Source of the DNA: an uncultured Oscillospiraceae bacterium
Lineage (GTDB): Bacteria > Bacillota > Clostridia > Oscillospirales > Ruminococcaceae
Assembly (NCBI GenBank): GCA_900547455.1
Contig: URGV01000023.1
Span: forward strand, 1-33,802
Length of the DNA stretch: 33,802 nt
Direction: 5' to 3'
The position numbers and the translations under genes were made by a program. Positions within the stretch are counted from its first letter, which is position 1. Each line of letters opens with the position of its first letter. Positions 1 to 33,802 of this stretch are shown piece after piece. A model generated the notes under the pieces. That model did no database searches. It had not been told where the DNA came from and saw only the letters and a program-made list of their open reading frames with translations.

Positions 1-20
1 TTTCATATATTCCCACATAC

Positions 21-56
21 GAAAAGGAGAGGCTCAACTCGGAGCCTCTCCTTTTC
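21..56. terminator. Strong hairpin terminator at the left edge
   Basis: Perfect inverted repeat with 15-bp arms (21-35 and 42-56) around a 6-nt loop. On the plus side it is followed by a T-rich run, so it would terminate a plus-strand gene lying left of the window. It also sits 14 bp past the stop of the minus-strand CXXC gene and probably ends that operon too, although the minus side lacks a clean T-tract beyond the stem. Confidence 0.75.
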
Positions 57-70
57 GCTTTCTCTATTCT

Positions 71-220
71 TTACCCAATTCCGATACACTCCATGCAGAT
101 GTTGACCGCCTTGGTCAGCACCAGCTGGGCCTCTCCGCTGAGCGTCCCCGCCACAATCAGGGCCACCGCTGCCGCGATCAGGACAAACGGGACTGGACCG
201 ATCTTCTCTTTCGCTTTCAT
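71..220 (-). CDS. 49-residue membrane peptide with CXXC motif (CD1871A-type)
   Basis: Short gene that simple ORF length cut-offs miss. ATG at 220 is preceded by GGAGGA, and the gene starts 3 bp after the stop of the TlpA-like gene, so the two are translationally linked. The product has a short charged N-terminus (MKAKEKIG), one hydrophobic helix (about residues 9-25), and a C-terminal segment NICMECIGIG carrying Cys42-x-x-Cys45. This tail matches what I know of the small CD1871A-family CXXC proteins, which are found in Clostridia beside thioredoxin-like lipoproteins and ferredoxin-type membrane proteins. The function is not established; a membrane redox partner or metal-binding role for the lipoprotein thioredoxin is inference. 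The family call rests on the motif and context. Confidence 0.8.
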   Translation of the reverse strand: MKAKEKIGPVPFVLIAAAVALIVAGTLSGEAQLVLTKAVNICMECIGIG

Positions 221-223
221 CTG

Positions 224-847
224 TTATTCCTCCAGCATCGCCAAGCGGGCGTCGATCTCCTGCTGCCAGCTCGCCTTATCCCGGGCGCCCAGAGTTGCTT
301 CGCCCACAACCTTGCCCTGAGAATCTACAAAATAGGTAGTCGGCACCACCGCAACCTCCTGCATCAAAAATTCCATCAAGTCCGCGTCCGGCACCAGATG
401 GCGGTAGGAAGCGCCGGTCAGCTCGACAATCTGTTTTGCCAAGTCGACCCCTTCCTGCACCGGCTGGCCCTCGATGTCGGTGATGTCGGTGCAGATGCCG
501 ATGATCTGTACGTTGTTATCCCCCGCAGCGTATTCGCTGGAAAGCTCCGCCAGCTCCGGCATCTCGCTCAGACACGGGTTGCAGAAGGTGGCCCAAATAT
601 TAATCATGGTCAGATCGTAGTCCTCAAAAACACTGCTGTCCACCTCGTTGCCGTCCAGATCGGTCAGAGAAAGCGTCTCAAAAACGTCCCCGCTTTCCTG
701 CTGCTCCGGCTCCGCCTCCTGCTGCTCCTCGTCAGCGGGAAGCTGTACCGTCTCCTCCTCGACTGCCTGCTGCTGACCGCTGCATGCCGCCATGCCTGCC
801 GTTAACAGGGCCGCTGTTAAAAGAGCTGCGAATATACGTTTTGCCAT
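224..847 (-). CDS. TlpA-like thioredoxin-fold lipoprotein (extracytoplasmic thiol-disulfide oxidoreductase)
   Basis: 207 residues from ATG 847, chosen because AGGAAAGGAA precedes it and it opens directly into a signal peptide; an in-frame extension to 1030 would run through the promoter. The signal peptide ends near Ala-Ala-Cys22 (lipid anchor), followed by an acidic Gln/Glu-rich linker (about 25-52). The AhpC/TSA/TlpA domain follows, with WATFCNPC (Cys89 and Cys92) and a cis-proline loop VVPTTYF near residue 170. Family members reduce or isomerise disulfides outside the membrane, often in cytochrome maturation or oxidative protection. No CcdA-type electron donor is in view. It is the first gene of a two-gene operon with the CXXC peptide. 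Redox role is confident; the substrate is unknown. Confidence 0.9.
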   Translation of the reverse strand: MAKRIFAALLTAALLTAGMAACSGQQQAVEEETVQLPADEEQQEAEPEQQESGDVFETLSLTDLDGNEVDSSVFEDYDLTMINIWATFCNPCLSEMPELAELSSEYAAGDNNVQIIGICTDITDIEGQPVQEGVDLAKQIVELTGASYRHLVPDADLMEFLMQEVAVVPTTYFVDSQGKVVGEATLGARDKASWQQEIDARLAMLEE

Positions 848-919
848 ATTCAAAAATTCCTTTCCTGTCAAAAAATCCATTCTCTGCGCAGATGCAACCA
901 CCGGCGCGTCTCCTTCCTT

Positions 920-948
920 ATTATACCCGGGAGCAGCGCCTGTGTCCA
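920..948 (-). promoter_or_regulatory. Sigma-A promoter of the tlpA-like operon
   Basis: Minus strand reads TGGACA, a 17-bp spacer and a perfect TATAAT (-35 at 943-948, -10 at 920-925). Transcription should begin near 913, leaving a leader of about 65 nt before ATG 847. The 848-1167 gap is a divergent intergenic region; besides this promoter and the opposite one at 1104-1132 I see only AT-rich sequence. Confidence 0.75.
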
Positions 949-1103
949 GTGCCTGATCTTTCTTTTGTGAAATTTTTTGACAACCGAAAAAAGATCTTTT
1001 CTTTGACCTTCTATTTTGAAGAAAATCCATTCTTTATCCCGTTTTATTGATAGCGCCCAACTTTTTTTTGCAGGGGAATATTCAAAAAAACTTTCCTTTT
1101 GCA

Positions 1104-1132
1104 TTGATTTTCGACAGGCTTTGGCCTATACT
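1104..1132 (+). promoter_or_regulatory. Sigma-A promoter of the GT4 glycosyltransferase gene
   Basis: TTGATT at 1104-1109, 17-bp spacer, TATACT at 1127-1132, about 30 nt upstream of the GGAGGAG ribosome site and ATG 1168. Confidence 0.6.
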
Positions 1133-1167
1133 TTTAATTGGAACATTTTTATCACGGGAGGAGAAAT

Positions 1168-2391
1168 ATGCGCATCGCAATTTTTACCGAAACCTACCTG
1201 CCGCAGATCAACGGTGTGGTTACCCATATCAAAATCTTAAAGGAAGGGCTGGAAGCATTGGGGCACACCGTGCTGATTGTCACTGCCGACGCCAAGGCAC
1301 ACAGGCACTACATTGAGGACGGTGTGCTGCACTGCCCCGCCCACACCCTCAAACGCATCTACAACATGTGCCTTGCCTCACCGGTCAGCAGCGCGCGCCT
1401 GCATTACCTGCGGGAATTTAATCCCGACATCATCCACCTGCACACCGAGTTCAGCGTTGGCCTGAGCGGCCTTGCCATCGCCAAAATCTTAAAGGTGCCG
1501 GTTGTCTACACCCTGCACACCATGTACGACGACTACATCTACTACATCGCGCCCAAGCCGCTTGTTCCGCTGACCAGAAAGCTCTCCCACCACTATTTCC
1601 GCATCTTCCCACAGCACACCAACGTGGTCACCGGGCCATCCAAAAAGTGCCAGGAGTACACCACTGAGATCGGCAGCGACAAAAAGGTGGAGGTCATCCC
1701 CAACCCGGTCGAGCTGGATGCCTTCCATCCTTCCACCTCCACCCAGGAACAGCGGAACGAAATCCGCAACAAGCTGGGCATCCCGCTGGACGCTACCGTT
1801 GCCTGCTTTGTCGGGCGCCTGGGCCGCGAAAAGAGCGTCGACGTTCTGCTGCGCTTCTGGGCACAGGAGATGAAGCTGGAGGATAACATGCGGCTGATGA
1901 TTGTCGGCGACGGTCCTGAAAAGGAGCCGCTGGAGCAGCTGGCAAAGGAACTGAAGATCACCGACACAGTGGTGTTCACCGGCAAAGTGGTGCACGACGA
2001 ACTGCCTCCGTACATCCATACCTGCGACATCTATGTCACAGCCTCCCTCTCCGACACCAACTCGATCTCGATGCTGGAGGGCATGGCAGGCGGCCTGCCG
2101 GTGCTGCAGCTGTACGATGAGCTCAACGCCGACCAGGTGAAGGACGGCGTCAACGGCTATATGTTCCGCGACGCCAAAGAGATGGGCCAGCGCCTGCGCC
2201 AGATCCGCGACATGGACCCACAGGAACTGCAGACCCTCAAGGCCTCGGTCATCCAGTCGGTCAAAAATTCGGGCGCGCAGACATTGGCAAATTACATTCA
2301 GACTATCTATTACAATATTTATAAAACCCAGCCGCCGAAAAAACGCCCTTTGTTTCACATGGCAAGCCTTTCTTCCATGCGAAAAAAATAG
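1168..2391 (+). CDS. GT4-family glycosyltransferase, probably a diacylglycerol glucosyltransferase type
   Basis: 407 residues from ATG 1168, which has GGAGGAG at good spacing; an upstream in-frame ATG at 1138 lacks this. GT-B fold: the N-terminal acceptor domain starts MRIAIFTETYLPQINGV, the classic GT4 glycine loop, with HLHTEFSVG and YTLHTMYDDY downstream. The C-terminal nucleotide-sugar domain has VGRLGREKSVDVLL (about 215-229) and the donor motif around D296-E304 followed by GMAGGLPV. Close relatives add glucose or galactose to diacylglycerol at the inner membrane face; the YTLHTMYDDY stretch is typical of that branch. Monocistronic, with its own promoter and terminator. The first acid of the usual E-x7-E motif is Asp here. 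Acceptor specificity is inference. Confidence 0.85.
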   Translation: MRIAIFTETYLPQINGVVTHIKILKEGLEALGHTVLIVTADAKAHRHYIEDGVLHCPAHTLKRIYNMCLASPVSSARLHYLREFNPDIIHLHTEFSVGLSGLAIAKILKVPVVYTLHTMYDDYIYYIAPKPLVPLTRKLSHHYFRIFPQHTNVVTGPSKKCQEYTTEIGSDKKVEVIPNPVELDAFHPSTSTQEQRNEIRNKLGIPLDATVACFVGRLGREKSVDVLLRFWAQEMKLEDNMRLMIVGDGPEKEPLEQLAKELKITDTVVFTGKVVHDELPPYIHTCDIYVTASLSDTNSISMLEGMAGGLPVLQLYDELNADQVKDGVNGYMFRDAKEMGQRLRQIRDMDPQELQTLKASVIQSVKNSGAQTLANYIQTIYYNIYKTQPPKKRPLFHMASLSSMRKK

Positions 2392-2411
2392 TTTTTTACG
2401 AATAGTTGTGA

Positions 2412-2440
2412 TAAAAGCTCTGTTAAAAGCAGAGCTTTTA
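2412..2440 (+). terminator. Terminator after the glycosyltransferase
   Basis: Perfect 11-bp arms (2412-2422 and 2430-2440) with a 7-nt loop; the 3' arm ends in TTTTA followed by TTG. It separates the glycosyltransferase from the MoxR operon. Confidence 0.7.
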
Positions 2441-2470
2441 TTGTACATGCACAATAAAATGTTTTTCACC

Positions 2471-2499
2471 TTGCTTTTTTCTTCCAGAAATGATAGAAT
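2471..2499 (+). promoter_or_regulatory. Extended -10 promoter of the MoxR operon
   Basis: TTGCTT (2471-2476), 17-bp spacer, TAGAAT (2494-2499) with a TGn extension directly before the -10. Transcription would begin near 2506. This excludes an in-frame ATG-like start at 2490 and supports TTG 2541. Confidence 0.6.
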
Positions 2500-2540
2500 C
2501 AAGTCATCTTATCCAAACAAAAAAGAAAGGTGGTTTTCTC

Positions 2541-3491
2541 TTGGACGTTTCACTTTTTTGCGACTGCAAGGATCGTGTATTAAAAAATTGCGGTAAGGTT
2601 ATCGTTGGCAAGGACGAGGTGATCAATCTGGTTTTTACCTCCTTCCTCTGCTCGGGCCATGTGCTGCTGGAGGACGTGCCCGGCACCGGCAAAACGATGC
2701 TGCTGCGCGCCTTTGCCAAAACGATTGGCGGCAAGTTTAAGCGCATCCAGTTCACCCCCGACCTGCTGCCCTCTGACCTGACCGGCATTAACTTCTATAA
2801 CCAGAAAACCGGCGAATTCCAGTTCCGCGAAGGTCCCCTTTTCTCCAACATCATCCTGGCCGACGAGATCAACCGCGCCACTCCCCGCACCCAGTCCAGC
2901 CTGCTGGAGGCGATGGAGGAGCGCCAGATCTCGGTGGACGGCACTACCACCAAGCTGCAGGAACCCTTCATGGTCATGGCCACCCAGAACCCGCTGGAAT
3001 CCTACGGCACCTTCCCGTTGCCTGAGGCGCAGATCGACCGCTTTTTCATGAAGCTCAAGCTCGGCTATATGACCCGGGAGCAGGAGCTGTCGGTCATCTC
3101 CCGCCCTTCCACCTCCAAGATTGTGGAGGAACTGGAGCAGGTGGTCTCGCTGGAGGAAATCGAGCAGCTTAAATCAATGATTCCCCAGATTTCCATGTCC
3201 GACGAGGTGGCCGGATACTTGATGGATATCGTGGAACACACCCGCAGCAGCGGCCATTTTGTGCTGGGCGTCTCTACCCGCGGCGCCATCGCGCTGTACA
3301 AGGCCTCTCAGGTCACTGCGGCGCTGGCCGGCAGGGACTATGTCCTTCCGGAGGACGTGCGCGACGTGGCCCCGTACGTGCTGTGCCACCGCGTCACCTT
3401 CAACGGCCCAGCCCGCACCGGAGATATTGAGGAGACCTTCTCCAGACTGCTCGCAGAGGTCCCCGCACCACTGGAAAATATCCGTCAATAA
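2541..3491 (+). CDS. MoxR-family AAA+ ATPase
   Basis: 316 residues from TTG 2541, preceded by AAAGGTGG with 7-nt spacing; no ATG fits the transcript. AAA_3 domain: Walker A VPGTGKT (about 46-52), Walker B ILADEINRA (Asp98-Glu99), sensor-1 region ATQNPLE (about 127-133), then the helical lid with GVSTRGAIALYKASQ. MoxR ATPases act as chaperones or assembly factors with DUF58 and often VWA partners. The DUF58 gene starts 15 bp downstream, the canonical pairing. First gene of a three-gene operon. Target process unknown; an envelope or secreted-complex role is inferred from the membrane partners. Confidence 0.95.
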   Translation: MDVSLFCDCKDRVLKNCGKVIVGKDEVINLVFTSFLCSGHVLLEDVPGTGKTMLLRAFAKTIGGKFKRIQFTPDLLPSDLTGINFYNQKTGEFQFREGPLFSNIILADEINRATPRTQSSLLEAMEERQISVDGTTTKLQEPFMVMATQNPLESYGTFPLPEAQIDRFFMKLKLGYMTREQELSVISRPSTSKIVEELEQVVSLEEIEQLKSMIPQISMSDEVAGYLMDIVEHTRSSGHFVLGVSTRGAIALYKASQVTAALAGRDYVLPEDVRDVAPYVLCHRVTFNGPARTGDIEETFSRLLAEVPAPLENIRQ

Positions 3492-3506
3492 AAAGGAGAT
3501 GATTGC

Positions 3507-4664
3507 TTGATTGTCCTGCTGATCATCTCTATATTGGTTTTGTTTTTGGTGGAGCGATGGTCCATCCGCCACGGTCTGGACCGCATCACCTATGACGTTG
3601 CCCCCTCCCAGACCCTGTTGGAACCGGACGAGGAGTTTACCGTTCGGTCGACGATCGAAAACCACAAGCTCTGGTTTGTCCCCTATGTCAGCATGGTTGA
3701 AAGTTTCCCGAGCGGCATCCAGATTCCCGGCGAGGAGGAGAGCCTTTCCACCGGAACAGTCAACACCAACATCTATGTCAGCTCCAACTCCAGCGCCTAT
3801 CAGGAGCTGGCCAGCAGCCAGCTGACCACCGCCTTTTACCTGATGCCGCGCCAGCGCCTGACCCGCACATTGCAGGCCAAGCTTCCCAAGCGTGGTCGCT
3901 ACCTCTTCCTGGGCTGCCGGATAAACGGCGGCGACCTGCTGGGATTGCAGGACGACTACCGCACTCTCTCTCTTTTCAAAGAGGTGGTCGTCATGCCGCG
4001 GCGCGCCGCCTCCCCTTCCTTTGACATGCTGCTGGGCGGCATGATCGGCGACATCTCGGTCAACCGCTTCATCTTTGAGGACCCGATGCTGACCATCGGC
4101 TTCTCCGACTACACCGGCCGCGAACCGATGCGCGACATCAGCTGGACCCAGAGCGCCCGCCTGGGCAGGATGATGGTCAAAAACTACGACCACACCATCG
4201 ACCTGTCGGTCACCATCCTCCTCAATGTACAGTCGGTGCTCAACGTCTTTGAGGAGGACAACAAGCTGGAGGCGTGCTGCTCCATCGCACGCTCGGTCTG
4301 CGAGCAGTTGGAAGCCAAGCACATCCAGTACAGCTTTCTTTCCAACGCCATCCCCTCCGGCACCACCAGCCTCTACACCGACATCGAACAGGGGCTTGGC
4401 AGCGGCCACTTTTACGGGGTGATGGAGTTTCTGGGCCGTGTCACCCAGGGCGCGCTGGAAAGCTTCTCCTTCACCCTGCAGCGAGCCTGCCGCAACTGTG
4501 AGCCGGGACGGCACCACATCATCATCACCCCCAGCCGCAGTCCCGCCTGGCAGGATGAGCTGCTCCGACTGCAGGAGCTTTCGGACGGCAGGGTCTTTCT
4601 GCTGACTCCGGACGACCTGCATGAGCAAAACAATGACGGCGACAAGGAGGGAAAAACCGCATGA
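3507..4664 (+). CDS. DUF58 domain protein, MoxR partner
   Basis: 385 residues from TTG 3507, with AGGAGAT at 6-nt spacing. A single N-terminal hydrophobic segment (residues 1-15) precedes a beta-rich region. The diagnostic DUF58 block at about 201-230 (DYTGREPMRDISW then SARLGRMMVKNYD) is followed by a VWA-like fold (IDLSVTILLNVQS). DUF58 proteins usually carry two N-terminal membrane spans; only one is obvious here. It sits between the MoxR ATPase and a membrane protein and overlaps the latter by ATGA, so all three are probably made stoichiometrically. The biochemical role of the family is unresolved; it is thought to work with MoxR in assembling or activating other proteins. Confidence 0.92.
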   Translation: MIVLLIISILVLFLVERWSIRHGLDRITYDVAPSQTLLEPDEEFTVRSTIENHKLWFVPYVSMVESFPSGIQIPGEEESLSTGTVNTNIYVSSNSSAYQELASSQLTTAFYLMPRQRLTRTLQAKLPKRGRYLFLGCRINGGDLLGLQDDYRTLSLFKEVVVMPRRAASPSFDMLLGGMIGDISVNRFIFEDPMLTIGFSDYTGREPMRDISWTQSARLGRMMVKNYDHTIDLSVTILLNVQSVLNVFEEDNKLEACCSIARSVCEQLEAKHIQYSFLSNAIPSGTTSLYTDIEQGLGSGHFYGVMEFLGRVTQGALESFSFTLQRACRNCEPGRHHIIITPSRSPAWQDELLRLQELSDGRVFLLTPDDLHEQNNDGDKEGKTA

Positions 4665-5905
4665 CCTTATTTTTCTTTCTCAGACTTGTTGGAGACCTCT
4701 CACTGTTTTACGCGGTGGCCAACGCCTTTTTGTGCATGACCAGCTGCGATGTCACCTTCGTGCCGCTGATTGTGCTGTCGCTGTGCGGGGCGCTGGCCTA
4801 CTTTACCGCGCAGAAAAAGGAGGCGCTGCGCTTTCTGCCCATCCTGCTGATGCCGCTGGCCCTGATCGGGGTGGAAGATTTGGTTACCGCCCTCATCATC
4901 CTGGCCTCGGCCATCTATGTGGCGGTGTGCTTCGTCCGCAAAATCTTTGTCATCGACTACGACGACCGGCTCTCCTTTTTGTCGCTGGCGGTCAAGGCGC
5001 TGATTGCATCCGTCTTCCCTATTTTCCTTTTCATCTGGGACTTCGAGAAGCTGCCGCGCTTTGTCCCCTTTGTCCTCACCCTGGCAATCAGCACACTGCT
5101 GCTGACCCAGGCGCTGCGGCACAACCCCAAGGTGTTCAGCCAGCGGCGCTTTCGCACTGCAAGCCTTCTGGTCACGGCGGGGCTGCTGCTCATTATCCTG
5201 ATCATCAGTTCCCCGGAATTTTTACGGCTGGTCGCGATGATTCCAGGGTTGATCTACGAATGGATTATCGCTCCCATCATCCTCGTCTTCTCCTATGTAG
5301 TCGGCGGGTTGGTCTATTTGATTTCCCGTCCTCTCAGCGGCTTGTTTGCTTCCCGTCCTGATACCAAGCTGAAAACGTTTGAGTTTCAGGACGGCTTTAT
5401 GGAGCTCATATTCAGCTTTGTCAACACCCCCACCACCTCCATCCTGGATGTAGTGAAGCCCATCGTCACCATCGCGATTGTGATCGCAGTCCTTGTTTTT
5501 TTCAGCAAGCTGCTCAAGAGAGGCTACCACCGTTTTCGATACAACTCGATCAAGGAGACCCGCTCCACCATCACCGAAAAACGTAGCTTTCAGGAAGAAG
5601 CGCCGCTGGACCTCTTTCCCCCTGCCGACCCGCGCAAGGCGGTGCGCTACTATTACCGGCAGTTTTTAAAGATCTGCCGCCGTCACGGATATGTCCTGGA
5701 AAAATCCGATAACAGCGCCATCGTCGAGCATAGTGCAAAGTATATCTTCCGGCCGGAGAATTTTTCTATTCTGAGTCACCTGCGCCAGATCTACATCAAG
5801 GCCCGCTACAGCGAGCACCATGTCACCGATCAGGATGTCGAGCAGATCAAAAAGGACTATGAAGCCCTAAAGCAGGAGAGCGGTGAACTGGACAGCCGGA
5901 TGTAA
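4661..5905 (+). CDS. Multi-spanning membrane protein with DUF4129-like C-terminal domain
   Basis: 414 residues; its ATG overlaps the DUF58 stop (ATGA). The N-terminal two thirds contain about seven hydrophobic segments (roughly 5-25, 31-50, 57-95, 107-127, 135-150, 166-188 and 200-225), and another lies near 267-285. The cytosolic C-terminus (about 295-414) has RKAVRYYYRQFLKICRRHGY and a terminal acidic helix, resembling the DUF4129 tail of TgpA-type transglutaminase proteins. The periplasmic transglutaminase domain normally found between membrane and tail in MoxR-DUF58-TgpA operons is absent; the loop before the last span is too short. Likely the membrane anchor of the MoxR/DUF58 module. DUF4129 similarity is judged by eye. 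Confidence 0.75.
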   Translation: MTLFFFLRLVGDLSLFYAVANAFLCMTSCDVTFVPLIVLSLCGALAYFTAQKKEALRFLPILLMPLALIGVEDLVTALIILASAIYVAVCFVRKIFVIDYDDRLSFLSLAVKALIASVFPIFLFIWDFEKLPRFVPFVLTLAISTLLLTQALRHNPKVFSQRRFRTASLLVTAGLLLIILIISSPEFLRLVAMIPGLIYEWIIAPIILVFSYVVGGLVYLISRPLSGLFASRPDTKLKTFEFQDGFMELIFSFVNTPTTSILDVVKPIVTIAIVIAVLVFFSKLLKRGYHRFRYNSIKETRSTITEKRSFQEEAPLDLFPPADPRKAVRYYYRQFLKICRRHGYVLEKSDNSAIVEHSAKYIFRPENFSILSHLRQIYIKARYSEHHVTDQDVEQIKKDYEALKQESGELDSRM

Positions 5906-5922
5906 AACTTATTTTCACACAT

Positions 5923-5956
5923 AAAAAAGAGGAACCCTTTTGGGTTCCTCTTTTTT
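5923..5956. terminator. Bidirectional terminator between convergent operons
   Basis: 15-bp perfect arms (5923-5937 and 5942-5956) with a TTTT loop, flanked by A-run and T-run, so it works on both strands. It ends the MoxR operon (plus) and the XpaC-TelA operon (minus). Confidence 0.92.
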
Positions 5957-5961
5957 TATGC

Positions 5962-7125
5962 TTAGCCTCTGATCTGCAGCAGCTTCTGCTTTAATTCTTC
6001 CTCGATGCGTCCCAGCTCGACCTCCGCGTCGCGGCGCTTCTGGCGGCCCTCCTCCTGAATCTTCATCACTTCGTCCAGGGTGGAGATGAGCGACTCGTTA
6101 GTCGCCTTGAGCGTCTCGATGTCCACGATGCCGCGCTCCGATTCCTTGGCGGTCTCGATGGTCGCCATCTTTAAGGTCTGCGCGTTTTTGCGAAGCAGTT
6201 CGTTGGTCATATCGGTGACCTCCCGCTGTGCCTGCGCCGCCTGCTGGGAATGGGTGACGCCCAGCGCCAGAACCATCTGGCTCTTCCAGAGTGGGATGGT
6301 GTTGACGATGGTGGACTGGATCTTTTCGGACATCAGCGTATCGTTGTTCTGCACCAGGCGGAGCTGTGGGGCCATCTGGATGGAGATCATGCGGGTCAGC
6401 TCCAGGTCGTGCAGCTTCTTCTCAAAGCGGTCGCACATCGCCGACAGGTCGTTTGCCGCCTGTGCGTCCTCAGGGAGGTTGGTCTGCTGCGCCTTCGCAA
6501 TCAGCTGGGTCAGCTGGGTGGAGCGCACCTCCTGCAGCTTTTTCTGTCCGGCCAGAATGTACATCGACAGCTCCTTAAAGTAGGTCTTGTTGATCTCATA
6601 CATCTTGTCCAGCATTGCAACGTCCTTGAGCAGGGTCATCATGTGCTTTTCCAGGCCCTCCACAATCTGGTTGACATTCGCTTCCGCCTTGGCGTACTTG
6701 GCCTTCATCGAATTGAGCTTATTGGCGTTCTTTTTGAAGAAACCGAAGAATCCTTTTTCTTCCTCTTCGTCAAAGTTTTTCAGCTCGGTCACAACGCTGG
6801 AAAGCATCTCGCCGATCTCGCCCAAATCCTTGGTGCGCACATTTTCCAGCGCGCTCTCGGAAAAGTCCGCCATCTTTTTCTGGGCGCCCGCGCCGTACTG
6901 GAGGATGACGTTGGAGTTATTCAGGTCGATCTGGGCAGCAAAGTCGTTGACCATCTTGCGCTCCTGCTCGGTCAGCTGACTCTCGTCAAAGATTGGCTTG
7001 GGCTCCTCTTTTTTCTCCGCTGGCATCTGGGCCTGCGGCTGCTCCATCGTTGGAACCTCCTGCGCAAAGGGGTCCAGCGTCAAGGTCAATTCCGGTTCCT
7101 TTGCCGGATCGTATGGGTTGCTCAT
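5962..7125 (-). CDS. TelA/KlaA-family protein (toxic anion resistance family)
   Basis: 387 residues from ATG 7125, with GGAGGAGGAAAG upstream; the TTG 18 bp earlier lies inside that ribosome site. No signal peptide or membrane span. An acidic, Pro/Gln-rich N-terminus (1-60) precedes a long helical, coiled-coil-rich TelA domain (about 60-387) with blocks GFFGFFKKNANKL, MYILAGQKKL and TIPLWKSQMVLALG. The family was named for tellurite resistance in plasmid kla/tel loci, but chromosomal copies in Firmicutes are linked to envelope stress and to XpaC. It follows xpaC by 27 bp in one transcript. Tellurite resistance should not be assumed; an envelope-associated scaffold role is inference. Confidence 0.9.
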   Translation of the reverse strand: MSNPYDPAKEPELTLTLDPFAQEVPTMEQPQAQMPAEKKEEPKPIFDESQLTEQERKMVNDFAAQIDLNNSNVILQYGAGAQKKMADFSESALENVRTKDLGEIGEMLSSVVTELKNFDEEEEKGFFGFFKKNANKLNSMKAKYAKAEANVNQIVEGLEKHMMTLLKDVAMLDKMYEINKTYFKELSMYILAGQKKLQEVRSTQLTQLIAKAQQTNLPEDAQAANDLSAMCDRFEKKLHDLELTRMISIQMAPQLRLVQNNDTLMSEKIQSTIVNTIPLWKSQMVLALGVTHSQQAAQAQREVTDMTNELLRKNAQTLKMATIETAKESERGIVDIETLKATNESLISTLDEVMKIQEEGRQKRRDAEVELGRIEEELKQKLLQIRG

Positions 7126-7152
7126 CTTGCTTTCCTCCTCCAAATTCTGCTT

Positions 7153-8442
7153 TTATTTGAGATCAAATTCCGAGCCGGTCAAGCCTTCCTGCTTGAGCAT
7201 CGTCTCCAGGACCGAGATGTCCGAGCTGACGTCCAGCACCTCATCGGTAAAAAGTTTATCCAGCAGATTCTCAAACGCGATGTTGATGGTATCCAGCGTC
7301 TGCTCGATCTGCTGTTTTGCCGTCTTGATATTTTCGCCCTGCACCGGCTGGCTGTCAAATTCCTCGTAGGCATCCAGCAGCTTTAAGGTGGTGGGCAGAT
7401 AGTAGTTCATCAATTTGCGGATATCCGGCAGCTTTTCCGGGTGCTCCTGCACCTGTTCGAAAATCTTCTCTGCAATCTGTTCCAGGCGGTCCATCTTGGC
7501 AGAAACTTCCTCTCCCTCGATGCGGTCGTTGGATTCTCGGATGCGCCGGATCATCTCGCGGCCCTGCCGGATGGTGGCGGCAAGCTCAGGATTACCCGCG
7601 AAGGCCTGCTCCTCCTGCTGGCGCTGCTGTTCCTGCTGGCGCTGTTGCTCTTCGCGCTGGCGCTGCTCCTCCTGCTGGCGGCGCTGAGCCTGGCTCTGCA
7701 CATACAGGTACTGCTGGTAGATCTCGTCGCCCAGCATCAGGCAGGTCTTCTGGTCGTCGATGTGCGCGTCGGGCAGGACGCGCTTCTGAATCATCTTCTG
7801 CAAATCCTTGAGCACAAAGGCGCGGTCAAATCCGCTCTCCCTCACCAGCATATCGATGGGGCAAAACTGGCTGTTGCCCACAATCTTTAAGTACTTTTTC
7901 AGCCGGCTGGTCCGCTTGAGCAGTGAGATTCCCTTAGCCAACATCCAGATGGAAATTCCTGTCAGGATCAGCAAGACGAAACTCAAAAACAGATACGGCA
8001 TCCCGAACATATCGGTCAAAATTGTGAGCCCAGTTGTCATCAACAGAAAAATCAAAAAGACACCCAGCCCGATACCGCCAAAAACGGTAAAGAGAATGCC
8101 GGCTGTGCTGACCGTCTTGTATTTGTTTTTTGGGGCAACCGAAACATGTGAATTTCCCTGCCGATTTGTCCCATACTGATTTTGGGCGCTGTACTGGGGA
8201 CGGCTTTGCGCATCGGTGGAGTCGCCATCCGGATGCGGCTGGCCGTTATCCTGGCACCAGCCGCCGTCCTCATCATTGGGAGAAAAATCCCCTCTGCCCT
8301 GATAGGACGAAAATTCCCGCTGAACATCCTTTGCCATATTCCGCAGATCGCGCTGGATATTTTTCATCTCCGGCGAACGGGCAATGCCGCGCGACAGTTC
8401 GCGGACCATTCTGCCTATCATCCGAAAAAAATAATCGTACAA
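7153..8442 (-). CDS. XpaC-like membrane protein (5-bromo-4-chloroindolyl phosphate hydrolysis family)
   Basis: 429 residues from TTG 8442, chosen because GGAGGTG sits 8 nt upstream. The ATG at 8469, with its own AGGAG, lies at or above the predicted transcription start of the promoter at 8480-8508. The N-terminus has amphipathic, basic helices, then a Ser/Gln/Asn-rich hydrophilic region, two adjacent membrane spans (about 111-176), a winged-helix-like cytosolic stretch (PIDMLVRESGF) and a charged Gln/Glu/Arg tract (about 249-281). The C-terminal helical domain (300-429) holds the XpaC core. XpaC and TelA are a conserved neighbour pair in Firmicutes. The hydrolase name comes from a chromogenic phenotype; no catalytic motif is visible. 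Function unknown. Confidence 0.8.
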   Translation of the reverse strand: MYDYFFRMIGRMVRELSRGIARSPEMKNIQRDLRNMAKDVQREFSSYQGRGDFSPNDEDGGWCQDNGQPHPDGDSTDAQSRPQYSAQNQYGTNRQGNSHVSVAPKNKYKTVSTAGILFTVFGGIGLGVFLIFLLMTTGLTILTDMFGMPYLFLSFVLLILTGISIWMLAKGISLLKRTSRLKKYLKIVGNSQFCPIDMLVRESGFDRAFVLKDLQKMIQKRVLPDAHIDDQKTCLMLGDEIYQQYLYVQSQAQRRQQEEQRQREEQQRQQEQQRQQEEQAFAGNPELAATIRQGREMIRRIRESNDRIEGEEVSAKMDRLEQIAEKIFEQVQEHPEKLPDIRKLMNYYLPTTLKLLDAYEEFDSQPVQGENIKTAKQQIEQTLDTINIAFENLLDKLFTDEVLDVSSDISVLETMLKQEGLTGSEFDLK

Positions 8443-8479
8443 CCTGGGGACACCTCCATTCATCCTCATGTTTACTCCT

Positions 8480-8508
8480 ATTATAGTGCATTTTTCGCAA
8501 AAGTACAA
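8480..8508 (-). promoter_or_regulatory. Consensus sigma-A promoter of the xpaC-telA operon
   Basis: Minus strand: TTGTAC (8503-8508), 17-bp spacer, TATAAT (8480-8485). The predicted transcript starts near 8473, which decides the TTG start of the XpaC-like gene. Confidence 0.8.
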
Positions 8509-8721
8509 GAAATTTGTATTGCCGCAAAAAGAATTCAAGATTTGTTTAAAATGTCAAAATCGACGCCTGCCAAAAGGCGCAAAATCTTCTTGCCGCTATC
8601 AAAATTCCCTGCTATATTTTTTTCCCCCACTGCAAACATTAAAAAGGACAACTAGGTTTTGACCAAAACAACAGCGATGATTCCAAATCAAAAAACTTTT
8701 AGAACTGCGAGGAATCCAACG

Positions 8722-9981
8722 GTGAAACAATCCCATATCCTTTCCAAAAAATTTTTCTTTCATGCCTACCGCACACTGGCCGCGGTATTTTCCTTTGTGG
8801 TGATGTGCGGGCTTGGCTTTGCGCTCTATCTCTCCGCCGAGCTGCCTGACCGGTACTATCTGGCAAAGGGAGATCATTTTTCCATTGGCGACAACCGGCT
8901 GATTCAAACTGCGGGCAGCAGCCGCTCCTACCCGCTTTCGGTCTACTCCTCTGCCGGGAACACCTTTCAGATGAAGCTGCGCCTGCTGGGGCTCATCGAC
9001 ATCAAGGACGTCAGCGTCCAGGTGGTGGACCGCAGGGTGGTGTCGCTGTGCGGCACCCCGTTTGGCATCAAGATGGTGACCGACGGTGTCATGGTCGTGG
9101 GGACCGGATCGGTGACTAACCTGCAGAGCCAGGCGGTGAATCCGGCAGAGGATGCCGGCGTCCTGGAAGGGGACGTCATCCTCTCGCTGAACGGGGAAAA
9201 AATTTCCTCCAAAAAACAGCTGACCCAGATTGTCAGTGCCTGCAGCGGGCAGCCCATCTCGATGGTCATCCGCCGCGGCGACGAGCTGGAACAGCTCACC
9301 GTCTCCCCTGTCAAGTCCTCACTAGACAACGACTACCATCTGGGGCTTTGGGTGCGGGACAGCTCGGCAGGCATCGGCACGATGACCTTCTATGATCCGC
9401 AAAACGGCTGCTTTGCCGGGTTGGGACATGCCATCTGCGACGTGGACACCGGCCAGATCATGCCGCTTTCCCAGGGGGAGATTGTGGAGGCCTCCATCAT
9501 CGGGGTCGAGCCCGGTTCCTCCGGCGATCCCGGCCAGCTACAGGGGGCTTTTGTGGCGCAGCAGGCGTCGGGTCTATTGTACGCCAACAGCTATAACGGC
9601 GTATACGGACAGCTGTTTGACGCGCCCGCCTATGCGCAGACCATCCCCATGGCACAGAGCCAGGAGGTGACCGAAGGTCCCGCCCAGATTCTGACCACCA
9701 TCTCCGGAGAAACCCCCGCCTATTTCGATGCCTATATCGAGAAGGTTTCGCTCTCCCAGGAGGAGCCGACCAAAAACATGGTCATCCGCATCACCGACCC
9801 GGATCTGCTGGAAATCTCCGGCGGCATCGTGCAGGGGATGTCCGGCAGCCCCATCATCCAGGATGGGATGCTGGTAGGGGCGGTGACCCATGTTTTTGTC
9901 AACGACCCCACACGGGGCTACGGCATCTTTGCAGAAAACATGGACAGCACTCTGCTGACCATCGCCGCGCAGGCGGCGTAG
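8722..9981 (+). CDS. spoIVB: SpoIVB-type serine peptidase (stage IV sporulation protein B)
   Basis: 419 residues from GTG 8722 (GAGGAA 8 nt upstream); TTG 8659 with AAAGGA at 10-nt spacing is an alternative that adds 21 residues. One N-terminal membrane span (about 18-40) anchors it outside the forespore. A PDZ domain (about 115-190, with NPAEDAGVLEGDVILSLNG) is followed by the S55 peptidase domain: His226 in GLGHAICD, Asp349 and Ser364 in QGMSGSPI form the expected triad. In Bacillus, SpoIVB is made in the forespore, self-cleaves, and cuts SpoIVFA to release pro-sigma-K processing by SpoIVFB. In many genomes it lies beside recN and spo0A; here it stands alone between unrelated operons. I find no convincing sigma-G or sigma-F promoter. 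It supports a spore-forming host. Confidence 0.93.
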   Translation: MKQSHILSKKFFFHAYRTLAAVFSFVVMCGLGFALYLSAELPDRYYLAKGDHFSIGDNRLIQTAGSSRSYPLSVYSSAGNTFQMKLRLLGLIDIKDVSVQVVDRRVVSLCGTPFGIKMVTDGVMVVGTGSVTNLQSQAVNPAEDAGVLEGDVILSLNGEKISSKKQLTQIVSACSGQPISMVIRRGDELEQLTVSPVKSSLDNDYHLGLWVRDSSAGIGTMTFYDPQNGCFAGLGHAICDVDTGQIMPLSQGEIVEASIIGVEPGSSGDPGQLQGAFVAQQASGLLYANSYNGVYGQLFDAPAYAQTIPMAQSQEVTEGPAQILTTISGETPAYFDAYIEKVSLSQEEPTKNMVIRITDPDLLEISGGIVQGMSGSPIIQDGMLVGAVTHVFVNDPTRGYGIFAENMDSTLLTIAAQAA

Positions 9982-9989
9982 CGAATTCA

Positions 9990-10028
9990 AAACCCCAGGT
10001 CACCTGTTTCGCAGATAGCCTGGGGTTT
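9990..10028. terminator. Bidirectional terminator between spoIVB and the M28 operon
   Basis: 10-bp perfect arms (9990-9999 and 10019-10028: AAACCCCAGG and its complement) around a 19-nt loop, with T-rich flanks on both sides. It serves convergent spoIVB (plus) and the five-gene ABC/M28 operon (minus). Confidence 0.8.
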
Positions 10029-10049
10029 CGTTTTTCGAAAGTGTATCGT

Positions 10050-11435
10050 TTACCAGTATACTACATGGGAGTTTAACGGCTCATCTCCGCGCTCAATGAC
10101 CCAAGCCGCCAGCTGTTGGGCGGTGGTGTCGAGCAGGGCAAAGTCGAGGTTTTCTGCGGTGTCGCGGGTGGAGTTGAGCACAACGTTGGCCGCCGGGTCG
10201 TTTAAGCACACATCCTGAAAGAGCACCACCGCGCTCATCTTCTCCCCGTAGAAGGCTTTTTCATCTGCGCCCAAATCCCGGTCGGCGTACTGCAGCCCCA
10301 GCCCTCCGGCCAGGCTGTTGCGCAGATTGGCGTTTGCGCTGGTGCCGTAGACGGTCAGCGGGTGGCCCTGCCAGCCCAGGCACTTGAGGTTGAGCATCCG
10401 CAGCTGCTCGTAGCGGCCTTCCAGCTCATTGGCCAGCGCGGTGGAGCCGTTTTCGCGGTTGTCCTCAGTGTTGAAGGCCGCGAAAATGACGTCGCAGGGC
10501 AGCTCGTCGGCCTTAGCGAGCCACGCCGCCGTTTGCAGCATCGTCGCCACGCCCGAGGCGTTGTTGTAGGCGCCAGCCATCAGCAGCGGCCCGCACTGGC
10601 CCGCGCCGTCGAAGTTGGCACCCAGCAAAACCGCCTTTGTGCTGTCCCTGCCGGGCAGGTAGGCAACCGCGTTCTCCGCCGTGCCCAGCTCATCGACGGC
10701 GTCGGGCAGCCGCAGACGAATCTGATAGCCCGGCTGGTTGAGCTGCGCATAGACCTCCTCGCTGACCAGGATGCGGCTGGGGGTGCCCGTAGCATTGGTG
10801 TAGTTGGTGCCGTTGGCGACGTCGCCGCTTGTCAGACTGAGCCGGCGGGACGCGCCTTTCAGGTCAAGCTTGGCGTCCCAGATGCCCTTGCCCTCGTCGC
10901 AGAAGGCGTCATCGGTGGAGAGGGTAAGGGTGGCGTCCACCGGCTCCGGCGAGGCCCGGAAGGCCCAGTCCACACCCAGCTCAAGCGGCGCTTCACTGCC
11001 GTCCGGGGCGACCAGCCACGCCTCCCCGGGCAGCACCGCGGTGATGGAGGTCGGATAGCCCTGCTTCCAGCCGCCAAGCCCCGGCAGCTGCTGCAGCCCC
11101 AGCCGCTCAAACTCCGCCGCGATGTAGTCTGCGGCAGCGCGGTTGCCCTCACTGCCGCCGCTGCGGCCTTGATATTTGGGGTCGGTCAGCTCGCGGACGC
11201 AGGTTTCGGTGCTGCCCTCGACTGTGCCGCCGAGTGGCTGCACCGGGTCGATCCCGGTCGTCCAAAGAAGCTCGGCTTGGGTCTGGGCAGACGAGTACTT
11301 TTTGGGGGAATCCTTTGTTTCTTCAGCTGGCGTCTGTGCTGTGGAAGGGGGCGGCTGTTGGGAGGTATCCTGCGAGCAGGCGGTCATCGAGAGCGCAAGA
11401 GAAAACACCAGCAAAAGGCACCATATTTTTTTCAT
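10050..11435 (-). CDS. M28-fold lipoprotein with ablated zinc site (pseudo-peptidase)
   Basis: 461 residues from ATG 11435 (AGGAGGTG upstream). Signal peptide with lipid-anchor Cys20, a Pro/Thr-rich linker, then an M28-like domain with PKYQGRSGGSEGNRAAADYI (about 87-106) shared with the upstream paralogue. Every zinc position is changed relative to that neighbour: His to Asn274 (GANFDG), Asp to Asn291 (AYNNASG), second Glu to Asp325 (NTED), Asp to Lys351 (NLKCLG) and His to Asn421 (VLNSTRDT). The catalytic Glu (E324) remains but has no metal site. Both copies end alike (AWVIERG, YW). It cannot be a normal zinc peptidase; a surface binding or regulatory subunit is inferred. Last gene of the operon, 41 bp behind its paralogue. 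The frame is intact, so it appears maintained rather than decaying. Confidence 0.88.
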   Translation of the reverse strand: MKKIWCLLLVFSLALSMTACSQDTSQQPPPSTAQTPAEETKDSPKKYSSAQTQAELLWTTGIDPVQPLGGTVEGSTETCVRELTDPKYQGRSGGSEGNRAAADYIAAEFERLGLQQLPGLGGWKQGYPTSITAVLPGEAWLVAPDGSEAPLELGVDWAFRASPEPVDATLTLSTDDAFCDEGKGIWDAKLDLKGASRRLSLTSGDVANGTNYTNATGTPSRILVSEEVYAQLNQPGYQIRLRLPDAVDELGTAENAVAYLPGRDSTKAVLLGANFDGAGQCGPLLMAGAYNNASGVATMLQTAAWLAKADELPCDVIFAAFNTEDNRENGSTALANELEGRYEQLRMLNLKCLGWQGHPLTVYGTSANANLRNSLAGGLGLQYADRDLGADEKAFYGEKMSAVVLFQDVCLNDPAANVVLNSTRDTAENLDFALLDTTAQQLAAWVIERGDEPLNSHVVYW

Positions 11436-11476
11436 AAAGCACCTCCTAATTTTCGGATAGATGCGGTTTCGTTGTA

Positions 11477-12859
11477 TCACCAATAGACCGGGTAGCGCTG
11501 CTGGACATCGCTTCCGCGCTCGATGACCCACGCGGACAAATTCTTGGCCAGGGCATCCAGCGCTTGGGGGTCAAGATTTTCTGCGGTATCACGGGTGGTG
11601 TGGATGGGCGCTGCTGTGTCCCAGCTGTCCTGTGAAATGGTGACTGCCGGGACCCCGTTCTGCTGAAAGCTAACCTGGTCGCCGGGATAAACTTCGCTTA
11701 AAAAGGGGAGAGAAAGCCCCGCCGCCAGCTCGTTTCGCAAGGTGGCTTGCTCCGGCCCGCCGAATACGGTGAGCGGAGCCCCTTTGCATCCCAGGCTGTC
11801 GAGGTTGATCATAATCATCTGTTCGTATTGGTCGGCAAGCAGCTTGGAAAATGCCTGGGAGCCGTTCATTCCGATCTCCTCTGCGTTGAAGGTCGTGATG
11901 ATGACGTCGCAGGGCAGGGCGTCGGCTCCCGCGAGCCACGATGCTATCTGCAGCAGGGTGGCTACACCTGAAGCGTTGTCGTAGGCGCCGGGCATCACCG
12001 AACCGCACTGCCCGACCCCATCAAAGTGCGCTCCCAACACCACAGCCTTGGTGTGCTCCTCCCCGGGGAGCAGTCCAGCGACGTTGTCCGCCAGTCCCCA
12101 CTGGGCGGCAGCTGGCAGCTTTAGGTGCAGCTTGGCGCCGTCCTGTTTTAGCTTGGTGTAGATCTGCTCGGTGACCAGGATGCGGCTGGCGGAATCTTTG
12201 GGGTTAAAGTAGGGCATTCCGTCCGCGACATCGCCGCAGATGAGGTCGATGTACTGGCGCGGGGAATCCTGCTCGGTGACGTTGGCGTCCAAAAACGCCC
12301 TGCCGGCTTCGCAGTCGGCGGTCTCTTCGGAGAGCGGCAGCGTCAGATCGACCGCCTCATAAGAGGCGCGAAAGACCCAATCCTGCCCCAACACCAGCGC
12401 AGTCTGTGTGCCGTCGGCAGAGACAATCGCTGCCTCTCCCTCCTTGACCTCAAAGACAGGGGAGTAAAAAGGATGGCGGTAGCCCTGTAGATTTGGCAGC
12501 GGCTGCAGCCCAAGCTGGACAAGCTGCTCCTCGATATAGTCTGCGGCGGCGCGGTTGCCCTCACTGCCCACCACTCGGCCCTGATACTTTGGGTCGCTCA
12601 GTTCCAGCAAAAAGGTCTCGCTGGAAGTTTCCACTGTCCAGTCCGGCACAAAGGAAACCTTCGGCAGGTCGGTTACCCAGGTAAGGGAAGGCTCCTCTGC
12701 CGCCGGTTCATCGGGCTGTGTTTGCTCGGAGGATTCTCCTTTTGCAGGTGCCGTTTGTTGCTGTGCCGTATCGGGCGGCGACTGCTGCTTCGGTGTCTGG
12801 GCCGCTACACATCCGGACAAAAGCAGCAAGCTCAAGCATAGAGCCAGCGTCCGTTTCAT
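11477..12859 (-). CDS. M28-family zinc aminopeptidase-like lipoprotein
   Basis: 460 residues from ATG 12859 (GAGGGCAGG upstream, one base after the ATPase stop). Signal peptide with lipobox LSGC (Cys17), a Gln/Pro/Glu-rich linker (20-58), then the M28 domain with an inserted beta-rich segment (about 130-260). The binuclear zinc site is complete: His278 (GAHFDG), Asp294 (AYDNASG), catalytic Glu327 and ligand Glu328 (NAEEIG), Asp354 (NLDSLG) and His420 (PIHTTRDT). M28 enzymes remove N-terminal residues from peptides; the lipid anchor puts it on the outer face of the membrane. Co-transcribed with an ABC transporter, so it may trim or inactivate a peptide that the transporter handles. Substrate unknown. 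Confidence 0.92.
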   Translation of the reverse strand: MKRTLALCLSLLLLSGCVAAQTPKQQSPPDTAQQQTAPAKGESSEQTQPDEPAAEEPSLTWVTDLPKVSFVPDWTVETSSETFLLELSDPKYQGRVVGSEGNRAAADYIEEQLVQLGLQPLPNLQGYRHPFYSPVFEVKEGEAAIVSADGTQTALVLGQDWVFRASYEAVDLTLPLSEETADCEAGRAFLDANVTEQDSPRQYIDLICGDVADGMPYFNPKDSASRILVTEQIYTKLKQDGAKLHLKLPAAAQWGLADNVAGLLPGEEHTKAVVLGAHFDGVGQCGSVMPGAYDNASGVATLLQIASWLAGADALPCDVIITTFNAEEIGMNGSQAFSKLLADQYEQMIMINLDSLGCKGAPLTVFGGPEQATLRNELAAGLSLPFLSEVYPGDQVSFQQNGVPAVTISQDSWDTAAPIHTTRDTAENLDPQALDALAKNLSAWVIERGSDVQQRYPVYW

Positions 12860-12860
12860 C

Positions 12861-13532
12861 CTACCTGCCCTCCTCCAGTGCGCCGTCCTTTAGATGCAGG
12901 ACCTCGTCTGCCTTATCCGCGATGGCGAGGTCGTGGGTGACGACGATGATGCAGTAGCCTTCCTCGTGCGCCAGCCGCTGAAGCAGCAAAAAGACAATCT
13001 CACTGTTCTCGGTGTCCAGGTTGCCGGTCGGCTCATCCGCAAGGATGATGCGGGCGCTGGAAACCAGCGCTCGGGCAATCGCCACGCGCTGCTGCTCGCC
13101 GCCCGAGAGCATGGCGGGCAGGCGCTTGTAGTAGGAGCTGTTTAAACCCACATCCTTCAGCTTTTCGTGGGCGGTTTTCTTCGCCTCGTCCGCGGATACG
13201 CCCCGCAGCAGCATCGGGTAGGTCACATTTTCCTCCACCGTCAGCAGGGGGAAGAGGTTGTAGCTCTGGCAGATCAGCGAGATTGCCTTGAGGCGGTAGT
13301 CGTCCCGGTTGCGCTCCGCCGTGCTCTTGCCGTCGTAGAAAATCTGCCCTTCGGTCGGCAGGTCAAGGCCGGCCAGCAGCGACAAAAAGGTGGTCTTGCC
13401 GCAACCGCTTTTGCCCACGATGGCGTAGAATTTGCCATCCCCAAAATCAAAGTTGATGCCCTTCACAGCATGCACCTTCTGGTATTTGCTCTGATAAATG
13501 AAGTGCACATTTTGTGCCTGTAAAATGCCCAT
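12861..13532 (-). CDS. ABC transporter ATPase, LolD/MacB type
   Basis: 223 residues from ATG 13532, 4 nt after the permease stop, with an AAGGAG-type site. Walker [10 protein letters not shown] (40-48), Q-loop ICQSYNLFP (about 87-95), signature LSGGEQQ (142-148), Walker B IILADE (162-167) followed by PTGNLD and the H-loop VVTHD. The spacing and PTGNLD are typical of the MacB/LolD/FtsE branch, which energises FtsX-fold permeases by mechanotransmission rather than classic transport. It serves the two FtsX-type proteins encoded immediately upstream and is followed by the M28 lipoproteins. Confidence 0.95.
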
Positions 13533-13536
13533 AAAC

Positions 13537-14793
13537 TCACTCCTTATCCCGCAGAATATCCATCACATTGACACGAACGGTCAGCAGCACCGCCACAGCT
13601 GCGCCGACGCTATAGCACAGCAGAATGGCAGCGCAGATGCCGGGCCGAAAACCCTCCTGACCAATGATTCCCACTGCCGCCGCGCCCAGCAGCACGCCGC
13701 CAAGGCAGAGCACAAACTGTTCGAGCAGCGCCTTTAAAGTGATCTGCAGACGGCTTTCACCCAGCATCCGCATGACGGCGTATTCCGGTTTGCGTCCCCG
13801 CGCCAGCAGGAAGCTCAACAGGAAGCCGATGGCGGCAATCATCACAAAGAAAAACAGATAGGATCCTTCCAGCTGGGCGAGATTGCTCTCGATGGGACCG
13901 ACCGTCTCCTTCAGGATGCGGTCATCGATGCGGACGCGCACCAGTTTGTTGCTGCGAAGCCCCGACTCAGTGATCGCTGCCTTGATCTGGTCAAGCTGCT
14001 GGTTGTCCCGAACGGTGAAGTAAACCGCGTTGAGGCCAAAGTTCCATGCATAAGGGTTGCCCGCCTGTTTGTGAACAGCGGTGGCAGCGATGGTCAGGTC
14101 CTCCATCGTCTTCAGGGGCATGACGGCGGCGAACTTGGTTATTTTGCCCGGGTAGGTGCCGGCGACCTTCAGGTGAAAGATGCCCTCCAGCTGGGTTTTG
14201 CTGACAGGCACCCGCGCCAGCAGGGGAATGGTGTCCCCCGGGGCATAGCCCCATTTATCGGAGATGATGCAGATCCGCTCGTCGCCCTCCAGGCAGCTTT
14301 CGTCATAGCCCTCCAGCCAGCGGATGTCCTCCCGGATGCGCACCAGCTCGTCCTCGGCAGAAAAGGAGCTGCACGCCTTCATCGAGCCAGAAACGCCGCC
14401 ACTGTCCTCCTCTTCAAAGCTGGCGAGCAGGTTCTGGAATGCGATGAGTTTCTGCTGCTCCGATGCTCCTTCCCCGGCGCTTTCTTCCAGGATATCCTTG
14501 GGAAAGGTGCGGATGACGAAGGACGCGCTGCCATACAGCGAGCTGAAATAGCCGCTCTGCTGCATCTTCTCCCACATGCTGCCGGAAACTGCCGGGACGA
14601 TTTTGTCCTCGGAGAGGATGCTGCCGGTCACGGTGATGCTGCTGTAGGTTTCTTCCAGCCGCTTGCGGGTGTTGTCGATCAGGCTGGGGTAAAAGAGCAT
14701 GAACACCGTCGCCGCCATGGTGGAAACGACCACCAGCAAGCAGGCGGCCTTGCGGCGCCAGGCCATGTGCCAGAGATAAGAAAAAGCCTTCAC
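13537..14793 (-). CDS. FtsX/MacB-type ABC permease (shorter subunit)
   Basis: 418 residues from GTG 14793 with GAGGGGG upstream. Topology is FtsX-like: membrane span at about 16-39, extracytoplasmic domain of about 255 residues (40-298), then three spans (about 302-324, 345-372 and 378-405). The C-terminal core includes LLARGRKPEYAVMRMLGESRLQ, the conserved FtsX coupling segment. The ectodomain contains a Ser/Glu/Gly-rich stretch and no recognised motif. Lies between the larger permease (14-bp gap) and the ATPase (4-nt gap), so a heterodimeric transporter is likely. Substrate is not evident from sequence. Confidence 0.88.
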   Translation of the reverse strand: MKAFSYLWHMAWRRKAACLLVVVSTMAATVFMLFYPSLIDNTRKRLEETYSSITVTGSILSEDKIVPAVSGSMWEKMQQSGYFSSLYGSASFVIRTFPKDILEESAGEGASEQQKLIAFQNLLASFEEEDSGGVSGSMKACSSFSAEDELVRIREDIRWLEGYDESCLEGDERICIISDKWGYAPGDTIPLLARVPVSKTQLEGIFHLKVAGTYPGKITKFAAVMPLKTMEDLTIAATAVHKQAGNPYAWNFGLNAVYFTVRDNQQLDQIKAAITESGLRSNKLVRVRIDDRILKETVGPIESNLAQLEGSYLFFFVMIAAIGFLLSFLLARGRKPEYAVMRMLGESRLQITLKALLEQFVLCLGGVLLGAAAVGIIGQEGFRPGICAAILLCYSVGAAVAVLLTVRVNVMDILRDKE

Positions 14794-14807
14794 TCAAATT
14801 CCCCCTC

Positions 14808-16805
14808 TTACTTATTCTTGGGAAGCAGTTCCCGCGGTTCCTTCTTTAGGTCCGGTGCGGCAAAGCCCAGCAGGAAGGCCGGGAAGAGCAGCACCGCGCC
14901 GCAGGCTTGCAGCGTTACCGGCAGGTCCGCCTTGATCCGGATGTTGGACTGCTGCTCTGTCAGGGCGGAAATGTCGTTGTCCTGGCTCATATCCATCTCG
15001 ATCTCCTTGATGTTCTCCTGCATGATACCGTTGCCTACAATGTATGCCATCCCGTAACCGGTCACCGCGCCGGCCGCCGCACCCAGAACGGTCAGCACCA
15101 TCGCACAGAGCAGGACTGCTGAAACTGCCTGCTTCTTCGTCCCGCCCAGCAGGCGGAAGATGCCCACCGTCTGCCGCTGGTTCTGCCAGAAGAAGTAGGC
15201 CGCCAGGATGCAAACCATCAAAAGGAGGATGGACGAGAGCAGGAGCAGCAGCTTGGCGGTGCTGTTCATCGACAACAGGCTGGATTTGACGGCGCTGTAG
15301 CCTTGGTCGTAGAAGGTAAAGTGCGGCGTGTACTGGTTTGGCTGCGGGGTGGTGAGGCCGTTGGCCTCCATGTTGTCGAGGAAGGCTTCCACCGAGCCGT
15401 TTTTGATTTTCACGCTGAAGGTGGAGCCATGGATCAGAACATCCTTCTGCTCCCGCGGCTTGGCGATGGAATTGGTTGGAACAAAGATGGTATGGGGCGA
15501 AAAGTCCAGCGTGTCCGGGGCAAGCTCGGCGTAACCGGTGTAGGGGTAGAGGGAGTAGATGCCCACGATCTCATATTCGCCCTCGCTGATAAACGGGGTT
15601 TCTTGCGCATCATAGATCGGCTGCTTCGGGACAAAGGGAGCGTTTGGGATGTAATCGCTTTCAAACAGCTGCATGTTCAGCTTGTCGCCGACCTTCCACT
15701 GCTGATTTTCGGCCACCTGCTCGCTGATGACGCAGACCTTTGCGCCGGACGCATATTCCTCCGGGGTGATAAGCCTGCCCTCACTGATCGCGGCGCTGCC
15801 AAGGTGAAAGGTCGGGACGGAGCTGAGGTCGTTGGTGGCGACGACGCTGTGGGTGTACTGCTGGACGTGGATGTCCTGCCAGAGATCCCCGAAGTAGGCT
15901 TTCAGCTTTGGGTCGTTCTGCACATCCTCCCAGCGCTGAATTGGGAACGGGGTATCGCCGGTTTCGTACTCCATTCCCTCTCTGCTTCCGTCATAGGTCA
16001 GCCGGAGATTCTGGTAGTCCTGTGCCGGTGTCGCGAAAGCAAAATTGTCGTCAATTCGGTCAGTAGAATACACCAGGGTGCCGTCCTCGGTCCACAGCCA
16101 GGGGCCGTGGGCTTGAAGAATCGCGATATACTCCACATCGGGGTAGAGGATCAGGCGGTCGGTGTCGTCGGTTTGGTTGAAGGCTTTGATGTCCTGCGCG
16201 TGCGCTTCCCACTCCTCTGGCTCAAATCCCAGGTCGGAATAGTACAGGGTTTCGGGATAGGCAAAGCAGCCGGCAGCGTCGTCGAGGACCTCCAGACCGA
16301 ACGGCAATGTCTGCGGATGATAGATGTCGTATGGATGATACTCCAGCTCGAACGGCTCCTTTGCCCGAATCCGAAAGCGGATGACATTGTTGCTTTGCAT
16401 ATACCATGCCGGGGTTTCTGTGCCATCGCCAGACACTTGAGGAGCGTACCCCATGACTGGACACGACTCGATGTAGGCGCCATACTGGCTGCGCAGGTCA
16501 TAGCTTTCCACCGCGTCGCTTTGGAGGATGGGGGCGATGTCGTACCCCTTTACCCCCACGGCCTGATAGCCGATGTGGGCGTCGCTGTTGCGTTCCACCA
16601 GCTCTCCGTATCGGTCCACCTCGCCATACAGCTCGGTGACAGCCAGGGTGGAGAAAGTGTTCTCGGAAAGCTGCAAATTGCTGGTGCTGTTGTAATACAG
16701 GTTCATGCTTGTGACAAAAAAGGTCGCTGCAATCAGCAGAAGCCAGAAATAAACAACTGTCTTTTTGCTGCGTTTTAACTGATCGATGAATATCTTTCGG
16801 TGCAT
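14808..16805 (-). CDS. FtsX/MacB-type ABC permease with large ectodomain
   Basis: 665 residues from ATG 16805, set by GGAGGTG and by the promoter at 16843-16871, which excludes the longer in-frame reading. One span (about 17-38), an extracytoplasmic region of about 470 residues (40-510), then three spans near 518-545, 560-590 and 625-650. The core segment TVGIFRLLGGTKKQAVSAVLLC is diagnostic for FtsX permeases. The ectodomain is rich in Tyr, Trp and acidic residues and resembles the MacB periplasmic domain only in placement. First gene of the five-gene operon; pairs with the 418-residue permease. Possible roles: export or extraction of a peptide, or signalling that an antimicrobial has been sensed. 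Confidence 0.88.
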   Translation of the reverse strand: MHRKIFIDQLKRSKKTVVYFWLLLIAATFFVTSMNLYYNSTSNLQLSENTFSTLAVTELYGEVDRYGELVERNSDAHIGYQAVGVKGYDIAPILQSDAVESYDLRSQYGAYIESCPVMGYAPQVSGDGTETPAWYMQSNNVIRFRIRAKEPFELEYHPYDIYHPQTLPFGLEVLDDAAGCFAYPETLYYSDLGFEPEEWEAHAQDIKAFNQTDDTDRLILYPDVEYIAILQAHGPWLWTEDGTLVYSTDRIDDNFAFATPAQDYQNLRLTYDGSREGMEYETGDTPFPIQRWEDVQNDPKLKAYFGDLWQDIHVQQYTHSVVATNDLSSVPTFHLGSAAISEGRLITPEEYASGAKVCVISEQVAENQQWKVGDKLNMQLFESDYIPNAPFVPKQPIYDAQETPFISEGEYEIVGIYSLYPYTGYAELAPDTLDFSPHTIFVPTNSIAKPREQKDVLIHGSTFSVKIKNGSVEAFLDNMEANGLTTPQPNQYTPHFTFYDQGYSAVKSSLLSMNSTAKLLLLLSSILLLMVCILAAYFFWQNQRQTVGIFRLLGGTKKQAVSAVLLCAMVLTVLGAAAGAVTGYGMAYIVGNGIMQENIKEIEMDMSQDNDISALTEQQSNIRIKADLPVTLQACGAVLLFPAFLLGFAAPDLKKEPRELLPKNK

Positions 16806-16842
16806 AACGCACCTCCTCTCCCGCAGGATATATTTTTCTACA

Positions 16843-16871
16843 ATTTTACATCGACCACCATTTATGGTCAA
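16843..16871 (-). promoter_or_regulatory. Sigma-A promoter of the ABC/M28 operon
   Basis: Minus strand: TTGACC (16866-16871), 17-bp spacer ending in TG, TAAAAT (16843-16848). A TGTAGAAAA half-site lies just below the -10 (16833-16842), and the palindrome at 16883-16910 ends 12 bp above the -35. Confidence 0.75.
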
Positions 16872-16882
16872 GTGGTTTTCAA

Positions 16883-16910
16883 AATTTTCTACATAATGGT
16901 GTAGAAAATT
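16883..16910. promoter_or_regulatory. Operator-like palindrome upstream of the ABC/M28 promoter
   Basis: Perfect 11-bp arms (AATTTTCTACA and its complement) around TAATGG, centred about 28 bp upstream of the -35. A half-site with the same TGTAGAAAA core recurs at the predicted start of transcription (16833-16842). No T-tract follows the dyad and it precedes the promoter, so it is more likely a protein-binding site than a terminator. The regulator is unknown; none is encoded in the operon. Confidence 0.6.
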
Positions 16911-17021
16911 GTTCAGTTTTGTTCTAATCGCACATACAAAATAATTTTAATCCGGCGGGAAGGATGCGTAAAAGAAGAAATTGTTTTTTGACCTCCTGAA
17001 AATTCCCCTGAAATAGCAAAA

Positions 17022-17048
17022 CCCCCTCCCGCTGGATGCGAGAGGGGG
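17022..17048 (-). terminator. Terminator after the small secreted-protein gene
   Basis: On the minus strand a CCCCCTCTCGC arm, a 5-nt loop and a GCGGGAGGGGG arm, followed by TTTTGC. It closes the XRE-sigma-anti-sigma-secreted protein operon, 16 bp after the last stop. Confidence 0.85.
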
Positions 17049-17063
17049 GAATTTTCCTAATTG

Positions 17064-17489
17064 TTAGAAGGAGAAAATATCTTCCATGGAGTCTGTTTCT
17101 CCATCTGCATTGAAGTTAGCAACTGCTTTGTAGGTAACACCTGGTTCAAAGTCCCAATAAAGTCTTGCCAATAAAGCTGTAGAATAATCAGAAAACGATT
17201 TTTTTGCTAGAAAGGACCAGCCATTTCCCTTTTCCTGATATAACGTAATCGTTATTTGTAAGGAGCAATCTCTATCCGTTTCCAACATAGCTGCAACTTT
17301 TTCTTCCGTAGCATAAAGCTCAATACTAAATATTACATCATATAAAGGTTGAATCGATCCATCTTCACCTTGAAATTTTTCGTTAATTGGTTGCTCTACA
17401 TAAGTTTCTGCACTAGATGGCACGGATAAATTGGCGAAAATTAACAAGGCAACCAACATTGTTGATAATGCTTTCTTAAATTTTTTCAT
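17064..17489 (-). CDS. Small secreted protein of unknown function, AT-rich
   Basis: 141 residues from ATG 17489 (GAGGA 6 nt upstream). Clear signal peptide: basic MKKFKKALS, a hydrophobic core (about 10-21) and likely cleavage after SSA (about residue 27), leaving a mature domain of about 114 residues with predicted beta character. The mature part alternates hydrophobic strands (VIFSIELYA, LQITITLYQEK, TYKAVANFNADG) and ends in an acidic tail. No lipobox, no cysteine pair, no catalytic motif. I do not recognise the family with confidence; it may belong to a secreted DUF found near DUF4367 anti-sigma genes in Clostridia. G+C is far below the surroundings, and it lies 47 bp after the anti-sigma gene. 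Confidence 0.8.
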   Translation of the reverse strand: MKKFKKALSTMLVALLIFANLSVPSSAETYVEQPINEKFQGEDGSIQPLYDVIFSIELYATEEKVAAMLETDRDCSLQITITLYQEKGNGWSFLAKKSFSDYSTALLARLYWDFEPGVTYKAVANFNADGETDSMEDIFSF

Positions 17490-17536
17490 TCATTTTCCTC
17501 TTTTCATTTCACAAGTATGTAAAATTCAAATATAAA

Positions 17537-18253
17537 TTATCTTTCCAAAAGTTCTAGATTTCGAGCCATTCTGAAAATTTCTTTTTTATCTATATTTCCA
17601 TATATGCTTACTGATAAATTACCCATATCAAGATAGATTGCCTTTCTGCTTTCCATCTCTGCATAAAATCCTTGATGCCCATCTATTTTTATATTTTCCA
17701 CTTTTGAATTTTCTGTGTCTATCCTCTTCTGCTTTTCTGATAATATAGAACTCTGCGATATAAAAAAATATTGCTCTCCACTTTCAAACTTAATATAATA
17801 CAATTCTCTATCTGATATTTCTTCCGTCACCGTAAACCCTACAGGCAAATACTTCGGAAAATAAAAATAGTCCAAAGAGGACTCGTCCTCTTCCGACACA
17901 ATCTGGTTATAAACTTCTATCGAGGTGTAGCGCTCTTTCCTCAAAAAGATGGTCTCGTACACCGGGATGCCGTTGGCCTCTGCCCAAAAGCACAGCCCGC
18001 CGGACACCAGCCCTGTCATCAGAACAAACGAAGCGACCTTGCGCAGCGCCTTGCTCTTGAGGGTGTTCTTCACCGAATAGCGGAAATATTCCCTGCGCAG
18101 ATTCCGCAGGAACTTTTTGGAAGGGACATAATCGCTGGTGTCAATTTCTTCCAGCTCGCGATTTTTTTCCTTCACCTTTTCCTCTTCCAGCTGTGAAAGC
18201 GCTTCTTTCAGGAGTGCGTCAAAGATTTCATCGTTCAGCTTCGAATCACTCAC
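17537..18253 (-). CDS. Membrane anti-sigma-like protein with DUF4367-type ectodomain (composition mosaic)
   Basis: 238 residues from GTG 18253, which overlaps the sigma stop as GTGA, with GAGGATGG upstream. The acidic, Lys-rich cytosolic N-terminus (1-70, with EIFDALLKEALSQLEEEK) is where sigma binding would occur. One span follows (about 73-92), then an extracytoplasmic domain (95-238) with YFYFPKYLPVGFTV and INIDGHQGFY-like beta segments typical of DUF4367. Translational coupling to a sigma factor supports an anti-sigma role. By hand count 17581-17820 is 29% G+C while 17941-18060 is 58%: the ectodomain is AT-rich and the cytosolic/membrane part matches the genome. This suggests ectodomain replacement by recombination. 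No zinc-binding ZAS motif is present. Confidence 0.82.
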   Translation of the reverse strand: MSDSKLNDEIFDALLKEALSQLEEEKVKEKNRELEEIDTSDYVPSKKFLRNLRREYFRYSVKNTLKSKALRKVASFVLMTGLVSGGLCFWAEANGIPVYETIFLRKERYTSIEVYNQIVSEEDESSLDYFYFPKYLPVGFTVTEEISDRELYYIKFESGEQYFFISQSSILSEKQKRIDTENSKVENIKIDGHQGFYAEMESRKAIYLDMGNLSVSIYGNIDKKEIFRMARNLELLER

Positions 18254-18795
18254 CTGACACCATCCTCTGACTCGTGATATTTGTTCATAACCTTCTTGCG
18301 AATCCTGCTCAGACGAACCGACACATAGTTGGAGCTGATGCCCATCACATCCGCAATCTCCTGATTGCTCCACTCGTAAACCACTTTGTAGATCAGCATA
18401 TCCTGATCGTCCTGCGGCAGTTCCGAGAGAATTTCCTTGAGTATGCGAACCGATTCCTGTGCAGAAACCTGCTCCCATATCGGGTCATCCCCTGCCGTCA
18501 GCAGCTCGTTGCTGTCAAGCGCCACCTGCAGGATCCTGCTGTTTTTGTGCTTGGTATCGTACGCGATCCGCTCCAGGGTACAGAGCAGAAAGGCAACTCT
18601 TCTAGGCTCGTTGAGTTCCATAATTTTGTCCAGATTGTTGAGCGCACGGATAAAAGCTTCTTCCACCGCATCCTCCGCTAAATCATAGGAAAACAGGATT
18701 GTTCTAGCCTTGCAGACTAATTTTTTATAATGCTGCTTAAAAATAGTCGTGAACTTTTTTGACTCCTCGGCAGTGAAGGTCATGAAAAACAGCAA
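18250..18795 (-). CDS. RNA polymerase sigma factor, sigma-70/ECF family
   Basis: 181 residues from TTG 18795, which has GGGGAGG at 7-nt spacing and gives the N-terminus MLFFMTFTAEES usual for this Clostridial subgroup; ATG 18783 is too far from the site. Region 2 (about 14-80) has KARTILFSYDLAEDAVEEAFIRALNNLD. A linker with CTLERIAYDTKHK leads to region 4 (about 115-172), with LPQDDQDMLIYKVVYEWSNQEIADVMGISSNYVSVRLSRIRKKV, a clear helix-turn-helix for the -35 element. The XRE regulator ends 45 bp upstream and the anti-sigma starts in the overlap. Likely responds to an envelope signal through the anti-sigma ectodomain. Its target promoters are not identified. Confidence 0.92.
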   Translation of the reverse strand: MLFFMTFTAEESKKFTTIFKQHYKKLVCKARTILFSYDLAEDAVEEAFIRALNNLDKIMELNEPRRVAFLLCTLERIAYDTKHKNSRILQVALDSNELLTAGDDPIWEQVSAQESVRILKEILSELPQDDQDMLIYKVVYEWSNQEIADVMGISSNYVSVRLSRIRKKVMNKYHESEDGVR

Positions 18796-18840
18796 TGGAC
18801 ATCCTCCCCAGATCATTTTTGATTCGTACACAATCTGCCC

Positions 18841-19086
18841 TTACGCTTCTGGAATTCCTTCCAAAATGTAGGATGCCGGGACACCCAAGGCCCTTGCAAA
18901 GCAAAGAATTTCATAATCTTGAAAGCCACGCTTCCCATTTTCAATCAGAGAGATGGTCTTTTTATCCACGTTCAAACCTTCCAGCTGCGCCTTTCTTGCC
19001 AAATCCGCCTGCGAAAGATTTTGGATCGTCCTGATTTTACAAAGATTTTTGCCACAAACATTATACACATTGTTAAACTTTGCCAA
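18841..19086 (-). CDS. Small XRE-family helix-turn-helix regulator
   Basis: 81 residues from TTG 19086 (AAGGAG 8 nt upstream); a GTG at 19095 falls inside that site. Single HTH_3 domain covering most of the protein: IRTIQNLSQADLARKAQ (helices 1-2), VDKKTISLIENGKRGFQDYEILCFARALGV (recognition helix to helix 5), then the tail YILEGIPEA. No sensing domain. First gene of the XRE-sigma-anti-sigma-secreted protein operon. Repeats matching GTTACCAAAT in its upstream region (19113-19192) may be its own operator. It might be autorepressor for the cassette. Confidence 0.88.
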   Translation of the reverse strand: MAKFNNVYNVCGKNLCKIRTIQNLSQADLARKAQLEGLNVDKKTISLIENGKRGFQDYEILCFARALGVPASYILEGIPEA

Positions 19087-19112
19087 TGAAAACACTCCTT
19101 CATTGACTTCAG

Positions 19113-19192
19113 TTTAACCAAATACTCCAAAATCATGGTTACCAAATCAGTAACCCCTGTGATCTGAGCACAAAAATTTCCATTTTGGTAAC
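19113..19192 (-). repeat. Triplicated TTACCAAAT-like motif upstream of the XRE gene
   Basis: Three copies: TTTAACCAAAT (19113-19123), GTTACCAAAT (19138-19147) and, inverted, ATTTTGGTAAC (19182-19192). The first two are about 24 bp apart. The middle copy is part of a palindrome GGTTAC-N7-GTAACC (19137-19155). I find no good sigma-A promoter here, so the repeats may hold the control region of the cassette. Confidence 0.5.
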
Positions 19193-19303
19193 TTTGCAGC
19201 TTTCCAAATTGCAAAATCAGTTGGATTTTATTTTCCTCTGTCGACTATCTCGATCGCATTCCCCCTTTGCATTTTCCGCAATGCCACGTTGTTTTCTGCG
19301 CCT

Positions 19304-20179
19304 TTACCGCACACCCGCTACGCCATCATCTGCAATGCGGCGAAACCGCTGGGCCGTCCGATACAGGCACACCAGTTCCACAACCGTAACAACCGCCATT
19401 CCAATGGTGGCGGCCTGTAGCGTCAGCATCGCAATAAATGTCAGGACAAATACCAGCAAACCGCTGACAGAGAACAGTGCAAACATGCCGATGTTCCATT
19501 TCCACAAAACAACCCATTTGTCCGCAAGCGTGTCGTCGACCTTGTACAAAACCGCCGCGTGCCCCATGTAACAGTGGTACTGCCCCACCAGGGACACCAC
19601 TATCACTGGCAACAGGACCAGCAGCAGCCAGCCGCTTTCCATGCCCGCGTCGGTAAAAAGCTGCACCACAAAACTGACAACACCTGCCACGATCTGGCAG
19701 ATACCGGCTGTGCGGTAGCTTAACTCCACCTCGGAAATTTTCAGAAAGATCGCGCCGTCGGCAAGCAAAAACAGCAAGCTCGCAATCTGCCCCGGCCAGT
19801 ACAGCTGTGGGAACCAACCCACGACCGTTTCGTCGCTCATCAGCCCCACCACCGGTTGGACAACAATCATCAGCCAGAACAAAATCCAAAGCCATTTGCC
19901 CAACAGATCTGCCTTTTTGGCCGCTTCCTGCTGCCGCTGCGCGCTGCGCTCCCGCTCCTGAAAGCGGTACTGCGGCTGCTCGCTGCGGTCGTAAAAGAGA
20001 CGGCACCCTGCGGCAAAGCTGCAGGTTTGACAGCTCTCATGCCCTTTTTGCTGGCAGCACCTTGCCAATTCGCACTCTGTGCCCCAGGTTCGGCCAGGTC
20101 CTGACCGGCACCCGGAACAGCTCAACTGCTCCCTGAGGGCACAGCTTTCGCAGCCTTTTCCACAGTATGGACCGGCCAT
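19304..20179 (-). CDS. Multi-spanning membrane protein with cysteine-rich N-terminal domain
   Basis: 291 residues from ATG 20179, preceded by GGGGAG at 8-nt spacing. The first about 62 residues contain 11 cysteines, beginning YCGKGCESC and ending CQTCSFAAGC, with spacing like DUF3795-type zinc or iron-sulfur binding modules. A basic, Gln/Arg-rich linker (about 63-92) leads to about six membrane spans (roughly 93-115, 124-146, 153-175, 180-200, 235-255 and 258-278). No transporter signature is visible. A weak extended -10 (TGGTATCCT on the minus strand near 20220) lies upstream. I do not recognise the full-length family; metal or redox sensing coupled to the membrane is a guess. Confidence 0.72.
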   Translation of the reverse strand: MAGPYCGKGCESCALREQLSCSGCRSGPGRTWGTECELARCCQQKGHESCQTCSFAAGCRLFYDRSEQPQYRFQERERSAQRQQEAAKKADLLGKWLWILFWLMIVVQPVVGLMSDETVVGWFPQLYWPGQIASLLFLLADGAIFLKISEVELSYRTAGICQIVAGVVSFVVQLFTDAGMESGWLLLVLLPVIVVSLVGQYHCYMGHAAVLYKVDDTLADKWVVLWKWNIGMFALFSVSGLLVFVLTFIAMLTLQAATIGMAVVTVVELVCLYRTAQRFRRIADDGVAGVR

Positions 20180-20320
20180 TTCCTTCGCTCCCCTGCAAAT
20201 TTCCAAGAGGTCTATCTATAGGATACCATATTCTTCCTTGTTTTTCTACCAGAAAAGCAGAATTTGAATTTTTTCAGAAGATTGCACAAATTCTCCTTCA
20301 ACAAAATAGATGTTTTCACA

Positions 20321-20716
20321 TTATATTTTGTCACCGTTGTTTTTTTGACTTGTGTTCTTACCTGTTCTCTGCATCTTTTTGAGCCGCTTTGTGCCCGCTG
20401 TCAGCAGCAGAACACCCATCAGCTCCCCGATCACAAACAGATACAGCATGCCGTCCAGCTCCCCATCCAGCAGCAGAATGAAAGGCATCACGACCCCCAC
20501 CGCGCCAAAGACCAGCAGGATGATGGGGAGGCAATACCCCTGCGGCAGAACGCCCGCATGGTAAACCCCGCGCATCGTGAGCAAAAAGGCAACTGACAGC
20601 CCGATAAAGCTCAGGCCCGGCGCGTCGTACGCAGCTCCCAGCACAAACAGAAGGCCCCCGAGCGCCCACCCAAACAGGATGGGAAACAGCACCCTCGCCT
20701 TAAAAAAAGTTTTCAT
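20321..20716 (-). CDS. Small four-span membrane protein, function unknown
   Basis: 131 residues from ATG 20716 with AAGGAG 9 nt upstream, 13 bp after the AraC-type gene. Four hydrophobic segments at about 9-28, 31-46, 61-80 and 87-107 with short loops, and a basic Lys/Gln/Asn-rich cytosolic tail (112-131). No conserved motif that I recognise. Last gene of the ArsR-AraC-membrane protein operon, so it may take part in the metal or stress response controlled by those regulators. No clear terminator follows. Confidence 0.72.
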   Translation of the reverse strand: MKTFFKARVLFPILFGWALGGLLFVLGAAYDAPGLSFIGLSVAFLLTMRGVYHAGVLPQGYCLPIILLVFGAVGVVMPFILLLDGELDGMLYLFVIGELMGVLLLTAGTKRLKKMQRTGKNTSQKNNGDKI

Positions 20717-20729
20717 CGCACAGCACTCC

Positions 20730-21734
20730 TTATCCGTTAACCTTGTACTGCCGTCGGTACTCGGTAGGCAACAACTGGACGCTTTCCTTAAAGGCCTTGG
20801 TAAATTTTCCCTGCGTCTCATAACCGACCTGCTTTGCGATCTGGGCGATGCTGTCGTCGGTCTCGCGCAGCAGCTTCATCGCCTGCTGGATGCGGTACTC
20901 CTTGACATAGGAGGCCAGCGGCACCCCGTACACCGCTTTGAACACCGATTTGAGCGAGGAGGTATTGATCAGATATCGCTTGGCCAGCTCCTCGATAGTG
21001 AACCGCTGGTCCAGATGCTGCACCAGAAAGTCGTGGATCTGCCGGATCAGCTCGGTCTGCTGGGAGACATACTGGTTGCTTTCCTGCTGCCATTCCGGCT
21101 TTGCCCATCCCAGATAGAGGAGCACCTCCTGCGCCTTCAGCTTATAATAGGGTGCGCGCAGCTGCTGCGGAATCTGGTAGAGCGGCGCAAAAATCTGCTC
21201 CACCCCAGCGCAGGCCGGCAGCGTCATCGGGACCTTGGCCGAGCAGAATTTGCGCTCAAAAAAGGCCGCGTCCATCCCAGCCTCCCTCAAAATCTCCGGC
21301 TCGCTGCCCCGCAGCCGCTCCAGGTCGACGGTGAGGTCAATCCCCTCATAGTACCCCAGCGGCAGCAGAATCTCCGAATCCGCGCAGCACTCCCGGGTGT
21401 GCAGGCACAGATCCCCCGCCCCCAGATAAACCGAGATGCCTTCGCTCATTTTCCAGCCGATTCTGCCCTTGCGGCAGTGGTTGATCTCCAGCACCGAGTC
21501 GGAGGCGCGGTGGCAAAAATGCACCTGCTCCGCCAGATACTGGTGGTAGGAAAGCTCGATTCCCGGATAGAGCAGGTAGCTCTCAATCCGCCCCCTGCCC
21601 GCGGTCCGGGTCGTCAGCTGGTCGACCATGTGGCAGCCCTGGGCGGTCTGGTTGTCGTGCCGCAGAAGGGCAAAGGTTCCCTCCGGCACCTCCTGCAGTG
21701 CCTGAGCGATCGCCGCTGCACATTTTTCCTGCAT
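20730..21734 (-). CDS. AraC-family transcriptional regulator
   Basis: 334 residues from ATG 21734 (GGGGAGG upstream), 26 bp after the ArsR stop. The C-terminal about 100 residues (232-330) form the double helix-turn-helix: RFTIEELAKRYLINTSSLKSVFKAVYG, then DDSIAQIAKQVGYETQGKFTKAFKE. The N-terminal about 220 residues hold a cupin-like region (VLEINHCRKGRIGWKM) and nine cysteines, including CC near residues 119-120, so metal or oxidant sensing is possible though not shown. Related AraC proteins often accompany ArsR and metal-efflux ATPases in Clostridia. Target genes could include the adjacent membrane protein. Confidence 0.9.
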   Translation of the reverse strand: MQEKCAAAIAQALQEVPEGTFALLRHDNQTAQGCHMVDQLTTRTAGRGRIESYLLYPGIELSYHQYLAEQVHFCHRASDSVLEINHCRKGRIGWKMSEGISVYLGAGDLCLHTRECCADSEILLPLGYYEGIDLTVDLERLRGSEPEILREAGMDAAFFERKFCSAKVPMTLPACAGVEQIFAPLYQIPQQLRAPYYKLKAQEVLLYLGWAKPEWQQESNQYVSQQTELIRQIHDFLVQHLDQRFTIEELAKRYLINTSSLKSVFKAVYGVPLASYVKEYRIQQAMKLLRETDDSIAQIAKQVGYETQGKFTKAFKESVQLLPTEYRRQYKVNG

Positions 21735-21760
21735 ATTTTCCTCCCCTTTCCTCGCTGTTT

Positions 21761-22123
21761 TTATGCATCCGGACAGGCGATCTCCACCATCTTTTCAATC
21801 ATGTGGTGCAGCAGCTGCGCCTGCTCGGTGTCCGCCGCGCGGTAGTAGACCTCCTTGCCCTCCCGGCGGCTGACAATCAGCCCGCTGTTTTTGAGCTGGC
21901 GCAGGTGGTGGGAGACGGCCGGGCTGCTCATCCCCACGATGGCGGAGAGGTTGATGACGCACTGCTCACAGTGGCACAGCAGCCAGAAGATGCGCACGCG
22001 GCTGCGGTCGCACAGCAGCTTAAACAGGTCGGAGACAATCTGAAAGTCCTCCTCCTTCGGCATGGCATCCAGCTGATGTTCTATCTGCTGTCCGTGGTCG
22101 TGCGGCAAAAAACGCTCCTGCAT
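21761..22123 (-). CDS. ArsR/SmtB-family metalloregulator
   Basis: 120 residues from ATG 22123 with AAGGAGGG; an upstream in-frame reading runs into the promoter and is discarded. His-rich N-terminus (LPHDHGQQIEH), then the winged helix (about 29-100) with FWLLCHCEQCVINLSAIVGMSSPAVSHHLRQLKNSGLI. The HCEQC stretch in the alpha-3 region resembles the thiolate metal site of CadC/ArsR sensors. The C-terminal helix has LLHHMIEK and a terminal CPD, like the alpha-5 site of Zn sensors. Such repressors release DNA on binding Zn, Cd or Pb. Divergent from the metallochaperone and ATPase genes it probably controls. Confidence 0.92.
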   Translation of the reverse strand: MQERFLPHDHGQQIEHQLDAMPKEEDFQIVSDLFKLLCDRSRVRIFWLLCHCEQCVINLSAIVGMSSPAVSHHLRQLKNSGLIVSRREGKEVYYRAADTEQAQLLHHMIEKMVEIACPDA

Positions 22124-22145
22124 AACAGTCCCTCCTTTTTCTGGT

Positions 22146-22175
22146 ATTGTACCATATTTTGCCGCGCAAATCCAA
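22146..22175 (-). promoter_or_regulatory. Promoter of the arsR-araC operon
   Basis: Minus strand: TTGGAT (22170-22175), 18-bp spacer, TACAAT (22146-22151) with a TGG extension. A small palindrome GGTA-TTG-TACC overlaps the -10. Confidence 0.65.
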
Positions 22176-22256
22176 CCCCCGCCCGCAGGCTTTTGGGGCC
22201 TCTTTGCCCAAACGGAACGTTTTTTAGCCCAAACAGAAATACCTGTCTTCCCCCTC

Positions 22257-22285
22257 TTGACCCCGCAGGCGATTGCGTATATGAT
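22257..22285 (+). promoter_or_regulatory. Promoter of the metallochaperone/ATPase genes
   Basis: TTGACC (22257-22262), 17-bp spacer, TATGAT (22280-22285). A TGAACA half-site of ArsR type follows at 22291-22296, at the predicted start of transcription, where bound repressor would block initiation. Confidence 0.7.
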
Positions 22286-22362
22286 ATAGATGAACAATTA
22301 AACAGGTATTAAATTGTAAAGCAAAATTGAAATATCATTTCTCACGAAAGGAGCTTTTACTG

Positions 22363-22581
22363 ATGAAAAAATCCTACAAGATTGAGGTCGACTGCGCCAA
22401 CTGTGCAAACAAGATGGAGGACGCCGCCAAACGCACCCCCGGCGTCAAGGATGCCACCGTCAACTTTATGATGCTCAAGATGAATGTTGAGTTTGAGGAC
22501 GGCCAGGAGCCAAAGGCCGTCATGCAGCAGGTGCTGAAAAACTGCAAAAAGGTTGAAAGCGACTGCGAAATCTATCTGTAA
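22363..22581 (+). CDS. Stand-alone heavy-metal-associated (HMA) domain protein
   Basis: 72 residues from ATG 22363 with GAAAGGAG. A complete ferredoxin-like HMA domain: VDCANCANKMEDAAKRTPGV carries the metal-binding Cys-x-x-Cys at residues 10 and 13. In P-type ATPases of the Zn/Cd/Pb class this domain is normally fused at the N-terminus; the ATPase 90 bp downstream lacks it, so this looks like the detached domain. Likely delivers metal to, or regulates, that pump. The Cys-Ala-Asn-Cys loop preceded by Asp fits the divalent-metal group better than the copper group. Confidence 0.92.
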   Translation: MKKSYKIEVDCANCANKMEDAAKRTPGVKDATVNFMMLKMNVEFEDGQEPKAVMQQVLKNCKKVESDCEIYL

Positions 22582-22587
22582 AAAACG

Positions 22588-22609
22588 AAGGGCGCCAACC
22601 GGCGCTTTT
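22588..22609 (+). terminator. Weak hairpin between the HMA gene and the ATPase
   Basis: Hairpin with GCGCC/GGCGC core (22592-22596 and 22601-22605), AACC loop and A/T-side extension, followed by TTTTCC. It would give partial termination after the chaperone gene. Confidence 0.5.
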
Positions 22610-22620
22610 CCTTGGAGCAA

Positions 22621-22642
22621 CATATGAATAGTTGCTCATATG
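22621..22642 (+). promoter_or_regulatory. ArsR-type operator in front of the ATPase gene
   Basis: CATATGAATA-GT-TGCTCATATG: CATATGA outer arms are perfect and the ATATGAATA/ATATGAGCA halves match in 7 of 9, resembling the 12-2-12 repeats bound by ArsR/SmtB sensors. It lies 28 bp before the ATPase ATG and after the weak hairpin, so the pump may have separate metal-responsive control. Confidence 0.6.
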
Positions 22643-22670
22643 TTTTTCAAAAGAGAGAGGGAGATGTCCT

Positions 22671-24557
22671 ATGAACAAAAAACAAAAGAAGATGCTGGTG
22701 CGCATCATTCTGGCGGCGGTGATGCTGGTCGCCCTTTCCTTCGCGCCGGTCACCGGGCTTGTGCGCTTTGTGCTCTACCTGATCCCCTATCTGACCGTCG
22801 GCTACGACATTCTCATCAAGGCTGCCAAGGGAATCAAGAACCGCCAGATGTTCGACGAGTGCTTTCTGATGGCCATTGCTACCATCGGCGCCATCGCGCT
22901 GGCGCTGTATGAGCGCAGCGGCGACTACACCGAGGCCATCGCCGTCATGCTGTTCTATCAGATTGGCGAATGGTTCCAGAGCTACGCGGTGGGCAAGAGC
23001 CGCCGCAACATCAGCGAGCTGATGGACATCCGCCCGGATTACGCCAACATTGAGCGGGATGGCAAGCTGGAACAGGTCGACCCGGACGAGCTGGAAATCG
23101 GCAGCATCATCGTGGTGCAGCCGGGCGAGAAGGTGCCGATCGACGGCGTGATTATCGAGGGTGCTTCCTCCTTAAACACCAGCGCCCTGACCGGCGAGAG
23201 CCTGCCGCGCGACGCCAAGGTCGGCGACGAGATCATCTCCGGCTGCATCAACATGACCGGGCTCCTAAAGATCCGCACCACCAAGGAGTTCGGCGAGTCC
23301 ACCGTCTCCAAAATTCTGGACCTGGTGGAGAACGCCAGCTCCCGCAAATCCAAGTCGGAGGACTTTATCTCCAAATTTGCCCGCGTCTACACCCCCGCTG
23401 TCTGCTACGCCGCGCTGGCACTGGCCATCCTGCCGCCGCTGGTCCGCATGCTGTTCATGGGGCTTGACCCGGCCTGGGGCGACTGGATTTATCGCGCCCT
23501 AACCTTCCTGGTCATCAGCTGCCCCTGTGCGCTGGTCATCAGCATCCCGCTCTCCTTCTTTGCCGGCATCGGCGGGGCGAGCAACGCCGGCGTGCTGGTC
23601 AAGGGCTCCAACTATCTGGAGACTCTCTCTCAGACCAAGATTGTCGTCTTTGATAAAACCGGCACCCTGACCCAGGGCGTCTTTGAGGTCAGCGGCATCC
23701 ACCACAACAAGCTGGAGGACGAAAAGATTCTGGAATACGCCGCGCTGGTGGAGAGTTCCTCCTCCCACCCGATCAGCAAGAGCCTGCAGCGCGCCTACGG
23801 CAAGGAGATCGACCGCAGCCGCGTCAGCGACATTCAGGAAATCAGCGGCAACGGCGTCACCGCAAAGATTGACGGCGTCGCGGTCGCCGCGGGCAACAGC
23901 AAGCTGATGGACCGCCTGGGCATCCCGTACATCAACTGCCACAGCGTCGGCACCATCATCCACATGGCCATTGACGGCCAGTATGCCGGACACATCGTCA
24001 TCTCCGACATCGTCAAGCCGCACGCCAAGGAGGCCATCGCCGCCCTGAAAAAGGCCGGCATCCACAAGACGGTGATGCTGACCGGCGACACCAAAGCAGT
24101 GGCCGACAAGGTCGCTTCGGAACTTGGCATCGACGAGGTCTACAGCGAGCTGCTCCCGGCCGGCAAGGTCGAAAAGGTCGAGGAGCTGCTGCAGGCAAAA
24201 CCGGAGAAGGCAAAGCTCGCCTTTGTGGGCGACGGCATCAACGACGCGCCGGTGCTGGGCCGCGCGGATATCGGCATCGCGATGGGCGCCATGGGCTCGG
24301 ACGCTGCCATCGAAGCGGCGGACGTGGTGCTGATGGACGACGACCCGATGAAGATTTCCAAGGCAATCCGGATTTCCCGCAAGTGCCTGCGCATCGTCTA
24401 CCAGAACATCGTCTTCGCCATAGGCATCAAGCTGCTCTGCCTGCTGCTCGGCGCTTTGGGGCTGGCCAACATGTGGCTTGCCATCTTCGCGGATGTCGGC
24501 GTCATGGTGATCGCCGTGCTCAACGCCATCCGCGCTCTGTTTGTCAAAAATCTCTAA
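22671..24557 (+). CDS. cadA: Zn/Cd/Pb-exporting P1B-type ATPase
   Basis: 628 residues from ATG 22671 (GAGAGGGAGATG upstream). Motifs in order: TGES (174-177, actuator), CPC (284-286, transmembrane metal site), DKTGT with phosphorylated Asp328, SSSHP with His366 (ATP binding) and GDGIND (520-525). In the last spans, Lys587 and Asp608 (IFADVGVMVIAVLNA) mark the P1B-2 group, which exports Zn, Cd and Pb rather than Cu. No N-terminal HMA domain: the chain starts with a basic stretch and runs into the first span; the HMA unit is the separate upstream gene. Resides in the cytoplasmic membrane and pumps metal out. Likely repressed by the divergent ArsR. Confidence 0.95.
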   Translation: MNKKQKKMLVRIILAAVMLVALSFAPVTGLVRFVLYLIPYLTVGYDILIKAAKGIKNRQMFDECFLMAIATIGAIALALYERSGDYTEAIAVMLFYQIGEWFQSYAVGKSRRNISELMDIRPDYANIERDGKLEQVDPDELEIGSIIVVQPGEKVPIDGVIIEGASSLNTSALTGESLPRDAKVGDEIISGCINMTGLLKIRTTKEFGESTVSKILDLVENASSRKSKSEDFISKFARVYTPAVCYAALALAILPPLVRMLFMGLDPAWGDWIYRALTFLVISCPCALVISIPLSFFAGIGGASNAGVLVKGSNYLETLSQTKIVVFDKTGTLTQGVFEVSGIHHNKLEDEKILEYAALVESSSSHPISKSLQRAYGKEIDRSRVSDIQEISGNGVTAKIDGVAVAAGNSKLMDRLGIPYINCHSVGTIIHMAIDGQYAGHIVISDIVKPHAKEAIAALKKAGIHKTVMLTGDTKAVADKVASELGIDEVYSELLPAGKVEKVEELLQAKPEKAKLAFVGDGINDAPVLGRADIGIAMGAMGSDAAIEAADVVLMDDDPMKISKAIRISRKCLRIVYQNIVFAIGIKLLCLLLGALGLANMWLAIFADVGVMVIAVLNAIRALFVKNL

Positions 24558-24575
24558 GGACACTGCCTTTCCTAT

Positions 24576-24614
24576 CGACAAGGGGGAGAGGGCCCGCGGG
24601 CCCTCTCCCCCTGT
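24576..24614 (+). terminator. Terminator after the metal ATPase
   Basis: Perfect palindrome with 15-bp arms at 24581-24610, extended to a longer GACA/TGTC-flanked stem, followed by CTTTTTCTCT on the plus side. Confidence 0.9.
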
Positions 24615-24636
24615 CTTTTTCTCTATCAACCTTTTA

Positions 24637-26535
24637 TCAATCCGAAGGATGCTGCTTCTTCCAGGCGGCAATCCGGTCGAGAAAGACCTTGCCGTAGCGC
24701 TTGGCCTTATACTCTCCCACGCCGGAGACCTGCAGAAATTCCTCCATCGTGTCCGGCTGGCGGGCAGCCATATCGGTCAGCGAGGCGTTGGTGAAGATCA
24801 GATACGCCGGGATGTTCTGCTTCTGCGAAAGCTCGTTGCGCAGGTCGCGCAGCGCCTCGAAGAGGTTTGCCGCCTCCTGCTGTCCCTGCGGGTCGAGCGC
24901 AACCTGCTCCACCGATTCCGCTGCCGCCTTTTTGCGGCGGGAGGTGGGCAGCTTTTTCTCCTGCACGCTCGGCACCCGGCGGGAATATTCCACCGTCTCC
25001 CCATGGAACAGGACCTCCCTGGCCTGCGGGGTGGCGCGCAGCACCGGGTACTCCCCCTGCGTCAGGTAGAGGTAGCCGCTGTCGATCAAAAACTCCACAT
25101 ACTCCCGCAGCTGCTTCTGGTCCACCCCGTGCATGATGCCGTAGGTGGAGAGCTTGTCCAGCCCCAGCTGCAGCACCCGCTGGTTTTTGCTGCCGCGCAG
25201 CATCGCGATGATCTGGGTCAGCCCCAGCCCGGTCGGGTACTTCTTCTCCACCCGCACCACGCCGGAGAGAATCTTCTGCGCCTCCACCGTGATGTCCTGA
25301 CGAATCCACTCGCCGACACAGTTAGCGCAGTTGCCGCAGCGCTCCGGCGCCTCCTCGCCGAAGTAGCGCAGCAGGTAGGCACGCAGGCAGCCGCTGGTCT
25401 TGCAGTAGCCCACCATCTCCTCCAGCCGGCGCAGGTCCTGCTCGTGGACAAACTGGCGCTCCTCCTCATCGAGCGCCTCATTCTCCGAGGCGTTTTCGAT
25501 AAAGTATTTTGCCGTCTGCACATCCCCAATCGAGAACAAAAGCAGGCAGTTTGCCGGCGAACCGTCCCTGCCCGCGCGGCCCGCCTCCTGGTAGTAGCTT
25601 TCGATATTCTTGGGCATGTGGTAGTGCACCACAAAGCTGACGTTGGACTTGTCGATTCCCATCCCGAAGGCGTTGGTGGCGACCATCACCCGGGCGCGGT
25701 CGAACTCAAAGTCCTCCTGGTTGCGCCTGCGCTCCTCGTCGTCCAGCCCCGCGTGATAGCGGGTGGCGGCAAATCCCTGCTCCCGCAGTTTGTCGCAGAC
25801 CGACTCGACCGCCTTGCGGGTGGCGCAGTAGACGATGCCGGTCTGCTCCCGGTGCTCGGAGAGAAAGGAGAGCAGCGCCGCCTCCTTCTTTTTGGGGTGC
25901 ATCACCTCAAAGTAGAGGTTGGGGCGGTCAAAGCCGGTGGTCAGCCGCAGCGGGTCGATCAGCCCCAGCATCTTGTGGATGTCGTCCTTGACCTGCTCGG
26001 TGGCGGTGGCGGTGAAGGCCCCCAGCACCGGCCTTTCGGGCAGCTGGGAGACAAAGTCCGCGATCCCAAGGTAGCTGGGGCGGAAGTCCTGCCCCCACTG
26101 GGAGACGCAGTGCGCCTCGTCCACCGCTACAAAGGAGACCTGCACCCCGCGGACAAAGGCCAGAAAGTCCTCGGTGCTAAGCCGCTCCGGCGCGACATAC
26201 AACAGCTTGTACGCCCCCTGCTCAGCCCGGCGGTAGACCTCGTCGTACTCGGCAAGGCTCAGCGAGGAATTGATGCAGGCCGCGGGAATCTGGGACTGTT
26301 CCAGCGCCGCTACCTGGTCCTTCATCAGCGAGATCAGCGGCGAAATCACCAGCGTCAATCCCGGCAGCATCATGGCGGGCAGCTGGTAGCAGACCGACTT
26401 GCCCGCGCCGGTGGGCATCACCCCCAGCACATCCCGGCCGGAAAGGATGGCGTCGATCAGCTCCTCCTGCCCCGGGCGAAACTGGGCGTGGCCAAAATAT
26501 TGTTTTAACATCGTCAGCTTATCGATGGGGAACAC
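24637..26535 (-). CDS. recQ: RecQ-type ATP-dependent DNA helicase
   Basis: About 632 residues. Helicase core: FGHAQFRPGQEELID (Q-like motif), Walker A VMPTGAGKSVCYQ, DEAH box in VDEAHCVSQWGQDFRP, TATATE, and motif VI ESYYQEAGRAGRDG. The RecQ zinc-binding region follows (YCKTSGC then RCGNCANC), then the winged helix and a C-terminal HRDC domain (ELSQKQNIPAYLIFTNASLTD). RecQ unwinds recombination and replication intermediates 3'-5'. The start is uncertain: ATG 26580 lies at the predicted transcription start of the promoter at 26582-26610. GTG 26535 is used here; ATG 26511 or a non-standard ATC at 26526 with AAGAAGGTG upstream are alternatives. Monocistronic. Confidence 0.95.
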   Translation of the reverse strand: MFPIDKLTMLKQYFGHAQFRPGQEELIDAILSGRDVLGVMPTGAGKSVCYQLPAMMLPGLTLVISPLISLMKDQVAALEQSQIPAACINSSLSLAEYDEVYRRAEQGAYKLLYVAPERLSTEDFLAFVRGVQVSFVAVDEAHCVSQWGQDFRPSYLGIADFVSQLPERPVLGAFTATATEQVKDDIHKMLGLIDPLRLTTGFDRPNLYFEVMHPKKKEAALLSFLSEHREQTGIVYCATRKAVESVCDKLREQGFAATRYHAGLDDEERRRNQEDFEFDRARVMVATNAFGMGIDKSNVSFVVHYHMPKNIESYYQEAGRAGRDGSPANCLLLFSIGDVQTAKYFIENASENEALDEEERQFVHEQDLRRLEEMVGYCKTSGCLRAYLLRYFGEEAPERCGNCANCVGEWIRQDITVEAQKILSGVVRVEKKYPTGLGLTQIIAMLRGSKNQRVLQLGLDKLSTYGIMHGVDQKQLREYVEFLIDSGYLYLTQGEYPVLRATPQAREVLFHGETVEYSRRVPSVQEKKLPTSRRKKAAAESVEQVALDPQGQQEAANLFEALRDLRNELSQKQNIPAYLIFTNASLTDMAARQPDTMEEFLQVSGVGEYKAKRYGKVFLDRIAAWKKQHPSD

Positions 26536-26546
26536 CTTCTTTATCT

Positions 26547-26565
26547 GCCCGCCTCCACAGCGGGC
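26547..26565 (-). other. 5' leader hairpin of recQ
   Basis: GCCCGC and GCGGGC arms (26560-26565 and 26547-26552) flank a 7-nt loop that contains GGAG, between the transcription start and the coding region. It could hide or present the ribosome site. Confidence 0.5.
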
Positions 26566-26581
26566 CGTTTGCTTTGACATT

Positions 26582-26610
26582 ATTATAGCAAACTTATCCG
26601 GCAGGCGCAA
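26582..26610 (-). promoter_or_regulatory. Consensus sigma-A promoter of recQ
   Basis: Minus strand: TTGCGC (26605-26610), 17-bp spacer, TATAAT (26582-26587). Predicted start of transcription is near 26575. The rest of the gap up to 26733 holds only a 12-bp imperfect dyad (26612-26648) that may weakly end the upstream permease gene. Confidence 0.75.
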
Positions 26611-26733
26611 GAAGCGGAGCAGCCGGCCTGTTTCCCGCTGCCCCGCTTTTCTTCTGACAGAAGATAGACAAAAATGGATGGATGAATCGTTCTGTCCTGG
26701 TTTTCGTTTTTGCAGGGATGGTGGCTCTGTAAA

Positions 26734-29394
26734 CTATTCCCCATCCCTAAGTCTTTCCACAATCGTGTGGCGGGCGATGACCCGGTAGGTCAGCAGCGGG
26801 ATCAGCAGCCCCAGCAGTACAAAGACCGGCGCAATCAGCAGAACCGGCCAGACGGTAAAGCGGTAGCTGAAGAACCAGAACATCTGCTCGACGGCGCCGC
26901 CCAGCACCGGCGAGAGGATAAGGCTGAGCAGCAGCGAGAAAATGATCGACAGCAGGGTGTACAGCAGCCCTTCCAGCATCAGCATCGTCTTGAGCTGGCG
27001 GCCGGTCATGCCGATGGCCTGCAGCACCGCAAACTCCCGCTTGCGGGTGATGATGCCGGTGAGCACCGCGTTGACAAAGTTGAGCACGCCCACTAAACCC
27101 ACGATGAAGCTCAGCGCCCCGCCCAGCGTCAGGAACATTGAGCGCATCCCCTCAAACTCGGAGACATAGTCCTGCCTGCACTCGTAGTCGTAGGCGGTCT
27201 GGACGGTGGTGGTGTACTCCTCCAGAAAGTCCCGCATCTGCGCATCGGCCTCGTCGCTCTCCATGTTGAACAGGTAGGTCATCACGTCGCTGGTGCCGGT
27301 CTCCCGCTGGAAGTGGTCGGCGTCCAGAATAAACTGGTCAGCGCCGTAAAAGCGGTAGCCCTCGTTGCTCGGCACGGTGACGCAGGCGGCCACCTCATAG
27401 GTGACGTCGTGATAGGTTGTCGCGCGGACCTGGAGGCTGCCCTGATAGCTGTCCGCCTGCTCGGATGGGATCACCTGACCGGTCGTGGGGTCATAATATT
27501 CCAGCTCGTCGCCGTAGCGCAGCGTCACCTGGTCTCCCACATTCATCCAGTTGCTGTCCGGCTCGACGTTGTTGTAGTCGTCCATGGTGTAGACCGCGGC
27601 GATGTAGTTGCGGTCGGGGTCGCTCAATTTGGAAAGATCCCCCGCCACCACGTTGACCAGGCTCAGCGGGAATTCCTCCATGCCGTAGACCTGCACCCGG
27701 TTGGCGATCAGGCCCTCGGCGTTTTTGTCCGCCGTCGCGATCATGTCCTCCAGCACCTCCGGCGGGTACCATTTGCCCTCGCTGTCCCGGAAGTGCTGCT
27801 CGGTGACAAACTGCTGCAGCCAGCTGGTCTGCCCATAGATGCGCCCCGACTGGGCGATTCCGCCCTGCGCGTCGATGTCGGCGATCAGGTCCTCGGTGAC
27901 CGGCTCCTCGATGCCGTCCGACTGGAAGTATCCGGCACAGCCGAAGATGAAGTCGGACACCACCTTGTTCTGCAAATATTTGTCCATGTCAAAGCCGCCC
28001 GCAAACAGCGCCGTCACGTTGGTCAGCACCACCGCCAGCGAGAGGGAGAGCACCACCAGCAGCGTCTTGATGCGGCTGCGGCCGAGGTTTGCCCAGGCCA
28101 TCGAGAGAAGCGACGAACCCTTTCCACTCCCCGTTTTGGCCCTGCGGGGACCGGCGCTCACGTCGGTGTAGCGCACCGCCTCCACCGGGGAGACCCTGGC
28201 CGCCACCCTGCCCGGCTTGCGGCAGGAGAGCAGGACGGTGAACAGCGCAAACAGCGCCGCCCCGATGAAGATGAGGGGGCTGAAGCTGACAAAGGCATTT
28301 TTGTAGGTCAGCTGCTCCATGATGACGGGGGTCAGCTTGTTGCCGACCAAAAAGCCCAGCACCAGCCCGACGGGGATGCCGATGAGCGAGAGCAGCAGCG
28401 CCTGGCGGCGGATGATGCTCTTAAGCTGGCGGCCGGTGGTGCCGATGGTCTTGAGCAGGCCATAGAACTGGATGTCGTTGGTGACCGAAATCTGAAAGAC
28501 GTTGTAGATAATCAGATACCCGGTGAAGATGATGAGCAGCAACAGGGCGGAGATGGCGACGACGGTCAGAGGGTCAGCTTGAGCCCCCATCTGCGCAGCG
28601 GTGTAGCCCCAGTTGACGCCGCCGTCGATGTAGTTGTCCGCCTGGGGGTCGGTGTCCTGATAGCCGTGGTTTTCCAGCAGCTCTGTCAGGTCGCTCTCGA
28701 TGTGCAGCGAGCTTGCAAACATCACGTTCAGCGTCCACCGGCCGGTCATGTCGTATCTGCCCTGGTTCTGGTAGCCCTCCAGCGCCTCCTCGGCGCGGCT
28801 TTGTGGCAGCAGGATGTTGCTGGCGGTGACCGCCTCGTCGTACTCCCACCAGCCGGAGAGGGTGAAGGTCTGGGTGACTTGCTTCGGATTGCCGGTGCCG
28901 ACGCCGAGATTGTAGGTGACGGTGAACTGCTCGCCCACCTTCGGCTCGACACCCAGCAGCCCCAGCACCCGGGTATCGGTGGCGGCCTCGTCGGTGCCCT
29001 CCCGGGGCAGGCTGCCCTCGACCGGCACGCAGAAGTAGTGGGAAGCCAGCTGCGGCTCCATGTAGCTGACCTCGACGTGCGATTTGTTAAACGGCTCCTC
29101 CTCCGGCATCCCTAAAAAGAGGCGCGCGCCGCCTTCCTTCACCAGCGGGTCGGCGCGCAGCTGCTCCGCCTGCTCCCAGGTGATGTTTTTGATGCTGGCG
29201 TGCATGTCCCCGCCGGCCATGCGGAAATTTTCCTGCTGGAAGGAGTGGTTGATCGAGGCGGCGATGGTGAACAGCGAGGTGAACATCACCGTCGTCAAAG
29301 CGATGGCCAGCACCGCAATCAGGTTGCGGGTGCGCGCGGCGCGCAGCCCTTTGAGCGAAAGGTTGCGGATACAGGCTCGATTGGAAACTTTCAT
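26734..29394 (-). CDS. Large double-FtsX ABC permease
   Basis: 886 residues from ATG 29394 with GGGGG upstream. Two FtsX-like halves. The first has a span near 24-48, an ectodomain of about 225 residues and three spans between about 275 and 395. The second has a span near 435-458, an ectodomain of about 300 residues and three spans between about 765 and 880. Both halves contain the coupling signature ([22 protein letters not shown] and [22 protein letters not shown]), which shows internal duplication. Such permeases pair with one LolD/MacB-type ATPase, here 12 bp upstream. With a two-component system in front, the best model is a peptide-antibiotic sensing and resistance transporter of BceAB-like logic, but the architecture differs from BceB. 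Substrate is inference. Confidence 0.9.
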
Positions 29395-29406
29395 GCCGCC
29401 GCCCCC

Positions 29407-30075
29407 TTATCTTAAAACGATCCTGCCGTCCTCGATGCGGACGATGCGGTCGGCCAGCTGGGCAATCTCCTCGTTGTGGGTGATCATCACCATCGTCTGG
29501 GAGAATTTCTGCCCGGTCACCTTCATCAGGCTCAGCACGTCGTTGCTGGTGCGGGAGTCAAGGTTCCCGGTCGGCTCGTCGGCAAGCAGGATGGCGGGCT
29601 TGGTGGCAAGCGCCCGCGCGATGGCCACCCGCTGCTGCTGCCCGCCCGAAAGCTGGCTGGGCAAGCTCTGCAGCTTCTCCTTGAGCCCCAGCGCGCCGAT
29701 CACCTCATCGATGTAGGCGGCGTCCAGCTTGCCGCCGTCCAGCTGGATGGGCAGCACGATGTTCTCGTACACCGACAGCACCGGCACCAGGTTGTAGGCC
29801 TGAAAGACAAAGCCGATCTTGCGCCGGCGAAAGACGGTCAGCTCCTCGTCCTTGAGGGTGGAAAGGTCGCGCCCGTCCACCACGACGCTGCCCGAGGTGG
29901 GCCGGTCCAGCCCGCCCAGCATGTGCAGCAGGGTCGACTTGCCCGAGCCGGAGGTGCCGACGATGGCCACAAACTCCCCGTTCTCCACCTGCAGGTCCAC
30001 CCCGTCCAGCGCGCGCACCTGGGTGTCGCCTGAGCCGTAATATTTTTTGAGATCCTTTGTCTGTAAAATAATCAT
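29407..30075 (-). CDS. ABC transporter ATPase (LolD/MacB type)
   Basis: 222 residues from ATG 30075 with GGAGG 9 nt upstream. Walker [10 protein letters not shown] (40-48), Q-loop [10 protein letters not shown] (about 89-98), LSGGQQQ (142-148), Walker B ILLADE (162-167), PTGNLD and the H-loop MITHN. Belongs to the same branch as the ATPase at 12861-13532 but is not an especially close copy. Serves the double-FtsX permease. Preceded by three phased 11-bp repeats and a -10 element, so probably activated by the response regulator encoded upstream. Confidence 0.95.
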
Positions 30076-30124
30076 GCAGCATTTCCTCCATCGGTAACAG
30101 TTTTCCTCCTTAGAGGATGCCTTT

Positions 30125-30167
30125 ATTTTACCAGCACAATCTGTCGAGAATCTTTCCAGAATCTTTC
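30125..30167 (-). promoter_or_regulatory. Three 11-bp direct repeats and -10: response-regulator-activated promoter
   Basis: Plus-strand units CACAATCTGTC (30135-30145), GAGAATCTTTC (30146-30156) and CAGAATCTTTC (30157-30167) are head-to-tail without gaps. On the minus strand they end 4 bp above TAAAAT (30125-30130), where a -35 would be; no consensus -35 exists. This matches how PhoB/OmpR-type regulators replace the -35 contact. Transcript would start near 30118 and lead into the ATPase gene. Confidence 0.65.
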
Positions 30168-30181
30168 AGTGTTGAAAGATT
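30160..30181. repeat. Perfect inverted repeat downstream of the kinase gene
   Basis: 9-bp arms AATCTTTCA / TGAAAGATT (30160-30168 and 30173-30181) with a GTGT loop, 14 bp past the kinase stop. It shares its left arm with the third direct repeat, so it may be another regulator contact; there is no T-tract for termination. Confidence 0.55.
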
Positions 30182-30195
30182 TGTATGCGACAGCT

Positions 30196-31098
30196 TTATC
30201 CGCGCGGCAGATAGAGCGAGAAGGTGCTGCCCTGCCCCGGGCGGGAACTGAGCTTGAGGTAGCCGCCCTGCTTCTGCGCAATCTCCCGGGCAAGGTAGAG
30301 CCCGATGCCAAGCCCCTCCTGCTCCCGCACCTGCCGCCCGCGGTAGAAGCGGCCGAAAATCTGCGCCTGCTCCTCCTCGGCCACACCGATGCCGTCGTCG
30401 CGAACATCGATGCGGCAGAACAGCTCGTACTGCGTGACACTCACCTGGATGCACCCGCCCGGCGGGGTGTATTTGACCGCGTTGTCCAACAGGTTCCCCA
30501 GCGCCTCCGCCGTCCAGCGCAGGTCGTAGAGCGCCTTCATTTCCGCCTGCTGCTGCAAATGCAGCTGAAGCGCAATCCCCTTCTGCTCTGCCGCCGCCTT
30601 TGCCTGCGAGGCTGCCCGCTCCAGCAGCGGGGAGAGCGGCTGGGATTTTGGCGTGACGGCCAGCACATCGGTCTCCAGCCGGGAGAGCTTGACCAGGGTT
30701 TCAATCAAAAAGCTGAGCTTCTCGCTCTGCTGGAAGATGACCTGTGCCTGCTCGCGCTGCCGGGGCGTCAGCTCCTCCTCCATCAGCAGCGAGGAGTAGA
30801 GCCTGAGGTTTGCAAGTGGAGTCTTGGTCTGATGGGAGATGTCCGAGAGCAGGCGCTGGATGCTCTCCCGCTGCCGCTGCACCCCGCGCAGCGAGCGGGC
30901 GCTGCCGTTTAAAAAGCGGGCCATCCGGCTTTCCAGCGCGGAGGGCGCCGACTCGTCAAAGCTCTCCTCCCCAAAGCCGCCGTCGATGGCGGTGGAGAGC
31001 ATCCGGTCCAGCCGCCGCACCGTCCGGCGGGCGTCCAGCCAGAGCCAGAGGCCCAGCAGCAAGCCTGCCAGCCCCAGCACACCCAGAAAAATCCCCAT
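30196..31098 (-). CDS. Sensor histidine kinase with one N-terminal span and no sensor domain
   Basis: 300 residues from ATG 31098, which follows the regulator stop by 1 nt (TGAGATG) with GGAGGTG upstream. A single hydrophobic segment (about 3-21) is followed at once by cytosolic sequence. HisKA has phosphoacceptor His89 in SDISHQTKTPLANLRLY. HATPase_c has the N-box NLLDNAVKYT, G1 DDGIGV and G2 GLGIGLYLAREI near the end. There is no extracytoplasmic sensing loop, so the signal probably comes through a partner, as in kinases that read the state of an ABC transporter. The adjacent double-FtsX permease is the natural candidate. Confidence 0.93.
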   Translation of the reverse strand: MGIFLGVLGLAGLLLGLWLWLDARRTVRRLDRMLSTAIDGGFGEESFDESAPSALESRMARFLNGSARSLRGVQRQRESIQRLLSDISHQTKTPLANLRLYSSLLMEEELTPRQREQAQVIFQQSEKLSFLIETLVKLSRLETDVLAVTPKSQPLSPLLERAASQAKAAAEQKGIALQLHLQQQAEMKALYDLRWTAEALGNLLDNAVKYTPPGGCIQVSVTQYELFCRIDVRDDGIGVAEEEQAQIFGRFYRGRQVREQEGLGIGLYLAREIAQKQGGYLKLSSRPGQGSTFSLYLPRG

Positions 31099-31099
31099 C

Positions 31100-31768
31100 T
31101 CAGCGCACCTCCCAGGTGTACCCCAAGCCGTACACCGTCTTGATCGGCGCGTCAGTCAGCTTGTCCCGCAGCCGCTTTACCGCCACCGAAAGGGCGTTTT
31201 CGTCCACAAATTCGCCGCCGTCCCACACCTTTTCCAGCAGCTGCTCGCGGGTCAGGGTGTGGCCGCGGTTTTCGGTCAGCAGCCGCAGCAGGCGCTGCTC
31301 GGTGCGGGAGAGCTCGACCGGCACCCCATCGCGGAAAAACTGCATCCGCGCAAAGTCAAAGACAAACGGCGGGTCGGTGAAGGCGGCCTGTGGCCGGGCG
31401 CGGCGGCGCAGCAGGTTGCTCACCCTTGCGCGCAGCACCGCCAGCGAAAAGGGCTTGGTGACATAGTCGTCCGCCCCTAAGGTGAGCCCCGCCACCTCGT
31501 CGCTTTCCAGGTCGTTGGCGGTGAGGATCAGCACCGGTACCTCGCTGCGCTGCCGCAGCCATCGAAGAAAGTCCAGCCCGTTGCCGTCCGGGAGGTTTAG
31601 GTCCAGCACCACCAGGTCAAAGCTCTGCTGCTCCCACCTGCTTTTTCCCTCCTGCAAATCCCGCGCCAGCGCGACGATTCGCCCCGGCTCGGTCAGCGCC
31701 ACCGCCACCCCGCGGCCCAGCGCGCTGTCGTCCTCGATCAAAAGAATCTGCTGTTCCATCCGTCGCAT
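31100..31768 (-). CDS. OmpR/PhoB-family response regulator
   Basis: 222 residues from ATG 31768 (AAAGGA upstream; ATG 31759 is possible). Receiver domain (about 5-118): acidic pocket IEDD (Asp13-Asp14), phosphoacceptor Asp56 in VVLDLNLPDGNG, Thr84 in ILTAND, and Lys105 in VTKPF. The winged-helix trans_reg_C domain (about 135-222) has LSRTEQRLLRLLTENRGHTLTREQLLEKVWDGGEFVDENALSVAVKRLRDKL and YGLGYTWEV. Regulators of this class bind tandem 10-11 bp repeats as dimers, consistent with the site at 30135-30167. Co-transcribed with the kinase. Confidence 0.95.
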   Translation of the reverse strand: MRRMEQQILLIEDDSALGRGVAVALTEPGRIVALARDLQEGKSRWEQQSFDLVVLDLNLPDGNGLDFLRWLRQRSEVPVLILTANDLESDEVAGLTLGADDYVTKPFSLAVLRARVSNLLRRRARPQAAFTDPPFVFDFARMQFFRDGVPVELSRTEQRLLRLLTENRGHTLTREQLLEKVWDGGEFVDENALSVAVKRLRDKLTDAPIKTVYGLGYTWEVR

Positions 31769-31797
31769 CCCGTCCTTTTCTGTTTGCGTTTGGTCTT

Positions 31798-31826
31798 ATC
31801 CTACCACGTTTATCGGGGCTTTGCAA
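31798..31826 (-). promoter_or_regulatory. Promoter of the response regulator-kinase operon
   Basis: Minus strand: TTGCAA (31821-31826), 17-bp spacer, TAGGAT (31798-31803) with a TGG extension. Confidence 0.65.
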
Positions 31827-31866
31827 TCCTGTTTTGGCCGGGTCCGTTCCGCCCGCTTTAGTCTGC

Positions 31867-31884
31867 TAATATGCTACCATATTA
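31867..31884. repeat. Small palindrome in the regulator-hutH intergenic region
   Basis: TAATATG (31867-31873), CTAC, CATATTA (31878-31884). It lies between the two divergent promoters of the 31769-32095 gap; an operator is possible but unproven. The rest of that gap is AT-rich with no other element I can support besides the promoters and the leader hairpin. Confidence 0.4.
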
Positions 31885-31992
31885 CTAAATATCCCTCTGC
31901 AAATTTGGTGAAAATCACTGTCATTTTGTACAGATAAACAGAGCGATATTTTGAAATACTGTAGAAATTACTCATCTTTTCCCTCTTTTCAT

Positions 31993-32021
31993 TTGACACC
32001 TCCTGCTTTGTCTGTTATCTT
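31993..32021 (+). promoter_or_regulatory. Promoter of the histidine ammonia-lyase gene
   Basis: Perfect TTGACA (31993-31998), 17-bp spacer, TATCTT (32016-32021) with a TGT extension. Transcript would start near 32028, just before a leader hairpin. Confidence 0.75.
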
Positions 32022-32031
32022 GATATTAAAG

Positions 32032-32054
32032 AGGAAACGTCCTGTGCGTTTCCT
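32032..32054 (+). promoter_or_regulatory. Leader hairpin upstream of hutH
   Basis: AGGAAACG / CGTTTCCT arms (32032-32039 and 32047-32054) around a 7-nt loop, at the very 5' end of the predicted transcript; a run of seven T lies about 10 nt beyond. It could stabilise the mRNA or act in attenuation; too short for a known riboswitch. Confidence 0.45.
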
Positions 32055-32095
32055 GCCCGTACGATTTTTTTACCATACAGAGAGGAATGAAAGCG

Positions 32096-33664
32096 ATGAT
32101 TATGAACCCATCCACCATCCATGAGGTCGTCATCGACGGACACAGCCTGACCATCGAGTCCTTTGTGGCTGTCGCCCGCTTTGGCGCCAAGGTCAGCGTC
32201 TCGCCCGAGGCGATTGCCAACATGCAGAAATCCCGCGACCTTGCCGAAAAGATCGCCGCCGAAAAGCGGGTAGCCTACGGCATCACCACCGGATTCGGCG
32301 ACTTTGCCAAGGTTGCCGTGCCGGAGGAGATGTCCAACACCCTCTCCACCAACCTGATCCTCAGCCACTGCACCGCCACCGGCGAGCCCTACTCCGAGGA
32401 GGTTGTCCGCGGCATGCTGCTGCTGCGCGCCAACGCCCTGTGCGTCGGCGTTTCCGGCGTGCGCCCGGTGCTGGTGACCATGATGGCCGAGATGCTCAAT
32501 AAGGGCGTCGTGCCGGTCGTCCCGCAGAAGGGGTCGCTGGGCGCTTCGGGCGACCTTGCCCCGCTGGCGCACATGTCGCTGCCGCTGCTGGGCAAGGGCC
32601 GCGCCTACTACCAGGGCGTCGAGATGGACGGCGGCGAGGCGATGGCCAAAGCCGGCATCCAGACGCTGGACACCCTGGTCTGCAAGGAGGGCCTGGGACT
32701 GACCAACGGCACCTGCGCAATGACCTCGGTGGGCACGCTGGCGCTGTACGACACCATCTGCGCCTCCCAGCTGGCCGACCTGATCGCCTCGATGAGCATG
32801 GAGGCGCTGACCGGCCTGCTCAACGCCTTTGACGAGCGGGTACACGCGGTGCGCGGCCACAAGGGCCAGCTGACCGTCGCCAAAAACTTCCGCCTGCTGA
32901 CCGAAGGCTCCGAGATTCTCTCCAACTGCCAGCAGGACCGCGTCCAGGACGCCTACTCGCTGCGCTGCATCCCGCAGGTACACGGCGCCATCCGCGACGC
33001 CATCGACTATGTCATGGAGAAGGTTTCCATCGAGCTCAACGCCGTCACCGACAACCCGCTGGTATTCCTGGATGATGAGAACGTCATCTCCGGCGGCAAC
33101 TTCCACGGCGAACCGATGGCTCTGGCCTTTGACTTTTTGGGCATCGCCTGCTCGGAGATCGCCGACATCTCGGAGCGCCGCACCGAGCGCATGGTCAACG
33201 CCGCGCTCTCCAACGGCCTGACCCCCTTCCTGACCACCGAAGGCGGCGTCAACTCCGGCTACATGATCGTGCAGTATTCGGCAGCCTCGATGGTTTCGGA
33301 GAACAAGGTGCTGGCGCACCCGGCCTCGGTCGACTCGATTCCTTCCTCCGCCAACCAGGAGGACATGGTCTCGATGGGCACCACCGCCGCCCGCAAGGCC
33401 GGCTGGATTGTGCAGAACACCCTGTCGGTTTTGGCCGACGAGCTGCTGACCGCCTGCCAGGGCATCGACATCCGCCGCCGGCTCAACACCCACGGCCAGG
33501 GCATCTCGCCGGTGCACCAGAAGGTTTACGACTGCGTGCGCAAGGTGGCGGACTTCTACGAGGTCGACCGCGAGCTGTGGCCGGATATCAAGGCCGTTGA
33601 GAAGCTGGTCCGCTCCGGGGAGCTGCTGGAGATCGTCCGCAGCACGGTTGCTGATTTTGAATAA
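32096..33664 (+). CDS. hutH: Histidine ammonia-lyase
   Basis: 522 residues from ATG 32096, with AGAGAGGA 9 nt upstream; ATG 32087 abuts that site and is less likely. Converts L-histidine to urocanate and ammonia in the cytoplasm, the first step of histidine breakdown. The MIO cofactor triad Ala-Ser-Gly sits at about 150-152 in GSLGASGDLAPLAHMSLPLLG. The active-site Tyr is in YGITTGFGDFA, and SHCTATGEP keeps the Ser-His pair typical of HAL rather than Phe/Tyr lyases. Length fits the family (about 505-525). Strong promoter of its own. No hutU, hutI or glutamate formiminotransferase gene is visible before the window ends, so pathway context is unknown. Confidence 0.95.
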   Translation: MIMNPSTIHEVVIDGHSLTIESFVAVARFGAKVSVSPEAIANMQKSRDLAEKIAAEKRVAYGITTGFGDFAKVAVPEEMSNTLSTNLILSHCTATGEPYSEEVVRGMLLLRANALCVGVSGVRPVLVTMMAEMLNKGVVPVVPQKGSLGASGDLAPLAHMSLPLLGKGRAYYQGVEMDGGEAMAKAGIQTLDTLVCKEGLGLTNGTCAMTSVGTLALYDTICASQLADLIASMSMEALTGLLNAFDERVHAVRGHKGQLTVAKNFRLLTEGSEILSNCQQDRVQDAYSLRCIPQVHGAIRDAIDYVMEKVSIELNAVTDNPLVFLDDENVISGGNFHGEPMALAFDFLGIACSEIADISERRTERMVNAALSNGLTPFLTTEGGVNSGYMIVQYSAASMVSENKVLAHPASVDSIPSSANQEDMVSMGTTAARKAGWIVQNTLSVLADELLTACQGIDIRRRLNTHGQGISPVHQKVYDCVRKVADFYEVDRELWPDIKAVEKLVRSGELLEIVRSTVADFE

Positions 33665-33753
33665 TCTTTTGCGAGGGGCTGCGCGCCCGGGGGGGTTATG
33701 CAAGGACACAGTCCCTGCGCCCACCGATGCGGGCGCTCCGCCCCGCGCCCCGG

Positions 33754-33780
33754 GTGACTTTCTTATGAGAAGAAAGTCAC
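33754..33780 (+). repeat. Perfect inverted repeat in GC-rich tail after hutH
   Basis: GTGACTTTCTT (33754-33764), ATGAG, AAGAAAGTCAC (33770-33780). It sits inside a strikingly GC-rich, non-coding stretch (33670-33802) that starts directly after hutH and looks like a dispersed intergenic element rather than a simple terminator, since no T-run follows. It is cut by the window edge. Confidence 0.55.
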
Positions 33781-33802
33781 CAAAGACTCACCAGGGACCT
33801 CC

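Follow-up and report, generated by a model that had tools for sequence, protein, structure and literature searches.

A conserved M28-fold paralogue with a replaced zinc site in a putative five-gene ABC operon of an uncultured Oscillospiraceae bacterium

In a 33,802-nucleotide stretch of DNA from an uncultured Oscillospiraceae bacterium (hereafter the window), we analysed two neighbouring genes for M28 lipoproteins, one intact (copy A) and one with its zinc ligands replaced (copy B). Copy B is real and conserved, and loss of catalysis in the M28 fold is already known from animals. From comparison with its relatives, copy B is very likely a pseudo-enzyme, and in our reading it would be anchored in the membrane as a partner that does not catalyse, within a five-gene operon that also encodes a LolD/MacB-FtsX-like ABC system. 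The fuller proposal, in which we place more confidence than doubt, is that it is a conserved M28 pseudo-enzyme from an old duplicate, that it has a lysine-acid pocket, and that it acts with the ABC complex as a peptide binder that does not cut or as a partner of copy A.

Results

Organization of the operon

Five genes on the minus strand look like one operon and encode, in order, a large permease, a small permease, an ATPase, copy A and copy B. The large permease (14808..16805) is MacB_PCD/FtsX-like (PF12704 and PF02687); its listed open reading frame extends to a TTG at 16871, and the likely start is the ATG at 16805, which is preceded by GAGGAGG. The small permease (13537..14793) is FtsX-like (PF02687, 26.9 bits) and is the same neighbour as in the related loci L001, L002, L102 and L103. 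The ABC ATPase (12861..13532; ABC_tran in Pfam) resembles LolD and lactococcin-972 exporters: its best NCBIfam models were LolD with 205.7 bits (cut-off 307.75) and L_ocin_972_ABC with 186.3 bits (cut-off 254.85), both below cut-off, and it is 86–87% identical to its counterparts in L001 and L002.

The two M28 genes close the operon, copy A (460 aa) at 11477..12859 and copy B (461 aa) at 10050..11435. The longest frame of copy B opens at a GTG at 11531, and its likely start is the ATG at 11435, which has AGGAGG upstream and begins a signal sequence of MKKIWCLLL. The lipoboxes, read by eye, end in LSGC at Cys17 in copy A and in MTAC at Cys20 in copy B, and the lipobox cysteine is unchanged in all 23 aligned rows of the copy B clade.

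Consensus scans gave a promoter-like site, TTGACC-17-TAAAAT (10/12), ahead of the operon at 16843..16871 and a terminator-like hairpin of 11 pairs, 9 of them GC, with a T tail at 17022..17048, between orf17064 and the operon, both on the minus strand. Farther upstream on the same strand (17537..18831), genes for a DUF4367 protein and an ECF-type sigma factor, assigned by Pfam, are possible regulators, and a SpoIVB-type peptidase gene lies beyond copy B on the opposite strand.

Replacement of the zinc site in copy B

Both proteins belong to M28 by fold and by profile. The Pfam M28 model (PF04389) scored 111.8 bits for copy A and 51.5 bits for copy B, both passing the gathering cut-off of 21.3, and the two proteins share 47.8% identity in an alignment of 454 residues. 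The AF2 model of copy A had a pLDDT of 85.9 and a pTM of 0.83, and the PDB sequence matches of this copy were aminopeptidases. Copy B is confidently predicted to keep the M28 aminopeptidase fold; a search with its sequence alone gave no hit to a PDB chain at E 0.001, and in a check for solute-binding-protein folds the matches listed for its residues 62–457 were M28-fold proteins.

The zinc columns were set by aligning copy A to solved aminopeptidases (Vibrio/Aeromonas 3b3t). The six site residues read HDEEDH in copy A (H278, D294, E327, E328, D354 and H420) and NNEDKN in copy B, so that the active di-zinc ligand set is present in the former and absent in the latter. On the minus strand, the AAC codon of Asn274 (10614..10616) replaces the CAC of His278, the AAC of Asn291 (10563..10565) the GAC of Asp294, the AAG of Lys351 (10383..10385) the GAC of the zinc ligand Asp354, and the AAC of Asn421 (10173..10175) the CAC of His420. 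In the Glu324-Asp325 codons (10461..10466), the GAG of Glu327 is kept as the GAG of Glu324 and the GAG of Glu328 is replaced by the GAC of Asp325. Each His-to-Asn and Asp-to-Asn replacement needs one base change, and that of Asp GAC by Lys AAG needs two. Since the same pattern recurs in dozens of homologues, it goes beyond chance. The loss of the site is incomplete, with copy B retaining the general base Glu324 and also Asp276, which lies in the Asp280 column two residues past the histidine.

An earlier, sequence-only reading of this DNA had assigned the ligand positions of copy B to Asn274, Asn291, Asp325, Lys351 and Asn421, and the codon map agrees with it to the residue. The blocks that it had described as common to both paralogues (PKYQGR, GSEGNRAAADYI, TRDTAENLD, AWVIERG and the YW end) are all present, and copy B has an open frame, a ribosome-binding site, a lipobox and a confidently predicted M28 fold.

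Orthologues of copy B

Homologue searches, each scoring about 8,000 candidates, yielded 120 proteins for copy B and the best 120 of 445 for copy A. The exact string NNEDKN was found in 61 of the 146 collected homologues and the active string HDEEDH in 48; among the 124 rows of 380–500 aa, 44 were active and 80 dead. We then picked the orthologues of copy B by identity without the site columns, which gave 69 rows (68 full-length ones), counting near-copies and the copy B of the window itself. All 69 had Lys at column 354, and an intact ligand set, which the sequence-only reading had named as evidence against a pseudo-enzyme, was found in 0 of the 69. In the 68 full-length orthologues (numbered as in copy A), Lys354, Asp280 and Asp424 were each present in all 68, Asn294 in 67, Asn278 in 66 (Asp in the other two), Glu327 in 65 with one further Asp, Asp328 in 64 and Asn420 in 60.

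When the site columns were kept, a tree of 112 rows of 400–500 aa (P0060, P0075, P0119 and P0120 left out) joined the 68 Lys rows in one clade with an SH-aLRT of 100. When they were removed, a C-terminal tree of 48 chosen rows placed all 18 sampled Lys rows in one clade, again with an SH-aLRT of 100; a central-block test used 44 of those rows, four long ones being left out. Copy B forms one tight clade and copy A several lineages. A replaced site that is fixed across orthologues chosen without regard to that site supports the pseudo-enzyme reading, and because many relatives keep the same dead twin, the task of copy B is probably other than cutting.

Constraint on copy B and pairs in other genomes

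Pairs of enzyme and dead copy in other genomes were called from exactly equal sizes of the longest contig, the contigs themselves being unseen. With 40 copy A and 71 copy B sizes as input (fragments, fusions and odd dead rows left out), there were three exact matches against 0.27 expected (p ~0.002). Three further contigs therefore appear to hold the pair, whose presence in related genomes the sequence-only reading had proposed as a check.

The window and these three genomes gave six comparisons, which are not independent of one another, and identity between B copies exceeded that between A copies in five of them (61–69% versus 44–54%). The individual B-B/A-A values were 65.7/52.3, 69.2/54.3, 61.4/43.9, 62.4/45.0 and 62.8/44.1, and for the catalytic domain alone the same five comparisons gave 63–72% for B versus 44–51% for A. 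The sixth comparison, which counts against our main reading, was reversed at 67.5 for B-B versus 76.9 for A-A, with the catalytic domains tied (77.7/77.3). Because copy A has several lineages and copy B one, mixed orthology among the A copies could inflate the apparent conservation of B over A. Judged from these identities, copy B appears to be under constraint at the protein level, and the relaxed selection that had been considered as a sign of simple decay was not borne out at that level.

Recurrence of lysine at column 354

Outside the copy B clade, Lys354 was also found in the dead sequences P0092, P0105, P0081, L084 and P0147, with Arg in P0117. The dead sequences with another residue at this column included P0134 and P0139 (Glu) and P0137 (Ser), and P0134 had no basic residue at any of the six columns. 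In total, 76 of the 80 dead sequences have Lys or Arg at 354, and each of these 76 retains an acid in at least one of columns 278, 327 and 328. In 77 of the 80, the summed charge of the six site positions lies between -1 and +1, up from -4. These tallies are of sequences rather than events, with near-copies and the A/B chimera P0060 among them. Of the sequences with a shortened Glu-Asp loop, P0069 and P0071 have Asp278, and P0065 keeps Asn278 with Asp327. Since the Lys/Arg carriers keep an acid and the charge of the site rises, it seems fairly likely that a lysine-acid pair stands in for the zinc ions in copy B.

The dead P0092 groups with P0096/L001, which are active. Trees that place P0092 in the core clade were rejected with p-AU values of 0.0003 (C-terminal half) and 0.005 (residues 276–428), both tests having been chosen after a first tree, and this protein has only 4 of the 51 core-diagnostic columns, three of which are the site changes N, N and K. 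Because P0092 falls with active relatives and shares few core columns, the swap from Asp to Lys probably has two or more origins; the alternatives are that very short conversion tracts carried just those codons or that sequence from the active neighbour replaced everything else. In each case, the site of P0092 appears to have been kept apart from that of its active neighbour. The tests did not reject a shared origin of P0105 and L084 with the core (p-AU 0.5 and 0.12–0.49), and the lysines of these two may go back to that of the core.

Within the window, no recent conversion between copies A and B was seen: of 131 4-fold sites, 59 match, and DNA identity stays at or below 76% in every 40-codon block. 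Among the relatives, either conversion or chimeric assembly has probably taken place. P0092 and P0096 are identical at residues 60–250 and 93% identical in the last block, with a divergent centre that holds the site; P0105 and P0124 follow a milder version of this pattern, and P0060 is A-type to about residue 300–340 and B-type beyond. If the P0092/P0096 pattern is not an assembly artefact, the N-terminal part would be common to both proteins and their two sites held apart.

The operon in relatives

An ABC operon of this type with a single M28 gene is also present in a Clostridia MAG (L001) and in genome G002, an Oscillospiraceae MAG, where it occurs both as L002 and on a second contig. Two of these cases speak against our main reading, as the L002 operon carries copy A alone and that of the second G002 contig ends in a dead lysine-type copy (L084/L102) with no copy A adjoining. 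The active copy of G002 sits on another contig than this lysine-type copy. A further point against it comes from the related MAG G001, which has copy A and, about 5 kb upstream of the operon, a degenerate B-type relic that contains a TAG and seems to have lost an internal segment. Because G001 holds this relic, the dead twin can be lost. The sequence-only reading had named frameshifts in sister strains as evidence against a pseudo-enzyme, and the relic bears this out in part.

The surroundings of the operon vary. On the second G002 contig, it is preceded by genes for a MobL relaxase, a DUF3991/Toprim protein and a TraG-like protein, and in G004 it runs to the contig end, with a GHKL kinase and a LytTR regulator ahead. 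Downstream of the L001 and L084 operons there is a small protein with a signal peptide (read by eye); the opposite strand encodes a TPR regulator that matches RNPP_C, which scored 42.8 bits in L084, above the cut-off of 26.5, and 22.8 bits in L001, below that cut-off, where an HTH_3 domain is present. A DUF4367 protein and an ECF-like sigma factor are upstream both in the window and in L002, where the sigma factor was recognized by BLASTP (28.6%). The peptide-signalling-type regulators beside some of the operons are at most a hint of secreted peptides.

A genome scan with the alignment of active sequences kept 80 of 124 relatives, among which only L001–L003 were close, and one with the copy B clade alignment gave 0 loci. 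The search of relatives found matches in 3 of 198 genomes (G001, G002 and the distant G143), the order-wide search in 5 of 394 genomes, 3 of them distant, and the search with the large permease in 7 of 198 genomes, the close ones being G001, G002 and G004. Viral contigs gave 0 loci, and the plasmid scan returned two Paraclostridium records at 22% coverage.

Discussion

We propose that copy B derived from an old duplicate of the peptidase of the operon. Lys351, held by the acids 324 and 325, would supply the positive charge that two zinc ions otherwise carry, and the pair would keep the pocket folded and metal-free. Its lipid would tether copy B to the outside of the membrane, close to the ABC complex. 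More tentatively, copy B may bind the peptide of copy A or pair with copy A, in either case without cutting, and with the LolD/MacB-FtsX-like complex it might handle a secreted peptide by sensing it, shielding it from copy A or protecting the cell.

The sequence-only reading had suggested that copy B is the surface binding subunit of an ABC system. M28 genes are indeed linked to an ABC operon, in the window, L001, L002 and the second contig of G002, but the permeases are not of importer type: Pfam assigned them to FtsX and MacB_PCD, and no importer permease family was found at E 0.001. The FtsX/MacB-type class exports or transmits force, and to our knowledge it does not use solute-binding lipoproteins as importers do. 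A binding subunit of importer type is thus unsupported, and because of the type of the permeases, a peptide receptor, a decoy or an enzyme partner fits better.

As to which of these it is, a role as receptor or decoy is a tentative suggestion with a reasonable chance of being right. Somewhat less likely is a role for copy B as a regulatory subunit, which would have no ligand itself and would pair with copy A to control how active that enzyme is or where it sits. Dimers are formed by M28-fold proteins such as the transferrin receptor, and a subunit would suit the adjacency of the two genes on one strand, the three contigs that appear to hold the pair and the five of six comparisons in which the catalytic domain is far more conserved in the dead copy than in the live one; on the other hand, the lysine-type copy of G002 is in an operon of its own without an adjoining copy A, though an active copy is on another contig.

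An enzyme with a new, metal-free chemistry through Lys351, Glu324 and the neighbouring Cys352 is very improbable. Its would-be residues are well kept in the full-length orthologues (Lys in 68/68, Glu or Asp at 327 in 66/68 and the next Cys in 68/68), but the cysteine is nearly invariant in active relatives too, and the glutamate is deleted in P0069 and a lysine in P0071 while Lys354 stays, which a catalytic pair would hardly allow. We give even less credence to a weak or altered metallo-enzyme that binds one metal through the remaining acids Glu324, Asp325 and Asp276, given that both His and both Asp ligands are gone, with a lysine in the place of one. A pseudogene in early decay with its frame still open, for which the stop and apparent deletion in the G001 relic would be a precedent, can be dismissed on the replaced site common to 68 full-length orthologues and the higher B-B than A-A identity in five of six comparisons, with the ribosome-binding site and lipobox cysteine also retained.

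Returning to copy B as a non-cutting receptor, decoy or partner, a wider and more doubtful generalization would be a bacterial M28 pseudo-enzyme family in which a lysine salt bridge takes the place of two zincs, a swap made more than once, and whose members serve as non-cutting receptors or decoys for peptides, linked to ABC systems and to regulators of peptide signalling and set next to a live enzyme that acts on the same peptide. A literature search with few terms, covering few subscription papers, found neither a bacterial M28 pseudo-enzyme nor this operon. A conserved bacterial dead clade beside a live paralogue would offer a simple system in which to study the conversion of a metallo-enzyme into a binding protein, and the copy B clade would let one ask whether the replacement of zinc by lysine is a repeatable route.

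Among known systems, the LolCDE, lactococcin-972-type and MacB-type systems are like this operon in combining an ATPase with FtsX/MacB-type permeases, whereas the ATPase of the operon scores under the cut-offs of the LolD and lactococcin-972 families, and we know of no M28 enzyme with a dead twin as the last genes of such systems. BSAP/YwaD, the Aneurinibacillus aminopeptidase and PaAP are zinc M28 aminopeptidases, and copy B is without their ligands. Nicastrin of gamma-secretase has an aminopeptidase-like fold without zinc catalysis and, unlike copy B, is a subunit of a eukaryotic membrane complex. The transferrin receptors are described in PMC10794815 as animal non-catalytic M28-fold proteins that act as receptors; copy B is like them in having lost catalysis and is not classed with them. 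Transferrin receptors 1 and 2 (M28B-related) differ from copy B in being animal proteins with extra domains and another ligand, outside any operon with an enzyme and an ABC system.

M28 copies in related genomes

On a second contig of a related genome (G002:C62), we found another copy of the ABC operon whose last gene encodes a dead M28 copy of the lysine type, that is, with Lys at ligand column 354. This operon (locus L102) is preceded by genes for a MobL relaxase, a DUF3991/Toprim protein and a TraG-like protein, and the ABC operon may therefore travel on a conjugative element. Basic replacement of zinc ligands may also extend beyond the M28 subfamily of copy B, as the distant M28 relative P0159 has the letters N-A-K-E-N-R at the six zinc-site columns, and its pocket would likewise carry basic residues if the alignment holds.

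In the metagenome-assembled genome G001, a degenerate B-type gene with a TAG codon and an apparent internal deletion (L085; G001:C29:2218-2352, at about 1.0 kb in locus L001) was found ∼5 kb upstream of an operon retaining the active copy only. The M28 homologue P0060, comprising 49 member sequences, was A-type in its N-terminal part (92–100% to window copy A by block) and then B-type in its C-terminal part (88–100% to window copy B), a pattern that would fit either chimeric assembly or unequal crossing-over between the tandem genes.

Other features of the window

Upstream of the operon, a gene at 17064-17489 (- strand) encodes a 141-aa protein with a signal peptide recognized by eye, for which Pfam and NCBIfam searches returned no match. 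Its GC content was 0.352 versus 0.57–0.64 across the operon; the gene was possibly acquired, and its product is possibly the system's secreted partner. ARAGORN called a tRNA-Ser(gct) at 15095-15181 (- strand), within the large permease ORF and on the same strand, which is probably a false positive.

At 26734-31768 (- strand), the ORF list also showed another large permease-like ORF, of 886 aa, together with an ABC ATPase and an adjoining histidine kinase and response regulator, a grouping that resembles an ordinary stress-response ABC module.
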